The notes under the pieces: generated by a model
The model's input: the letters and a program-made list of their open reading frames with translations, nothing else
What the model was told of the DNA's origin: nothing
The model's database searches: none
Program-made: the position numbers and the translations under genes
In this document: piece by piece, positions 1-56,902 of the stretch
How the letters are laid out: the number at the start of each line of letters is the position of its first letter
How positions within the stretch are numbered: position 1 is the first letter of the stretch
NCBI GenBank assembly: GCA_016935665.1
Contig: JAFGQN010000188.1
Span: 1 to 56,902 of the forward strand
Reading direction: 5' to 3'
DNA length: 56,902 nt
From: Deltaproteobacteria bacterium
GTDB lineage: Bacteria > Myxococcota_A > Polyangia > JAAYKL01

Positions 1-3
1 CAA

Positions 4-24
4 GGCGGCAGATAAACTACCGCC
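4..24. other. Inverted repeat (possible terminator)
   Basis: Two 8-base arms (GGCGGCAG and CTACCGCC) flank a 5-base loop. Read as minus-strand RNA the single imperfect pair becomes a G-U wobble, so a hairpin is more likely on that strand, downstream of the minus-strand CLC gene. The window ends too soon to see a U tract. The rest of 1-225 shows no gene I can support. Confidence 0.25.
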
Positions 25-225
25 CTACAATATTTTTCTAAAAATCTAGTATCTTGCGATAACCCTGATCATCGAACGGGTTTTACTGTTTTTATGCATG
101 GCCTTGTGATGACCACCAGGCGTGTCGAAACTGCAACCCCAGTCGTCGCCATCCCCATCGTCACCTCTGAACAATTGTATCAAATGAAATATTGGAATTT
201 ATGCAAATCATAACAAGCGAAAAAT

Positions 226-1929
226 TCAGTCCTCTTCCTGCGCTTTCATTTCACGGCGATAATAGTCGAGTAGCGTTCCTTTTGACACCAGCCCCATAAA
301 TGAACCGTTTTCAACCACTGGTAGACTGAACGCCCCTGTTTCGTCCATGAGATTGATCACATCGGACAAGTCCTCGTCGGGCGACACCTCCAACAGGGTG
401 GATGACATAAACGCTTCAACCAATATGGTTTCGTACAGCAGTGGGTCAAACATGTATGGCTTGGCGGCTTCCAGTGTCACCATTCCCAGATATGTGCCAT
501 CGGATTTTGACAGGACGGGAAAGAAATTACGGGTGGCGCGTTTGGCAAGCTCCACAAATTCTCCCAACGTCATTGTCGGATGAATAGTGGAGCAGTCCGT
601 TTCAATCAGCTCTGTAAGCCGGATTTCAGTAAGGACCCTGGCGTCTGTACGATGGCGCAACATTAACCCTTTTTGAAACAATTCCCGGTGGTAAATGGAA
701 TCGGGCTCCAGAAAATTACTTAAGGTCACCGACAACACAGCCACCAGAACCACTGGCAGCAGCACACTGTAACTGGCGGTAATCTCAAGAATGAGAAAGA
801 TACCTGTGAGCGGCGCCTGTAAAATAGAGCTGATAACCCCCGCCATCCCCAGCAATGCAAAGAATCCGTGTTCCGCGAGACCAATATCTGGAAACAGTGC
901 TGCGGCACAGCGGCCAAATAGCAGACCGGTCATGGCGCCAACCACCAGAGATGGCGCGAAAATGCCGCCCACTCCGCCAGCCCCGGATGTCACAGCGCTT
1001 GCGGCCATCTTCACCAGAATCATTGCGGCGAGAATATAAGTGGGCGCCATGTAATTGCCATTGAGCATGCGACTGACGGCCCCGTAGCCTTCACCGGAAA
1101 CATCGGGAAAAACCATGGCCATGCCGCCGACCGTTAAGCCGCCCAGCACGGCACGCAGCCAGAAAGATGTGATGCGCGTTTCCATTTGACGGCCAATCCA
1201 TCTGAACGAACGAAAGAAAATGATGGCCACCAGTGCTGTAACAAAAGCAAGCGCTACTGAAGCGAGAATATCACTGTGTGAAAAATGAAAGGCGCCATGG
1301 GAAAACGCAATTTCATTTCCTCGAAACAAATGGCTCACTTCGGTACCCACCACCGCCGCAATGGCAATGGGAATCAGATGCCCCCGGGACCAATCGCCCA
1401 TCACTGCTTCCATGGTAAACAGGATTCCAGTGACCGGCGCATTGAAAATGGACGCAATGGCCGCAGATGCGCCACACCCCACCAGAATAATACGCTGCCT
1501 CTCCTTCATCCGAAACAGTCTGGCGAGGTTGGAACCAATACTGGCTCCGCTAATCACCAAAGGCGCTTCCGGTCCGGCGGAACCGCCGCCTGCAATGGTA
1601 AACATGCAGCAAATCAGGCGTGACGGCGCCGTGCGCAGGCGCAAATCGCCACCGCGCTTTGAAATGGAATAAATCACCTCGGGAACACCGTGACCGCCTT
1701 TGTCCCTGAACAAATATCGGAACAGCACCACGGATACCACAATGCCCAATGTGGTAAAAACAGGAAAAAGCCCCCTGCTGGAAAAGTGATGAATCCAGTG
1801 GCTCACCAGATGCAGCCCCGCATTGAGCAGCACAGCCGCCAGTCCTGCGACAATTCCAACCACAGATGCAATGAGAATCAGTCTGATTCGTGTATCCCAT
1901 CCGGGTAAAACCTTGAAATGCCGTCGCAT
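226..1929 (-). CDS. CLC-family chloride channel/antiporter with CBS pair
   Basis: This 567-residue integral membrane protein moves chloride, or exchanges Cl- for H+, across the inner membrane. The CLC signatures are visible: GSAGPEAP near residue 115 (the Glu is the expected gating residue) and GGIFAP in the second half, within about ten hydrophobic segments. The last ~120 residues hold two CBS motifs, a usual adenosine-nucleotide-sensing regulatory module of CLC proteins. The start ATG lies 4 bases after the stop of the HTH-EIIA gene, so the two are probably co-transcribed, with the channel second. Family membership is firm; whether it is a channel or an exchanger is not decided here. Confidence 0.93.
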   Translation of the reverse strand: MRRHFKVLPGWDTRIRLILIASVVGIVAGLAAVLLNAGLHLVSHWIHHFSSRGLFPVFTTLGIVVSVVLFRYLFRDKGGHGVPEVIYSISKRGGDLRLRTAPSRLICCMFTIAGGGSAGPEAPLVISGASIGSNLARLFRMKERQRIILVGCGASAAIASIFNAPVTGILFTMEAVMGDWSRGHLIPIAIAAVVGTEVSHLFRGNEIAFSHGAFHFSHSDILASVALAFVTALVAIIFFRSFRWIGRQMETRITSFWLRAVLGGLTVGGMAMVFPDVSGEGYGAVSRMLNGNYMAPTYILAAMILVKMAASAVTSGAGGVGGIFAPSLVVGAMTGLLFGRCAAALFPDIGLAEHGFFALLGMAGVISSILQAPLTGIFLILEITASYSVLLPVVLVAVLSVTLSNFLEPDSIYHRELFQKGLMLRHRTDARVLTEIRLTELIETDCSTIHPTMTLGEFVELAKRATRNFFPVLSKSDGTYLGMVTLEAAKPYMFDPLLYETILVEAFMSSTLLEVSPDEDLSDVINLMDETGAFSLPVVENGSFMGLVSKGTLLDYYRREMKAQEED

Positions 1930-1933
1930 GGTT

Positions 1934-2602
1934 CTACCTGGCCAGATGCTGTGAGTGTTCTCTCACCCGCGCCAGAATGTGTTCCGCGCTGGGGGCACTT
2001 TGCAGAAAGTCTGTATTCCCCGGCTGGTGAAGGATATACGATAGTTGCGAAAGCAATTTCAAATGGGTTCGTGTATCCACCGACAACACCAGAAATACCA
2101 CTGTAACGTCTTTTCCATCCACCGCATTAAACGACACGGGATGCCGTGGGAAACAGGTGACCACCAATGACTTCGACAGCGCTTCCATGGGTTGTCTGGG
2201 ATGGGGAATGGCAATGCCGTTCCCAATTCCGGTGGAGGACAGATTTTCACGTTCCAGCACACGTTCCAGCAGTAAAGCGTTTTCAATGTTGGGCAATTTG
2301 AGCTCTGCCACCACGTTTGTCAGCAACGACTCAGAGGTAGCGCCTTCCAAATCATAATAAAACCCGCCGGCAGTCATCGCGTCCAGAATGGATGCCGTCT
2401 GAGGTTTTTGATTCAACGGAACATCGTCAATATTTCTAAGCTGGATTCTGCGACGTATCGCCCAGTTTTCGAGGTCTTTGCGTTCGAAGAAAATGCCATT
2501 GCCCTGTTCCACAGCGGGAATGGCTCCCTGATGAACCCATCGCTCCAGCATGGCTTCTGATGTACCAAGTAATGATGCGGCCTGTGAGATATTTAAGTGC
2601 AT
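1934..2602 (-). CDS. HTH (excisionase-like) - PTS EIIA (PtsN-type) fusion protein
   Basis: About 222 residues. The N-terminal ~60 residues (ISQAASLLGTSEAMLERWV...) look like a MerR/excisionase helix-turn-helix that would bind DNA. The C-terminal ~150 residues are a PTS IIA domain of the fructose/nitrogen (EIIANtr) class, with the phospho-accepting His in the motif GIAIPHPR. EIIANtr proteins act as phosphorylation-dependent regulators rather than sugar transporters. An upstream in-frame ATG exists at 2656, but the ATG at 2602 has AGGAAA at a good distance and starts exactly at the HTH. The gene overlaps or abuts nothing upstream and is followed after 4 bases by the CLC gene, so it may regulate ion homeostasis. 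Confidence 0.82.
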   Translation of the reverse strand: MHLNISQAASLLGTSEAMLERWVHQGAIPAVEQGNGIFFERKDLENWAIRRRIQLRNIDDVPLNQKPQTASILDAMTAGGFYYDLEGATSESLLTNVVAELKLPNIENALLLERVLERENLSSTGIGNGIAIPHPRQPMEALSKSLVVTCFPRHPVSFNAVDGKDVTVVFLVLSVDTRTHLKLLSQLSYILHQPGNTDFLQSAPSAEHILARVREHSQHLAR

Positions 2603-2836
2603 GACGTTTCCTGTTCGCAAATCAGTGTCACGCATCACGCGCGGCAGAAGTATCAACGGCTTGATAGCGCCAACGAATTAAAAAATCAATAGCAGTAATC
2701 ATACAATTGAAATTTAACGCCATTCCTGAAAAAAACGTGCCACTGTATCTCCGACAAATCCAGTTTCAGTGGAACGGTTTCCGGGTGACAATGTTAGAGA
2801 AACAACAGAATCTTTTTTTGGGAAAAGACGGACGAT

Positions 2837-5566
2837 TCAGCGGTTATACAGCTCCAGCACCTGGTTTGCGTTCAGCGGGGTGTCAAAAAACATGACTTCA
2901 TCTGCAATCCCCGTGAAGTAAACATTTTCTTTGTTTCCAACCTGTGTACTAATGCTCGTCGACCATTCGAGGTCGGAATTGGCATAAGTTGTCATCAGAG
3001 CCGGAACGAGATTATCCTTCGAGGCTTCCATAATGCCATTCACATAGAGATATGCGCTGGTTCCATCGAGCACCGCGACCAGATGTGTCCACGTATCGTT
3101 TGGGCCGGTACCTAAGGCATCGACGACCGGAATCGATACAACGTTCCAGTGATTGTCGCGGTCCGTCTCCACTTCACTCCATGACCAGAATTCGAACGCA
3201 CCTTCTGCAAGATACAGCACATATCCAAGTTCCCTCGAAAGGATACGGTAATATCCTGTATCAACAGTAGCTTGCGGATAAATCCAGATAGCGAGCGAAT
3301 ACCCATCGGTACCATACAGATTTTTCTGCTGCAACGAGGAATCCTTTCCTATTTCGATGCAGCTCTTCACATTCTGGAATTGATAAGCGCCACTGCCATC
3401 GTATCCACCAGTTGGCAGATATGCCGGACTATTGACGAGCGTCCCGGTGTAACCGTTGCCCGAGACGTCCTGGACAGGTATGCTGTTGTCATCAAAACTG
3501 AAATACAACAACGGGTCCGGAATGGTGGGCGCAACGCACTGATGATTGACACACGAGGGCGTACTGCCGCTGCAGGCGCCGCAACTGCGTCCGAGAGTCG
3601 GCGACGTGCCACACTGCAACCCCAGGCAATCGTCGACGCATGCCCCCGCAGTACTGCAATAATCGTTGGCGCCCGTACAGGTCCCGCACATTCCACCCAG
3701 AGGCGATTCGCCGCACACCCGGGTGCCGCAATCGTTTACGCATGCTCCAGCGGCTGTGCACCAGGTGTTCGGCGCACAGGTTCCACAGTTCAGTCCCAGT
3801 GGTGATTTGTCACACACCCGGGCGCCGCAATCATTGACGCAAACACCATTGGCATCGCAGGCAGTGCCCGTGGCGCATATTCCACAGTCCACATTTCCAG
3901 GGGATAATCCGCATTGACGTGTTCCACAGTCGTCCACGCACTTGCCCGCTGTGCAAATCTCGGTGGTCCCGGAACAGGCGCCACATTCAAGGCCAGTGGG
4001 CGAAACGCCACACTCCAGGGTGGCGCAGTCATCCACACACTTGCCGGCCGTACATATTTCCGTGGCGCCTTTACAAATGCCGCAGTTGAATCCCCGCAAA
4101 GATGTGCCGCAGTCCTGTGTGGCACAATCGTCTACACATGCCCCGTTATCGCACCATTCGGAAGCGCCGGCGCAGGCGCCACAGTCAACATCCGGAAAGG
4201 CGCCTGGTCCACAGGCAATGTTGAAACAGGGATTGGCAACAATCTGCGCATCGCATTGTGTTAAATCACCGGTCAGCTTGTCGGTGGGATAATAAATTTC
4301 GGACTGAGTGGTTGCGCCGTCCACATCCACCACCAGTTTAACAGAGGCCACTCCGGAATCCACCGGGGTGCAAACCCCCACCGCATAGTTGCTGCCGGCG
4401 ATGGCGGACATCTGCGTGGCCACTTTTGTTAAAATTCCAGGTAATTCGGCCCCGGTTTCGGCCTGCGTATAATAGGCATCTTTACTTGCCAGCTCTCGAA
4501 TCTTTTTCTCTTCGAAGTCTCCTTTTATGGAAACAGTGAACAACGACATATTGGCGTTCTTCGCTGCGGACATCCGGGTATTCAGCGCCTGATTTCGAAG
4601 CGTTGAAGCGTCTGTGCCTTCGTGTGGGCCATCGGTGACCACCACCACAGAGCGTTCAACCATTTTTTGTCCCACCCCCTGGGCTTTCGCCTTTTCCACA
4701 GCCATCAGCCAGGCGTCATACAAATGGGCGGCCCCCAACGTCTGTCCGGGCAGCAGGCCGTCCAGCGCAGTGTTCAACGCAGCGGTGTCGTCGGTAAAGT
4801 CCGAAATGAATTGGGTTGCACCGACCGCACCAAACGCCAATATCGCAATCTGGTGACGCCATCCAACAGGTGCATCGGTTACCATCTTTTTCACATATGC
4901 TTTAGCCCCCTCCACGATTTGATTCTGCAACTGGCTGGCAATAATCGAGTTGGACATGTCCAGAACGAGCACCGAATAAAGACCATCCGGCTGATGCACA
5001 CTGGGACCGGAGGCATTGCCCGGTTCATCTGCGGCGTTGAATTCGGCACCGCTTTTCATATTTATTGTCACCACATCAGTGTCTGTGAGCGGACGAACCG
5101 GCGAACCCTCACAATCCAGTACCCGAAACATCACCCGAAGTGACGATGGTTCAATTACAGTGGGATATGCCCTGTCAATTTGAATGCACGTCGGAGGCAC
5201 ATAAACGTCCGCGGTATCCGTTGCCGAATCAGACGATGTATCGGAGTCGGTCAAACTGCTCGTGTCTGTTATGGAATCGCTTGTGGAATCCGATGCCGAG
5301 TCCAGATTGCTTGCTGTTTCAGATGCCGTTTCCATATCGGATACCGTTTCAGTATCCGGGTCACACACACAGTCAAACCATTTTGCGCCATTGCGTGCGC
5401 ATTTTTTGGTCCCCGACTCCCGGCTCCCTTCGCAGGTACATGAGATGACATCCCCTGGCACGCAGACAGTATCATCCTTCTTGTCCGATGATTTGCAGGA
5501 TACGACCAGCATCACCGCTATTAATGCAATAAGCAAACGCCCTATGGCTGATACAATTGAGCTCAT
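2837..5566 (-). CDS. VWA / Cys-rich repeat / LamG lipoprotein
   Basis: This 909-residue lipoprotein is probably displayed on the cell surface. The start at 5566 follows AGGAGGATTGAA. A signal peptide ends in the lipobox LVVSC. After a Ser/Asp/Thr-rich linker comes a von Willebrand A domain with the MIDAS motif DMSNS. It is followed by about seven ~32-residue repeats built on CG-x-SP...CGxC...CVDDC, each with six Cys likely in disulfides. The C-terminal ~210 residues look like a LamG/concanavalin-type jelly roll (SFDDNS...GNGYTGTL). The role is probably adhesion or binding of carbohydrate or protein. I know the domain types but not a named homologue, so the ligand is unknown. Confidence 0.85.
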   Translation of the reverse strand: MSSIVSAIGRLLIALIAVMLVVSCKSSDKKDDTVCVPGDVISCTCEGSRESGTKKCARNGAKWFDCVCDPDTETVSDMETASETASNLDSASDSTSDSITDTSSLTDSDTSSDSATDTADVYVPPTCIQIDRAYPTVIEPSSLRVMFRVLDCEGSPVRPLTDTDVVTINMKSGAEFNAADEPGNASGPSVHQPDGLYSVLVLDMSNSIIASQLQNQIVEGAKAYVKKMVTDAPVGWRHQIAILAFGAVGATQFISDFTDDTAALNTALDGLLPGQTLGAAHLYDAWLMAVEKAKAQGVGQKMVERSVVVVTDGPHEGTDASTLRNQALNTRMSAAKNANMSLFTVSIKGDFEEKKIRELASKDAYYTQAETGAELPGILTKVATQMSAIAGSNYAVGVCTPVDSGVASVKLVVDVDGATTQSEIYYPTDKLTGDLTQCDAQIVANPCFNIACGPGAFPDVDCGACAGASEWCDNGACVDDCATQDCGTSLRGFNCGICKGATEICTAGKCVDDCATLECGVSPTGLECGACSGTTEICTAGKCVDDCGTRQCGLSPGNVDCGICATGTACDANGVCVNDCGARVCDKSPLGLNCGTCAPNTWCTAAGACVNDCGTRVCGESPLGGMCGTCTGANDYCSTAGACVDDCLGLQCGTSPTLGRSCGACSGSTPSCVNHQCVAPTIPDPLLYFSFDDNSIPVQDVSGNGYTGTLVNSPAYLPTGGYDGSGAYQFQNVKSCIEIGKDSSLQQKNLYGTDGYSLAIWIYPQATVDTGYYRILSRELGYVLYLAEGAFEFWSWSEVETDRDNHWNVVSIPVVDALGTGPNDTWTHLVAVLDGTSAYLYVNGIMEASKDNLVPALMTTYANSDLEWSTSISTQVGNKENVYFTGIADEVMFFDTPLNANQVLELYNR

Positions 5567-5737
5567 TTCAATCCTCCTGAACAACATATTCGCAAGTTAT
5601 CGAAACAATCGTATTGCAAATTTGTATTTTTCACAATCGAAGTGTCGCAGCTGCCCCCAAAAAAAGTGGCCTCACTTTTATCCTGTAAATTTCCAGGAAA
5701 ATTTCTTTCCTGGTGATAATTTGATACATATTGAACC

Positions 5738-6667
5738 ATGAAAGCGATGATCCTCGCCGCTGGTCTGGGCACCCGGTTGCGACCGATTACCAATGATATG
5801 CCCAAGCCAATGATTCCTGTGGCTGGAATTCCCAACATTGAGCGGCTGATTATTCATCTGAGGGATGAAGGCATCGCGCAATTTGCCGTTAATTTGCATT
5901 ACTGTCCACAGCCATTGATGACCTGGCTGGGTGATGGCCGACGTCTCAATGTTGAGATTTGTTATTTTATTGAAAAAAATATACTGGGCACGGGCGGCGG
6001 TATCAGAAACATGCTGACGCACGTTGGGAATGATACCTGCATCGTTGTTAATGGAGATGTATTGTTTATGCCGCCAATCGCCCGGATTGTAAAACGACAT
6101 CGGGAAAGTGGCGCGCTGGCCAGTATGATTATTCGACCGACGGATACCCAGGAACAAGGGACTGTGGCTCTTTCGAAGAGTGGTCGGGTAAAAAAATTGC
6201 GCCCTGTTGGAGACACACCCGGGAATCAGCCGTATATGTTTACCGGTATGCATGTGATTGAACCACAAATGGGCGAACTGCTTCCAGCGTCCGGCTGTAT
6301 TGTCCGACAGACATACGCGGCAATGGTGAAACGACGCGATGCACTGTATGGCATTGTGGATGACGGTGATTTTCGAGATCTGGGAACGCCGGCGGACTAT
6401 CTGGATGTTCACCTAAAAATACTGCTGGGAGAAATTCGTCTGCCTGGTTTTATTCCCCCCAAAGGAGGCAATTTGATTGCACAAAGCGCGACGTTGCATC
6501 CCGGAGCATCTGTGGAAAACAGCGTGGTGGGCGAGAACGCCTCAATTGGCGCCAATATAAAAATAAAGAATTCCATCGTGATGGCCGAAACCGTTGTTGG
6601 CGCAAACCTGCTGGGACAGATTGCCATGCCGAGTGGGACACTGATAAACGCGCTGAAGCGGCGATGA
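5738..6667 (+). CDS. Sugar-1-phosphate nucleotidyltransferase
   Basis: This 309-residue cytoplasmic enzyme transfers a nucleotidyl group to a sugar 1-phosphate, making an activated sugar. The N-terminal motif LAAGLGTRLRP with a following KPM is the nucleotide-binding signature of the family. GTGGG and VNGD are the later substrate and metal motifs. The tail from about residue 245 has LbH-like hexapeptide character (SVVGENASIGANIKIKNS). The closest relatives by feel are mannose-1-phosphate guanylyltransferase and MurNAc-1-phosphate uridylyltransferase; the sequence does not settle the base or sugar. It stands alone between a divergent lipoprotein gene and pepD. Confidence 0.88.
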   Translation: MKAMILAAGLGTRLRPITNDMPKPMIPVAGIPNIERLIIHLRDEGIAQFAVNLHYCPQPLMTWLGDGRRLNVEICYFIEKNILGTGGGIRNMLTHVGNDTCIVVNGDVLFMPPIARIVKRHRESGALASMIIRPTDTQEQGTVALSKSGRVKKLRPVGDTPGNQPYMFTGMHVIEPQMGELLPASGCIVRQTYAAMVKRRDALYGIVDDGDFRDLGTPADYLDVHLKILLGEIRLPGFIPPKGGNLIAQSATLHPGASVENSVVGENASIGANIKIKNSIVMAETVVGANLLGQIAMPSGTLINALKRR

Positions 6668-6723
6668 GCCATTAACGCAAACAATCCATAAATTTTGATA
6701 ACCCCAAATTACAGAGGAACAAG

Positions 6724-8175
6724 ATGAACGACGTTATCCGGAACTTAAATCCCAAATTGGTATGGAAGTATTTTTGTCAAATCAGCCAGATTCCCCACAA
6801 TTCCGGCAAAGAAGCCGCGTTGGCAAAAGCAGTGACCCAATGGGCAACAGACGCCGGTTGCACTGTTGATACCGATAAACTGGGTAATCTGCTGATTCAG
6901 ATTGCCGCCACCCCGGGACACGAATCTGCACCGTCGGTGGCCTTGCAGGCACACCTGGATATGGTGTGTGAGAAAGACACCGCTACGGTCTTTGATTTTG
7001 ATACCGATCCGCTGCAGCTGCGCATCGTGGACGGCTGGGTAATGGCCACCGATACTACTTTGGGCGCGGACAATGGCATCGGGCTGGCCATGGGACTGGC
7101 GCTCATGGAAGACAGCGAATGCATCCACGGACCGCTGGAACTGCTGTGCACACTGGATGAGGAAACCGGTCTCAACGGTGCGCTGCGTCTGGCGCAGGGA
7201 TGGATGAAAAGCGGTATCATGATAAATACCGACACCGAGGATGAAGGTCTGTTTATTATCGGATGTGCCGGTGGGGCCGATACGGACCTGTATCTGCCGG
7301 TGGCAAGGGAACCGTTTGACGGAAACATTTTCCGGTTATCGGTGAAAGGACTTAAAGGCGGTCATTCCGGCATGGAAATCAATCAGAATCTGGGCAATGC
7401 CATCCATCATCTGTGCAATGCGCTCGAAGGCTTGCAGGCAGAAGCGGATGTTCGACTGATTGAGATTCGCGGCGGAGACAAGCACAACGCCATTCCCCGC
7501 GAAGCAGAGGCGATTTTTGCCACAGATGTTTCATTGCCACCGCTGGCACTGTCGGTTAAGGGACTCGAAGTTATCATGCGACGCTGCCTGACAAAACAGG
7601 AACAGGGGGCCACCCTTACCATCAGCGACGCCAATGTCTCAAAGACGCCCATGTCCGCCGCCGACAGTAAACGTGTTGTTCAGTTTTTGCGGGCGATTCC
7701 CCATGGCGTGAAAACAATGAGCATCGACATTCCCAATCTGGTTGAAACGTCCACCAACCTGGCCAATGTGCGCACTCGGGAAAATGAAGTGGTGGTTCTT
7801 ACCAGCTCCAGATCATCGAATTCGGAACTGCTCAACGAGGTGCTTTGTCAGATAAACGCGGTCGGACAACTGGCCTGTGCCAAAGTGGATACCCATACGG
7901 GATATGCGCCATGGGAACCGGATTTTAATTCCAAACTGATTGAACCGGCCAAACAGCTGTTTTTGGAGATGTTTCAAAAGGAACCCGCATTCAATGTGAT
8001 CCACGCGGGGCTGGAGGGGGGCATCATAAAAGCCAAATACCCAGGACTGGACGTCATCTCGTTTGGCCCCAACATCGAAAGCCCCCACTCCCCCAGCGAA
8101 CGCGTGGAAATTCAATCGGTTGAAAACATTTATCGCTTCCTATGTAAATTTTTAGAGCGCATTCAAATCGGGTAA
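6724..8175 (+). CDS. pepD: Aminoacyl-histidine dipeptidase (PepD, M20 family)
   Basis: This 483-residue cytosolic metallopeptidase hydrolyses dipeptides such as carnosine-type Xaa-His and other unspecific dipeptides. The length matches E. coli PepD. The zinc-site motifs are in order: LQAHLDMV (His and Asp), LGADNGIG (bridging Asp), LDEETGLNG (general-base Glu pair) and the late HAGLEGG (His). The internal dimerisation domain, starting near GLKGGHSG, is present. AGAGGAAC lies upstream of the ATG. The gene follows the nucleotidyltransferase by 56 bases and may share its transcript, though no functional link is evident. Confidence 0.93.
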   Translation: MNDVIRNLNPKLVWKYFCQISQIPHNSGKEAALAKAVTQWATDAGCTVDTDKLGNLLIQIAATPGHESAPSVALQAHLDMVCEKDTATVFDFDTDPLQLRIVDGWVMATDTTLGADNGIGLAMGLALMEDSECIHGPLELLCTLDEETGLNGALRLAQGWMKSGIMINTDTEDEGLFIIGCAGGADTDLYLPVAREPFDGNIFRLSVKGLKGGHSGMEINQNLGNAIHHLCNALEGLQAEADVRLIEIRGGDKHNAIPREAEAIFATDVSLPPLALSVKGLEVIMRRCLTKQEQGATLTISDANVSKTPMSAADSKRVVQFLRAIPHGVKTMSIDIPNLVETSTNLANVRTRENEVVVLTSSRSSNSELLNEVLCQINAVGQLACAKVDTHTGYAPWEPDFNSKLIEPAKQLFLEMFQKEPAFNVIHAGLEGGIIKAKYPGLDVISFGPNIESPHSPSERVEIQSVENIYRFLCKFLERIQIG

Positions 8176-8255
8176 CTGCTGAACCGGTGGAGATAACCTT
8201 GCAGGTCCCATTCGGTCGCCCCCTTTAGGAATTTCCTGTTTTTCCGTTTAATCAG

Positions 8256-9554
8256 GTGCGGAAACACGACATGGACAAAAAAAAACTGATCAGCGCATAT
8301 GCCCGATTTGTACCCCATCGCATGTTGGAGTTGCTGGGCAAAAATGATATCACCCAGGTTCATCTGGGTGTTCAGGTGGAACGAAAAATAACTGTTCTGT
8401 TCGCCGATATTCGCGGATTCACAGCGTTTTCCGAGAGTCTTACACCGCAGGAAAACTTTAATTTCATCAATTCCTTTTTAAGTCAAATGGAACCGCTCAT
8501 TTCGGTGAACAATGGCATCGTGGATAAATATATTGGAGATGCGATTATGGCCATCTTCCCGCAGGATGCCAAAGACGGCGTTCGCTGTGCACAACAAATG
8601 CAGAGACAACTTCGCATTTACAACGAAGGACGCTCCCGAGCGGGGTATCATCCCATACGTATTGGCATTGGTCTGAATACGGGAATTGCCATGATTGGAA
8701 CTGTCGGAGGATACAACCGCATGGACTGCACGGTGATCAGTGATGCGGTGAACCTGGCATCCCGCATTGAATCGATGACTAAAAACTACCGAGTCAGTTG
8801 TCTCATCAGTGAAAATACCTACAACGAGCTGAGCGAGTCATGTAAGAAATACACGCGCTTTGTGGATAGAACCAGAGTAAAAGGCAAGCTGCAATCCCAA
8901 TCCATATATGAAATTTTTTCGGAAGACCCCCCCAAACTTCAACGCCAAAAGTTATCCCGCAAACGGCTATTCGAAGAGGCGCTCGCACACTACCACCAAA
9001 AACAGATAGACCAGTGCGGCGTGCTGCTTCGCCGTTGCCTGGAAAAGGACGAGGGCGATGCGCCTGCGAGAATTTATCTGGAGCGTTGTGCCCATTTTGA
9101 ACAGGACGGGTTTCATGAAGGGACCTTTGAGTTGAGCCATAATATCCAATGGTCGGATGCATTCTCCATAAATGATGAAGCCATTGATGCTCAGCACAAA
9201 CAACTCGTAGAGAACTGCCGCCGACTCGTGGAATTTGCGCGGGATGCAAATCGCGACACCTATATTGCCCATTTGCATCTCACCCGAAAAAACACGCAGG
9301 CGCATTTTCTTTACGAAGAACACTTAATGACGCAAACCAACTATCCGTTTCTGCCTCATCAGCGCACCCAACATCAGTTCATGCTCAAGGAATTCAGCGT
9401 GCTGGAAAAAGAGGCGAAGTCTCCAAAAACAAGTGACACCTTTTTGGTATTCCGCACTCAGATTATCCTGGTGGACTGGCTTATTAACCATACGCTCAAA
9501 GAAGATAAACATCTGGGTCGATTTCTGTTGGAGTCACGGGAGGCCTCGGAATAG
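8256..9554 (+). CDS. Class III nucleotide cyclase fused to a hemerythrin domain
   Basis: About 432 residues, with no membrane segment. Residues ~45-225 form a class III adenylate/guanylate cyclase catalytic domain. It has both metal-binding Asp (FADIRGF and YIGDAIMA), a Lys just before the second (VDKYIGD) typical of ATP-selective cyclases, and the Asn/Arg of NLASRIE. A short helical or TPR-like linker leads to a C-terminal bacteriohemerythrin domain (residues ~295-425) with H in DAQHKQL, HFLYE and HTLKED. One iron-ligand position appears displaced (PHQRTQH instead of HxxxH). The inferred role is oxygen, redox or iron control of cAMP synthesis. The ATG at 8271 (MDKKK) is an alternative start. 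The stop abuts that of the convergent beta-helix gene. Confidence 0.87.
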   Translation: MRKHDMDKKKLISAYARFVPHRMLELLGKNDITQVHLGVQVERKITVLFADIRGFTAFSESLTPQENFNFINSFLSQMEPLISVNNGIVDKYIGDAIMAIFPQDAKDGVRCAQQMQRQLRIYNEGRSRAGYHPIRIGIGLNTGIAMIGTVGGYNRMDCTVISDAVNLASRIESMTKNYRVSCLISENTYNELSESCKKYTRFVDRTRVKGKLQSQSIYEIFSEDPPKLQRQKLSRKRLFEEALAHYHQKQIDQCGVLLRRCLEKDEGDAPARIYLERCAHFEQDGFHEGTFELSHNIQWSDAFSINDEAIDAQHKQLVENCRRLVEFARDANRDTYIAHLHLTRKNTQAHFLYEEHLMTQTNYPFLPHQRTQHQFMLKEFSVLEKEAKSPKTSDTFLVFRTQIILVDWLINHTLKEDKHLGRFLLESREASE

Positions 9555-11120
9555 TCAGAGCAAAAGAAACAGAAATTTCATCAATGCAGGAGCAGGTGCG
9601 CCGTTGCGGCCTGGTGTCTCACAGGCGCACCCTTCCTGATTCGACGCCAACTCCCCCCCCACACTGGAAGAATCCCCTGTGGCAGAGGTGCTGGTGTCAA
9701 AGGGCGCGAGTTCGGTATCTGTCACGGGTTGGATGTCGTCGTCGTGCCACTCAAAGGCCCCCACATCCACGCCATTTCCCTGGGGTCTGGGGATACCATC
9801 CCTATCCAGTGCAGGCGCCCACTCTGCGAGACCGGCATCCAACGCCGAGCTTTGCGGCAGCAGGTGAAAATCGAAATTGTCCATATCTACAAAATACGCA
9901 GATGCATCTTTGATAATTATGTTGCCCATGGTCTCCGGGGTATCCATCCCACTCACTGCTGTTGTCAGATTGTTGGCAATGACGCAGTCCTGCACTGGGG
10001 TGCCATCTTTGTGGTCGTGAAACATGATCCATGGCGGTCCCGGGTCATCGTTGTTGGGGTCGAGAACGGTGTTGTTCACGATACGCGAATTCCGTGCACC
10101 ATAAAACGAGATGCCGTGCCAGTGATCGGTGAAAATCACGTTATTTTCCACCACCCAATCCACAAACGTGCCATCAAAACAACCAATTCCCTGCAATGGT
10201 CCGCGAAAGGGCTGATTGGGATCCTCATAATTGATGATAGTGTTGCCTCTAAGCACAATTCCGGTCACTTCGCCGGTCCCAACTCCTCCTTCTCCCACAG
10301 ACCAGGACTGAAACCCGTCATCGTGATTGTCGTTTACATCGTAACAGTTTTTTACTGTGTTGTAGGCAAATATGGAGTAATCTCCAAGACCTCGCATGCC
10401 ATCACCGGCAAAGTTTTCCACCGTATTACCCACAATCTGTGAATAGCTCGCCCCCACTGCAATTCCAAAGTTTACATTTTTTATGCGATTATTCGTTATA
10501 GTGATGCGCGTGCCGTCGGCGTTGATGCCATTGGCGGGCAATTCGTTCCAGTCATCCAGTGTCCATCCACTGACATCTGCAACAGATTGAAGCGTGCACC
10601 AATCCACCGTGATGTCGTGTACCGGGCCTTGCCAGTCATGGGAATCAATATCAATCATCGTTGCCGGCTCATACACATCCCCATTTTCAGGACTGACCTG
10701 CAATCCGCGAAACGTCCAGTTGGCAGCGGCCCGTACAAGAATTCGCGAGAATCGAACCGATTCGTCCTGCGCGGCCTGTATCGTTATCATGCCGGTATTG
10801 TAGTACCCGGTCACATTCAGTTCGCCGTAATTTCCATCACGAAGCCATATGGTATCTCCGGCGCTTACCGGTGCGCCGACATTTTTGGGAACCAGCGATA
10901 CGCCGTCTGCCGGTGGCAGGCTTTCCCATTCCTCAGACGCAATCAAACCACTGTCGAGAACGTGCTGCAGGGATTGCCACGGATTCTCCGCTGTGCCATC
11001 ACCGAGATCACTTCCGTTTTTTATATCCACATAAAAATTCGCGGCATGGGCAGTATTGGAGAATAAAGTCAAAAAGGCAGACGCAATTGCGGCTGAAAAA
11101 AAATAATCAGAAATACGCAT
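9555..11120 (-). CDS. Secreted right-handed beta-helix repeat protein with short MYXO-CTERM-like end
   Basis: This 521-residue protein begins with a cleavable Sec signal (TLFSNTAHA) followed by NFYVDIKNGSDLGDG, the usual opening of pectate-lyase-like parallel beta-helix proteins. Repeated strands such as ITNNRIKNVNFGI, IVGNTVENFAGDG and IVNNTVLDPNN form the helix up to about residue 440. Such folds bind or cleave polysaccharides; no catalytic set is identifiable. The end, after a Thr/Ser/Asp linker, reads CACETPGRNG then a short hydrophobic stretch ending LFLLL. This matches the start of a MYXO-CTERM sorting tail but has no terminal basic cluster. GGGAGAT precedes the ATG. Confidence 0.85.
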   Translation of the reverse strand: MRISDYFFSAAIASAFLTLFSNTAHAANFYVDIKNGSDLGDGTAENPWQSLQHVLDSGLIASEEWESLPPADGVSLVPKNVGAPVSAGDTIWLRDGNYGELNVTGYYNTGMITIQAAQDESVRFSRILVRAAANWTFRGLQVSPENGDVYEPATMIDIDSHDWQGPVHDITVDWCTLQSVADVSGWTLDDWNELPANGINADGTRITITNNRIKNVNFGIAVGASYSQIVGNTVENFAGDGMRGLGDYSIFAYNTVKNCYDVNDNHDDGFQSWSVGEGGVGTGEVTGIVLRGNTIINYEDPNQPFRGPLQGIGCFDGTFVDWVVENNVIFTDHWHGISFYGARNSRIVNNTVLDPNNDDPGPPWIMFHDHKDGTPVQDCVIANNLTTAVSGMDTPETMGNIIIKDASAYFVDMDNFDFHLLPQSSALDAGLAEWAPALDRDGIPRPQGNGVDVGAFEWHDDDIQPVTDTELAPFDTSTSATGDSSSVGGELASNQEGCACETPGRNGAPAPALMKFLFLLL

Positions 11121-11298
11121 CTCATATCTCCCTTCACAGGATAGTAAAAAAGACTATCTATTATGAGTTTAGTTTTAAAAAAGGTGGTGACAAAACCGAT
11201 TTTCAAATCCGATTCAGGACATCAACACCAAACGGGATGGGGGATGGCAATCGCCAAGGGGAATTTGCCGCCACACATTTTATGTAGTGGACGCGAAA

Positions 11299-12930
11299 TT
11301 ATTTTTTTGGGGGCGCCGGGAACCCGTAATCGGTCTGCAGCGTCTCTGAATCGGTGGGCATCGCATAGTCCGGCATTCCGTATTCCAGTACTGAATGCGT
11401 ATCCGAATCCACAGGCATTCCGTATTCCAGTACTGAATGCGTATCCGAATCCACAGGCATTCCGTATTCCAGCACGGATTCCGAAGAGGTATCGGCGGGC
11501 ATACCATAATCCTCGTCGGTGGGCATGTCCGTTTCAGAATCGGTGGGCATCGCATAGTCCGGCATTCCGTATTCCAGTACTGAATGCGTATCCGAATCCA
11601 CAGGCATTCCGTATTCCAGCACCGGCTCTGTGTCTTTGGGTTCCCCCGTATCCGAGTCACTGTCTTTCACGCTGGTGGCTGTATCCTTCGATGTCGTCGT
11701 ATCTGAGGCCGAATCTTCAGTTGCACTATCATGCGTATCTGAATCCACCACGGAATCGGTGTCCTCGGGCATCCCATAATCTTCCTCACATGCGGCCACC
11801 CCCGCCCCAAGCAGCATGGCCAGAGTAATGGCTGCCGCCTGTTTCGAAATATATTGTCCGCTTAATCTCTGTTCGTGATACGCCCTGTAAATGCACATGG
11901 GGTTTTCCACCCCATCGCCGGAAGCCACTTTCTTCGCAGTGCATCCGCCTTTACAAATCGACGCCTTGTCACAGGTCTTACAAAATCCCCCCAACTCATT
12001 GATAGACCAGTTGCGCGTATACGAAAACGCCCCCTCCCGATGCCAAATCTCCGACAATGACGTATCGCGGATATTCCCTTCCACAAAATTCTGTCCCTTT
12101 GAGTTATAACCGGCCATGATGGACAAACACCCCTTGATGTTGCCATTTGATTCTATCCCAATCACCGTTTTCCCCGCTCCGCAACCGCTAAAATGGTTTC
12201 CTCCGCTGGCTTTGCGCAGTGTTTTTTCGTTGGGCCCAAAGTAGCCCACCGAGTCCGAGGGATGAATGCGAATGGGGCTTTTTTTAATCATTTTAGCAAG
12301 AGTTTTCTCCACGCCAATCAATTGCCCAGGCGCCAGCAGCATATCCCGATGGTCGCTCATATTGCCCATATCGGTTCCCAGCTGAATTTGCCAGCCATAG
12401 GCCCCCTTCTCGACAATCAGCTGGTGAATGGTCTCCAACTCATTGAGATTGCGCGTGTTCAGGTGAGTCAATACCGCAAACGGCATGCGTTCTTCTCTGC
12501 AAATATCCATGGTCTGTGTCAGCTGACGAAAATGGCCAATACGTCCGCGAATAAAATCATGGGTTTGCGCCACGCCGCCATCCAGGCTCAAACCGATGCC
12601 CGATAGCCCCTTGCGCTTTGCCGTTCGCACAGCATCCCGGTCCATAACAACCGCATTGGTGATCATGCCCGCCCGAATTCCCACTCGGGTGGCCGCTTCA
12701 ATGATCTCCGGCCAATCCTCCCGACATGTGGGCTCTCCACCGGAAATAGTTACCCACTCCATCCCCAGCGATTTCAACTCCGAAAACATTTGTCTGATTT
12801 CGTCGATTGTGAGTTCGTTGTCTCTGGCCTTTCCCGCACGGGAACCGCAATGCTTGCATCTAAGGTTACACTTCAAGGTGGCTTCAAATACCCCGCGACG
12901 AGGTACGTAAATCGATGTTTGTGTCGCCAT
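11299..12930 (-). CDS. Radical SAM/SPASM enzyme fused to a lipoprotein-like YGMP-repeat tail
   Basis: About 543 residues in one uninterrupted frame. Residues 1-~345 are a radical SAM enzyme: C21xxxC25xxC28 for the SAM-binding cluster, then a SPASM region (GCGAGKTVIG, then CKTCDKASICKGGC and a later Cys) for auxiliary Fe-S clusters. This is the architecture of peptide-modifying maturases. Residues ~366-381 then form a hydrophobic stretch ending GAGVAAC, a good lipobox with Cys381. The last ~160 residues are Asp/Ser/Thr-rich and hold seven YGMP, two YAMP and one final YGFP motif. I recall separate rSAM/lipoprotein partner systems in Bacteroidetes with YGxP motifs after the lipid Cys; here enzyme and putative substrate would be one chain. 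A Met at 11898 could restart translation, but no clear ribosome site precedes it. Confidence 0.85.
   Translation of the reverse strand: MATQTSIYVPRRGVFEATLKCNLRCKHCGSRAGKARDNELTIDEIRQMFSELKSLGMEWVTISGGEPTCREDWPEIIEAATRVGIRAGMITNAVVMDRDAVRTAKRKGLSGIGLSLDGGVAQTHDFIRGRIGHFRQLTQTMDICREERMPFAVLTHLNTRNLNELETIHQLIVEKGAYGWQIQLGTDMGNMSDHRDMLLAPGQLIGVEKTLAKMIKKSPIRIHPSDSVGYFGPNEKTLRKASGGNHFSGCGAGKTVIGIESNGNIKGCLSIMAGYNSKGQNFVEGNIRDTSLSEIWHREGAFSYTRNWSINELGGFCKTCDKASICKGGCTAKKVASGDGVENPMCIYRAYHEQRLSGQYISKQAAAITLAMLLGAGVAACEEDYGMPEDTDSVVDSDTHDSATEDSASDTTTSKDTATSVKDSDSDTGEPKDTEPVLEYGMPVDSDTHSVLEYGMPDYAMPTDSETDMPTDEDYGMPADTSSESVLEYGMPVDSDTHSVLEYGMPVDSDTHSVLEYGMPDYAMPTDSETLQTDYGFPAPPKK
11348..11630. repeat. 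42-bp tandem repeats and a 189-bp duplication inside the rSAM fusion gene
   Basis: A 42-base unit beginning GGCATTCCGTATTCCAG starts at 11372, 11414 and 11456 (the last partial), and again at 11561 and 11603. The block beginning GAATCGGTGGGC recurs at 11348 and 11537, 189 bases apart. Both lengths are multiples of three, so the frame is kept. Each 42-base unit encodes 14 residues around LEYGMPVDSDTH. The near-identity at the DNA level points to recent duplication. Confidence 0.92.
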
Positions 12931-13143
12931 AATGAGTCCTTTCGGCAGTAAGTCCGTTAAAGTTGGTTAAAGTACGCAATGCAAAATCGTACCAGAAAAT
13001 GCGAAGATAATCCTGGAAAAAAGCATCGTTGAATTAATGCATTTTAGCGGGGAAGAACTGGCGGGCGAACTATCCCATTTCCATTGCCTGGATCTGTTGG
13101 GCTGTTATGTGTTATGTTTTAGTCTGTTGCAGGAATTAAAATC

Positions 13144-14079
13144 ATGAATATTGTCCGTGCCCACAAACTAAAAGATCATTTCGTCGAACTGCTGCGCAGC
13201 GCCTCCTCTCAATTACCGGGAGATGTGGTGGACGCACTGCAGCAGGGCTTTCACCAGGAAGACAAAGGGTCGCCGGCTCACATGGCCATGGAAATCATTT
13301 TAAAAAATATTGAGCTGTCCAAAGCCAACAGCACACCACTGTGTCAGGATACAGGCACCAATATCTGGCACGTGTATCACCCGCAGCATATTTGCAAAAC
13401 CGCTCTGGAAGAGATGATTCGCGATGCCACCGAAGAAGCGTGCCGGCTTTCCTATTTGCGCGCCAATGCGGTCGATCCGGTGAGTGGGCTGAACAGTGGC
13501 AACAATCTGGGGCTTCGCTTTCCGGTTATTTCCTTTTACGAATGGCGTTCCTCCGCTGTGCGCGCGTCAGTGATGCTGAAAGGCGGTGGATGTGAAAATG
13601 TATCAACACAATATGCCCTGCCCCACGAATCGCTTCAGGCCGGTCGCGACCTCGACGGTGTTCGAAAAGTGGTGCTGGATGCGGTGTTCAAAGCCCAGGG
13701 ACGCGGTTGTGCCCCCGGGATTATTGGTGTTGGCATCGGCGGCGATCGTATTACCGGCATGATTGAAGCCAAGCACCAGCTGTGGCGGGATTTAGCTGAC
13801 CGAAATCCCGTTGCACTTTTGGATAAACTGGAACAGCGATTGCACGACGAATGCAATCAGCTGGGCATTGGTCCCATGGGCTACGGCGGTAAAACAACCG
13901 TTCTGGGCGTAAAAGCCGGCGCTATCCATCGCGTGCCCGCCTCTTATTTCGTTTCCATTTCTTATATGTGCTGGGCGTCGAGAAAAGCGAGTGTTACCAT
14001 TGCGCCTTCTGGAAAAACCACATTTCATAAACGGGTGCCGCGTTCTATGACCTGCAACACCCCCAATTGCAAAGGGTAA
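13144..14079 (+). CDS. Class I fumarate hydratase, alpha subunit
   Basis: This 311-residue iron-sulfur hydro-lyase subunit interconverts fumarate and malate in the TCA cycle. Motifs of the N-terminal class I fumarase/tartrate dehydratase family are clear: LCQDTGT with Cys67, the SGLNSGNN region, KGGGCENVS and GCAPGIIGVGIGGDR. The last is the usual cluster and substrate region. The beta subunit follows after 4 bases, so this is the split two-subunit form. L(+)-tartrate dehydratase is the main alternative; a TCA role is more likely because sucCD are also in the window. AGGA precedes the ATG. Confidence 0.9.
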   Translation: MNIVRAHKLKDHFVELLRSASSQLPGDVVDALQQGFHQEDKGSPAHMAMEIILKNIELSKANSTPLCQDTGTNIWHVYHPQHICKTALEEMIRDATEEACRLSYLRANAVDPVSGLNSGNNLGLRFPVISFYEWRSSAVRASVMLKGGGCENVSTQYALPHESLQAGRDLDGVRKVVLDAVFKAQGRGCAPGIIGVGIGGDRITGMIEAKHQLWRDLADRNPVALLDKLEQRLHDECNQLGIGPMGYGGKTTVLGVKAGAIHRVPASYFVSISYMCWASRKASVTIAPSGKTTFHKRVPRSMTCNTPNCKG

Positions 14080-14083
14080 CACC

Positions 14084-14659
14084 GTGAAACACATCCAGTT
14101 GCCGATTGGCGAAACGGACATTCGGATACTCAAAGTGGGGGACGAAGTGGCCATATCCGGTGTCATGGTCACAGCCCGGGATGCGGCGCATAAATACATT
14201 ATTGAAAACTGGCCCAAATGGGTGGCGCCGCTGTTGAAAGACCGGGCCATTTATCATTGTGGTCCGGTGGTTCGAAAAGACGAAAACGGATATCACGCGA
14301 TCTCTGCCGGACCGACCACGTCTATTCGGGAGGAGCATTACGAGCCGCAAATAATAGCCCACTACGGCCCGCGCATCATTATCGGCAAAGGCGGAATGGG
14401 TGATGCCACACTTGCGGCGATGCAAAAGTCTGGCGCTGTTTACGTCCATGCGACAGGTGGCGCGGCCAGTTTCATCGCGAGGTCCATCCGGAAAATACAC
14501 AATGTGTACATGCTGGACGAACTCGGCCCCCCTGAAGCGTTCTGGGAAATGGAAGTTGAAGACTTCACTGGTGTGGTGACCATGGATGCCCATGGCGGCA
14601 GCCTTCACAATATTGTTCGCAAAGCGTCAGAAAAGCGGTTACATGCCCTCCTCCAATAA
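14084..14659 (+). CDS. Class I fumarate hydratase, beta subunit
   Basis: This 191-residue partner of the preceding subunit corresponds to the C-terminal swivelling domain of single-chain class I fumarases. It has the family pattern GDEVAISGVMVTARDAAHK near residue 20, GPTTSIRE, and IGKGGMGDATLAAM around residue 100. The ATG closest in frame is absent and translation begins at GTG 14084, four bases after the alpha stop, which suggests coupled translation at equal stoichiometry. Confidence 0.9.
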   Translation: MKHIQLPIGETDIRILKVGDEVAISGVMVTARDAAHKYIIENWPKWVAPLLKDRAIYHCGPVVRKDENGYHAISAGPTTSIREEHYEPQIIAHYGPRIIIGKGGMGDATLAAMQKSGAVYVHATGGAASFIARSIRKIHNVYMLDELGPPEAFWEMEVEDFTGVVTMDAHGGSLHNIVRKASEKRLHALLQ

Positions 14660-14921
14660 AAAACAAAGCGGTCGAGTGCTCACCTATGACGGCCATCGCG
14701 CCATGCAGCGCCCCAGGATGGTGGTATTTGAAGGTGTGCACTATGAAGTGGTGGAATGCGAAAGCCTCTACATCTCTACCGGTATCCACAGCAATTGTCC
14801 GGTTAAACGGGGATTTCATGTGCGTTGCCTTGGAGGCCGCCAGTTTCGGCTGGAATTGACCGAAGGGGTTGGCTGGCAAATCGAAACGGTCCCCGGTCCA
14901 TTCTCAATTCCCGGTGAGTGA
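14643..14921 (+). CDS. Hypothetical 92-residue protein
   Basis: I do not recognise this protein. It starts inside the last 17 bases of the fumarase beta gene, in another frame, which suggests translational coupling. It has no signal peptide, membrane segment or Cys pair. Residues ~10-70 alternate hydrophobic and charged positions (RMVVFEGVHYEVVECESLYIS), as expected of a small beta-barrel such as a PilZ-like fold, but I see no RxxxR...D/NxSxxG motif. The family and role are unknown. Confidence 0.6.
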   Translation: MPSSNKKQSGRVLTYDGHRAMQRPRMVVFEGVHYEVVECESLYISTGIHSNCPVKRGFHVRCLGGRQFRLELTEGVGWQIETVPGPFSIPGE

Positions 14922-15083
14922 CAGAACTCACATTCCCGGTAATATGCCAATTTTATTTGAAAAATATCGTTAAACATACCGCAAACATACCGCAGGATGC
15001 GCTATCGGCGATACGTGAGTTTAATTCCCAAAAGAAAGTTTTACTGAAAACGAATCCTGGACTATGTTCGAGGGGTGAACGAG

Positions 15084-16199
15084 ATGAATACCAAAGCAAT
15101 AGATCAGTGTGCGCCCGAAAATAAAACGTTGGTATCCCCTGGGGATATTATTGGGGGCAAGTACAAACTGGAAGAGATCGCCGGTACCGGTGGGATGGCC
15201 AATGTCTGGCGCGCCACCTTGAAGGGGCCCGGACGATTTCGGCGAACAGTCGCCATCAAACACATGCATTCCCACCTCAAGGAAACGGACCAGTTTCTTG
15301 ACATGTTTTTCGAAGAGGCGCGTGTTGGGGCGGAACTGCAGGATGGAAACATTGTTCAGACATACGACTTTATTGAGGAGCTGGGGGAATACTATCTGGT
15401 GATGGAATGGATAGAGGGCATCAATCTGGCCACCTATATCCAGTATATCAACCGGATTCGCTCCCGCACCAAATGGCAACTGGCGGTGGCCATCGGCATT
15501 GGTGTGCTGAGGGGACTTTCCGCTGCCCATGAAAACGTTGATGACGACGGAAAACCAACACCCATTCTGCACCGGGATGTATCGCCCCACAACATTCTTA
15601 TCAGCGACAAGGGAATGGCCAAACTCATCGACTTTGGATTGGCGCTGGCCAGCGATCGACTCAGTGCGCCTACGCCTCCGGATGTTGCCAAAGGCAAACT
15701 GTCGTACCTCGCCCCCGAAATTCTGAAAGGTGGAAAGGCCACACCATTGTCGGATCAGTTTTCCGTGGGCAATATGCTCTGGGAAACACTTGCCGGACGA
15801 AGACTTTTCAAGGGAGAAAATGACAGAGACATTTTCCATAAAATCTCTACTGGAAAGATAGAACCGCTAAATAAGATTCGTCCAGATGTTCCCAAATCAC
15901 TGCTTAGAGTGATTGGCAGGTCGTTGCAGACAGATCCGGAAAAACGATATGGCTCTGTTCGGGAAATGGTGCTGGAATTGACCAACGTCCTTCGGACCGT
16001 AAAAGCCCAGGACGATTTTTACGAACTGCTGGCCCAGTCGGTATGTGCGGCGCGCAAAGAATTTGGTCTGGGAAGAAAAACGCAGGCGCCGTTCGAAAAC
16101 GGAACAGCGCCATCTGAAGAATCGGAAATCGAAATCGAATTAAAGGAAAAAGCGATTACACGGCGATTCTTTGAGAAAATCACCTCATTCATGCGCTGA
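15084..16199 (+). CDS. Ser/Thr protein kinase (myxobacterial PknB/Pkn type)
   Basis: About 371 residues. The kinase domain spans ~25-290. It has a Gly loop (AGTGGMANV), VAIKHMH with the ATP-anchoring Lys, the catalytic loop HRDVSPHNI and the magnesium motif IDFGLA. It also has an activation segment ending in SYLAPE. The HRDVSPHN form is typical of myxobacterial eukaryote-like kinases. There is no transmembrane helix and no PASTA repeat; the C-terminal ~80 residues are acidic and unassigned. I chose ATG 15084 rather than GTG 15075 because AGGGGTG lies six bases before it. The substrate is unknown. Confidence 0.92.
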   Translation: MNTKAIDQCAPENKTLVSPGDIIGGKYKLEEIAGTGGMANVWRATLKGPGRFRRTVAIKHMHSHLKETDQFLDMFFEEARVGAELQDGNIVQTYDFIEELGEYYLVMEWIEGINLATYIQYINRIRSRTKWQLAVAIGIGVLRGLSAAHENVDDDGKPTPILHRDVSPHNILISDKGMAKLIDFGLALASDRLSAPTPPDVAKGKLSYLAPEILKGGKATPLSDQFSVGNMLWETLAGRRLFKGENDRDIFHKISTGKIEPLNKIRPDVPKSLLRVIGRSLQTDPEKRYGSVREMVLELTNVLRTVKAQDDFYELLAQSVCAARKEFGLGRKTQAPFENGTAPSEESEIEIELKEKAITRRFFEKITSFMR

Positions 16200-16889
16200 T
16201 TACGGCCGATACACGCGCATATTGGCCACGTAGTACTCCATATCCATTGCTTTGAATGCCTTTTTTGCTGTGAGCATAATTCGCATTGTCTGAAACACCC
16301 AGCCCGTCGGGTCCGATTTGAAGCCGGAATAATCAATTGAACCATCCTGTTTGGATACGGTGGAAGTCACGGTGAACCACTCTCCTCCGCGCGGAATATC
16401 AAATCGCCTTGAATAAATGGGAGTAAGGTAATCCCATTCGTAAAAAGCAAATCGAACTCCGGGATTGTAAGACATCAGCGATTCGGGCACATAAATATCG
16501 AAGGTGACTCGAAAGTCTTCCCTGCGCATGTCGGCGACATGGTCCAAATCCAACTGAAACTCCACCCCTACCCCAAACCGGGCGTTCGGCACACCCAAAC
16601 CGTGAATCCGGAGTGCATCTTCGCCGCCGATATGCGTTACCTCGTTGGTGTCCAGAAATGCACATGTGCTGTCCACATCGTTGTTCTCATAATTCTCACA
16701 CCAACTCTCCGAGTTCATAATCAAACTGGTCTCCTGCCGTTTCGAGGATACACTGTAATCCCGCTCCAAAACCACAGTGGGCGCGCCGGTGATGTTCAGG
16801 TCTTCCTGTTCCCACGTTTCCCCGGGAGCGGATTCATAACATCCAGCGATAAGAAGGGCACAGACAGTGAGCTGCAAAAATTTCTTCAT
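16200..16889 (-). CDS. Lipoprotein of unknown function
   Basis: About 229 residues. A signal peptide from MKKFLQL ends in the lipobox LIAGC. The mature part has beta-sandwich character with alternating aromatic residues (GVGVEFQLDLDHV, FRVTFDIYVPES, EWFTVTSTVS), reminiscent of carbohydrate-binding modules, and two Cys that could pair. Only this resemblance is visible; no family is named. The start at 16889 follows AAAGGAACAGG. It lies 114 bases downstream of flhB on the same strand and its stop abuts that of the kinase. Confidence 0.75.
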   Translation of the reverse strand: MKKFLQLTVCALLIAGCYESAPGETWEQEDLNITGAPTVVLERDYSVSSKRQETSLIMNSESWCENYENNDVDSTCAFLDTNEVTHIGGEDALRIHGLGVPNARFGVGVEFQLDLDHVADMRREDFRVTFDIYVPESLMSYNPGVRFAFYEWDYLTPIYSRRFDIPRGGEWFTVTSTVSKQDGSIDYSGFKSDPTGWVFQTMRIMLTAKKAFKAMDMEYYVANMRVYRP

Positions 16890-17003
16890 AAAACCTGTTC
16901 CTTTGTCAAAAAGAGCGACTCTGTAAACTAAGACGTCCATAATATATTGGATTATGGTTTACGAACAGATTTTTTGATGTTACCTCACTGGTTTTCAGCA
17001 AAA

Positions 17004-18059
17004 CTACATCCTGCCGGTCACCTTGTACACCCATGCCAGTAATGATGCCACTGCCCCGAACAGTTCTCTGGGAATGGGCTTTCCCACCTTGCCATTTTTG
17101 TAAAGCGATCTCGCCAGAGGCGGGTCAGTCACGACGGGTATGTTATTATGTCGCGCTTCGGCGCGAATTACTGCAGCTACATCATCCACTCCGGCAGCCA
17201 CGATGATGGGCGCTTCATGTTTGGCGACGTCATATTGAATCGCCACCGAATAGTGCGTGGGGTTCACTACCACAACGTCTGCTTCGGCCACGTTCCCTCT
17301 CATGCGAGACATGGCCATCTCTATTTGTTTGCCGCGGATTCTTGATTTGATTCTGGGGTCGCCTTCGGTATCTTTGTGTTCCTGTTTTACTTCGTCCTTG
17401 GTCATTTTCATTTTCTGCTTGTGCCGCCAGCGTTCGATGATCACATCGAGTACTGCGATAAACGCCAGTGCCAGAATAACAATCAGTACAATGCGCAGAC
17501 ACATGCTGCCAATCTTGGACAGAATCTCAAGTGGCGTCAGCCCCAGCAATCGGCCATTGTGTTTCACTTCATCCCATAGCGCGAGGAAGGAAAGCGTACC
17601 GATAATGGCAATTTTCACCAGAGATTTTAAAATCTCATATACGGTGCTTTTTGAAAACAGCATGGATTTTAATTTGGGCAACGGATTAAATCTGTTGATG
17701 TTGGGTTCCATGGGTTGGAATGAGAAATTGAAGCCCACCTGGGCAATCTGCGCCGCCAGCCCCAGGATCAATCCGGTCAACAAAATGGGTGCAATCACAG
17801 TCAGAGTGACGCGAACACCGCGAAAAAAGAAATTGGTAAAGTTCTCATACTTCTCCATATGCCCCAGTGTTCCAGCGGCAAAATGAGTGAGTGTATTGGT
17901 GATGAGACTCCAACCACCCACAACGGCACTGGTTCCCGCCAAAAGAGCAACCACGGACGCCATATCCTGACTTCGTGATACGTCGCCCTTCTCTTTGAAT
18001 CGCTTCTCCTGCTTCGCGGTAGGGTCTTCAGTGCGATCATCCTGGTCAGTATCGGCCAC
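17004..18059 (-). CDS. flhB: Flagellar export protein FlhB
   Basis: About 351 residues. FlhB is the export-apparatus switch that changes substrate from rod/hook to filament proteins. It has an N-terminal charged segment, four hydrophobic helices between ~35 and 210, and a cytoplasmic domain with the autocleavage motif NPTH (VVVVNPTHYSVAI). Translation most likely starts at GTG 18059, which has AGGAGG seven bases upstream; the ATG at 18077 would place that site inside the gene. It is the last recognisable flagellar gene here; flhA does not follow. Confidence 0.96.
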   Translation of the reverse strand: MADTDQDDRTEDPTAKQEKRFKEKGDVSRSQDMASVVALLAGTSAVVGGWSLITNTLTHFAAGTLGHMEKYENFTNFFFRGVRVTLTVIAPILLTGLILGLAAQIAQVGFNFSFQPMEPNINRFNPLPKLKSMLFSKSTVYEILKSLVKIAIIGTLSFLALWDEVKHNGRLLGLTPLEILSKIGSMCLRIVLIVILALAFIAVLDVIIERWRHKQKMKMTKDEVKQEHKDTEGDPRIKSRIRGKQIEMAMSRMRGNVAEADVVVVNPTHYSVAIQYDVAKHEAPIIVAAGVDDVAAVIRAEARHNNIPVVTDPPLARSLYKNGKVGKPIPRELFGAVASLLAWVYKVTGRM

Positions 18060-18073
18060 CTGATTACCTCCTT

Positions 18074-18856
18074 TCAAATGCTCTGGAGCACGTCGCTCAC
18101 TAGTGTGTCAATGGATAAAACGAGGGCTCGCGTGAATGCGACTATATTGGGAACAGCCGCTTTCAGCGATAAAAGACCCACGCCAATGGATACCGCAAAA
18201 CTGAGTACAAACAGATTTACTTTGGGCGCCACGCGCGCCAGCATTCCAAGGGACACCATGACTCCCATCAGCGTCACCAGTACCGGCGCCGCCAGCTGAA
18301 TTGCGGCAGAAAACATCATGCCGCCCTTGCGAACCAGCACAAGACCGGCATCCCCACTGAAAATCACCTGTCCTGGGCCTAAAATGCGAAAGGAATCAAT
18401 AATATACCGAATCAGCAGCAAATGAATATCAAGGGCAAAAAACAGCAGTGTGGCAATCATCCCCAGCAAACGCGCAGTAACCACCGATTGTGCGTTGGAC
18501 AGCGGATCGATAGCCTGGGAAAAACCAAGCCCCATGGGAACCCCAAGTACCTGGCCCGCAGTTTCAACTGCACCAAAAACCAATTGCGACGCCAATCCCG
18601 CACAGGCTCCCAGTGCTGCTTCGCCAAATACAGCAATGATGAGGTCAGTGGGTTCCAAAGAGATGGGCGTCAGATTGGGCAAACCAGTGTACACGGCCAG
18701 TGACATCACAAAAATTGCCGCGGCCAGAATTCGTTTAGGGACGAGATTGCCCCCAAAAGTGGGTATGGCTAAAAGAAGAAACCCCAATCGGGTCATGATC
18801 ATGGTAATGGTCACGAACGTGGGCAGAAGCAACTCCGTGTCCATAAATCCAGGCAT
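18074..18856 (-). CDS. fliR: Flagellar export protein FliR
   Basis: This 260-residue inner-membrane component of the flagellar type III export gate forms a complex with FliP and FliQ. It has five to six hydrophobic segments and the family stretches GFLLLAIPTFGG and VPMGLGFSQAIDP. The start ATG overlaps the fliQ stop as TGATG, with GGAGCGAG ahead of it, so translation is coupled. Confidence 0.96.
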   Translation of the reverse strand: MPGFMDTELLLPTFVTITMIMTRLGFLLLAIPTFGGNLVPKRILAAAIFVMSLAVYTGLPNLTPISLEPTDLIIAVFGEAALGACAGLASQLVFGAVETAGQVLGVPMGLGFSQAIDPLSNAQSVVTARLLGMIATLLFFALDIHLLLIRYIIDSFRILGPGQVIFSGDAGLVLVRKGGMMFSAAIQLAAPVLVTLMGVMVSLGMLARVAPKVNLFVLSFAVSIGVGLLSLKAAVPNIVAFTRALVLSIDTLVSDVLQSI

Positions 18857-19128
18857 CAGCTCGCTCCAAGCGCAACAAACTTCACCATCATTTCATGAAA
18901 AAAAGCAATGAGTTTTCCCATCGACCAATCCCCTACCAGCAACAGTGTGACAAATACCGCACCGAGCTTGGGAACGAACGTCAGTGACGATTCCTGAATT
19001 TGCGTTGCCGCCTGCATCACAGCCACAAACAATCCCACAGCCATCGCTGCACCAAGAGGCGGTCCAATGACAAACAGAACCGTCAGTAAGCCTTCAACTA
19101 CGATTTCAGTGATGAATTCAGAGTTCAT
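18856..19128 (-). CDS. fliQ: Flagellar export protein FliQ
   Basis: This 90-residue protein has two transmembrane helices and is a standard subunit of the FliPQR export gate. The order, length and the motif VAVMQAATQIQESSLTFVPK are typical of the family. It starts one base inside the fliP stop and ends overlapping fliR, so the three gate genes are translationally coupled. Confidence 0.96.
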   Translation of the reverse strand: MNSEFITEIVVEGLLTVLFVIGPPLGAAMAVGLFVAVMQAATQIQESSLTFVPKLGAVFVTLLLVGDWSMGKLIAFFHEMMVKFVALGAS

Positions 19129-19877
19129 TACCCACCTCCGGTAAAGCTTTTAACAATAGACGAAACGATGAGATTCCAACCGTCCACCACTACAAAAAGC
19201 ATGAGTTTAAGTGGCAGCGATATAAGTGCAGGCGGCAGCATGATCATGCCCATGGACATGAGCATGGACGCGATGGCCACATCCAGCACGATAAAGGGAA
19301 TAAAGAGCATAAAGCCCATCTCAAACGCCGTCTTAAGTTCACTGATGACGAATGCGGGAATCAGTGCTCTGAACATCACATCTGTTTCCGTCTTAGGCAA
19401 TGGAAGTTCTGCCACCTCGTAAAAAAGAAGAAGATCTTTTTCGCGGGTATACTTGAGCATAAATTCCCGAACCGGACCTTTGGAGCGCTCAAATGCTTCT
19501 TCATCACTGATTTCCCCCGCCTTGTATGGAATTATTGCATTTTCATTTATTTCCACACCAACGGGCGCCATGATGAAAAACGTTAAAAACATTGCGAGGC
19601 CAATCATCACCTGATTGGGTGGTGCACTCTGCGTACCAATGGCTGTTCTTAAAAATGACAGGATAATCACAATACGTGTAAAACTCGTCAATGTCATCAG
19701 TATGGCGGGAGCCAGTGCCAACACCGTAAGCAACGCCAAAATCTTCAGACCGGTGACCATCTCACCGGGTTCATCAGTGGACCCAACGGAAATATCGATA
19801 CTGGGAGACGCAAACGCACTTTTCGCCAGTGGCAACGCCAATGCCAGTCCGGCAATTATGATTGCGGTGCGTTTCAT
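19128..19877 (-). CDS. fliP: Flagellar export protein FliP
   Basis: This 249-residue export-gate subunit carries a cleavable signal peptide (MKRTAIIIAGLALALPLAKSA), as FliP usually does. The family core is plain: TSFTRIVIILSFLRTAIGTQ, then SAPPNQVMIGLAMFLTFF, and the C-terminal helices with SMGMIMLPP. It lies between fliO and fliQ in the canonical order. Confidence 0.97.
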   Translation of the reverse strand: MKRTAIIIAGLALALPLAKSAFASPSIDISVGSTDEPGEMVTGLKILALLTVLALAPAILMTLTSFTRIVIILSFLRTAIGTQSAPPNQVMIGLAMFLTFFIMAPVGVEINENAIIPYKAGEISDEEAFERSKGPVREFMLKYTREKDLLLFYEVAELPLPKTETDVMFRALIPAFVISELKTAFEMGFMLFIPFIVLDVAIASMLMSMGMIMLPPALISLPLKLMLFVVVDGWNLIVSSIVKSFTGGG

Positions 19878-19883
19878 GGTTCC

Positions 19884-21224
19884 CTATGCCCTGTAGTTGC
19901 TTTCAGTATTGGTGGATTGCTGTTCCAGCGCGGTGCGCATTCTCGCCATGGAAATTAGGCCAGACACATTCGAAGGTGGCTCCGACGCTGAAAATGCGTT
20001 TGTTAACTGAGATGGTGAAATCTGCTGTCGCGCCTCAGTTCTGCGCTTCGATTTCTCTTTGGGTGTATCCCTCTCTCTCACAATTTTGTCGATGGCCTGC
20101 TGAAATTCATATGAAAAATTCGAGGTACCGGTATCGTCACGCTTTGCGGGTGCGGCTTTCTCATCCCTGACTTCAGAATACGGCGTCGCTGATATTTTGG
20201 GTTCTCTGGCCAGGCTGTCTTTTACGGCGTTATTGATTTCGGCCCGCAATCCACTCTCAATGCTCTCTGCTCCGCTCTCACTGGGGATAAGTCCCAAAGA
20301 TGTGACCGTCTTGTCGCCCACAGCCAGAAGAAAGCGACTGCCGTTTACCCTGGCCACCATCAATGTCTGGTGCATCCCCAGCTTTTTGCTCGACAAAATA
20401 TCAATATTGTCTTCCACAATATGACGTCGTGTTTTCTTTTTTTTCATGAACCAGGCAACGAATCCAAGAATGGCCGCAAACAACAGGCCACCGGCGTACT
20501 TCATTGTCTGAGAATTGGTTTGTTCAATTGTCTGCATGGGAGGCGCAGCACTTCTGGACTTATCAAAAATGGTACCCGCCAGTTTGTTGTCCTTCTCTTT
20601 TTTTGAAAATTGATGTTCAGCGGTGACATCGGACGACGCGTTTCCATCGATTTTCCCATTATCTTTTATAATTGCAGGCGCGGGATTTATCGCATCCTCA
20701 GCATCGCTTTTGGAATCAGGCGCAACACTCGCCAATCCCAGTGCAGCCTTTTGCTGCAACAGTGCCATCCGTCTCCGTTTCTGACCATCCGTTAAAACCA
20801 TGGAAACGATCAGATTGCCTTCCAGGGACATTACGGACAATCGATCGCATGCATCCAGTGTTTTGCCGGTGGGGTGAATCTGCAACACGCTGTTGTCGGG
20901 ACCACGCTGTACGACCCGCACTTTTTTGAGAGTGCTTCCACTTGGAATATCCAGTTCGCTGACTTCTCTGTTGTGCAGTGCCAGTCCAAAAAAACGAATG
21001 CGAATGGAGTCGCTGCTGCACACGATTTTTGAATCGTAATGTGCCATTGGCGGTGATACCACAAATCGAACAACATCAGTGGAAGGCATATTTTCAACAA
21101 TCGCTGCAGCAATTCTGGAAGTGCCAGCGCTGCCGGCATCGCTGGAGGACGGTGACGCAACGGCATGCACGCAGAACACCCCAACAGATACCATAGTAAA
21201 AACAGATATGTTAAAGGGCCTCAT
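19884..21224 (-). CDS. fliO: Long FliO-like flagellar assembly protein
   Basis: About 446 residues, much longer than the usual 100-200 of FliO. The N-terminus is a signal peptide. Residues ~50-140 resemble an AMIN-like periplasmic module (VVRFVVSPPMAHYD...SLEGNLIVSMVL). A single transmembrane helix near 240 (GGLLFAAILGFVAWF) precedes the FliO core (KLGMHQTLMVARVNGSRFLLAVG). A ~130-residue charged, probably disordered tail follows. FliO assists assembly of the FliP ring. The call rests on position between fliN and fliP plus the core motif. The ATG at 21224 is preferred over TTG 21230 because GGAG stands seven bases ahead. Confidence 0.8.
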   Translation of the reverse strand: MRPFNISVFTMVSVGVFCVHAVASPSSSDAGSAGTSRIAAAIVENMPSTDVVRFVVSPPMAHYDSKIVCSSDSIRIRFFGLALHNREVSELDIPSGSTLKKVRVVQRGPDNSVLQIHPTGKTLDACDRLSVMSLEGNLIVSMVLTDGQKRRRMALLQQKAALGLASVAPDSKSDAEDAINPAPAIIKDNGKIDGNASSDVTAEHQFSKKEKDNKLAGTIFDKSRSAAPPMQTIEQTNSQTMKYAGGLLFAAILGFVAWFMKKKKTRRHIVEDNIDILSSKKLGMHQTLMVARVNGSRFLLAVGDKTVTSLGLIPSESGAESIESGLRAEINNAVKDSLAREPKISATPYSEVRDEKAAPAKRDDTGTSNFSYEFQQAIDKIVRERDTPKEKSKRRTEARQQISPSQLTNAFSASEPPSNVSGLISMARMRTALEQQSTNTESNYRA

Positions 21225-21226
21225 TT

Positions 21227-21568
21227 TCAATCTCCAATCAAATTGTCTTCCGATGTCTGTTTAAACGGATCTTCTCCCACCACTTCCATCACACGTATGC
21301 CGTATCGTTCTCCAACCAGAACCGCTTCACCCCGGGCAACCAGCTTTCCATTGGCAAAAATGTCCAGATTGTCGCCCGCCGGCCTGTCGAGCTCCACCAC
21401 CGTTCCTGGCATAACTTCCACCAGTTCGCCCATTGTCATTGAGCGACGTCCCACTTCCACTGTCAGTTCGATAGGAATATCGAATAGAAAATTGATGGGC
21501 CGTTTTGCGGCGCCACGGTCTTGAGCTGTTTGCATCGCGCCTCCTTTTTTTTCATTCTCGCTGGTCAT
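21227..21568 (-). CDS. fliN: Flagellar motor switch protein FliN
   Basis: This 113-residue protein has a SpoA/FliN domain forming the base of the C-ring. The signatures are IPIELTVEVGRRSMTMGELV, then GTVVELDRPAGDNLDIFANG and the terminal GERYGIRVMEV. The length and motif match a minimal FliN. Its start overlaps the fliM stop by four bases, consistent with coupled synthesis of switch subunits. Confidence 0.96.
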   Translation of the reverse strand: MTSENEKKGGAMQTAQDRGAAKRPINFLFDIPIELTVEVGRRSMTMGELVEVMPGTVVELDRPAGDNLDIFANGKLVARGEAVLVGERYGIRVMEVVGEDPFKQTSEDNLIGD

Positions 21569-22506
21569 TTCGCTTCCTGTTTCAACCGCCCTATATCCAC
21601 AATTTCAAAAGCCACATGGCCTCTGGATATGGTTGGCTTCCCTTTGAGTTTGTACACGCCGGCAATGACCACATCCAACGGTTCATCTTTAGCGATTCCC
21701 AATGGATATACATCGCCGATTTTCAGATTCCACAAATCGTACGCTTTCATCGACAACTTCCCAAGCTCCATCACCAATTCCACTTTTGCGTTCCTCATGC
21801 GTTCATGCAGCAGAGATTCCCGCACATCGGACTTTTCCATGAACAGCTCGGCCGGCCCTCGTAACCACAATACAATCTCCGGATTCAACGCCGACACAAA
21901 CTGGACATTAATCCAAACGCCGCGCGGTTCCCGCTCCACCCAGAAGTCCTCGGGATTATCGCGCAGATATTTAAACTGCGCGCCTGGCATGGCGATTTCA
22001 AGTTCACGACAAATTTCGATAAAAAAATCGCGAAGCAGCCTATCTTCCAGGATGGTCAGTTCACTTCTTTCGGCAAAAACATCCTCCGAATGAATACCGG
22101 TTCTTCGGGAAATGTACTTCATCGCGCAACGCCGCTCCATGCCCAGCAATATCCGGCTGTCATTGAATGCGATAGTCGCATATTCGGATCCGGAATCGGT
22201 CTGTGCCAGCGGAATCACTTCGGTCATGCCGGACACGGAATGCAACGTGTTGTTTTCCCGTTCGTCCTCAATGGTTCGGACATCCTGAATTTCCAGACGA
22301 CCGCGGCTTGCAAGTCGCTTCACCAAAAGGCTCTCCAGGGCAGGCGCCAATATTTTGGCGGTCTCAGTCCATTTTTTTAAGCACCGCATGTTGTATGCGT
22401 GGTCACTGGCCAGCACATATTCGTCTACCGATTTCTGAGAGGAACTATCCGCTTTCATCGCGGAATATATTGCCTCCAGCTCTTCCTGTGTTAAAATCGG
22501 TTCCAC
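21565..22506 (-). CDS. fliM: Flagellar motor switch protein FliM
   Basis: This 313-residue C-ring protein links CheY-P binding to rotor switching. The N-terminus LTQEELEAIYSAM is a recognisable variant of the CheY-binding peptide. The middle domain contains GMERRCAMKYISRRTG, and the C-terminal ~80 residues form a SpoA domain with LGKLSMKAYDLWNLKIGDV. The middle domain appears less conserved than in enteric FliM. It is followed directly by fliN. Confidence 0.93.
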   Translation of the reverse strand: MEPILTQEELEAIYSAMKADSSSQKSVDEYVLASDHAYNMRCLKKWTETAKILAPALESLLVKRLASRGRLEIQDVRTIEDERENNTLHSVSGMTEVIPLAQTDSGSEYATIAFNDSRILLGMERRCAMKYISRRTGIHSEDVFAERSELTILEDRLLRDFFIEICRELEIAMPGAQFKYLRDNPEDFWVEREPRGVWINVQFVSALNPEIVLWLRGPAELFMEKSDVRESLLHERMRNAKVELVMELGKLSMKAYDLWNLKIGDVYPLGIAKDEPLDVVIAGVYKLKGKPTISRGHVAFEIVDIGRLKQEAK

Positions 22507-22516
22507 GGAAACGCTC

Positions 22517-23011
22517 CTATTGAGTCACAAATTCAGTCAGATAAATGGCGGCTATCCGATCCATATCCAGCCTTTCATTCACTTTCTGTACCAACATCTT
22601 TTCAAGATCCCGCTTTCCTTCTATGGATTGAACCTTTTCCAGTTCGATGGCAGAAAGCTGTAAAAGAATCTCGTTTCGAACAATAGAGAGATACTTTTCA
22701 AACTCGGGCTGATCGTCTGCTGAGTACAGCTGAACCGACATTTTTGTTTTGAGATAACGCTTCTCCCGCGCGTTGGTTAAATTCACCACAAACCCATCCA
22801 ACTCGATGATGGGGCCATCGGTCGAAATGTTTCGACCAGTTCGGGACGATCGCGCCGGGGCATTGGGGTTTGCTTCGTTGACCGCGTCATCCTTATTCAT
22901 TAAAAAATACGCGCCACCTGCCAATGCCGCCACATTTATAATGACCACAATCGCGATAACGAGCCCCTTTTTCGATTTCGGCTGAACAACATCTGCATCT
23001 TCATTGGCCAT
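22517..23011 (-). CDS. fliL: Flagellar stator-associated protein FliL
   Basis: This 164-residue single-pass inner-membrane protein surrounds the stator and supports torque. It has a cytoplasmic N-terminus, one helix (GLVIAIVVIINVAALAGGAYF), a Ser/Asn linker and the periplasmic FliL domain, which includes IIELDGFVVNLTN and RYLKTKMSVQL. It overlaps the end of the upstream MotB-like gene by about eleven bases and stands between the stator genes and fliM. Confidence 0.95.
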   Translation of the reverse strand: MANEDADVVQPKSKKGLVIAIVVIINVAALAGGAYFLMNKDDAVNEANPNAPARSSRTGRNISTDGPIIELDGFVVNLTNAREKRYLKTKMSVQLYSADDQPEFEKYLSIVRNEILLQLSAIELEKVQSIEGKRDLEKMLVQKVNERLDMDRIAAIYLTEFVTQ

Positions 23012-23765
23012 CTTTTTCTTCCTTTCTCAACACAAACCGAATTTTACGCTGCATATCGTTGAACATCTCCGGTTTCATCTTCTTGCCCGGAATGCGCCTT
23101 TGCTGCAGCTCCATCACTATTTCGGTTAAAATATCAGACCCTTCATACCAGGGCCACATGGCAACCACCTTGATGTCCCCTCCCCAGAGCTGAAGCACCA
23201 CAGCCACATCCTGCAGCAGCTTGCGACCGGAGTCGTCCAGTTCTCTGCTGCCATGGGGAAAAAGGAGTCTTCCCGAAATCACCACTTCCACGCCTTCTTC
23301 AATTCGAATGATTTGAACATCTCCAGACAGCTTATCTGCCTGTGCCTTGAGTGTGCTGTACAAACGCTCCATCTCTTTGGGATTTATCATTCCATCGCGA
23401 ACGCCTTTCAAAAAACGCTGCGCTTCCTGTCTTGCCACAGCCACGTCCACCGCGCGCCCTTCTTTGGTCGACGAATCATTTTCCACTTCGCCGATGGGCA
23501 TTAACAATTGAATCAGAGATTCCTCACCTTCTCCGGGTTCTGGAAAGTTCATCACACCGGAAGCCTCATCGAACATGCCAAATGCCTCTTTGAGCGACCG
23601 TTTATCCATGGAAGACATGGTCAGCAGCAATACAAAAAACGTAATCATCAGAAAAATCAAATCCGAAAGGGTATCCATCCACGCGTCGCGGTCCCGCTCC
23701 ACCGGTTTGTCTTCACTTTCTGATTTTTTTGAGGCCCCTTCCGCCATCATACTCGAATCGCCCAC
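23001..23765 (-). CDS. Second MotB-like protein: channel Asp kept, OmpA domain degenerate
   Basis: This 254-residue protein aligns at its N-terminus with the MotB plug/helix region: WMDTLSDLIFLMITFFVLLL, with Asp35 at the position of the proton-carrying Asp of MotB. The C-terminal domain starts like OmpA (EGVEVVISGRLLFPHGSREL), but the GHTD...R peptidoglycan-binding signature is replaced by AMWPWYEGSD and no matching Arg is evident. It overlaps the canonical-looking motB by one base, so the two are made together. It probably supplies the channel Asp of the stator while its neighbour anchors to the wall. This is inference from sequence only. Confidence 0.85.
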   Translation of the reverse strand: MGDSSMMAEGASKKSESEDKPVERDRDAWMDTLSDLIFLMITFFVLLLTMSSMDKRSLKEAFGMFDEASGVMNFPEPGEGEESLIQLLMPIGEVENDSSTKEGRAVDVAVARQEAQRFLKGVRDGMINPKEMERLYSTLKAQADKLSGDVQIIRIEEGVEVVISGRLLFPHGSRELDDSGRKLLQDVAVVLQLWGGDIKVVAMWPWYEGSDILTEIVMELQQRRIPGKKMKPEMFNDMQRKIRFVLRKEEKDGQ

Positions 23766-24475
23766 TATTTCCGTCCTTCCTCGGTGGTTACCACAATTTC
23801 CACCCGGCGATTGGACAGCAACTTATTCTGAGCGTCCAGCACATCTACAGGACTGTAGAAGGAGTGTCCCAGTGCGCTCACGTGTCCTTTTTTAAAATTC
23901 CCCGCCGACTCCAGATGGCGGGCAACCACCATGCCGCGCTCCAGTGAGAGACGCCAATTGGTGCGCAGACGCCCCGTTGCATCGGTGTGGCCGATTACCT
24001 GCACATAGCCATCGTATGCGGCACTCATGCGCGCAATTTCCCCCAACAAATGAAACATCCGTGGTGAAATAACCGATTGCCCCGGTGCAAACAGCAACTC
24101 ATCGGCCACAACTATTTTCACCTCGCCCGACTGTTCTTCGAACGTTGCAAATATCTGAGGTGGCTCATTGGTGTTTCCCGCCATCATTTCCTTGATAACA
24201 TGCTGTACCTTTTGAAAAATGGTGTATCCAGAACCACTCGACAGCAGATCGGACTCAGTTTTCAAATTCTTTTCCTCCTGATCCACGGATGAAGCGCCTG
24301 GTAACAGACCAAATGATCCCAGCAGCGATCCCAACGCCGCCCGCTTCTTTTGCTCGTTCAAAGTGGCCATCGAGTTCAGCAGGATGAAAAACGCAAGCAG
24401 AATCATACTCAGAGTCACAAACAGCAGTCGAAAACTGTTGCTCTCTTTTTCTTCTTCTTCTTCTTCAACGGCCAC
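23765..24475 (-). CDS. motB: MotB-like protein: OmpA domain intact, channel Asp replaced
   Basis: This 236-residue stator-type protein has a run of Glu followed by one helix, SFRLLFVTLSMILLAFFILL. Aligned on the shared LxFF core, the position of the essential MotB Asp is Thr21. The periplasmic part has a full OmpA/MotB peptidoglycan-binding motif (VIGHTDATG...LERGMVV, then GHSFYSPV and NRRVEIVV). It begins three bases after motA. Proton conduction through this subunit alone would not be expected, so it probably works with the following MotB-like protein. Confidence 0.88.
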   Translation of the reverse strand: MAVEEEEEEKESNSFRLLFVTLSMILLAFFILLNSMATLNEQKKRAALGSLLGSFGLLPGASSVDQEEKNLKTESDLLSSGSGYTIFQKVQHVIKEMMAGNTNEPPQIFATFEEQSGEVKIVVADELLFAPGQSVISPRMFHLLGEIARMSAAYDGYVQVIGHTDATGRLRTNWRLSLERGMVVARHLESAGNFKKGHVSALGHSFYSPVDVLDAQNKLLSNRRVEIVVTTEEGRK

Positions 24476-24478
24476 GGG

Positions 24479-25249
24479 TTACCCCTTTTCGTCGTCCGCC
24501 TTGCGTTCACCTGGCGCCAGATAAATGTTCAGTTTCTGTTCCACCATTCTTGGATTGTCGCCGGCACTGATGGCGAGAACACCTTCCCGGGTTAACTCCC
24601 ACAGGCGAACCTCTTCCCGGCTGCGAACAGCCAGCTTTCCGGAAAGAGGACCAAATACCAGGTTCGCAAACAACGCACCGTAAAACGTCGTTAAGAGCGC
24701 GACGGCCATGGAGGGACCGATGGTCGAGGGATCGTCCATGTTCTGCAACATGCCCACAAGTCCAATGAGCGTCCCCACCAATCCCATCGCAGGCGCATAA
24801 CCGGCCATGGTGGCAAACACTTCGGAACCCAGCGCATGGCGCTGTTTCAGCCACTTGATTTCAGTGTCGAGCAACATCTCGATAACCCCTGGGTCTTCTC
24901 CGTCCACCGCCAGCTGTATCCCCTTTTTAAGAAATGGATTATCGGTATCATTCACTGCTTCCTCCAATGCCAGAATGCCTTCACGCCTTGCCCGATTCGA
25001 AAAATCCACCATTTGGTCAATGGTTTTCTGAACATCCGGGAGTTTGTACGAGATAGCTTTGCCAAGCACTTTTCCCGCCCCGGTAATCTGCGCCAGAGGA
25101 TAATTGATCATCGATGCACCCACGGTGCCCCCCAGAACAATTAAAAGAGAGGGAACATCAATAAAGGGGCCCAGGCCAACGCCTGACGCGATGGAAAAGA
25201 GAACCAAACCCCAGCCAATGAGAAATCCAAGTATTGTTGCAATATCCAT
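24479..25249 (-). CDS. motA: Flagellar stator protein MotA
   Basis: This 256-residue protein with four transmembrane segments is the stator ring that converts ion flow to rotor torque. The motif GYAPAMGLVGTLIGLVGML, with its conserved Pro and Gly residues, and the start MDIATILGFLIGWGLV are typical of the proton-type MotA family. The ATG at 25249 has AAAGAAGG upstream. An ORF start at 25318 is excluded because the sigma-54 promoter at 25281-25296 lies inside that extension. Confidence 0.95.
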   Translation of the reverse strand: MDIATILGFLIGWGLVLFSIASGVGLGPFIDVPSLLIVLGGTVGASMINYPLAQITGAGKVLGKAISYKLPDVQKTIDQMVDFSNRARREGILALEEAVNDTDNPFLKKGIQLAVDGEDPGVIEMLLDTEIKWLKQRHALGSEVFATMAGYAPAMGLVGTLIGLVGMLQNMDDPSTIGPSMAVALLTTFYGALFANLVFGPLSGKLAVRSREEVRLWELTREGVLAISAGDNPRMVEQKLNIYLAPGERKADDEKG

Positions 25250-25280
25250 CGGGAACCTTCTTTCAACATTCCTTGAGATA

Positions 25281-25296
25281 AGCAACGCATGTGCCA
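25281..25296 (-). promoter_or_regulatory. Sigma-54 promoter of the motA-flhB operon
   Basis: The minus strand reads TGGCAC-ATGCG-TTGCT, matching the sigma-54 consensus TGGCAC-N5-TTGCW at every defining position, with exactly ten bases between the GG and GC pairs. The predicted transcript begins near 25270, about 20 bases before the motA ATG. Flagellar operons are often sigma-54 dependent, which fits. An upstream activator site could not be identified by eye. Confidence 0.78.
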
Positions 25297-25540
25297 CCTC
25301 CACCCTCTTCTGAACCAATCCGCCAATACAACGCTATTATTGTGGAATTTGAACCACTGAACACTGTCGCACTGGTCGTGCTGTCAATGTTTTGACTGCA
25401 AAAGGATTCGAACACCCATTTTTTTGGCGCCTGCTTTTTCTTATGAGATCTCAAGATTTTTAAAACTGAGCCGTACACCATTAGGGAAAACAATTTGTGC
25501 ACCCTGTCCTTTTTTGATTGTGCGGATGGCGATAAAGATA

Positions 25541-26809
25541 ATGTCTGAGCAAAACCAATCAGCATATTTAAAAAGATGCCGTCGGTATCAGCGTATTCGC
25601 AGACCCGGCTTCTTTCAGTTGCGCAAAACGTTCCGTCATTTCCCAGGAGAATGGATTCTGGTGACACTGGACGACGGCATCATCATTGACTGTAGCGTTG
25701 AATTCACCAGGTTAACCGGTTTTCCCAAATCCGCTATTGTTAAACACCCGATCACTCTGTTTTCCTTTTCTGGCAGCGAAATCGGGTGGGGACTTAAACG
25801 ATTGGACCTTGAATTGCTGCAACACAGCGGCAGATACGAAGATGTGGGCCTGACGACACCCGACAAAATATCCATGATATCAGATATTTGGGTAAGCCAT
25901 ATCTCTCATGGCGACGACCGTTGGGCATTGTGTCTGGTTACCGATAAATCGCCGCAACGGCAACTTCAGGGGGAACTCATCGCCAAACACAAAGAGTTGA
26001 AACGGGCCTTTCATCAATTGGAAGAACGTACTGGCGAGCTGGAAGAAGCCAGGGATGCGCTGAAACGAAAAAATCGGAATATCAGTGATCTTTCCGCGCA
26101 ATCCAGAGCCACCGGCGCATTGGCCACTATCGGTGAAATCACCGCAGAATTGACACATCAACTGAACAATCCACTGGCAGCGGCAACAGGCGCCTGTCGA
26201 AAATTGACCAAACTGAACCAATCCGGGCGCACCGAAGAATTTGCTCCCATGCTGCAACTGCTCTCCACTTCATTGCACAGGCTCAAAGAGACCATTGACG
26301 AGGTGCACATTATATACCGACAATCCAGAATGCCTACGACACCAAAGTCTCCAATTCGCGTCCGCGATCAGCTGGATGCGACTCTGGCTCTGCTGGAACA
26401 GCAGCTGGAGGGATTGACGGTCCTGCGTCAGATCCCATCGGATATTCCGGATATATTGGGGCATCCATCATTGTTTCAGCACGTCATTATCAATCTCCTC
26501 GACAACGCCATCGAAGCGTCAGGGGCAGGAGGCACATTGGAAATTGTCGCCAGGCAGGACGGCGATCGGGTGGCCATCAGCATCTCAGATACTGGACCGG
26601 GTATCCCGCCCCATCTTCGGGAGAAAATATTTGAGGCGTTTTATTCCCTGAAAGAAGGGGGTTCAGGATTGGGACTTGCGGCCGTTAAGAGATATGTTGA
26701 GCGAGATAAAGCGACCATTGAAGTGGGTGAATCAAAACTCGGTGGCGCACAGTTTACGATTTGTTACTGGACAACGACAAGTGGTAATGATGCAGAAAGG
26801 AAAGCATAG
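25541..26809 (+). CDS. PAS-type sensor histidine kinase
   Basis: About 422 residues with no membrane segment, so a cytosolic sensor. Residues ~30-140 have PAS character (DGIIIDCSVEFTRLTGFPKS). A coiled coil (~145-200) leads to the phospho-acceptor box ITAELTHQLNNPLAAATG. The ATPase core shows NLLDNAIEA, SDTGPGIPP and GSGLGLAAVKRY. The kinase resembles NtrB/HydH-like enzymes. The response regulator starts immediately after its stop. It is divergent from motA; whether it acts on the motility operon is unproven. ATG 25526 is a possible alternative start. Confidence 0.9.
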   Translation: MSEQNQSAYLKRCRRYQRIRRPGFFQLRKTFRHFPGEWILVTLDDGIIIDCSVEFTRLTGFPKSAIVKHPITLFSFSGSEIGWGLKRLDLELLQHSGRYEDVGLTTPDKISMISDIWVSHISHGDDRWALCLVTDKSPQRQLQGELIAKHKELKRAFHQLEERTGELEEARDALKRKNRNISDLSAQSRATGALATIGEITAELTHQLNNPLAAATGACRKLTKLNQSGRTEEFAPMLQLLSTSLHRLKETIDEVHIIYRQSRMPTTPKSPIRVRDQLDATLALLEQQLEGLTVLRQIPSDIPDILGHPSLFQHVIINLLDNAIEASGAGGTLEIVARQDGDRVAISISDTGPGIPPHLREKIFEAFYSLKEGGSGLGLAAVKRYVERDKATIEVGESKLGGAQFTICYWTTTSGNDAERKA

Positions 26810-27853
26810 ATGAAGTCACAACGTGAATCGGTACTGATAGTCGATGACGACTCTGAAGTACTGACTGCGCTGGATGCCGAGCTCAGCGAATTTTTTGATG
26901 TGACTGCGCTGCTCAGTGCCGAACAGGCATTGGCAACACTGCAGGGACAGTCGTTTTCTGCAATCATCAGCGATGTGAGGATGCCTGGAATCGACGGACT
27001 GACTCTGATTAAAGAATGCGCAGTACGCTATCCGGACATGGTGCGCGTTTTGCTTACGGCGTTTGATGATGAGGATGTTCAGGAAACGGCGCTCGGTGAG
27101 TTTGGCGCGTATAAACTCATAAAGCCATGGGGCGATGACCTCATTGTAACGCTGCAAAACGCGTTAAAGCAGCGAAAGAACAATATTGAACTTCAAAAGT
27201 CCATTGATCTTGGCACCGCCGCCATAGATGTGGATTTGCGGCTTCACCTGCAGTTGTCTCCCAACGAGTTGCTCAGCGCTGTGGCCGCCGAACTTCAACG
27301 CGTTCCCGAAGTCATGTGTCTGACCTTCATTCAATTCAACGATGATGGTCAGATTACACACACCGGGTCTGTGGGAACGGACGATGTCGCCACAGCTCCC
27401 AGACTCACCCGCAAGCGAATGTCCGCCCCGGAGCGGGATGGCGAATTCTACAAGTACACCGTCCCGGTGGGCACATGGCCGGTACCGGTTGCGGTGTACG
27501 TATGCCGGCTAAACAGAGTGAACGACAACAATTTGCGTTACATGGACTTTATTGGACGTCAGGCGTTTCGCACCTGGCTGGTGATCAATCAGAAATCCGG
27601 CACAGATACCCCCCGGCAAACTGTTCCCAGCCTGGCTCCTGGTTCACCGATGGATATAGATATTTCGGACTGGATGACAAGAGAGCTGTCGGTTTCCACC
27701 ACCGTTATTATCAGCGCCACTGAAAGTTTGCGCGAAGAAGCCAGGCGAATTTCCCATAACAATGAGAATGTGGGAGAACTCGAAGACATTGCGTCCGACC
27801 TGGATGCCGCCTATGCGGGGCTCACCAAACTTTTGGAAAAGCTGAAACGATAA
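26810..27853 (+). CDS. Response regulator with unrecognised output domain
   Basis: This 347-residue protein is the partner of the preceding kinase, starting right after its stop with AGGAAAGC ahead. The receiver domain (1-~125) has the acidic pocket VDDD, phospho-acceptor Asp in SDVRMPG, the Thr of LLTAFDD and KPW. This is the NtrC/RpfG style of receiver. The remainder is not a DNA-binding domain that I can recognise. Residues ~150-270 have a GAF-like pattern, and the last ~75 residues are helical (REEARRISHNNENVGELEDI), similar to histidine-kinase-like dimerisation helices. The output is therefore probably protein-protein. Confidence 0.85.
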   Translation: MKSQRESVLIVDDDSEVLTALDAELSEFFDVTALLSAEQALATLQGQSFSAIISDVRMPGIDGLTLIKECAVRYPDMVRVLLTAFDDEDVQETALGEFGAYKLIKPWGDDLIVTLQNALKQRKNNIELQKSIDLGTAAIDVDLRLHLQLSPNELLSAVAAELQRVPEVMCLTFIQFNDDGQITHTGSVGTDDVATAPRLTRKRMSAPERDGEFYKYTVPVGTWPVPVAVYVCRLNRVNDNNLRYMDFIGRQAFRTWLVINQKSGTDTPRQTVPSLAPGSPMDIDISDWMTRELSVSTTVIISATESLREEARRISHNNENVGELEDIASDLDAAYAGLTKLLEKLKR

Positions 27854-27875
27854 CAGGAGTGCCAATCCGTGTTTA

Positions 27876-28754
27876 TCAGACGGTACCGGTGGCTTTAAGG
27901 GTTTCGCCGATGCGGGCCGGTGATGTGGCCACGATGACGCCAGCCTTTTCAAGGGCCTCAATCTTTGCCGCCGCTGTACCTCGCCCGCCGGATATGATGG
28001 CGCCCGCATGTCCCATTCGTTTTCCTGGAGGAGCTGTGGCGCCGGCGATAAACGCGACAACGGGTTTGTCCACATGCTCCGTGATAAATGCAGCGGCCTC
28101 CTCTTCGGCCACCCCGCCAATTTCGCCAATCATTACAATCGCATCGGTATCCGCGTCCTGTTCGAATAAAGTTAAACAGTCTACAAAGTCCATCCCACCA
28201 ATGGCATCGCCACCGATGCCAATACATGTGGATTGCCCAATGCCGAGGGCAGTCAGCTGGGCCATGGCTTCGTAGGTCAGCGTACCGGAACGGGAAATGA
28301 CTCCCACACGCCCCGAAGCTGCGATGTGTGCGGGAATAATTCCCAGGTTCTGCTTAACCGTTGGTGCAATTAATCCGGGGCAATTGGGGCCAATGAGTCG
28401 GGTGCCGGTCTGCTGGATGAACGAACGCACTTTAACCATATCGACAGCAGGAATTCCCTCTGTAATACACACCACCAGCTCCATGCCCGCATACGCCGCA
28501 TCCATAATGGTATCAGCGGCAACCTGGGCGGGAACAAAGATCACCGAGGCGTTGGCGCCTGTTTCCTCGCGGGCGTGAACAACTGTGTCAAACACGGGAA
28601 TGCGTTCATCGAACAACGTGCCACCTTTTCCCGGGGTCACCCCTGCAACGATATTGGTCCCCGCCGCCAGCATTTTGCGCGTGTGTACAGCACCGGCGCC
28701 GCCAGTAATTCCCTGAATGCAGACTCTGGTTTTCTTATCCAGCAAAATGGTCAT
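27876..28754 (-). CDS. sucD: Succinyl-CoA ligase, alpha subunit
   Basis: This 292-residue protein is the CoA-binding and phospho-His subunit of succinyl-CoA synthetase, which makes ATP or GTP from succinyl-CoA in the TCA cycle. The CoA-binding Rossmann start ([14 protein letters not shown]), GPNCPGLI, and [11 protein letters not shown] are intact, and [10 protein letters not shown] carries the phosphorylated His. It overlaps sucC by four bases (ATGA). Confidence 0.97.
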
Positions 28755-29935
28755 ACCATCTTCTCCCTGGCCTTTTCGACGGCAATGGCCGCCCCCGTTT
28801 CCATGTCGCCGGCGGTATAGATGTTCAAATCCGCGGCGTCGAGTAGAGCTTTGCCTTCAGTGGCATTGGTTCCGGCCAGACGCACCACCAGAGGAACCGA
28901 CAATCCACTTTGCGATACGGCTCTGGCAATACCCTCCGCCACCACATCGCACCTTAGAATCCCGCCAAAAATATTGACAAAAATGACCGATACGCGCGGA
29001 TCGCTCAGTATAATTTCAAACGCCTTCATCACGGTATCGGCATCTGCTCCGCCCCCAACATCCAGGAAATTCGCAGGTTCTCCCCCTTTTAATTTAATGA
29101 TATCCATTGTGGCCATGGCCAGTCCGGCGCCATTGACACAACAACCAATATTTCCGTCCATGCTCACATAGGAAAACCCCAATGCCCTGGCTTTCTGTTC
29201 AACAGACTCGAGTTCCGATTTGTCCAGCATCTCGCCGTGAAATCGATGTCGGAACTCGGCGTTGTCATCGAATGTGATTTTCGCATCCAACGCAACGATT
29301 TCACCGGTTCGCGTCACCACCAGAGGGTTCACTTCCACCAGCGAACAGTCTTCGCGAATGAATAAATCCGCCAGCGAACGCAAAGCGCGAACACACTTAT
29401 GCAACACCTGACCGTGCAATCCGAGTCGGGCAGTAATGTTGCGGGCCATAAACTGAAACAATCCGGCCAATGGTTCAAACCATTCCTTCTCAAGCCGTTC
29501 CGGATGGGTGGCAGCCACCTCCTCAATATCCATGCCGCCCTCTGTGGATGACATAATGCACAGCTTTTTCTTACTGCGATCAATGAGTATACTGACAAAC
29601 AGCTCCTTATCGATATCAATCGCTTCTTCCACCAGTAATCGACTGATGGTGCGCCCCTCGCTGCCGGTCTGATGGGTGACCAATCGTTTTCCAAACAACT
29701 CCGCGGCACAACGCCGAACCTCATCCAGACCTTCCACCACCTTCACGCCCCCTGCCTTCCCCCGCCCACCTGCGTGTACCTGTGCCTTGAGCACCACACG
29801 ACGCGTCCCGGTCTGCTTCATCAACAGCTCCGCGATATTTACGGCTTCGTCTTCGTCGAAGACCACCTCGCCTCTGGGCACCTGGACGCCATAGCGGGAA
29901 AACAATCGTTTGGCCTGGTATTCATGAATCTTCAT
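28751..29935 (-). CDS. sucC: Succinyl-CoA ligase, beta subunit
   Basis: This ~394-residue ATP-grasp subunit binds nucleotide and succinate. It starts [17 protein letters not shown], the standard N-terminus, which supports ATG 29935 over the in-frame ATG at 29968. [33 protein letters not shown] and FVNIFGGI are family signatures. It is transcribed sucC-sucD. No other TCA gene is adjacent, although fumarase lies about 14 kb away. Confidence 0.97.
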
Positions 29936-30085
29936 ACGATGGGGCGCTCCTTCACAAGTGACGTGCAACTTCGCGAAATTCCTATAAATACTTTAACCGC
30001 CCCGTGTGGCAGATTCAAGGGGATGCGGCAATATAACCGTCGTTTAACGGGGGAGTCTTTTGTATCGATGCTGAGTTGGTTCCAG

Positions 30086-30784
30086 TTACAACTCCAGTTT
30101 GTAACCCAGCTGGCGGACTGTTTTGATATGCACGGGTTTAGAGGGATCGGTTTCAATTTTCTGGCGCAGAGACATGATAAAGTTGTCAACCGTACGCGTG
30201 GTGCCATCGAAATTCCATCCCCACACACTGCTTAAAATCGATTCTCTGCTAAACGGACGTCCCGGCGCTTTGGCCAGCAGAAGCAGCAAATCAAATTCCT
30301 TCAGCGACAACTCAACGGGATTCCCGTTTATAGTCACCATTCTATTGACCGGATCAATGGTCACATGACCAAATGAAATGGAGGCGTCGTTTTTGGCGTA
30401 TCCCCGGTGTCGACGCAGCAATGCTTCAATCCGCGCCAGTAGCTCCGGTAGCTCAAACGGTTTGGTGACGTAGTCGTCAGCCCCCAGTTCGAGTCCTTCA
30501 ATTTTATTTTCCATGCGATCCCGGGCTGAAAGAAGCAGCACTGGTGTATCTTTGGATTGCTGCCTCAGTTCTGCCAGAATATCCAGTCCACTCCAGCCCG
30601 GCAGCATGATATCCAGGACAATTAAATCCGGTTTGCTGTCGAATGCCATTTCCATTCCCTCATCGCCGTCACAGGCGGAGAGTACTTTGTATCCCTGCAA
30701 CTGCAGATTCATCACGAGACCGTCACGAACTGAATTATCATCTTCCACCACCAGGATGGTTTCATCTCTCATCGTCTTGTGCAC
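30086..30784 (-). CDS. OmpR/PhoB-family response regulator
   Basis: About 232 residues. The receiver domain has VVEDD, phospho-acceptor Asp in LIVLDIMLPG, the Ser of LLLSARD and YVTKPFE. The C-terminal winged helix contains LSLKEFDLLLLL and the recognition-helix end VDNFIMSLRQKIE. It would bind DNA as a phosphorylated dimer. The 3' end of the kinase gene overlaps its start. GTG 30784 is best placed relative to AAAGGA; ATGs at 30790 and 30772 are alternatives. Targets are unknown. Confidence 0.93.
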   Translation of the reverse strand: MHKTMRDETILVVEDDNSVRDGLVMNLQLQGYKVLSACDGDEGMEMAFDSKPDLIVLDIMLPGWSGLDILAELRQQSKDTPVLLLSARDRMENKIEGLELGADDYVTKPFELPELLARIEALLRRHRGYAKNDASISFGHVTIDPVNRMVTINGNPVELSLKEFDLLLLLAKAPGRPFSRESILSSVWGWNFDGTTRTVDNFIMSLRQKIETDPSKPVHIKTVRQLGYKLEL

Positions 30785-31736
30785 TCGCATTTCCTTTCGA
30801 TGTTTTGGCTACCGGAAACTGAACAATAAAAGTGGATCCCTTCTGAGGCTCACTGCGAACCAGAATATTTCCTTTGTGCAACATAACCTGATGCTTCACG
30901 ATGGCAAGCCCCAAACCGGCGCCGGACGATTTGCCGCTCAACCTGGAGTCAACCCGGTAAAACGGATCGAAAATCCGCTTCTCCTCCTCCTTTGGAAAAC
31001 CGATGCCGTTGTCGGCCACTTCAAGAATGACCTGGTTATCAATATCGAACAGGCGCAGTTCAATCTTCTTTGTTTTACCGGTGTATTTGTATGCATTCAC
31101 CAATAAATTCAATACAATAGAGTGAACAGCCTGTTCGTCATATGTGACCATTTCCCTGGAATTCACCCTTAAACTGAATTCCACATCAGCGCGCTGGACC
31201 ATACGCAGGAATCGATCGACGGCGGCCTGAACCGTCGCCGCGATCAAATCCGTCTTCATTTGGGGGGCAATTCTATCGCGAGAGGCCGCTCGCCAGGTCA
31301 ACACCCGGTCAATCATCGCTTCCAGCCACTCTGTTTCCCTCAAAATGGTTTTGATGCTTTTTTTTACTAATTCCGGTTTTTCCTGCAGGACACCCATTTC
31401 GATGGTTTGGGCATACAGCCGAATCGCCGTCAGCGGGGTTCGCAGCTCGTGGGTCACATTCGCCACAAAGTCCGCCTGCAGTCGGGCAATCCGATGCTTG
31501 CGACTGAGCAAGACAGTCACCACCACACCGCCACCGATGGCCGCAGCGGCAAAGCTGATGACCAACACGCCAAACAACGTCCACTCAGTGCCCTTGCCCA
31601 ACGCCAGCGCCAGGATTCCCACTGAAGTGGACAGAATCACCGGAAGCAATACGCCCACCGCGGTAGCCACAATGGCGCCCGTCAGACTCATGCTGTGTCG
31701 AACACGTTTAATACGGGACTTTACGGGACCTTCCAT
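30762..31736 (-). CDS. Membrane sensor histidine kinase
   Basis: This 324-residue inner-membrane kinase has two adjacent hydrophobic helices (~20-75) and almost no periplasmic loop, so it senses within the membrane or through partners. The H-box is VTHELRTPLTAIR. The ATPase lobe has NLLVNAYKYTG, ADNGIGFP, DPFYRVDSR and GAGLGLAIVK. It precedes and overlaps its OmpR-type regulator by ~23 bases, forming a standard two-component pair. Confidence 0.93.
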   Translation of the reverse strand: MEGPVKSRIKRVRHSMSLTGAIVATAVGVLLPVILSTSVGILALALGKGTEWTLFGVLVISFAAAAIGGGVVVTVLLSRKHRIARLQADFVANVTHELRTPLTAIRLYAQTIEMGVLQEKPELVKKSIKTILRETEWLEAMIDRVLTWRAASRDRIAPQMKTDLIAATVQAAVDRFLRMVQRADVEFSLRVNSREMVTYDEQAVHSIVLNLLVNAYKYTGKTKKIELRLFDIDNQVILEVADNGIGFPKEEEKRIFDPFYRVDSRLSGKSSGAGLGLAIVKHQVMLHKGNILVRSEPQKGSTFIVQFPVAKTSKGNASAQDDER

Positions 31737-31790
31737 GGACGGCAGTATGAACGGATTACGGTATAAAAATCAAGGAGTAAAGAGACGAAA

Positions 31791-33551
31791 TTATTGGATA
31801 AATCTTCGCCTCAGCGCCATAGCGAGCAGGAGCGCGCAAAGCAGCCACATCCATAGTGCGGCTCCGGAATGCCCCACTGTTTCGCATCCACAGGAATCGG
31901 CAACATAATCATCAACGCCGGATACATTAATGATCACGAACGTCTCAGCGGAATTGTTATCTCCGGCTTTAAGGGTGTTGTCCGCATTCAATACCTGCAC
32001 GTACAAGCGCAACTCGTAGGTGCCCGAAAGTTTTGTTTCAAAGGCGGCGCTCAAGTCAATGGGGGCACCATTTTCATCAGCGGACGGACGCATGCGGTAA
32101 TGATATTCGTACTGCGATGAACAGTTTACAATACCGGAGGCATTCCGAAGCGTTATACCTTCGCTGTCCCCGCCTGCCAGTGTCCATGTATAACGCAATC
32201 GCTCATTCTCCCGGTTGGCGAATATCCGCAGCCGAGTGGGACTGTCGCTGGTTTTGGAGGCGATGACGATGGGGCTGTACACTCTAAGTCTCGGATCACT
32301 TAAGTCGATGCAATTTTTGGGATCGTCCAGTACCACCGGACAATTTTGAAACGCGAAACCCGTGACAGGTGTCCCGGCAGCGTCCACTTTTGCTTCCGGA
32401 TATTCAAAATTGAAATCGCATGCATCACCAACGCCGTCACGATCCAAATCCTCCTGCAATGGATTGCTCAGCATCGCCAACCATGTCGCTGCCGACCAGG
32501 AAGCGGGATCCACCAACGCGATATCCGAATTTTTATTCTTTTCTACTTTTCCGTTGTATGCCGCAACCAATTCCTGCACCACGGGTATGCTGCAATTATC
32601 CGCACTATCCATTATCCCATCGCCATCCAAATCAACATCGCAACCATCGCCAATACCGTCGCCATCCAAATCCGCCTGATCCGGATTGCTCTTGAAAGGA
32701 CAGTTATCCAGTGCCAGCAATTCGCCATTTACCACCTGATAATTGGGAATACCATCGCCATCGGAGTCGCCCACACAATTGATCCCGGTGTGCGCGGAAT
32801 CGCTTACATATGCGGATATCAATTTATCGAAGGGACAGAAATCCAACTCATTGGCAATGCCATCTTCATCCAAATCACTGTCACAGGCATCTCCTTCACC
32901 GTCGCTATCTATGTCCAGCTGATTTGGATTGTATGCCAGTGGACAATTATCGCGGGATTGCAACTGCGATGCGTCAGGACCTTCGTCGGTCGATGAATCA
33001 GAGTCTGAATCCGTGTCATCATCATTGACGTTGCTGTCGGAATCCACGGCGGATGCTGAATCCGTGCCGGCGTCACTTTGACTATCTGGCGCAGTATCGT
33101 CTGATTCGGTATCCGCTGCTGTTTCTGTAGTTGTTTCGACCATCGTATCATCTGTGGCGGAATCGGTATCCGTTTCGGTATCCACCCATGGGTCTTCTTT
33201 CACATAATCGCGCAGGTTCAACACCAGATCGCCATCAATATCGTCGTCGCAGGCGTCGCCAATGCCATCCTGGTCCAGATCCCGCTGCTCGGAATTTCGA
33301 ACCAGCGCACAATTGTCACACACATCCCCCTTGCCATCGAGGTCATAATCGTCGTTTCCCGGATCGAACGTTCTGGGGCAGGCATCATTTTCATCCAGCG
33401 CATTATCCCCATCCCAATCTCCAGGTTTTAAATATCCCTCTTCACCAACATAGCACTCCTGTGCACCGGCAATACCCGGGAGGGTTACAGCCAAAGCAGC
33501 AAGAAAACCTGTAATAATTGAAAAACTGTGTACACTAAAACGAATATTCAT
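31791..33551 (-). CDS. Thrombospondin type-3 repeat surface protein with MYXO-CTERM tail
   Basis: This 586-residue exported protein has a signal peptide (~1-28, ending PGIAGA). Many calcium-binding type-3 repeats follow (DLDQDGIGDACDDDIDGD and similar), interrupted at ~125-195 by a Ser/Asp/Thr-rich linker. A beta-rich domain (~400-540) is reminiscent of Ig-like/PKD folds. The end, CGCETVGHSG then a hydrophobic helix and RRRF, is a MYXO-CTERM sorting tail, a feature of Myxococcota surface proteins. AGGAG is placed for ATG 33551. The probable role is a structural or adhesive surface component. Confidence 0.88.
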   Translation of the reverse strand: MNIRFSVHSFSIITGFLAALAVTLPGIAGAQECYVGEEGYLKPGDWDGDNALDENDACPRTFDPGNDDYDLDGKGDVCDNCALVRNSEQRDLDQDGIGDACDDDIDGDLVLNLRDYVKEDPWVDTETDTDSATDDTMVETTTETAADTESDDTAPDSQSDAGTDSASAVDSDSNVNDDDTDSDSDSSTDEGPDASQLQSRDNCPLAYNPNQLDIDSDGEGDACDSDLDEDGIANELDFCPFDKLISAYVSDSAHTGINCVGDSDGDGIPNYQVVNGELLALDNCPFKSNPDQADLDGDGIGDGCDVDLDGDGIMDSADNCSIPVVQELVAAYNGKVEKNKNSDIALVDPASWSAATWLAMLSNPLQEDLDRDGVGDACDFNFEYPEAKVDAAGTPVTGFAFQNCPVVLDDPKNCIDLSDPRLRVYSPIVIASKTSDSPTRLRIFANRENERLRYTWTLAGGDSEGITLRNASGIVNCSSQYEYHYRMRPSADENGAPIDLSAAFETKLSGTYELRLYVQVLNADNTLKAGDNNSAETFVIINVSGVDDYVADSCGCETVGHSGAALWMWLLCALLLAMALRRRFIQ

Positions 33552-33666
33552 CATTTCTCCTCGATTTTGTCGCGGCCATACTAGAAGAAAAGTTCCCGTA
33601 TGGAAAGGGAATTTGTTCAGGAGTTCAAAAGGTTTTTTTTAAGGATGCGTTATGCCGCCGCAACCC

Positions 33667-33696
33667 TTGACAAACAGGTGAAAATGGCCGTAAACA
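33667..33696 (+). promoter_or_regulatory. Possible sigma-70 promoter
   Basis: A consensus -35 box TTGACA stands at 33667-33672, with a weak -10 (TAAACA) 18 bases on. It lies ~95 bases upstream of the HTH gene. The weak -10 makes this tentative. The rest of 33555-33789 shows no gene. Confidence 0.28.
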
Positions 33697-33789
33697 CAAC
33701 GTAAAGTGGCATTTATAAAAGTGTAGAGGAACTGTAATGATGACAGCCCCCCAGGATGGTCTGGACACTGCATGGCATAAGGAACCACC

Positions 33790-34470
33790 ATGAGCTTGAA
33801 CGTCGAAAGAGCGGTTGCGGTGTGCGTGCAATATTTTCTGCGCACGTTGATGCGACTGGAACGGGAACGGTACGGATGGTCGGCCAAAGAAGCCGCTCAG
33901 CGAGCCAAATGGCCTCCGGAGTTATGGCGAAGCCTCGAGCAGCACGAGTTGCCGCTGGAGCCACACCACTGGATCAACATATGCACTGTGCTCGAACTGT
34001 CAGATGATCGTCTCGCCAGAAGACTCGATGCATTTGTTGAAAAAAATCCGGTATTGCTCGTGGCCGAAGATGCAGACGCGCGCCTCGACGTTTATGAGAA
34101 AAAGCTCACCACGCCAAGACTGTTACGCAGCAAACAGGTGTTTACTCTCAATCTCTCTCCTGTGCGCGTGCCGTTGTACGATATTTTAAGCCTGTACGTG
34201 CTGGAGGGAGAGACGCTGATTCAGGCTGCCGCGAAAAAGGGGTTTTATCAGAACAAAGAAGCGCCCCCACTCAAGCCCAGTTTCAAGCTGCAAAACACGC
34301 ATGAGAAACTGGAAATCCGGCGAAAACGGCTTGCCCGCTATGTGACCGAAAAAATAGAAGATGAAAAACTGGATGCCCTGGAAGCGGCGCTTGAGCTCAT
34401 TGCCAGCCACGAACTGGACGAAGTGCACCGAGCCGTCCAGGTGGTTTCTCTGGCATTGAAATCCACATGA
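33790..34470 (+). CDS. XRE-like HTH regulatory protein
   Basis: About 226 residues. The N-terminal ~70 residues have helix-turn-helix spacing of the Cro/C1 type (RYGWSAKEAAQRAKWPPELWRSLEQHELP). The middle is unassigned. The C-terminal ~60 residues form a long charged helix (LEIRRKRLARYVTEKIEDEK), probably for dimerisation. The stop overlaps the ATG of the membrane peptidase gene (ATGA), so the two are translationally coupled and probably act together. I do not recognise a named family. Confidence 0.7.
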   Translation: MSLNVERAVAVCVQYFLRTLMRLERERYGWSAKEAAQRAKWPPELWRSLEQHELPLEPHHWINICTVLELSDDRLARRLDAFVEKNPVLLVAEDADARLDVYEKKLTTPRLLRSKQVFTLNLSPVRVPLYDILSLYVLEGETLIQAAAKKGFYQNKEAPPLKPSFKLQNTHEKLEIRRKRLARYVTEKIEDEKLDALEAALELIASHELDEVHRAVQVVSLALKST

Positions 34471-36839
34471 AAAAAATACCTGCATTTTTACTTACCCCTC
34501 TGTTTTTATTCTGGTTCATTTCAATTGTTGCCGTATCCATCTACCTGTGCGGTTTGCCAATGACCCATGCACTCGGGTTTGAATACGCATTTATCATGGG
34601 GGCGCTCATCTCATTGGCCAGTGGCCATATCGCCACAACGCGCGCACATCAACAGCGGCATACGCCGGATGTATCCCTCTCCATTATACCCCGATTGTGC
34701 CCGTCCAGAACCGCTACGCCCGTCGCATATCTTCTCGTATCTGCAGCGCAACCGGGATTCATTTTTCTCGCAGTCGCTCTGACTGTCACACTTGCCAATC
34801 AATTGATTGTTCCCCCGTGCAACAACGGACAGGGGCTGGCGTTCTTTGTGCTGCTGCCGGTTTGTTCCACTATCTGCGCAGTTATTATTGGAGCATTTAT
34901 CGGCGCGGCTGTTTCCAAAAAACGCCGGGCCATTGCGACATGGTATTGCATATGGTTTGGCAGTCTGTTCATTGCTTTGCTGGAGGCGTACTTCACCCCC
35001 GCGGTGTATGCGTTTGGTATCTTCTTTGGCTACTGGCCAGGGGTTTGGTACGATAAAGAAATATCTGTCATCAACGCTTTTCTTTCATACCGCCTGTACA
35101 ATGGACTCACGGTTGCTTCGCTGGTGCTGATGCTTCGCCTGTTCCTGTCACCAGCAACGTGGCGATTTGAATCCTGTCGACTGTCAATTCGCCACACCAT
35201 TTTGCTGACCGGGTGTCTTTTGTCACTGATGGCATTCGTCGCGTTTGGAGATGCGCTGCATCATCGAACCAGCACTTCCAGTCTAAAGCGCGCCCTTCCC
35301 CACCACGCATCCGTAGATGGAATCCAGCTGTATTTCGATGCAAAGGTCTCCAAAAAACGTCGCTTCAACCTGACCCGGGACGCGGCTTTCTCCGTATATC
35401 AGCTGCGCCGTTTTTTTGATTTGAAAGAGATACCGGAGATAACCATCTTCGTGTTCAGAGACGCTGTCCAAAAGCACCGTTTAATGGGCGCCCGGCACAC
35501 CTCCGTGGCCAAGCCCTGGCTTGGACAAGCCTATATCGTGGCCGATGAAACGCCCCACTGGACCCTGCGACACGAACTGGCCCACCTGATTGGCGCCGCA
35601 TTTGGAGAAGGCCCGTTTGGTGTGGGCGGAAAATATGGTGGATTAGTGCCTTACCCTGCGCTGATTGAAGGCATCGCCGTTGCAGCCACCCCAACCCACC
35701 GTGCCCTGGACTTGCACCAGAACGCCAAAGCCTTAAAAGATTTGGAACTGTTGCCCAGGTTGAGCCGGCTCATGGGCATCGGATTTCTGTCGCTTTATGC
35801 CCACAGTGCCTATACCGTCTCAGGCTCGTTCTGCCTGTTTGTCCACGATACGTTTGGCGCATCGGCGTTAAAACGGCTGTACGCCGGGGAATCGACCGAA
35901 TCGGCTACCGGACTTGGCCTGACGGCACTTGAATCCCGATGGCTGGCATTTCTCGATACCGTTCACGTCCCAAAAGCAGAGATGGCAAAAATCAAATATA
36001 CGTTTGATCGTCCCGCCATTATTGCCGGCAAGTGTGTTCGTGAGGTGGCCCGGCTGCAACGGGAAGCGGAGACCCTAAAAAATAACACATTTACACACGA
36101 AGCGCTGCAAACCATGCAAAAGGCCCACGTTCTGTCCGGATATTCCACCGAAACCGAGCTGAATCTGTTCTTCATGCAAACAACTTGTGCGCAAAGGGAC
36201 GCCAAAGAACATGGGCAATACCTGTTGCAAAGCGACACCGACAAAATCCGCTCACTGCATATCTCCGAAGCGCTCCAGGATATGCAAATCGATACACTGC
36301 CACTGACAACGCTGGCGGCCAGTTACCGGAAACTGCAAAAATCCACGACTGATGCCGACGATACCAGACGTCTGTTTGTGAAAGCATATATTGCTGCCAC
36401 TATGCACAAGGACGCAAAAACAGTTCTCGCGTTTCTAAGTACTGTGCCTGTCACATCCAGACCATCGCCCACAGTGGCCATCTACACACTGGAACGAATG
36501 CTGAAGAAACGCCCTGATGATCCGGTACTCCTTTATCTTTGCTCCAGAATCCTGTTTCTCGACCAATCCAATCATGGGGCAGCAGTCGAAATGAAGAAGG
36601 CCATCCAGCACGGTCTGGCGCAGGTGGCGCCCCCTCTGGAGCTGGAAGCCCGTTTCACACTGGGTCGCGCCTACCTGAATTTGCGGCAATACCAAAAGGC
36701 CAGTGAACAGTTTCAACAAATCACAAAAAACACAGCATATCAAAAAGGGTTTACGCAACTGGCGAAGGACTGGCTGTCCCGCACGACGTGGCAACAGTCT
36801 CAACAGAATCCTTCCAGAGGAAAGAAGGAATCCTTATAA
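34467..36839 (+). CDS. Polytopic membrane zinc metallopeptidase with TPR tail
   Basis: About 790 residues. Roughly seven hydrophobic helices occupy residues ~5-275. A soluble domain follows with the zinc motif RHELAHLIG (HExxH) near residue 370 and a downstream Glu in LIEGIAVAA, the gluzincin arrangement of the peptidase MA clan. Residues ~500-780 are helical, with tetratricopeptide-like spacing near the end (ARFTLGRAYLNLRQYQKASEQF). The catalytic face is likely periplasmic, but topology is uncertain. No substrate is apparent. It is coupled to the preceding HTH gene, which may control it or be its target. Confidence 0.8.
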   Translation: MKKIPAFLLTPLFLFWFISIVAVSIYLCGLPMTHALGFEYAFIMGALISLASGHIATTRAHQQRHTPDVSLSIIPRLCPSRTATPVAYLLVSAAQPGFIFLAVALTVTLANQLIVPPCNNGQGLAFFVLLPVCSTICAVIIGAFIGAAVSKKRRAIATWYCIWFGSLFIALLEAYFTPAVYAFGIFFGYWPGVWYDKEISVINAFLSYRLYNGLTVASLVLMLRLFLSPATWRFESCRLSIRHTILLTGCLLSLMAFVAFGDALHHRTSTSSLKRALPHHASVDGIQLYFDAKVSKKRRFNLTRDAAFSVYQLRRFFDLKEIPEITIFVFRDAVQKHRLMGARHTSVAKPWLGQAYIVADETPHWTLRHELAHLIGAAFGEGPFGVGGKYGGLVPYPALIEGIAVAATPTHRALDLHQNAKALKDLELLPRLSRLMGIGFLSLYAHSAYTVSGSFCLFVHDTFGASALKRLYAGESTESATGLGLTALESRWLAFLDTVHVPKAEMAKIKYTFDRPAIIAGKCVREVARLQREAETLKNNTFTHEALQTMQKAHVLSGYSTETELNLFFMQTTCAQRDAKEHGQYLLQSDTDKIRSLHISEALQDMQIDTLPLTTLAASYRKLQKSTTDADDTRRLFVKAYIAATMHKDAKTVLAFLSTVPVTSRPSPTVAIYTLERMLKKRPDDPVLLYLCSRILFLDQSNHGAAVEMKKAIQHGLAQVAPPLELEARFTLGRAYLNLRQYQKASEQFQQITKNTAYQKGFTQLAKDWLSRTTWQQSQQNPSRGKKESL

Positions 36840-36840
36840 A

Positions 36841-36994
36841 ATGACAAATCATATCCGGATGCGTTACTGCACCCAGTGCCGGTGGCATCTTCGAGGTGCA
36901 TGTGAACCATCACCGGATATGGTCCCGAAAACGGGTGCGCGACGAAGTGGCCCCGACACGGGATTTGGGACATATCGATAAAAAGAAATCGTAA
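36841..36994 (+). pseudogene. Remnant of a SelW/Rdx-family redox gene
   Basis: The first frame begins MTNHIRMRYCTQCRW, the start of Rdx/SelW proteins with the CxxC thioredoxin-like motif. It then drifts to a 46-residue ORF of no sense. In the +1 frame from 36881 the sequence reads GGIFEVHVNHHRIWSRK, then VRDEVAPTRDLGHIDK to a TAA at 36992-36994. These are the middle and end of the same family, missing the usual GGFPxxxxLKQ stretch. So one frame-breaking deletion at a shared CGGTGG and one in-frame deletion have removed most of the gene. It follows the peptidase by one base. Confidence 0.72.
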
Positions 36995-37177
36995 CCTGTC
37001 TGGTCATTGCGAAAACCACGCCCCCCTTAAGGCTCCCTGGAGAAGCGTCCGGGACTGCATATTCTTAAAAAAGAGCGCTGTAATTGCAGGAATATATGTT
37101 AAATCATTTAAACGTGTTGGTGAGCGTTTCCATTATAGCTGAAATGTAAGCCCCAAAATCAAGGGATTCAGACGCAG

Positions 37178-38017
37178 ATGACCGATAGCCGAAATATTCT
37201 TTTTGTTACGGCGTTACCGTTCGAGGGCGCTTGTGTTCGAAGGTATCTGGCATTGGAGGCGGAACAGGGGGTCCTGCCCACGTTCTCGAACTCAAAGTAT
37301 CATTTAGTGGTTTCCGGCACGGGGAAAGCACGTTGTGCGGCCGCCACTGGAGCGCTATGCAGCCGATTCGAGCCAGACGCCATCGATGCGGTTGTGAATA
37401 TCGGTATCGCCGGTGCGGTTTCTGATACAACCCCGGTGGGAAGTGCATGGCTTATCAACCAGATTTGCGATGCAGCCACCAACCGAAACTGGTATCCCGA
37501 CATGCTGGCCGCGCACGAAATGTCTGAAACCCGCGTCACCACATTCGACCGGCCCGTTACCAAAGAAACCAGGGGCGTCCCTGAAACCGGACTGGTGGAC
37601 ATGGAGGCCAGCGCATTTTTTCAGGCGGCGTCGCTTTTCGTGGGACCTGAAAAAATTATCACTGCCAAAGTGGTCTCTGATATTCTGCTGAATCCCCCCG
37701 GAATCGACACCAACGTCCTCACCCAGACGATGGAAGATGCGTTGCCGATTGTAGTAAATTACATAAACAAGGTATCCGAGTGCAATACCTATACACGGCT
37801 GGTAGCGCTCAGTGAGACGCATATGAATTACATGCAAACGTTGTGCAATGCGCTTCAGTTGACCCGCACGCAGCAGGAACAGCTGAGGCAATCGGTAACC
37901 CATTACGTTCAGAAATACCCCAACGCCACACTTCCCGAATTTATCCCCGCGCGCGTCATGACCGCCCGGGAGAGGAATACGTATTTTGCTCAGTTCCAAA
38001 AAGAGTTGCTTCGCTAA
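37178..38017 (+). CDS. MTA/SAH-type nucleosidase (PNP/UDP superfamily) with C-terminal extension
   Basis: About 279 residues. The first ~185 are a nucleoside phosphorylase/hydrolase domain with GIAGAVSDTTPVGSAWL, GLVDMEASAFFQAA (nucleoside-binding Met-Glu) and catalytic Asp in KVVSDI. Relatives cleave methylthioadenosine, S-adenosylhomocysteine, 5'-deoxyadenosine or futalosine. The last ~90 residues are an unassigned helical extension. The next gene starts 32 bases before its stop, so this is the first gene of a coupled trio. It may remove 5'-deoxyadenosine from the radical SAM partner (inference). Confidence 0.8.
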   Translation: MTDSRNILFVTALPFEGACVRRYLALEAEQGVLPTFSNSKYHLVVSGTGKARCAAATGALCSRFEPDAIDAVVNIGIAGAVSDTTPVGSAWLINQICDAATNRNWYPDMLAAHEMSETRVTTFDRPVTKETRGVPETGLVDMEASAFFQAASLFVGPEKIITAKVVSDILLNPPGIDTNVLTQTMEDALPIVVNYINKVSECNTYTRLVALSETHMNYMQTLCNALQLTRTQQEQLRQSVTHYVQKYPNATLPEFIPARVMTARERNTYFAQFQKELLR

Positions 38018-39011
38018 TCCCTTTTCACACATATATATTGAGCATGCCATCCGTCATCATCCCACGACGCTGCGTATTATCAATGGATTGCCCCGTGCCA
38101 CCATTTTGGAAATCGCCAGTTACAAGCATATATTCAACCGGGGAAAACAAAATTTTGAGTTGCAGAAAAAATCCCCAAAACTGATTCTGGCGCAAAAGCA
38201 GCCCCCTTTTGTATATCCGTTTTCGCAGAACTGCCAACAGGCGGGATTCAAACAGGCGGTGTATGTGACGCCGGCATTGGGTTGCCGCTTCAATTGTGAC
38301 TTCTGTTTTTTACACGGCATGTACAACAGCGCCAATCTGGTGGTATTTGTGAACACCGAAGATGTATTCGCTGAACTGAATGCAATACTCAATTCATCTC
38401 CCTCCTCCCCCCTCCTATCTCCAACAGGAGACCATTGCCCACTTTTTGTCAGTATTTCATATGAAACGGACCTCATCGCCCTTGAAAGCATCTGTGGTCT
38501 TGCAGGCGACTGGATAGAATTCTGCAGGCAACACCCCAATGTGTTTGTGGAGTGCCGCACCCGCAGCGGTCAAATAAAACAACTCTCCAGCCCTCCATCG
38601 CCAGGTAATTTTTTACTGGCGTGGTCATTGAATCCCGACGAAGTCATCCGCAGGTACGAACACGGTGCGCCCGGACTCGAAAAGCGACTGACGGCGGTAG
38701 ACGCTGCACTGTCAGAGGGATGGCCCGTACGCATTTGTTTCGATCCGATTTTGCCAGGACCGGGATTTGAAAAACGGTATTCCCAACTGTTTGAAACAGT
38801 CTTCTCACGGATTCCAGCGGACAGCCTGTTCGATGTCACAGCTGGACCTTTCCGGATGGGAAAGGATTTTTTCAAACGAATTCGCAGGCAGCGTCCCTGG
38901 TGTGATTTGTTTTATCCCTCTGAAAATGTTGATTCCACTACCACATATAGTGCTATACTACAACGGCTTTGCGATTTCGTGCCGGAGGGAAAACTCGTTG
39001 TATGGGAATAG
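37986..39011 (+). CDS. Radical SAM protein of the spore photoproduct lyase-like (SPL) family
   Basis: About 341 residues, starting at TTG 37986, which is preceded by GAGAGGAA. The order IYIE...near the N-terminus, then VTPALGCRFNCDFCFLHG with the CxxxCxxC cluster and VFVNTEDVFAELNA, mirrors SplB. In B. subtilis SplB the hydrogen-donor Cys141 lies in a CTSD motif; here that stretch reads YETD, so the donor Cys is absent. DNA photoproduct repair is therefore unlikely to be its reaction. The SDR gene starts 10 bases before its stop. Confidence 0.85.
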   Translation: MLSSKKSCFANPFSHIYIEHAIRHHPTTLRIINGLPRATILEIASYKHIFNRGKQNFELQKKSPKLILAQKQPPFVYPFSQNCQQAGFKQAVYVTPALGCRFNCDFCFLHGMYNSANLVVFVNTEDVFAELNAILNSSPSSPLLSPTGDHCPLFVSISYETDLIALESICGLAGDWIEFCRQHPNVFVECRTRSGQIKQLSSPPSPGNFLLAWSLNPDEVIRRYEHGAPGLEKRLTAVDAALSEGWPVRICFDPILPGPGFEKRYSQLFETVFSRIPADSLFDVTAGPFRMGKDFFKRIRRQRPWCDLFYPSENVDSTTTYSAILQRLCDFVPEGKLVVWE

Positions 39012-39709
39012 CAGTTGTAACAGGCGCTTCAAAAGGGATTGGTCTGGAAATCGCCAAACGTCTGGTTGGCGCCGGGTATAAAACCTATGGACTGGCCAGA
39101 TACACCGACGACTTCGAATTCGATTCTGATTTGTTTCATACCATAAAATGTGACATCACGGATTTGCAGGCGTTGTGTGTTGCTGCCAGTCAAATCGTTC
39201 GCCTTGAAAAGTGCATTGATGTGCTGGTAAACAATGCCGGCATCGGCGTATTTGGCCCATTGGATACGCTGGCAGTGTCAGATATCGACCGAATGATAAA
39301 AACCAACGTCACTGCCCCATTCGTGCTTACATCTCAGCTGCTCTTTTGGCTTCGGAAAAGCAGCGGCAGTATTATCAATATCTCATCTACCGCTGCGCAA
39401 AAAAAACAGGCCCAGGGCGCGGTGTACAGCGCCACCAAAGCGGCGCTCCTGCATTTTGGGGAATGTGTTTTCGAAGAAGCGCGCAAGCAGGGCGTCCGTG
39501 TCACTACCATTTGTCCTGACATCACCTTTGGAACCGATTTTTATCGGAACAATTTTTTTTCGCCGTCTGAAAACGAAGATACGTTCATTCTGCCAGAGTG
39601 TGTCGCCGATGCTGTTATGTTTGCTTTGAATCAACGCCCAGGCACAGTGATGTCCAAACTGGTTATCCAACCCCAGCGATTCCAGATTAACCGAAAGTCG
39701 CAGAGCTAA
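39002..39709 (+). CDS. Short-chain dehydrogenase/reductase (SDR)
   Basis: This 235-residue classical SDR probably uses NAD(P). It has VVTGASKGIGLEI (coenzyme-binding TGxxxGIG), NNAGIG, the catalytic Ser in SSTAAQKKQAQGAVYSATKAAL, and Tyr and Lys in YSATK. ATG 39002 starts right at the Rossmann strand, so the in-frame start at 38969 is less likely. It is the third gene of the nucleosidase/SPL/SDR operon. Its stop overlaps that of the convergent B12-radical SAM gene by sharing CTAA. Confidence 0.9.
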   Translation: MGIAVVTGASKGIGLEIAKRLVGAGYKTYGLARYTDDFEFDSDLFHTIKCDITDLQALCVAASQIVRLEKCIDVLVNNAGIGVFGPLDTLAVSDIDRMIKTNVTAPFVLTSQLLFWLRKSSGSIINISSTAAQKKQAQGAVYSATKAALLHFGECVFEEARKQGVRVTTICPDITFGTDFYRNNFFSPSENEDTFILPECVADAVMFALNQRPGTVMSKLVIQPQRFQINRKSQS

Positions 39710-41001
39710 AGAACTCCGGCCATTTTTCTGAAATTCCTGAAATAGTACTGCAGGGTTTCATTGGATATGGCGCCCTGGTCATACACCAGTCTGGCGGAAT
39801 AAAAGGTTTTGGAATCGAGCTGCCGATAGAAATCCGCTGCCAAACGATTTTCCGCCACCAGTTGTGTGTATAAACGCGTTCCTGGAAACGGAAACAGAGA
39901 TGACAACAGTATCCAGTCCGGCGCGATGGCGCGACAAAAATCAACCGACTCCTTCAGGTGGGTTTCTGTTTCATCGGGCAGGCCTATCATGAAGGTGGCC
40001 ACAATTTTGATATGCTGCTGCTTAAGCAATGAAATTTTGTAAAGAATCTCTTCATTGCTCAAATGTTTTCCCAGCGCTTTTTTTCGCATCCGGGCGTTGC
40101 CACACTCAATTCCCACCAGCACGCGATAACAACCGGCCTGACGCAAGACCTTTATAATCTGCTCATCAATGTCACTGATATGCACATTGCACCAGAACGG
40201 ACGGTTGATTTTTTTTTTAAACGTCTCCTGGAACTCGCAAAGCCACTCAAAATCGAGGGTGAAGATATCGTCGTGAAAGCCGATAACACCTTTGTAATCA
40301 AACATGGCAGTGGCCAGATGCACCTCATTAACAATGGAATCCACCGAGCGCCTGCGAATCATTCGTTTGCCCTGCAGCTGTAAAAGCCGCGGATTCAGGC
40401 AAAAACGACACCCATACTTGCATCCGCGTGTGGCCATAAACTCCATGCCCACCAGCTTGCTCGCCTTGGTGGAAAGCACTTCGTGGTACGGAAAAAACGA
40501 TCGGTCCGGAAATGGCAGCCAATCCAGGTTGTCCACAATGCAACCGGTTTCATTTTTGTGGAGGACGCCGTCTTCCTGATAATACAAATTGGGAACACCG
40601 CTCAACGACCGACCATTTTCCAGATAATCGGCAATGGCGGCGGCTGTGAGCTCCCCTTCCCCAACACAAACACCGGTCACGCCATCTTCCATGGCCAATT
40701 CCTCCGGCAGGGCTATGGCATGGGGCCCCCCTGCAAAAACAGGCACGCGGTTTTTCCAGTAGTGGTTCATCGCATGGGAAAACAAAGGATAACCGGTGGT
40801 GGCCAGATAAACAAATACCGCGTCGAATTCCCGAGCGGCTCCCAGAGATTCCGCATCGTTCACATTATCTATATTGAACAAAACAGTCTGATGGTTTAAC
40901 TCTTTGAGAACTGCGGAGATGAACCCCAACCCCTGGCTGTATCCCAGATAATTGGCAACATCGAGCGGCGGAACAAAATTAACGAGTGCAATCCGTTTCA
41001 T
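39706..41001 (-). CDS. Cobalamin-binding radical SAM protein
   Basis: This 431-residue class B radical SAM enzyme has an N-terminal B12-binding Rossmann domain (~1-140, PVFAGGPHAIALPEEL) and a radical SAM core with RGCKYGCRFC around residue 195. Later motifs are VLVGIECGN and MIGLPDETE. Family members do methylations, ring formation or cleavage (BchE, P-methylase, hopanoid enzymes). No substrate is evident. The start ATG shares bases with the divergent glycosyltransferase start, so the pair could be co-regulated and act on the same surface molecule. Confidence 0.9.
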   Translation of the reverse strand: MKRIALVNFVPPLDVANYLGYSQGLGFISAVLKELNHQTVLFNIDNVNDAESLGAAREFDAVFVYLATTGYPLFSHAMNHYWKNRVPVFAGGPHAIALPEELAMEDGVTGVCVGEGELTAAAIADYLENGRSLSGVPNLYYQEDGVLHKNETGCIVDNLDWLPFPDRSFFPYHEVLSTKASKLVGMEFMATRGCKYGCRFCLNPRLLQLQGKRMIRRRSVDSIVNEVHLATAMFDYKGVIGFHDDIFTLDFEWLCEFQETFKKKINRPFWCNVHISDIDEQIIKVLRQAGCYRVLVGIECGNARMRKKALGKHLSNEEILYKISLLKQQHIKIVATFMIGLPDETETHLKESVDFCRAIAPDWILLSSLFPFPGTRLYTQLVAENRLAADFYRQLDSKTFYSARLVYDQGAISNETLQYYFRNFRKMAGVL

Positions 41002-42154
41002 GGCTACTTCCTATGTGAAACGGCGCCAAAAGGGAAGTCTTTTGAAAGCAAACCAACTGACGTATTTTGGAATTCTGCGAGCCCCCACCAGCTGGGCCAA
41101 AGTGTGCCGGGAACTGGTGCACGCCCTATCCCAAATGAATGTGGATTTGAATGTTTTCGAACGAAAGGGATTTTTATACGACCCACAGTTTCCACTGCCA
41201 GATATGGTGACGCGGCGCATTACCAACGCGTTTCGCAACGATGTGGTCTTTACCTTTGAGCACCCATCCACCTATCACATGCTGGAAGGCCGCTACAAAG
41301 TGGGAATTCTCACATACGAAAGCACCGTGGTGCCGCCGCAATGGATCGAAGAATCCAATAAGCACTTGGATTTACTGCTGGTTTCCTCCACTTTTTGCAG
41401 AGATATTTTTGTGCAGTGCGGCATGGACGACGAAAAAATCGACATTCTGCACTATGGGTACGATCCCAAAATCTACACCCCGGCGGGACCGAAGCTGGAT
41501 TTGACCGCGCATACGAACAGGCGGTTTAAATTTTTAACCGTTGCATCACCGCACAAACGCAAGGGCATCGAGACGCTGCTGCAGGCGTACAGAAACGCAT
41601 TCACTCGTGATGACGATGTGGTATTGCTGGTAAAGCTCAACTACATTCCCCATAAGAAAAAGGGAAAACCGTTCGAGTACCGGGATATACACGGCATGTT
41701 CGATGATTACCGAAAAGATAAAACCGCTCCCGAAGTCATCCTGCTCGACACCTTCTTTTCCGAACACGACATTGCCGCGCTGTATCGCTGTGCAGATTGT
41801 CTGGTGTCAGCCACGCGGGGCGAAGGTTTTGGCATGGTATATCTGGAAGCGCTGGCGTGCGGTTTGCCGGTCATGGTAACCGGATGGAGCGGACACATGG
41901 ATTTTTTAAATCACGAGAACGCCACTCTCATAGATTATCGTCTGCGAACGGCCGGTGAAATTCAATACGATTGCAACTCAAAAAAAGCCCGCATCGCAGA
42001 ACCGGACGTTCACGATTTCAGCAGAAAGCTGTTTATGGCCATGAAAAATCCCAAAACCATCAAATTCGCTCCCGCAGAAGAGCGATTTCAATGGCAACAC
42101 CTCGCATCCGGTTTTTTAAAAAACATCGAAGCACGGCTGTCTGACAGCCATTGA
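41000..42154 (+). CDS. Glycosyltransferase (GT4 family)
   Basis: About 384 residues. It has two Rossmann-type lobes with the GT4 ending motif GEGFGMVYLEALACGLPVMV around residue 275 (EX7E). It would add a sugar from a nucleotide donor to a glycan or lipid. The ATG at 41000 overlaps the start codon of the divergent radical SAM gene as CATG. A TTG at 41042, with AGGGAAG four bases upstream, is another possible start, beginning KANQLTYFGILRAP. Upstream in-frame codons to 40952 lie inside the divergent gene and are less likely. Confidence 0.87.
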   Translation: MATSYVKRRQKGSLLKANQLTYFGILRAPTSWAKVCRELVHALSQMNVDLNVFERKGFLYDPQFPLPDMVTRRITNAFRNDVVFTFEHPSTYHMLEGRYKVGILTYESTVVPPQWIEESNKHLDLLLVSSTFCRDIFVQCGMDDEKIDILHYGYDPKIYTPAGPKLDLTAHTNRRFKFLTVASPHKRKGIETLLQAYRNAFTRDDDVVLLVKLNYIPHKKKGKPFEYRDIHGMFDDYRKDKTAPEVILLDTFFSEHDIAALYRCADCLVSATRGEGFGMVYLEALACGLPVMVTGWSGHMDFLNHENATLIDYRLRTAGEIQYDCNSKKARIAEPDVHDFSRKLFMAMKNPKTIKFAPAEERFQWQHLASGFLKNIEARLSDSH

Positions 42155-42170
42155 ACAGGCAATTCATAAA

Positions 42171-44246
42171 TCAGGCATCCAAATTCAGTGTCGGTGGTGG
42201 TGTTGCCAAGCTGGCAAAATACTTTTTATCGTCGGTAAGGATGTGTTGCACCACCATTTCCACTGCCAGAAAATCCACCAGATTGCGAATTGGGAGTTGA
42301 TTCTCTTCGGCGGCTTTACGCAACTCTCCCGCCCTGGCAATAAGCTCCCGATGTTTGAGCTGATGCGCGGACAGATCAGGCCACCCAATTTGCTGCAATA
42401 TTTTTTCCTCATGCCCAAAATGATCTTTAATTTCCGCCAAAAGACATTCCAGCGCCGCAATAAATTGCTCCGGGGCCTTTTCCTGAACCATTGCCGTGCT
42501 AATCACCTGATTGGCCAATTCGAACAAATTCTGATGCTCTGCATCCAGAGTGGCATCACCACATTCAAACACTGTGCTCCAGGACAGACGCAGCGGCGCA
42601 TCATGTTCACGCCATACCCACGCATTCCCAATGGGGACAGAAGGAAACGCCAGCATTTCCACGCGATTTCTTCCGGCTCGTTTCGCCTTGTACATAGCAT
42701 CGTCACCGATGCGCATCAGGTCGTGCTCATTATCTGCGTGATCCGGAAACAGCGCCACACCGATACTGCACGAAAGCGACAACGCAGTGTTGTCTTCGGT
42801 AACGAATGGCCGTTCAATGGCCAACCGGATGCGCTCAGCTGTGGCCAGCGCATCGCCCACATTCTCCAAATCCGGCAGAAGTACAATAAATTCATCTCCT
42901 CCCATGCGTGCGGCAGTGTCATACGAACGCAAATTTTCCTCCATGCGAACCGATGCCTCCCGAAGCAACCAGTCCCCAACCTGATGCCCCATTTTGTCAT
43001 TCACCGGTTTAAAATTATCTAAATCAATGAATAATAACGCAATCCGACGTTTTTTTCGACGCGCGTGCCTCACCGCCAGCTGCAGCCTGTCGTAAAGCAA
43101 CCTTCGATTGGGCAGTTTTGTGAGGCCATCGTAAAACGCCATGCGGCGCAGTTCCTCCTCGGCGCGTTTGCGCGCGGTGATATCGTGAGTTACTCCCAAA
43201 AGAAAGCCTGGACGCCCCTTTTCATCCGGATGCAATGAGACGATCAACTCCACATCGATTGTGTGACCATCTTTGTGAGTTTGCCGGGCTTCGATGACGT
43301 CGAGTTCTTCTTTGGGGGATCTGGTGCTCCATTTGGCCAACACTTCTTCGAGTCTGGCATGCAATACGGCTTTGGAATCCGGAGTAAATACCTCCCACGG
43401 AGACTGTGTCATCACTTCATTGACCGATATTCCCAGAAGCTGCTGGACAGACGGACTAACATAGGTCAGCCGCTGATTTTTCAAATCCATCATCCATATA
43501 ACATCGGCATTATGCTCGGCGATAAATCTGAATCGCTCTTCACTTTCCTTAAGCCTGGCAGTGCGCTCATCCACGATTTTTTCGAGATTCTCACGATAGG
43601 CCGCCAACTCGGCCGCCACGCGTCGTTGTCGGGTCACATCGACAATTGCAATAATATACGAATCCATGTTGCCAGATGTGCCGGTGATTCGCTCCACATA
43701 TAAATCGAGCCATGCCAGTTTTTCGTCTTTTCCGCGACACGGCTCAATCAGCACATATCGGTTGTCTGAACTGTATTCAAAGTCAGCATCGCCGAACAAC
43801 CTGGCTTTGGCGGTTTCGGAGTAAAAAATATCCTCAAACCGGAACGATTCATCCATCACCTCATCTGGTGTGTATCCCAGGAACCGACCGAACGCTTCAT
43901 TGGCATGAAGCATTTTTCCATCGCGACGGATGTGTACCAAACCAACGGCGGTATTCTCGAACACCACCCGAAACAGTTCCTCACTCTTTTCAAGCCGTTC
44001 TCCAGTTCTGCGAATTGAAACGAGCAGCAATGTCATGAACGTCATCAATCCTGTCGAAGTTGCCAGCAATGCCAACGGGGAGCTCCAGAAAACGTCGGAT
44101 TCAGTTTTATAGACATTGTGAACCGCCACCAGCCCTATAAACAGAACAATGGTGAACATCGACAACCAGAAATAACTGCACGCAGTTGGTGTACGATTCC
44201 GAAAAAAACGCATACAAAAGTGTGTTATGAGTAGACTCGGTGTCAA
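42171..44246 (-). CDS. Membrane PAS-PAS-GGDEF diguanylate cyclase with C-terminal hemerythrin
   Basis: About 691 residues. Two hydrophobic helices (~25-75) precede PAS domains at ~85-205 and ~230-370, with a coiled coil between them. The catalytic domain (~375-540) has the intact active motif MGGDEF. A full bacteriohemerythrin module (~555-680) shows DAEHQNLF, HFGHEE, HQLKH and HILTDD, the complete set of ligand positions. The protein would make c-di-GMP under control of redox/oxygen and PAS signals, and could thereby influence motility or surface attachment. No EAL domain is present. Confidence 0.93.
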   Translation of the reverse strand: MTPSLLITHFCMRFFRNRTPTACSYFWLSMFTIVLFIGLVAVHNVYKTESDVFWSSPLALLATSTGLMTFMTLLLVSIRRTGERLEKSEELFRVVFENTAVGLVHIRRDGKMLHANEAFGRFLGYTPDEVMDESFRFEDIFYSETAKARLFGDADFEYSSDNRYVLIEPCRGKDEKLAWLDLYVERITGTSGNMDSYIIAIVDVTRQRRVAAELAAYRENLEKIVDERTARLKESEERFRFIAEHNADVIWMMDLKNQRLTYVSPSVQQLLGISVNEVMTQSPWEVFTPDSKAVLHARLEEVLAKWSTRSPKEELDVIEARQTHKDGHTIDVELIVSLHPDEKGRPGFLLGVTHDITARKRAEEELRRMAFYDGLTKLPNRRLLYDRLQLAVRHARRKKRRIALLFIDLDNFKPVNDKMGHQVGDWLLREASVRMEENLRSYDTAARMGGDEFIVLLPDLENVGDALATAERIRLAIERPFVTEDNTALSLSCSIGVALFPDHADNEHDLMRIGDDAMYKAKRAGRNRVEMLAFPSVPIGNAWVWREHDAPLRLSWSTVFECGDATLDAEHQNLFELANQVISTAMVQEKAPEQFIAALECLLAEIKDHFGHEEKILQQIGWPDLSAHQLKHRELIARAGELRKAAEENQLPIRNLVDFLAVEMVVQHILTDDKKYFASLATPPPTLNLDA

Positions 44247-44298
44247 ATTGCATTAATGATTTCCAGTATAATAAATCATATGATAGTCAAATTGCATT
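44242..44298. repeat. Direct repeat GTCAAATTGCATT upstream of the GGDEF gene
   Basis: GTCAAATTGCATT occurs at 44242-44254 and 44286-44298, 44 bases apart (about four helical turns), just upstream of the minus-strand GGDEF gene. Between them is an inverted pair (ATGATTT and AAATCAT). This spacing is typical of paired activator or repressor sites, but no protein can be named. The 44299-44523 stretch otherwise shows nothing beyond a 29-codon ORF that I do not credit. Confidence 0.5.
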
Positions 44299-44523
44299 CA
44301 ATCTCTGATGCATGTGGGCTGTCGGGTTCCTGTTGACCAGGCGAAATATTGTAACCTGGGGGCTATGAAGCAATCCATTTTCAAAATGAAATTTCTCCGC
44401 CCCAGTATTCAGGCCCTGCGGCAGTATTTGCTCACCCAGACCACATGGTATTGAAGTCGGTATACACTGTGTGCGGATTTTATGACCTCCATCCCGCGGC
44501 TATACCGCATTCGGGCTCATTCA

Positions 44524-44543
44524 ACCACGGGAAATCCCGTGGT
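44524..44543. repeat. 20-bp perfect inverted repeat
   Basis: ACCACGGGA and TCCCGTGGT are exact complements separated by AA. As RNA it would make a 7-8 bp GC stem with a tetraloop, without a U tract. As DNA it resembles a dimer operator. It lies in the 457-base gap between the GGDEF gene and the sigma factor, ~180 bases before the latter. Confidence 0.55.
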
Positions 44544-44691
44544 GTGCTGTCTACGACCGTATAGAAAAACGGTTCTTCTTAAGGAATTAACAGTATTGAT
44601 GAGTGGTTATCAGAAATAGAATTCGGCTTCGTACAAAAAATATTGAAACCATTTTCCTTATCGTGGCGTCCAGTATAAGTTTAACTGCGTT

Positions 44692-44703
44692 AGGAGGCGT
44701 CCC
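44692..44703 (+). promoter_or_regulatory. Ribosome binding site that points to a CTG start
   Basis: AGGAGG at 44692-44697 is a full Shine-Dalgarno sequence followed by six bases and CTG at 44704. The reading frame is open back to a TGA at 44644 and has no ATG, GTG or TTG between that stop and 44827. This site decides the start of the sigma factor gene. Confidence 0.65.
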
Positions 44704-45327
44704 CTGCTGGTATCCAAACATAAAAAGAGCATTGCCACAAGAGAAGATATTCTGGTTGAACAGTCGCTGATTGACAAGGCGCAACAGGGAGAACCGTATG
44801 CCATCGGCAAGCTTTATGAGGCACATGTGTCGAATGTGCGCAGATTGCTCAAGGGCATATTGGGACCGGATGCAGACATTGATGATCTGGTCCAGGATGT
44901 TTTTATCCAGGTATTCCAATCCATTAATGCATTCCGAGGCGACAGTCGCTTTTCCACCTGGTTGCATCGCGTTGCGTCCAACATGGCGCTATCATGGTTG
45001 CGAAAGAAAAAACGGCTGCCCATGCATCTTTCGGACTCTCATTATCCCATGAGTCCGGAAACGCAATCTGACACAGTTCAGCGACAATCGGAAATACAGG
45101 CCCTGTACGGTATCCTGGATACCCTGAGCCCAAGGCGACGAATCGCTTTCATTTTATTCGAAATAGAACAATACACCCTATCGGAGATAGCCGACATGAC
45201 CGGTTCCAACGTGGCGACTGTAAAATCCAGACTCTTTTTCGGACGGCGGGAAATACTTAAAAAAGCCCATGGCAGTCCTGTGTTGCGTGAACTCATCAGC
45301 GCCCCGGAAAAAGGGGGGGCATCATGA
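44704..45327 (+). CDS. ECF-family RNA polymerase sigma factor (probable CTG start)
   Basis: About 207 residues from CTG. Region 2 begins LIDKAQQGEPYAIGKLYEAH and contains DADIDDLVQDVFIQVF, FRGDSRFSTWLHRVASN. Region 4 holds LSPRRRIAFILFEIEQYTLSEIADM and VKSRLFFGRREI. Starting at the first conventional codon (GTG 44827) would delete the first helix of region 2, so the upstream CTG start is preferred. It overlaps the fecR-like gene by four bases, as is usual for sigma/anti-sigma pairs. Confidence 0.9.
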   Translation: MLVSKHKKSIATREDILVEQSLIDKAQQGEPYAIGKLYEAHVSNVRRLLKGILGPDADIDDLVQDVFIQVFQSINAFRGDSRFSTWLHRVASNMALSWLRKKKRLPMHLSDSHYPMSPETQSDTVQRQSEIQALYGILDTLSPRRRIAFILFEIEQYTLSEIADMTGSNVATVKSRLFFGRREILKKAHGSPVLRELISAPEKGGAS

Positions 45328-46451
45328 CCCGCCGAACATTCCAAAACAATGCGAAACTGGCAAAAATCAGAGAAGCGCTGGACACCGCCACCCACCGTTC
45401 TGATGCGAGTGATGCGTTCGCCAGACGACAATTGATCGCGCGCCTACGGTTATCCCGGCCACCCGCGAGACGCACGCAAACCTTCCGCGTTGCAGCGGTG
45501 GCTGGCGCATTGGCGCTTTTGACAACCGTTGCCGTTCTGATTTTTTTGAATTGGCAACGTGCAAAAACGACGTCCCCAACAAACGATCCGAACGTCGGTA
45601 TGAAGGACATTACAGTACATCTCGACGGTCTGGTGAATGTGTTGCCGCTGCATCGCCTCATTGCAATTCCCAAACAGACCGGCGCCAAATTTGTTATGGC
45701 CGATAGATCCACGCTGTGGGTCGACCAGTTCACCCGACTGCAATTTGAATCCACTGAGGGTGATTTACAAATGAATCAGGGGCGCCTGCTGGCCATGTTT
45801 AACAAGCGTTTGAGCCCCACTCGAATTCATACACCCAACGGTACCATCCGAATTGTGGGTACAGTTTTTTCAGTGTCGGTGACAACGGACGCAACAACTG
45901 TCCGGTTGTTTGAAGGCAAGATTGATATTGAAACCACTGGCGGCATCGTCAAGGTTGAACCATACACGTATGTCCAACTCAAAAATGGCAGCGTGCAAAA
46001 CCGGCGTACGTTGGATAAAAGTGACGTGCTTTCAGCACTGCTGATACCAGAGAAAACCTTTCACCTCACCGGGCCTAAAGTTCCTGAATTGCAACTGCCC
46101 AACGATGCGACCCCAATTGCAGAACCGACGAAAACCATCTTGAAAAAGAAACCCAAAAAAAACAGGCGTGACCAGGATTCCCCTGCCCCGTCTGCAGACA
46201 GTGGCGTTAATGGGTTATCCACGCAAGGCCATGTGTCGCCGCCGGCCGATGAAATGGAAATTGAACACCGCGCAGAGTCGGATGCCCTCCCCGCGCGAGA
46301 ATCGCTGCCCCCAGCGGAACAATTGCTGGAAGATGCCTGCAGCAATCTTAAAAAAGGTGACCACAACAGCGGAAAGGAAAAGATTCGCGATTATCTCAGG
46401 CAGCATCCGGACGATCGCTACTGGGAACACGTCCATTCGATCTTTGAATAA
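45324..46451 (+). CDS. FecR-domain protein (putative anti-sigma regulator)
   Basis: This 375-residue single-pass inner-membrane protein has a cytoplasmic N-terminus (~50 residues), a helix at ~52-73 (VAAVAGALALLTTVAVLIFL) and a periplasmic FecR domain (~95-210). The FecR domain includes ADRSTLWVDQFTRLQFES and TPNGTIRIVGTVFSV. The C-terminal half is Lys/Pro/Ser-rich and ends in a short helical segment. Coupling to the ECF sigma gene by ATGA overlap suggests it holds or activates that sigma factor. The cytoplasmic segment lacks an obvious zinc anti-sigma motif. Confidence 0.88.
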   Translation: MTRRTFQNNAKLAKIREALDTATHRSDASDAFARRQLIARLRLSRPPARRTQTFRVAAVAGALALLTTVAVLIFLNWQRAKTTSPTNDPNVGMKDITVHLDGLVNVLPLHRLIAIPKQTGAKFVMADRSTLWVDQFTRLQFESTEGDLQMNQGRLLAMFNKRLSPTRIHTPNGTIRIVGTVFSVSVTTDATTVRLFEGKIDIETTGGIVKVEPYTYVQLKNGSVQNRRTLDKSDVLSALLIPEKTFHLTGPKVPELQLPNDATPIAEPTKTILKKKPKKNRRDQDSPAPSADSGVNGLSTQGHVSPPADEMEIEHRAESDALPARESLPPAEQLLEDACSNLKKGDHNSGKEKIRDYLRQHPDDRYWEHVHSIFE

Positions 46452-46479
46452 ACCACATCAGATTTGCTGGCATTCCATA

Positions 46480-46504
46480 AAATACCCAAAGAAGTATTTT
46501 TTTT
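46480..46504 (+). terminator. Rho-independent-type terminator
   Basis: AAATAC and GTATTT form a 6-bp stem with an 8-base loop, followed directly by a run of T. It lies 30 bases after the FecR-like gene. The stem is AT-rich, so termination may be partial. Confidence 0.5.
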
Positions 46505-46567
46505 AAAACCTTTTGCCCCCCTGTTGCGACAAAGAAGGCAGAAACAGCAAAGCGAAAGGAAAATGCC

Positions 46568-46807
46568 ATGAAAACAATGCCAACCATTATTGCGATTCTG
46601 TTTAGCCTCTGCTTGTCCACTGTTGTCTTCGCACAGGAAAAAGAGGATGTCACCAAATACGATTTTGATGACGATGTGGTACAGGGAGACCTTTTGGTTC
46701 CGGAAGGAACCATTGTACCGGGGCGAAGCGGTGAAAGGTCGACAAGCCTCATCAAAGTCCGTGGACACTTTGTCCCTGAAATGTTGAAAAGCGTGGAACG
46801 CATCTAG
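46568..46807 (+). CDS. Small secreted protein (79 residues)
   Basis: A Sec signal peptide (MKTMPTIIAILFSLCLSTVVFA) is followed by an acidic stretch (YDFDDDVVQGDLLVPEGT) and a basic-amphipathic end (SLIKVRGHFVPEMLKSVERI). The FDDD...GDL...HFVPEMLKS pattern reminds me of short exported proteins in myxobacterial and related genomes, but I cannot name the family with certainty. AGGAAAATGCC precedes the ATG. It sits between the sigma/FecR pair and the DUF4349 genes. Confidence 0.72.
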   Translation: MKTMPTIIAILFSLCLSTVVFAQEKEDVTKYDFDDDVVQGDLLVPEGTIVPGRSGERSTSLIKVRGHFVPEMLKSVERI

Positions 46808-46991
46808 TCCACGTAAATGTCAGGATTCACTTTCGCCAGCCGTGTACCACACGTCATTGGATTTTTTTTAATGAGATGCCGGCCTTTGTTCCAAACAAAT
46901 TTCTGACCTAAAAATTTTTTTTGTGGAATTGGTCGCAATTGACGCTACATATGAACCAGGGAAAAACGCAATTATTTTTCGGGAGATAAAT

Positions 46992-48266
46992 ATGAAGAAT
47001 CACCTTACATGGATGCTCACCGCTTTGTTCGTCTGCGCCTGTGGCAGCGTAGGAATGCACAAAAATACGGCCACTGCGGATGAAGCATATGCGCCCCCCG
47101 GGGGCGATGCCGACGAAGGCTATGTCAGACAGGAGAGCATGGCGGCGGGATCGCCTGTATCCTATGATATGGAGGATGAATTGTCAGCGGAGTTGGAAGC
47201 CGCGCCAGAAGAGATGGCGCCGCAAGCACCCAAATCGGCCCCAATGGAGCGGTCCATGGAAAAAAATTTGAACGCGCCCAGCACGGAGAATCCCCCAAAA
47301 AAAGACTCCCCAAAAGACAGTCAGAGCGACGCTGAAATACCCGAGGGGCCGATGATTATTTATAACGGGTATCTCCACCTCCGGGTAAAACGGCTCATGG
47401 ATTCCCTCGACCGCATATCGGAAATGACGCGAAAACAGGGCGGCTATGTGGATTCCCTGACAGAGCGATCCATTGTTGTCCGCATTCCTGGGGATCGTTT
47501 CGAAGCGATGATCGCCGCATTTGCAAAACTGGGCGATGTGTTGGCCCGGGAAATATCCGCTGTGGAGGTTACCGAGCAATACACCGATTTGCAGTCCCGT
47601 CTGGCAGTGGCAGAAAAGACGCGAGAACGTTTGCTGCTGTTGCTCGAAAAGCTCACAGATTCAAGAGAACGCCTGCGTGTACTCGAAGAAATCAAACGTC
47701 TTTCCGAACAGATTGAATCCATCAAATCCACTCTTGCCACGTTGCAAAATCTGCTCAAGTATTTCACCATCACAATTGATTTGACCCCCATTCTTGAAGA
47801 CGGCGCCGCCATTTCGCACCAGTCGCCGTTTGCCTGGATTCGCGAACTGTCGCCCCATCGCACAACGCTGTTTGACGGCGGCGATAACATATCCCTGAAG
47901 CTGCCGGACGATTTCGTGCGCTTCAGCAAAGAAGACGATTATCGCGCTCAGTCCGCAGACACCACCATCATCAGGGGAGGCCTGGTTGCCAATGATCCGG
48001 TTGGCGACAACACGTACTGGGCCGACAGCATCATTTACGAAATGACCGGTCGCAGCGAATCTCTGGAAAAAAGGGGCGCCACCAAAAACATGACATGGCT
48101 GCTGTTTAAAAACGCAGAACTTCAGCCCAGATGGTACCTGACTGCGCTTCATGCAGATGCTGAGGATTTGTACGTTATTGAAGTTTTCTTCCCAAATGAA
48201 GATGCCTTCAACAGCCACGGTGATGCCATCTTGAAATCGCTGGAGACATTTGAGGTGAAAAAATGA
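46992..48266 (+). CDS. DUF4349-type lipoprotein
   Basis: About 424 residues. The start at ATG 46992 follows GGGAGATAAAT and opens a lipoprotein signal peptide with lipobox VCAC. A Pro/Glu/Ser-rich linker (~25-125) leads to the DUF4349 domain: YLHLRVKRLMDSLDRI, GGYVDSL, VRIPGDRFEAMI and a coiled coil (YTDLQSRLAVAEKTRERLLLLL). A ~120-residue C-terminal extension is unassigned. The next gene encodes a second DUF4349-like protein and overlaps by four bases. Confidence 0.85.
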   Translation: MKNHLTWMLTALFVCACGSVGMHKNTATADEAYAPPGGDADEGYVRQESMAAGSPVSYDMEDELSAELEAAPEEMAPQAPKSAPMERSMEKNLNAPSTENPPKKDSPKDSQSDAEIPEGPMIIYNGYLHLRVKRLMDSLDRISEMTRKQGGYVDSLTERSIVVRIPGDRFEAMIAAFAKLGDVLAREISAVEVTEQYTDLQSRLAVAEKTRERLLLLLEKLTDSRERLRVLEEIKRLSEQIESIKSTLATLQNLLKYFTITIDLTPILEDGAAISHQSPFAWIRELSPHRTTLFDGGDNISLKLPDDFVRFSKEDDYRAQSADTTIIRGGLVANDPVGDNTYWADSIIYEMTGRSESLEKRGATKNMTWLLFKNAELQPRWYLTALHADAEDLYVIEVFFPNEDAFNSHGDAILKSLETFEVKK

Positions 48267-48955
48267 AATGGATAATCGCTTCTTTCATTTATGTGGCATT
48301 CACTGTTATGTGTTCACCAATAATGGCGCAATCCGTTGAAACGATGGATGAAGTCCGAAAAAGTCCGGAACCATCGAAATCGACGTCGGCTGCTTCCATG
48401 GCAGCGGGTGACGCGGAGGCCACGAAAAACCGTCTCACTGCGGTGAAATCAATCATGGTGGTAAAGGTGGTAAACCCGGATGAAGCGCGTGTCTCCATTT
48501 TAAATCACGCCAAAAAAATTGGCGGTTATGCCACACATCTCAATGACTCATCGATTACGCTGAAGTTACCGCCCGAAAAACTGAATTCGGCGATACATAC
48601 ATTTGCCAAAGAAGGGATTGTTATTCATAAATCAATTGAGAGCGAAGATCTCGAAATGGAGATTGCTCAGCTTGAGGGGCGATTAACAAGCCAAATGGAG
48701 ATTCTCAAAAAGTTGCGCAGCTTTTTTGACGATTCCGATTTTGCCGCCACGCTGGACATTGAACGAAGCATGGGGCAACTGGTCAATGAAATTGAAAATG
48801 TAACAGGTCGCTTGCGTTATTTGCGGGAGAAAGCCGCCTGGTGTGTTGTGGAAGTTCATTTCCGATTCCGACAGCGGGAGCAGGTTCTGTACGTGGCCTC
48901 GCCTTTCGAATGGCTTAACGGCGCCAACCTGGACGCCTTTTTGGAGGAGTTCTAA
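48263..48955 (+). CDS. Short DUF4349-like exported protein
   Basis: About 230 residues. A signal peptide ends near MAQS. The folded part repeats the plan of the preceding protein: VVKVVNPDEARVSILNHAKKIGGYATHL, SSITLKLPPEKLNSAI and a long coiled coil (LEGRLTSQMEILKKLRSFF). There is no C-terminal transmembrane helix of the usual DUF4349 kind. The pair may form a hetero-oligomer in the envelope. Confidence 0.75.
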   Translation: MKWIIASFIYVAFTVMCSPIMAQSVETMDEVRKSPEPSKSTSAASMAAGDAEATKNRLTAVKSIMVVKVVNPDEARVSILNHAKKIGGYATHLNDSSITLKLPPEKLNSAIHTFAKEGIVIHKSIESEDLEMEIAQLEGRLTSQMEILKKLRSFFDDSDFAATLDIERSMGQLVNEIENVTGRLRYLREKAAWCVVEVHFRFRQREQVLYVASPFEWLNGANLDAFLEEF

Positions 48956-48957
48956 TC

Positions 48958-49446
48958 ATGCAATATCTGAATCGATTACGCCGGATATTTTGCTGTCATA
49001 GCTGTATCGGATTACTTTTTCTCGCGACATTGGCTGGTTGCAGCACGGTGCCATACACATTTGAGTCCCCCAGCCAGTTTAAGCGATTTGATAACAAACG
49101 CGAATTTAAATACATCACCGCCGATGGTGTAATGCTTAAGGCCAGAGAAGTCGACAATTATCCCAAAGCAGCGCTTTCCTTTTGGAAGGATGCAGCCCAA
49201 ACCCATCTGGAAAAAGTGGGCTACACGCTCACCGATACGGTCTGTTTTAAAACGCAAAAGGGGTTGCATGGATGCACGTTGACGTTTGCGCTGCCCCATG
49301 GCGCCGAGGACTGGATTTTTCAGGAAACCATCTTCGTTGTAAACGAACGTCTGGTATTGGTGGAAGCAGCGGGCGAATTTGGAAAATTCAAAGCCATCGA
49401 GGCAGACCTGCAAAAAGCGCTAAAAACGTTTTCTCCCAATCTGTAG
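48958..49446 (+). CDS. Small lipoprotein of unknown function
   Basis: This 162-residue protein has a signal peptide with lipobox LAGC. The mature part is a mixed alpha/beta domain with a Cys pair (VCFKTQKGLHGC). It starts 2 bases after the previous stop with GAGGAG ahead, so it belongs to the sigma/FecR/DUF4349 operon. No family is recognised. Confidence 0.75.
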   Translation: MQYLNRLRRIFCCHSCIGLLFLATLAGCSTVPYTFESPSQFKRFDNKREFKYITADGVMLKAREVDNYPKAALSFWKDAAQTHLEKVGYTLTDTVCFKTQKGLHGCTLTFALPHGAEDWIFQETIFVVNERLVLVEAAGEFGKFKAIEADLQKALKTFSPNL

Positions 49447-49533
49447 TCACAATCCCATCTAAACTTTGCACGATTGAACTAAAAAGGTGTATACAAGTAT
49501 TGGTATGCGCCCAAACGGTACAAGCGCAAGCGA

Positions 49534-49962
49534 ATGAAGCCCATGGATCAAAGTAGAAAAAAGACAATTAAAACAATAATTACAATTCTGGTAATCGTTG
49601 GCGCCATTGCCTGGCTCGCAGCGTCCAGTTTTGAAGAAAGCATGATTTATTATAAAACTGTAGAGGAAACACTGGCAGAGCGTTCGGAGTTTGAAAAGAC
49701 GCCCGTGCGCGTGAATGGATTACTGGTGCCCAAATCCATATTGCAAAAGCCAGGCACGGATCAGTTTCGGTTTCAACTTGAAAAAAATGACGTTGTACTT
49801 GAAATTGAGTATGCCGGAATCCTACCCGACACCATGCGAGAGGGCAAGGAACTGGTGGTGGAAGGAACACTGATTCCCGGCAAAAACACATTGAATGCCA
49901 CTGAAATTCTCACCAAATGTCCATCCAAATACGAAAAAGAAGCCAAAAGCAAAAACCGGTAA
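49534..49962 (+). CDS. ccmE: Cytochrome c maturation protein CcmE, CxxxY variant
   Basis: About 142 residues. CcmE is the membrane-anchored periplasmic heme chaperone of System I cytochrome c maturation. It has one helix (~11-30), then an OB-fold barrel with VRVNGLLVPKSI and the terminal motif GTLIPGKNTLNATEILTKC. The heme-binding His of the classical HxxxY motif is replaced by Cys129, giving C129-PSK-Y133. A Cys form is known in some Desulfovibrio-type and archaeal CcmE. No other ccm gene is adjacent, so the rest of the system must lie elsewhere. Confidence 0.88.
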   Translation: MKPMDQSRKKTIKTIITILVIVGAIAWLAASSFEESMIYYKTVEETLAERSEFEKTPVRVNGLLVPKSILQKPGTDQFRFQLEKNDVVLEIEYAGILPDTMREGKELVVEGTLIPGKNTLNATEILTKCPSKYEKEAKSKNR

Positions 49963-50065
49963 CTTTTCCTTTAAAAGCGCATTGACTTCCACCAGGGGGC
50001 GATCAATACTCTGCTGCCCGAATAGGTTGCCTGCAACAATGACCCCTTTGGGAAAGGTCTGCATT

Positions 50066-50578
50066 ATGAAATTATTTTCAGGAAAAGTTGATATTATTGC
50101 AGCGGAGATTACACAACGTCTCCTTAGCGCCGAATCCATTGAGACGGACAGTCCCAACGAAGTGGAGCTGGACATTGCTTCTGTTTTAAAAGAGTACATA
50201 CGGCGGGATCGGAAACTAACTGATGCAGCCAAAGACATTTGCGAACGTCAGGGACTTCCCTATAATTCATTTCCCAAACTGAAACGTCAGCTGGCAAAAA
50301 AAGAGAATTTTGGCATCGGCGACGACGCGATGGATTATATCATGGATCAGGTTATCGGTGTTTTTATGCACAGCCAGTTTGTGGAAGAGATATTCGCACC
50401 GGACAATGAATTGAAATTGGTGATGCGGGAAGTTCTCCGCAAACATACTGAAATCGAAGATGATATCGATGAAGAAGCACGCCGTAAAATTCGAAATCTT
50501 CAGGAAGGCACCAATGAATGGGAAATTGAATACAAGCGTGCCATGGACCAGGTTAAAAAGCGCAGAAAACTATCCTGA
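50066..50578 (+). CDS. DUF507 family protein
   Basis: About 170 residues. The start MKLFSGKVDIIAAEITQRL and the DIASVLKEYIRRDRKLTDAAKD stretch are characteristic of the DUF507 family of deltaproteobacteria and relatives. The length is normal and it is largely helical and acidic, with no membrane segment. ATG 50066 is chosen because the in-frame extension from 49895 overlaps ccmE. Function is unknown. Confidence 0.88.
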   Translation: MKLFSGKVDIIAAEITQRLLSAESIETDSPNEVELDIASVLKEYIRRDRKLTDAAKDICERQGLPYNSFPKLKRQLAKKENFGIGDDAMDYIMDQVIGVFMHSQFVEEIFAPDNELKLVMREVLRKHTEIEDDIDEEARRKIRNLQEGTNEWEIEYKRAMDQVKKRRKLS

Positions 50579-50659
50579 AACATCCATCGTCCTTCCTGGC
50601 AACCATTCATTCTCCATTTCCAGTGACCTTGTATCATTCATCCGTTGTATCCGAGACAT

Positions 50660-53600
50660 TCACGGTGAAGACGTTGGCGCTTCACAGCGGGTCGCTGGTG
50701 CGAAATCCCTGTAATTACGATTGGTGTCGATTCCTGCGCCAATTCGGTGATAACAAAGAGCCGACACATTATTCATTGGGGCCCCTTCTTTGGATGTATC
50801 TGTAATAGAAGCCCCCCCCGTGTCAACGCTCTGTATCGTGGGTTTATACTCGCCGCCCACCTGCAGAATATCGGTCGCGCCAGAGCTACAGGAGAAAACA
50901 AGCTTAAAATCATCTCCAACGCTCACTGGAAATTCATTATCCGCACCGGTCGGTATCGTAACAAAAGGTGCATCGCCTGACGCTACAAAAACCCGCCCAT
51001 CATCCGGCACCACAAATCCATCACGAAATGTCTCTATCCACGGTTCATGAATTTCGGTGTCGCTGGGATTGGGATCCACGGTTTCAAGAACACATCCCCC
51101 CGCGTCTGTACCCGGTTCCATCTGCAACTCCACAAACTTGTATATGCCATTCCCCTCCTCCAGACTGACCCGCTGAATAACTGACGCAGGACGAACATTA
51201 ACGGTATAAAAACCTACCGTCCCCAGATGTGATCGCAATCGAATCTCCCTGTTGGCCACATCGTTGGCATCCAGATAAACCAGAGGATCCACCGAACCTT
51301 CCGGGGAATCATCATACTCAATACAGTCGTTGTTTTCATCGCAAATAGCAAATGCCATATCGGGTGTATTTACAACGTCCCCATTGAGAGAACGGGCGGA
51401 GACTTTGACAGCGACCCGACAATTTGCCGATGCATCTGGCAGGGTAAACGATTCTTCATCAAAAGCGGTAGAAATTCTCCCCAACCTCAACCAGGGATGG
51501 AGGCACAAATCAGTGCCCTCGATGGCCTCTTTTTCTGTGGCAACATTGATTACAGAGACCTTGTACGGATCGGGCGAATTCCCCCACATTCGAAAAATAT
51601 CATCAAATGCGCCCAGCAGTACTCCGTTGTCCGGCATCAGTCCGATATTGGGCTCCGATTCGTCCCCAGTGGAGTACAGGATTGATACGGGTATACTCGT
51701 ATACGTTGGGCATCTTGTTTTTTCGGGACCGGGATCCACACAGCTGCCGCGAATCTGAACAAGAGATGCCAATTTTGTGTCCGCTGTCGCAAAGGCATCC
51801 GCATTCAAACTGTTGTTCCCATCGCCATCTTCGGAATCATCCGTTGTCTGAATCTGGTTTTTAGTCGCAAACGTACCGAGCAGAAACATGGGGCCACCAT
51901 GACTGTTTGTGTACGAGTCATCTTCAACCGCGTTGAGTAACGGCGCCAGGCCTTCAGGGTTTTTGAGCGGGAGAGCATCCGGGTCAATTTGCCAATATCC
52001 AATCAACGCGCCTTCACTGGCGGAGATACCAAGGCGCAATTCAGTTGCGGTCCGAAAATACGAGAAATCCGCGCTCAACTGCGCCGAATCGCCGGCTTCA
52101 ATTGGGAAATTGTCGATACGCGCAAACACCTCTTTATTCGCGGCGCGAATCTGCGATACCAAACGACCCAGCACCGGACCGTTCGTTGCGCCGGCCAACA
52201 CCTCCGGCATGGCAATGGTCAACCCCGATACATTATGTGCACCGGGAGCCACATTCACGCTGTTCAGCTGCACTGTCAAAGAGTCATCCTCCTCGCCGTC
52301 GCTGTTCTTTGACACAATTTTTAAGGGGATAACAAACTGATCGCCCCTTGTGGCGACCAACACACCAATCCAACCCCCAGGCCCAGTCTCGTCGAGGCTG
52401 AAAACGATAGTCAGATAATAGTTTTGTTCTTCATACAACGTGTAGTACCGCTCAATGGAAATGCCAATCCCATTAAACACAGACATGGCAAATGGTTTGT
52501 TATGAAACGCCTCACCCACCAGAATCCGAATTTTTCCCTGACCGGCGCTGCGATAAATTTCGCGTTTGTCCTCCGGCAACGAGAATACCGGCTGCGGTAG
52601 CTCCCCCCGAACATTCACAGCCGCTTTACGAACGGAGATGCTGCCGCCTGTGTCGTCAACGTCTGTCACATAAAACGTTTTTAGTCCTGCTTTTGCCGTG
52701 GGAGAAATGCGCAACGACAACCTCAGTCTGTTCTCATCTTCAACGGCAACACTTTCAATCCGAATCGCAGGATCTGAAACAGCAATCTGCGTATCCGCAT
52801 CCACCGTAAATCCCTCTGAAAACAAAATGATTTCCAAAGTGGGGCTCTCCAGCCAAATCACATTGGGCGATGCCGACACCACATAATCGGTCTGGTCGCC
52901 CTTTTTGACACTGAACCAGATACTGCTGTCCACTAAAGAACCTTTCTCAATATTCATCAGAGTCGGTCCGGTTGGCGCATCGTCCAGTACGCGGCATTCA
53001 TTTATCGTTATTCCCTCATATCCAGATGTTCCATCAAACGGTTCCATGGTTGAAGCTGGCTTGGATACGGCTCCAAGCCCTTTTAGGGAAATGCCATTTC
53101 TTGAAGAGACTTTTATCTGACCCTCGCTGACGCCATTTTTAAATGAGCCGGATTGTCGGTACACATTTCGCGTCAGGGCGGAATCCCCCTGCTTGACTGT
53201 CATCGAATCACTGGAGTTCAGGTACGAGCCCCAACGCATCATCGCATTCCCCTGAATATGGCGTACCAGCAAGTGACCGCGCACCTCGCGATTGCCGGAT
53301 GTGAACTGCAGCTCCACATTATCTATATTATTATTTTCCCCGGGATATATCCATAACGCCCAATGGTCGTCCCCGAGGGGCTGGTAGTCCAACACATCCG
53401 CACCTGTGGTAAGGGATTTGATTGTCCAGGTATCGTCCACTGTGTCACCAATGAGATTTGCGATAACGAGCTGGGTGGGGCAGCCATCTGGCACGGATTC
53501 CGAATTCACATCCAGTACACAGTCGTTTATCATCGCTGGACGAAAGCGAATAACGGAATCCGAATAATCAGAGGGCGTTATATTGATGGCGGCATAGGTG

Positions 53601-54631
53601 AGCGTATCCACTCTTCGTGTTTGAATTTTAATGGCTGCAGGACCTAACATGGCACTGTTATCCACCGTTAAATGGCAGGTCACCTGCTCTGCGTTATCCG
53701 ACATATCCGGGCACGAAATTTGAACGCCGGGGTTTTCCGGCACAGAGACTGAAAGCCATGGCGATTCGGTGTCCACCTCATCCGGTTCCGGACGAAACTG
53801 AATGTTCTTTTCAGCTTTCAGTGTCACATCAAATTCATGTTTAGCCTCACCCGCCAGCGGCTTTTTAAACTGAAACGGCGTCATGGTCACTGTGGCGCGA
53901 ACATCAGGCCTGATCTCCAGCTTTTGTCTGTAAACTTCGGAACCAAACACGAAAACAGTGTTCACTTCATCGGTTTTTTTTCCAATTTCGAGTGCCAAAT
54001 CGCCCACGGAAAGAGTGGCAACCGCATCTTTCGGATCCCAGCTCTTATAGTGCATATGATCGTTATTCTCAAACATGACACTGGTGGGACCAGTGGTCGG
54101 AATTTTGATTTTCCCATCCGACACGAGTTTGACGCTCACTCTTGCGTTCGGCGATGCTGCATTCACAAAACCTGGTTCAAACTTCAGTTCATACTTTTCA
54201 GCGCGCCTTTTAATCGAAAAGTCTGCCGATATAATGTGCCTGGAATCGCATGAAAATTGCAGCGCCAGCGCCCCCGCCGGCGCGTCGCCGCCAATTTGGA
54301 AGCGCAGCGTCATTTGCGACGCAGTCACCTGCTTTATACCGGATATGTATATTTTTTTTGCGGAAACAGGCTCATTATCACTGAAAAAGCTAAACCGGGA
54401 GGCAACCTTCTGCACAGGCTCCCTATCCCATCCCACCAGCGAAGCACATTGGTGAAACCCGGCACCGACTGAAACAAACTCCACAGCAATCTCAGAATTC
54501 TGATAACCGGAAGATGGAAAAAGTCCCCCTGCCGACTCCAATTGCGTATCGTTTGCAGGAGAACATGCAAACATTCCGAGTGCAATCAGCACACAAATAT
54601 GCCATGTTCTCAAAGCTCTACTTGCAAGCAT
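50660..54631 (-). CDS. Giant secreted lipoprotein, Ig/IPT-like repeats
   Basis: This 1323-residue protein has a lipoprotein signal with lipobox GMFAC. The mature region is beta-rich throughout, with recurring strands such as IQIRETLRF-type and LSLRISPTAKAGLKTFYVTDVDD. These suggest about ten Ig/IPT-like units, which fits a surface stalk or adhesin. No catalytic motif is visible. The C-terminus contains several Cys and ends without a transmembrane tail. An inverted repeat CTCCTC-GGG-GAGGAG lies just upstream of its AGGA ribosome site (54648-54662). It converges on the DUF507 gene. Confidence 0.82.
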   Translation of the reverse strand: MLASRALRTWHICVLIALGMFACSPANDTQLESAGGLFPSSGYQNSEIAVEFVSVGAGFHQCASLVGWDREPVQKVASRFSFFSDNEPVSAKKIYISGIKQVTASQMTLRFQIGGDAPAGALALQFSCDSRHIISADFSIKRRAEKYELKFEPGFVNAASPNARVSVKLVSDGKIKIPTTGPTSVMFENNDHMHYKSWDPKDAVATLSVGDLALEIGKKTDEVNTVFVFGSEVYRQKLEIRPDVRATVTMTPFQFKKPLAGEAKHEFDVTLKAEKNIQFRPEPDEVDTESPWLSVSVPENPGVQISCPDMSDNAEQVTCHLTVDNSAMLGPAAIKIQTRRVDTLTYAAINITPSDYSDSVIRFRPAMINDCVLDVNSESVPDGCPTQLVIANLIGDTVDDTWTIKSLTTGADVLDYQPLGDDHWALWIYPGENNNIDNVELQFTSGNREVRGHLLVRHIQGNAMMRWGSYLNSSDSMTVKQGDSALTRNVYRQSGSFKNGVSEGQIKVSSRNGISLKGLGAVSKPASTMEPFDGTSGYEGITINECRVLDDAPTGPTLMNIEKGSLVDSSIWFSVKKGDQTDYVVSASPNVIWLESPTLEIILFSEGFTVDADTQIAVSDPAIRIESVAVEDENRLRLSLRISPTAKAGLKTFYVTDVDDTGGSISVRKAAVNVRGELPQPVFSLPEDKREIYRSAGQGKIRILVGEAFHNKPFAMSVFNGIGISIERYYTLYEEQNYYLTIVFSLDETGPGGWIGVLVATRGDQFVIPLKIVSKNSDGEEDDSLTVQLNSVNVAPGAHNVSGLTIAMPEVLAGATNGPVLGRLVSQIRAANKEVFARIDNFPIEAGDSAQLSADFSYFRTATELRLGISASEGALIGYWQIDPDALPLKNPEGLAPLLNAVEDDSYTNSHGGPMFLLGTFATKNQIQTTDDSEDGDGNNSLNADAFATADTKLASLVQIRGSCVDPGPEKTRCPTYTSIPVSILYSTGDESEPNIGLMPDNGVLLGAFDDIFRMWGNSPDPYKVSVINVATEKEAIEGTDLCLHPWLRLGRISTAFDEESFTLPDASANCRVAVKVSARSLNGDVVNTPDMAFAICDENNDCIEYDDSPEGSVDPLVYLDANDVANREIRLRSHLGTVGFYTVNVRPASVIQRVSLEEGNGIYKFVELQMEPGTDAGGCVLETVDPNPSDTEIHEPWIETFRDGFVVPDDGRVFVASGDAPFVTIPTGADNEFPVSVGDDFKLVFSCSSGATDILQVGGEYKPTIQSVDTGGASITDTSKEGAPMNNVSALCYHRIGAGIDTNRNYRDFAPATRCEAPTSSP

Positions 54632-54647
54632 AAAATATCCTGTTATT

Positions 54648-54662
54648 CTCCTCCCCGAGGAG
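54648..54662. repeat. Small inverted repeat ahead of the 1323-residue lipoprotein gene
   Basis: CTCCTC and GAGGAG flank a 3-base loop in the leader of the minus-strand gene, about 16 bases before its ATG. It could be a weak mRNA hairpin near the ribosome site or an operator. Confidence 0.35.
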
Positions 54663-54731
54663 AAACGTAGTCAGCCGGACCCGAAAAAGACCGGTTTGAC
54701 TTATTCTAACATTAATATCAAGGGGTTGTTA

Positions 54732-55037
54732 ATGTACATTCCAAAAATAGAAGAACGTCACCACTTTTGTTTCAAGTGTGGACAGGAAATTGATTTTGAT
54801 CGGATTAAAATGGCACGCACCGATACCTGCCCGCACTGCGCCCATGATTTGCATTGCTGCAGGAACTGTGAATACTGGGATCCAGGGTATCACAATCAAT
54901 GTCGAGAACGCATTACCGAATATATATCCGATCGCGAATCCGCCAATTACTGCAGCCATTTTACATTTAAAAACGGTAAACACGAAGGCTCAGACGCAAG
55001 TGACGCGAAAGCTAAATTGGACGCGCTTTTCAAATAA
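54732..55037 (+). CDS. Zinc-ribbon protein (101 residues)
   Basis: It has four CxxC or near-CxxC pairs (CFKCG, CPHCAHD, CRNCEYW) plus further Cys (QCRERI, YCSHF). The pattern suggests two zinc-binding knuckles. A charged end follows. AAGGGG precedes ATG 54732. Small zinc-ribbon proteins of this kind occur in myxobacterial genomes, and the role is unknown. It immediately precedes the YicC/gmk genes. Confidence 0.8.
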   Translation: MYIPKIEERHHFCFKCGQEIDFDRIKMARTDTCPHCAHDLHCCRNCEYWDPGYHNQCRERITEYISDRESANYCSHFTFKNGKHEGSDASDAKAKLDALFK

Positions 55038-55064
55038 CAGCTCGATTATAGGACACTGACAAAT

Positions 55065-55934
55065 ATGCGAAGCATGACCGGATTTGGACGTGGTATTTCC
55101 AGCGTTTCCGATGGCCAAATCACTGTGGAGATAAAAACAGTCAATCACCGTTTTCTGGAGATTCGCACCAGAGTTCCTGTTGAATTGAACAGTCTTGAAT
55201 CGGCTATTGAAAAGGAAATACGCAACCGGCTGGAACGGGGATATTGCACAGTTCATGTGACGTATAATGCGTCGGACGCCGCCACCGTGCGAATATCCGA
55301 GAATACCCTCACCTCTTACATTCGACAGCTGCAACGCATCGCCGATAAGACATCAGTTCCTGTGGAAGCACTTCTTAAGGTTCTGGTCAACGCCCCCGAT
55401 TTATTTGAAACGCCATCGGCATCGCGTACAGAAGATGTTGTTGCCGCCACTGTTGCAGCCTGCCAGGAAGCGGTGAAAAGCGTTCTGGTCATGCGGCAAT
55501 CAGAGGGCGAACACATGGCCAATGATGTGTGGCAACGTCTGGATGCCATCGAACAGCAGGCAGGATTGATTTTGGAAAAAGCGGGCCTGCTTGAATCTTC
55601 GATTCTGGTTCGATACCGCGCCAGAATCGAAGATTTGTTGCCGAACGGACAGCGTCCCGATGACATACGGTTGGAAACTGAAGCAGCCATTTTTGCGGAA
55701 AAAGCGGATATAAATGAGGAAATCAATCGGCTTTTCAGTCACGTCCGTCAGATGCGAAATGTATTCGATGAACCGGGAGCGGTCGGCCGGAGAATGGATT
55801 TTCTCGTGCAGGAAATGGGCCGGGAAGCAAATACCATTGCATCGAAGTCGGTAGTTTCCGAAATTACGCATCTGGTTGTATCCATCAAGGGAGAACTGGA
55901 GAAAATCAGGGAACTCGTTCAGAATATTGAATAA
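55065..55934 (+). CDS. yicC: YicC family endoribonuclease-like protein
   Basis: This 289-residue protein opens MRSMTGFGRG and has NHRFLEIRTRVP and ENTLTSYIRQLQRI. The C-terminal DUF1732 part is present with DINEEINRLFSHVRQM and FLVQEMGREANTIASKS. This is a full-length YicC, which E. coli work links to RNA turnover. The gmk gene follows with 16 bases between, the usual order. Confidence 0.94.
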   Translation: MRSMTGFGRGISSVSDGQITVEIKTVNHRFLEIRTRVPVELNSLESAIEKEIRNRLERGYCTVHVTYNASDAATVRISENTLTSYIRQLQRIADKTSVPVEALLKVLVNAPDLFETPSASRTEDVVAATVAACQEAVKSVLVMRQSEGEHMANDVWQRLDAIEQQAGLILEKAGLLESSILVRYRARIEDLLPNGQRPDDIRLETEAAIFAEKADINEEINRLFSHVRQMRNVFDEPGAVGRRMDFLVQEMGREANTIASKSVVSEITHLVVSIKGELEKIRELVQNIE

Positions 55935-55950
55935 ACAGCCTGGAGAAGTC

Positions 55951-56559
55951 ATGAGCAAAGGAAAACCATTATTGATAATTGTTTCGTCCCCGTCCGGCGC
56001 CGGGAAAACCACGCTATGTAAACGGCTGCTGAACGAATTTTCTGATATTCGTTTTTCCATCTCACATACGACCCGCGTGCCACGTGCCAATGAGGTGGAC
56101 GGTAGAGATTATATTTTCACAGATAAAGACACTTTCGACAAAATGGTGGATGACGAACAGTTTGTGGAATGGGCCCACGTTCACGGCAATCGATACGGTA
56201 CATCGCATGGTGAAATACGTGCTGCCGCCGCTCAGGGGATGGATCTGATTTTTGATGTGGACTATCAGGGCGCAAGGCAAATCAAATCCAATTATCCCGA
56301 TGCGATTGGCGTCTTCATTTTGCCACCCTCAATCGACGAATTGAAACTGCGCCTCAGTGCCCGTGGTACTGAAACACCGGAATCACTGGAGCAGCGTTTC
56401 AAAGCGGCTCTGGGTGAAATTGCGCACTACGAAGAATTTGACTATCTATTGGTAAATGATGAAGTGAACGCCGCATATGATCGCCTGCGCGCCATTTTAC
56501 AGGCCGAACGAATCCGTATTTTCCGCAATGGAGAAGTGGCGCGAAAACTGCTCGAATAA
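55951..56559 (+). CDS. gmk: Guanylate kinase
   Basis: This 202-residue enzyme phosphorylates GMP to GDP. It has the P-loop SSPSGAGKTTL, the GMP-binding ISHTTRVPRANEVDGRDY, and DVDYQGARQIK. The start at ATG 55951 follows TGGAGAAGTC; the 55876 extension is a shadow within yicC. The family is certain. RpoZ, which often follows gmk, is not seen. Confidence 0.97.
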   Translation: MSKGKPLLIIVSSPSGAGKTTLCKRLLNEFSDIRFSISHTTRVPRANEVDGRDYIFTDKDTFDKMVDDEQFVEWAHVHGNRYGTSHGEIRAAAAQGMDLIFDVDYQGARQIKSNYPDAIGVFILPPSIDELKLRLSARGTETPESLEQRFKAALGEIAHYEEFDYLLVNDEVNAAYDRLRAILQAERIRIFRNGEVARKLLE

Positions 56560-56680
56560 ATATTTTTATTTATAGACTATTTCTATTATTTACAATATCT
56601 CACACTTTTTTTCACCGCGATATTCGTCCGATAATCCAATATTCATATTTGATTTCAGTAAATTAACCAGACTGACAAAG

Positions 56681-56697
56681 TTGGCATTGTTTTAGCA
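56681..56697 (+). promoter_or_regulatory. Possible sigma-54 promoter upstream of a small peptide gene
   Basis: TTGGCATTGTTTTAGCA has GG and GC separated by ten bases and a good -24 box; the -12 box (TAGCA) differs from TTGCA at one base. It would start a transcript near 56708, ahead of the 37-residue ORF. The 56560-56680 stretch is AT-rich and otherwise empty. Confidence 0.35.
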
Positions 56698-56771
56698 AGC
56701 GTACTGCATACAGTGGCTATAACATCAAGCGCACGGCTTATCAGACCGGGATAATGACAAAGGAGCATCAT

Positions 56772-56885
56772 ATGAAAAAAGCAGTTACAACCGCTGGCAA
56801 AGACGTACTGATGGGCCCCCCTGGCCTGTTTTTCTTTGCAAGTGTTGCGGTCCCCATTCTCCTGGCTCTCCTTCGATTGTTCTAA
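56772..56885 (+). CDS. 37-residue single-span membrane peptide
   Basis: The product has a basic/polar start (MKKAVTTAGKD), a short PPG turn and one hydrophobic helix ending LALLRLF. AAAGGAG stands seven bases before the ATG. No family is recognised. The small size and helix recall regulatory or chaperone-type membrane miniproteins, but no function can be assigned. Confidence 0.55.
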   Translation: MKKAVTTAGKDVLMGPPGLFFFASVAVPILLALLRLF

Positions 56886-56902
56886 ATACGTCCCCCCCCC
56901 CC

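Follow-up and report, generated by a model that had tools for sequence, protein, structure and literature searches.

The DNA analyzed here, referred to as the window, is the whole stretch of 56,902 nucleotides at positions 1 to 56,902 of contig JAFGQN010000188.1, from Deltaproteobacteria bacterium assembly GCA_016935665.1, a fragmented genome assembly of 8.16 Mb in 249 contigs. The ORF listing of the window places a single open frame of 543 amino acids at 11299-12930 on the minus strand. A first-pass annotation of these letters had described one frame encoding an enzyme, a lipobox, and an acidic tail with ten motifs, and this observation is confirmed; its coordinates held, and the strand is corrected to minus, the plus strand at these positions being riddled with stops. 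The frame is unbroken and GC3 is even across the junction between enzyme and tail. Table 1 lists the features of the gene.

Table 1. Features of the fused gene and their positions in the window
Feature	Position	Strand	Remarks
Fused gene: radical SAM/SPASM maturase, internal signal sequence/lipobox, YGxP lipoprotein tail	11299..12930	-	543 aa, ATG start, TAA stop
Shine-Dalgarno AAGGA, 6 nt 5' of ATG	12937..12941	-	Read in sequence
Radical SAM domain, residues 18-171	12418..12879	-	PF04055, E 8.8e-23, above Pfam cut-off
CNLRCKHC = CxxxCxxC, [4Fe-4S]-SAM cysteines C21, C25, C28	12847..12870	-	
SPASM domain, auxiliary-cluster cysteines C250, C268, C317, C320, C326, C330, C346	11893..12183	-	
Linker and hydrophobic segment, residues 347-380	11791..11892	-	Internal signal anchor role inferred
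Lipobox cysteine Cys381 (GVAAC)	11788..11790	-	Conserved spacing and small -1 residue in fused homologues
Acidic lipoprotein tail, residues 381-543, candidate substrate, ten Y-G/A-x-P sites	11302..11790	-	
Site 1, YGMP (DYGMP, Y385)	11767..11778	-	
Site 2, YGMP (EYGMP, Y440)	11602..11613	-	
Site 3, YGMP (EYGMP, Y454)	11560..11571	-	
Site 4, YAMP (DYAMP, Y459)	11545..11556	-	
Site 5, YGMP (DYGMP, Y475)	11497..11508	-	
Site 6, YGMP (EYGMP, Y489)	11455..11466	-	
Site 7, YGMP (EYGMP, Y503)	11413..11424	-	
Site 8, YGMP (EYGMP, Y517)	11371..11382	-	
Site 9, YAMP (DYAMP, Y522)	11356..11367	-	
Site 10, YGFP (DYGFP, Y535)	11317..11328	-	

The gene is flanked by a secreted protein that by eye resembles a right-handed beta-helix (9555-11120, minus strand) and by a fumarate-hydratase-like gene (13144-14079, plus strand). 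Farther along, a run of genes that look like FlhB/FliR/FliQ/FliP/FliO, flagellar or type III export genes, occupies 17004-21230 on the minus strand, again judged by eye.

Enzyme, hydrophobic segment, and tail

The claim that the enzyme half is a complete radical SAM/SPASM maturase held, on the strength of its Pfam domains and conserved cysteines. The SPASM match (residues 250-321), like that of the Radical SAM domain, is above its cut-off, and C250, C268, C317, C320, C326, and C346 are invariant in an alignment of 75 relatives. An AlphaFold model of the 543-residue protein has a mean pLDDT of 77 overall and exceeds 90 across most of the enzyme; the nearest solved folds in a fold search were the RiPP maturases SkfB, PqqE, and SuiB, with no splicease among the top matches. 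The best NCBIfam match is TIGR04103 (nif11-class peptide radical SAM maturase 3; E 4e-73, 246.4 bits against a cut-off of 725), followed by TIGR03913 (GDL-associated rSAM/SPASM; 241.6 bits, cut-off 591.75), and TIGR04133 (rSAM_w_lipo) scores 138.8 bits against 425. By their cut-offs, the enzyme is a member of none of the three. Membership in the TIGR04133/TIGR04134 pairs was considered and rejected, the enzyme lying under the cut-off and the tail lacking a TIGR04134 match; nor did TIGR04134 match anywhere else in the source genome.

Beyond C346, the last SPASM cysteine, AlphaFold predicts one continuous helix (residues 347-376) that leads away from the SPASM domain. No other 17-residue stretch of the protein is as hydrophobic as residues 365-381, which end in GVAAC, the cysteine being residue 381. 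Since the predicted helix connects the SPASM domain to the hydrophobic segment without a break, the latter fits a type II signal anchor that would leave the enzyme inside and the tail outside, although export itself is inferred. The N-terminal signal peptide expected of bacterial lipoproteins is absent; the signal is internal and follows about 360 residues of enzyme. Lipidation and signal peptidase II cleavage at Cys381 are likewise inferred. If they do occur, modification of the tail must come before them, because the clusters and SAM are cytoplasmic.

The tail has 163 residues, a net charge of -38, and exactly ten tyrosines, every one of them in a Y-G/A-x-P motif (8 YG, 2 YA), which bears out the earlier description of about 160 acidic residues with ten such motifs. 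Its eight YG sites meet the X-Tyr-Gly criterion of splicease substrates, with proline at +3 in all. Shuffled versions of the tail contained on average 0.09 motifs and never more than 4 (20,000 shuffles), compared to the ten observed. Part of this excess reflects recent duplication of one DNA repeat that affects several copies, and comparison with other genomes is therefore the better test of the motif. Across the whole 8.16-Mb genome, the pair pattern TAYGGNNTNCC-N(12-42)-TAYGGNNTNCC occurs only in the fused gene.

Away from the lipobox region, the sole tail stretch of at least three residues with a pLDDT above 50 is 488-496 (EYGMPVDSD, site 6). In the AlphaFold model of a second protein (L044), tail stretches 414-421 and 445-449 exceed 50. 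In both models these stretches overlap YGxP sites, which we regard as no more than a weak hint of docking, being a model prediction without contact distances. The first-pass suggestion that the tyrosines or the surrounding Met/Pro residues are modification targets held in part: the x position is not conserved as methionine in relatives (M, I, V, F, A, and G are among the residues found), and so the tyrosine and its neighbors are the likely target.

Fused and split relatives in Myxococcota

We surveyed 290 genomes of the class and then inspected the loci singly. Because the profile used for this homologue search derives from fused proteins, it favors their recovery, and the ratio of fused to split systems is not a census. 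Within the class, the survey returned 29 fused proteins, all distinct, and when the search was widened to the phylum, 13 further loci came up, of which 10 were fused; the fusion thus recurs widely across the phylum Myxococcota. An HMM-type search for fused homologues had been proposed from the sequence alone, with a missed frameshift or stop named as what would refute the fusion; the dozens of independent fused homologues found show that this objection failed. The closest relative, from a Zodletone MAG (L001; Myxococcota by NCBI ranks), is fused, 74% identical over its full length, and has ten Y[GA]xP motifs of its own; it shares the same end with the window protein (QTDYGLPVPDKK compared to QTDYGFPAPPKK). 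Beta-helix-like and fumarate-hydratase-like genes lie near the fused gene in this MAG as well. The source genome has two further fused paralogues at 46-52% identity, with tails that contain YGIQP/YGMP and YSxP. A TPR-like protein (L004:927-1415, minus strand) overlaps the 3' end of a fused paralogue's gene; in another genome, a stand-alone enzyme of the clade carries a similar TPR-like domain as a fusion partner (L082:2468-4111, plus strand).

A tree of 129 enzymes, 40 of them fused, can be explained with only two changes of state, and a version with 30 rows also gave two, from which we infer that the fusion is old and arose once or twice. All 29 fused homologues have a cysteine 27-32 residues (once 40) past the end of the SPASM profile, preceded by a hydrophobic stretch and with G, A, S, or T at -1; the -3 position is looser than in the textbook lipobox in several of them. 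The first-pass annotation had the repeat half reaching the envelope through an internal signal, and of this claim the lipobox-like cysteine and its conservation are shown, while export and lipidation remain inferred.

The motif is also conserved in the tails. Together the 29, which come from different genomes, contain 75 Y[GAS]xP motifs, compared to 6.1 +/- 2.5 in shuffles, and 26 have at least one motif when one extra residue is allowed before the proline. Their 198 tyrosines are followed by glycine in 109 cases, and 93 have proline at +3. Two fused proteins with a lipobox and an acidic tail (L015:1504-2955, minus strand; L145:1408-2769, plus strand) have no YGxP motif, and their tails are perhaps decayed substrates or pure tethers. 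Fused tails from other families of the phylum (L150, L152, L153, L155, and L156) show a repeated CCxC[DE]YG[IV]xPExxxxECC, indicating that the Tyr-Gly site can sit inside a cysteine cluster.

Tail-less relatives of the enzyme often adjoin separate lipoproteins that carry the motif. For 86 such relatives we screened the same strand within 1.5 kb for a lipobox ORF in which Y[GA]xP occurs at least twice; 28 had one, compared to 0-3 for thirteen control motifs. With at least one motif the count was 41 of 86, and the next best control reached 20. These counts are approximate, since the single-motif partners at L067, L025, L061, and L064 and the three-motif partner at L027 look like chance, and 28 of 86 is the safer figure. 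The partner lipoproteins have only the lipobox and Y[GA]xP in common, their bodies being acidic, Gly-rich, Pro-rich, or Cys-rich. The motif therefore follows the enzyme clade and not the tail. This association is shown, and it makes a link between enzyme and substrate likely and well supported, the modification itself being inferred. It also answers the second objection foreseen in the first-pass annotation, that homologues without the tail might show no conservation of the motif. The link is not universal, since stand-alone enzymes of one family (L021, L022, L024, L026, L047, L048, L051, and L052) have no YGxP lipoprotein nearby. At six loci (L034, L035, L039, L113, L114, and L115) two radical SAM/SPASM genes of this clade lie side by side, in many cases overlapping, with no lipoprotein found; this is possibly a two-enzyme version.

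A zinc-ribbon leader (CxxCxRHxR...CPFCG) precedes the signal sequence in 25 of 37 partner lipoproteins but is present in none of the fused proteins, which suggests that the fused enzyme replaces it. The ribbon likely serves as a substrate-recognition leader in the split systems, and covalent tethering would make such a leader needless in the fused ones; both roles are inferred. This N-terminus was seen in the separate lipoproteins of L079, L080, L084, L088-L091, and L097-L111. Similar ribbons are found at the C-terminus of Azospirillum and Aureibacter enzymes and at the N-terminus of a Tropicibacter enzyme, and a search of the source genome with the zinc-ribbon pattern was unspecific.

Comparison with known systems

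PlpX, of the PlpX/PlpY spliceases of Pleurocapsa, is reported to belong to IPR026482 and to excise tyramine from Xaa-Tyr-Gly (PMC11002830); by its annotation, that entry corresponds to TIGR04103. The splice tags used with PlpXY, GPIRPLYGLPI and GPIRPGYGLPI, conform to XYGxP and do not need the RiPP leader (PMC10533398). The window enzyme shares with these systems its Radical SAM and SPASM domains, and theirs is its best-scoring curated family; the X-Y-G site followed by L-P occurs both in the PlpA-derived tags and in a Nostoc precursor. The window substrate differs in being a lipoprotein fused to its enzyme, multi-site and acidic, and X is D or E where the natural PlpX sites read MYG or LYG. 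No Nif11/NHLP leader family matched the tail, which directly follows the SPASM domain. A PlpY-like ORF was found neither in the window nor at any other locus, although a very divergent RRE could escape detection; the PqqD-like genes of the source genome lie only on other contigs, beside other radical SAM genes.

Outside Myxococcota, we examined the motif around the nearest plasmid-borne relatives of the enzyme. In Nostoc, an enzyme that passes the TIGR04103 cut-off (853 compared to 725 bits) adjoins a Nif11 precursor ending in GGRGSIALYGLPPELF, in which the end reads LYGLPPELF, and is followed by a 71-residue short ORF in the PlpY position. Azospirillum and Aureibacter enzymes of the TIGR03913 type adjoin small DUF1843 proteins with PYGPA, LYAAG, MYAAS, and PYGAG. 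These GDL-motif systems correspond to the second-best enzyme family of the window protein and have small partners that hold Y-G/A, but the partners have no lipobox and the window enzyme is under the cut-off. In Phocaeicola, the gene after that of a TIGR04133 enzyme (617 compared to 425) encodes a TIGR04134 lipoprotein (139 compared to 39.8) with CEYGTP. This pair, at L127:2402-3981 of Phocaeicola massiliensis (labelled plasmid), suggests that the Bacteroidota pairs share the YGxP site. They resemble the window system in pairing a SPASM enzyme with a lipoprotein partner with YGxP in its mature N-terminal part and differ in having separate genes, one site, and another lipoprotein body. At the loci examined, then, the substrates or neighbors of these enzyme families repeatedly show a small residue after tyrosine, and YGxP is the form in common with the spliceases.

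The first-pass comparison to rSAM/lipoprotein pairs held on testing, given the Phocaeicola pair and the closer split pairs in the same class, with the correction that the nearer relative is the splicease family. The system would work like both a splicease RiPP system and an rSAM/lipoprotein pair, yet it belongs to neither curated family. Borosins of the OphMA type (PMC7878506) also have an enzyme domain that modifies a core at its own C-terminus in one polypeptide, but with an N-methyltransferase instead of a radical SAM enzyme and without a lipobox or export step. In DybA-type RiPP-lipoprotein hybrids (PMC12636315), a RiPP substrate is lipidated via the lipoprotein pathway after cytoplasmic modification, but the MNIO enzyme is separate and the signal peptide is N-terminal. 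We found no radical SAM enzyme with an internal lipobox and self-modifying fusion in the literature searched, which did not cover the principal survey of spliceases (Scott et al. 2022, Chem), where fused or lipoprotein cases may already be mentioned.

Proposed mechanism and its alternatives

Our main reading, to which we give a probability of roughly 0.6, is that the gene encodes a cis-acting, splicease-like RiPP-type maturase fused to its own lipoprotein substrate, with the tail exported. The enzyme half would modify the Y-G/A-x-P sites of its own tail in the cytoplasm, and the hydrophobic segment past the SPASM domain would then act as an internal signal anchor, by which the tail would pass across the inner membrane. 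Cys381 would be lipidated and cut by signal peptidase II, yielding an envelope lipoprotein with up to ten modified sites and leaving the enzyme half on the cytoplasmic side. Its function might be covalent protease inhibition or that of a reactive surface lipoprotein. The earlier proposal of enzyme and substrate in one self-modifying polypeptide is supported as to architecture; modification of the motif by the enzyme is untested, and it remains inferred along with tyramine excision (-135.07 Da at XYG), the export route, lipidation, cleavage, and function. That the same motif and nearest family mean the same reaction is also an inference.

Several observations count against this reading. The enzyme is far under the TIGR04103 cut-off (246 compared to 725), so that common chemistry cannot be taken for granted. 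PlpX requires the RRE partner PlpY, which was not found near any fused gene, although tethering could possibly substitute for it. Two of the ten sites are YA, and X is D or E, which departs from the natural PlpX sites; a few fused tails (L015 and L145) are motif-free; and it is unusual for a lipobox to lie inside a protein, behind a folded cytoplasmic domain.

The most credible rival, which remains possible, keeps the self-acting fusion but assigns it another chemistry at the tyrosine motif, such as a Tyr-centered C-C or ether cross-link, backbone epimerization, or oxidation, reactions known from other SPASM RiPP maturases. The sub-threshold splicease score favors it, as do the nearly equal score of TIGR03913, whose neighboring small DUF1843 proteins also have Y[GA], and the three different chemistries of the nearest folds, SkfB, PqqE, and SuiB. 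Against it, the conserved core of Tyr-Gly with proline at +3 is that of the Nostoc TIGR04103 system (LYGLP) and of the PlpA-derived tag (LYGLPI), and the motif offers no second conserved residue type as a cross-link partner. We consider it unlikely that the tail is merely a membrane tether or acidic spacer, with YGxP unmodified and the enzyme an anchored maturase for other proteins. The tail is indeed low in complexity, its repeats duplicate at the DNA level, and some fused tails (L015 and L145) lack the motif; however, next to tail-less enzymes, the separate lipoproteins have unrelated spacers (acidic, Gly-rich, or Cys-rich) and nothing in common but the lipobox and Y[GA]xP, and YGxP pairs spaced as closely as in the tested pattern occur nowhere else in the genome.

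There is still less to recommend translation of the tail from an internal start, with enzyme and lipoprotein as two products of one gene. An in-frame ATG, GTG, or TTG at least 17 codons before the cysteine is present in 19 of 29 fused genes, but its position is not conserved, it is missing from the other 10, and none precedes the hydrophobic segment in the window gene or its nearest relative. An assembly or sequencing artifact that joined two genes, conceivable in an assembly of 249 contigs, is all but excluded, because independent homologues from dozens of genomes, one a named MAG, carry the same fusion; the unbroken frame and even GC3 at the junction also speak against it.

Returning to the splicease-like reading, a bolder form of it seems to us slightly more likely to be wrong than right: the splicease would rewrite up to ten backbone sites of its own tail, which would be exported by the internal lipoprotein signal and cut free to present an electrophilic alpha-ketoamide array at the envelope, with the single chain making leader and RRE needless and the arrangement widespread in Myxococcota.

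If the main reading is true, a radical SAM RiPP maturase would here bring along both its substrate and an in-line envelope-targeting signal, and the splicease reaction would be linked to lipoproteins of the bacterial surface and not to small secreted peptides. Myxococcota would contain a large, testable family of such systems, both fused and split with zinc-ribbon leaders, possibly sharing a motif with the unexplained TIGR04133/TIGR04134 pairs of gut Bacteroidota. The role of rSAM/lipoprotein pairs could then be tested via one gene, because there is no separate precursor, leader, or RRE to guess.

Follow-up and report, generated by a model that had tools for sequence, protein, structure and literature searches.

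A conserved pair of adjacent MotB paralogs, one of them without the channel aspartate, and a candidate heterotypic flagellar stator

Introduction

Does a flagellar stator need two ion sites? The question is raised by an operon in the window, i.e. the whole stretch of myxococcotal DNA analysed here (56,902 nucleotides), in which two adjacent genes for MotB-like proteins follow a single motA gene and only one of them encodes the aspartate of the ion channel. According to PMC6677748, only Glu can stand in for this Asp, and every other substitution leaves the protein completely dysfunctional. An old family of MotB proteins without Asp, always paired with an Asp-bearing MotB, would be a natural test of the need for two sites. 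Such a pair also bears on the number of ions consumed per turn and on the asymmetric seat of the MotB dimer in its ring.

Results

The operon and its two MotB proteins

The operon is encoded on the minus strand in the order motA, B1, B2, fliL, fliM, fliN, fliO, fliP, fliQ, fliR, flhB, with both MotB paralogs (here B1 and B2) between MotA and FliL (Table 1). A sequence-only reading of this DNA had described two neighbouring, translationally coupled MotB proteins with complementary defects. The open reading frames, their lengths and their positions were confirmed, and the stop codon of B1 (TAG) overlaps the start codon of B2 (GTG) by one base (TAGTG, at 23765). Genes for a histidine kinase and a response regulator lie divergently from the stator operon (25424-27853, plus strand). 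Elsewhere in the window, a 1323-residue open frame (50660-54631, minus strand) had no Pfam match at 1e-3.

Table 1. Positions of the stator genes, key codons and downstream flagellar genes in the window.
Feature	Position	Strand	Basis
MotA, PomA-like, 256 aa	24479..25249	-	Pfam MotA_ExbB 98.3 bits; phmmer to Vibrio PomA 7e-64
B1, Asp-less MotB paralog with intact peptidoglycan motif, 236 aa	23765..24475	-	MotB_plug and OmpA Pfam matches
B1 Thr21 codon ACT, opposite PomB D24	24413..24415	-	alignment to PomB
B1 Asp165 codon, putative peptidoglycan-binding Asp of GHTD	23981..23983	-	motif residues in alignment
B1 Arg180 codon, putative peptidoglycan-binding Arg	23936..23938	-	motif residues in alignment
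B2, MotB with channel Asp35, 254 aa, GTG start	23001..23765	-	Pfam, PomB alignment, model
B2 Asp35 codon GAT, opposite PomB D24	23661..23663	-	alignment to PomB
FliL	22517..23011	-	Pfam FliL 61.6 bits
FliM	21565..22506	-	Pfam FliMN_C; precedes FliN
FliN	21227..21568	-	Pfam FliMN_C 79 bits
fliO, fliP, fliQ, fliR, flhB, remaining flagellar operon	17004..21230	-	Pfam FliO, FliP, Bac_export_3, Bac_export_1, Bac_export_2

B1 matched the Pfam families MotB_plug (28.7 bits, cut-off 24) and OmpA (37.6 bits), and B2 matched MotB_plug (45.5 bits) and had no OmpA match. D24 of Vibrio PomB aligned to Thr21 of B1 and to Asp35 of B2, as the sequence-only reading had proposed. That reading had also raised the alternative that another Asp of the shorter protein occupies the channel position; this is excluded, as no acidic residue was found in the B1 helix scanned from F15 to M36. 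Thr occupies the Asp column in five relatives of the same clade as well (L099, L108, L120, L134 and L143). A sequencing error or local decay behind Thr21 was ruled out by the relatives without Asp. Thirteen residues past the Asp column, Asn or Thr is conserved in B1 (43 and 12 of 56, respectively; Asn34 in the window, 24374-24376), and the residue opposite in B2 is Leu, Val or Ile.

The claimed contrast between the OmpA motifs held too: the peptidoglycan-binding residues (GHTD with D165, R180 and NRR) are all present in B1, and the equivalents of all three are absent from B2. B1 of the window is a putative peptidoglycan-binding protein, judging from the intact motif and the OmpA match. AlphaFold2 models, built on alignments of 28 sequences, placed the B1 helix at residues 8-38 and predicted an OmpA-like C-terminal domain in both proteins, with a pLDDT of about 76-93 over residues 160 to 250 of B2. 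In Foldseek searches, the best PDB matches of the B2 model were the periplasmic domains of MotS and MotB, and the B1 model matched OmpA-like domains including those of PomB, MotB and MotS. The OmpA-like domain of B2 is predicted to have kept its fold and lost its binding residues.

MotA, the driving ion and the number of stators

The window MotA aligned to PomA with matching GTL and LLTT segments, so that equivalents of PomA T158, T185 and T186 are present. Among the MotA proteins of pair operons, these residues were found in 55/55, 54/55 and 55/55 cases, respectively. In PomAB, T158, T185 and T186 hand ions to D24, and the two D24 residues differ in state, one being engaged and the other disengaged, according to the accessible part of PMC10374538. 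Since MotA carries the threonines of the Na+ type, the driving ion is probably Na+. The MotA proteins of 92 pair operons were compatible with a single clade (p-AU 0.80).

The genome to which the window belongs (8.16 Mb, 95% complete) contained two MotB_plug matches, which were B1 and B2. FliG_C was matched once in it and flagellin-N seven times. The MotA_ExbB family had 14 matches, and the window MotA alone was clearly flagellar among those examined; phmmer with this protein gave E-values of 2e-4 or worse in the six other MotA_ExbB loci examined (L003-L008). A second stator that would make B1 irrelevant was rejected, with no other MotB_plug match in the genome and no other clearly flagellar MotA among the examined loci. 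The pair made up the only MotB_plug matches (exactly two) in at least 16 of 29 distinct genomes (from a set of 30 in which G393 duplicates G001); one of the 29 (G385) showed B2 alone by MotB_plug, and the remainder had three to five matches.

Distribution of the pair and of the channel aspartate

In a sample of 377 genomes from the phylum of the window (Myxococcota), 15 strong B1-like loci were found, each preceded by MotA and followed by a second MotB. Thirteen of these B1 proteins lacked the Asp and two (L014, L019) had it; 13/377 is the nearest thing to a frequency estimate and is a lower bound. A profile of the 13 proteins was used to scan named genomes and yielded 80 loci in Myxococcota, Desulfobacterales/Desulfobacteraceae (Thermodesulfobacteriota), Zetaproteobacteria (Mariprofundus, Ghiorsea), Nitrospirota, Nitrospinota, Tectomicrobia, Sumerlaeota and, in divergent form, Thalassospira; the records are mostly metagenome bins, and individual taxon labels may be wrong. 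The column of the channel residue held Asp in 0/80 B1 and in 79/79 readable B2 proteins. Its replacements in B1 were Ala, Ser, Thr and Cys, and Glu in Zetaproteobacteria. The scan pattern (FFI[LM]L...) falls after this column and thus did not select on Asp directly. In 198 genomes of the phylum of locus L101, 22 of the best 40 places were B1 loci without Asp (23 including L101).

After clustering at 95% identity, 100 of 108 first copies were without Asp (Ser 42, Ala 29, Glu 21, Asp 8, Thr 6, Cys 1, Gly 1) and 106 of 106 second copies had it; the searches favour B1-like proteins, and these counts describe the features of B1, not how common it is. Single MotB proteins taken for comparison had the Asp in 11/11 and 12/12 cases. 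Glu in this column was limited to the B1 type of Zetaproteobacteria (L086, L088, L091 and relatives), in which a Gln follows four residues on.

B2 adjoins B1 in 121 of 123 B1 loci, and the remaining two (L160, L175) reach the edge of their contigs. MotA precedes B1 wherever the contig is long enough, with the exception of six Thalassospira loci. The sequence-only reading would have been refuted by relatives in which one copy alone suffices. Operons with a single MotB in the same slot do exist (L073, L074, L078-L080), but that MotB is complete in each; neither a B1 alone nor a degenerate B2 without B1 was seen among the loci examined.

Several other arrangements were observed. In Thalassospira (e.g. 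L151, 4168-5738), an Asp-less single-helix gene is followed by a MotB gene with no MotA nearby; the genes preceding this pair are presumably cheY- and cheZ-like, the names being our reading of the sequences. In loci L193-L197, two MotB genes in tandem both encode the Asp, and no MotA was found within the 8.5-9.5 kb examined. Other families of Myxococcota (L013, L015-L018, L020-L024) have a separate MotA-MotB-MotB tandem in which each MotB carries the Asp and the first has a degraded OmpA end. Searches of plasmids with tblastn gave distant OmpA/MotB matches only.

Age of the paralogs and conservation of their helices

Phylogenies were quick trees with SH-aLRT support only, in which several rows had long branches; rows that were near-duplicate or truncated, as well as many zetaproteobacterial ones, were omitted, and N-termini were trimmed. 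In a tree of 145 rows, a single branch (SH-aLRT 98) separated all 61 B1 rows from the rest. Of the 61 B2 rows, 58 grouped together (97), the other three being from Thalassospira. The tandem pairs of the other myxococcotal families (L013, L015-L018, L020-L024) fell apart from both. In a wider tree of 151 rows, the Asp-bearing first copies L193-L197 were placed outside the B1 group, for which reason B1 needed two changes rather than one; the Asp state changed three times in all. Most parsimoniously, the Asp was lost once, long ago, and regained twice (in L014/L019 and L191). B1 and B2 appear to be ancient, specialised MotB paralogs with an old B1 group, as far as the trees of these sequences go.

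In L014, L019 and L191, the B1 helix carries the Asp and shares 69-77% identity with the helix of the neighbouring B2. In 113 Asp-less pairs, the corresponding identity averaged 34% and never exceeded 50%. This looks like N-terminal gene conversion, in which the B1 helix was copied from B2 (L014, 3776-4654; L019, 3922-4740; L191).

The mean identity among B1 proteins of 56 pairs was 0.61 in the transmembrane helix, 0.50 in the plug region and 0.31 in the OmpA domain, and that among B2 proteins was 0.71, 0.36 and 0.29, respectively. FliL, which is encoded in these operons and crosses the membrane once, served as a control and had 0.33 in its helix versus 0.37 in its domain. Because the FliL helix shows no such excess of conservation, the B1 helix does more than anchor the protein. 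The helices of B1 and B2 seem to hold equivalent places. Since the B1 helix is strongly conserved, and since a B2-type helix was regained in two or three lineages, it probably lies inside the MotA ring.

These results bear on the alternative that the channel is an ordinary MotA5:B2:B2 complex and that B1 is a peptidoglycan-binding accessory outside the ring, which would position or stabilise the stator in the manner of FliL or MotY/T-ring proteins. B2 possesses everything that conduction needs, its peptidoglycan motif is also present in a third of the pairs (27/81; see below), and B1 is encoded near fliL, whose product is said to stabilise the stator in the accessible part of PMC10374538. However, the helix and plug of B1 match MotB_plug and are far better conserved than the rest of the protein, unlike the helix of FliL, and the replacement of the B1 helix by a B2-type helix in three lineages fits a place inside the ring. 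B2 homodimers in the lineage of the window would, moreover, be without a peptidoglycan motif. We therefore consider the accessory role unlikely. Still far less credible, to the point of being nearly negligible, is that B1 is a functionless, decaying duplicate. The loss of a residue held to be essential would fit decay, but the reading frames are intact, the helix is conserved in several phyla, B2 always adjoins, and the B1 proteins form one old group.

Peptidoglycan-binding motif across the pairs

With a strict definition of the motif (G-H/Y-x-D plus Arg), 81 non-redundant pairs were scored. The motif was present in both copies in 28 pairs, in B2 only in 27, in B1 only in 17 and in neither in 9. 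As independent losses would give 11.6 pairs of the last kind, compared to the 9 observed, there is no overall complementarity, and a general rule of complementary OmpA losses was rejected. Judging from the distribution of the motif in these sequences, complementary loss is a feature of lineages. The window and most of the Myxococcota examined are of the type with the motif in B1 only, and some Myxococcota have lost it in both copies. The B1 proteins of the Desulfobacterota-like type (sulfate reducers) mostly have Met or Ser in place of the peptidoglycan-binding Arg, and the motif is kept in both copies in Zetaproteobacteria. Most B2 proteins of L161-L171 have the motif. Loci L063-L067 are examples of pairs with the motif in neither copy. 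In the nine pairs of this kind, anchoring must work in another way, because neither copy has the motif.

The proposal of the sequence-only reading, a MotB split into an anchor and an ion-channel subunit, accordingly stands for the lineage of the window, in which the peptidoglycan motif and the ion site would be combined only in a B1:B2 pair. It fails as a general rule, given the four classes of pairs above and the OmpA fold that B2 is predicted to have kept.

The distribution of the motif is also relevant to a further alternative, namely ion-dead MotA5:B1:B1 units that rival the active ones, as brakes or place-holders. In favour of it, B1 has the full length of a MotB but no ion site, and its gene and that of B2 stand beside a single motA. 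However, B1 and B2 are encoded 1:1, in most loci with short gaps or overlaps between the genes, and such units would waste half of the MotA; in the lineage of the window, the active B2:B2 units would also be left without a peptidoglycan motif. We regard this alternative as quite improbable.

Discussion

A candidate heterotypic stator with one ion site

We consider it likely, from the conserved pairing of the genes and the sequences of their products, that B1 and B2 together with one MotA form a heterotypic stator, most likely MotA5:B1:B2; we infer both the heterodimer and the 5:1:1 stoichiometry. In such a stator, B2 would be the source of the sole aspartate in the ion path, and the conserved, ion-dead helix of B1 would occupy the other of the two MotB positions inside the ring of MotA. 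In the lineage of the window, B1 would also tether the unit to peptidoglycan. Several observations count against this reading. B2 alone has both the Asp and the peptidoglycan motif in the 27 pairs with a B2-only motif, and a B2 homodimer could therefore serve there. The nine pairs with the motif in neither copy need some other means of anchoring. The Asp is kept in eight of the 108 first copies; five of these (L193-L197) are of a separate kind with no MotA nearby. The Glu of zetaproteobacterial B1 may work as an ion site, and in the wider tree B1 needed two changes rather than one.

In the turnstile model, as far as the available text of PMC9389320 describes it, a turn consists of ten equivalent 36-degree steps when there are two sites. 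A two-site stator would thus pass one ion per 36 degrees and 10 per turn, whereas a stator with one site would pass one ion per 72 degrees, or 5 per turn of MotA. The five 72-degree steps and five ions follow from applying the same turnstile rules, and the step size is to be taken as calculated from them. If the heterotypic stator exists, it would need half as many ions for each turn of the MotA ring, and its periodicity would be five-fold instead of ten-fold. Perhaps the Glu of zetaproteobacterial B1 is a second, weaker working site. The broader proposition, that MotA5:MotB:MotB' motors with a single ion site, five-fold periodicity, a fixed inner asymmetry and peptidoglycan anchoring that varies among lineages are widespread, is put forward tentatively, and we doubt it slightly more than we trust it.

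Relation to known stators

The conserved asymmetry of the flagellar stator is real and apparently undescribed. The broadest stator survey found (PMC12505986) covered 205 genomes and, in the text available, named the B gene by its position directly downstream of A; its main text contains none of 'aspart', 'two copies' and 'tandem'. Searches of open PMC text found nothing on tandem, heterodimeric or Asp-less MotB or on Desulfovibrio DVU0048-0050.

Vibrio PomAB (8BRI, 8BRD; accessible part of PMC10374538) resembles the system of the window in several respects: PomA is the protein that the window MotA most resembles and shares the three threonines, B2 has equivalents of D24 and T21 of PomB, and B1 and B2 both have the helix-plug-OmpA layout. 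In contrast, the Vibrio stator contains two copies of a single protein, PomB, and so two D24 residues, whereas here there are two proteins and one Asp. The H+-driven MotAB stators of 5:2 stoichiometry (6YKM, 6YSF, 6YSL) were matched by the window MotA with E-values of 5e-24 to 1e-61, and the periplasmic folds matched as well; they differ in having two nominally identical MotB subunits and a ten-fold periodicity (available text of PMC9389320). The mixed stators of Shewanella and Bacillus likewise involve more than one stator type per motor, but according to PMC9039648 they are mixtures of complete MotA/MotB units, while here two MotB proteins of one operon share one MotA.

Comparison with NCBIfam, which includes Pseudomonas MotC/MotD and Bacillus MotPS, gave PRK08944 ('MotB family protein') and PRK09038 (MotD) as the best MotB-type models of B1. 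B1 belongs to none of these families, since its scores (76 of 259 and 72 of 283 bits, respectively) are far below the curated cut-offs. MotD and MotS carry the channel Asp. Two B-type subunits encoded in one operon are reportedly also found in a related 5:2 motor, that of Xanthomonas ExbD1/ExbD2, which, unlike the pair described here, is not a flagellar stator. In Desulfovibrio vulgaris, genes presumably occur in the order motA-OmpA-motB.
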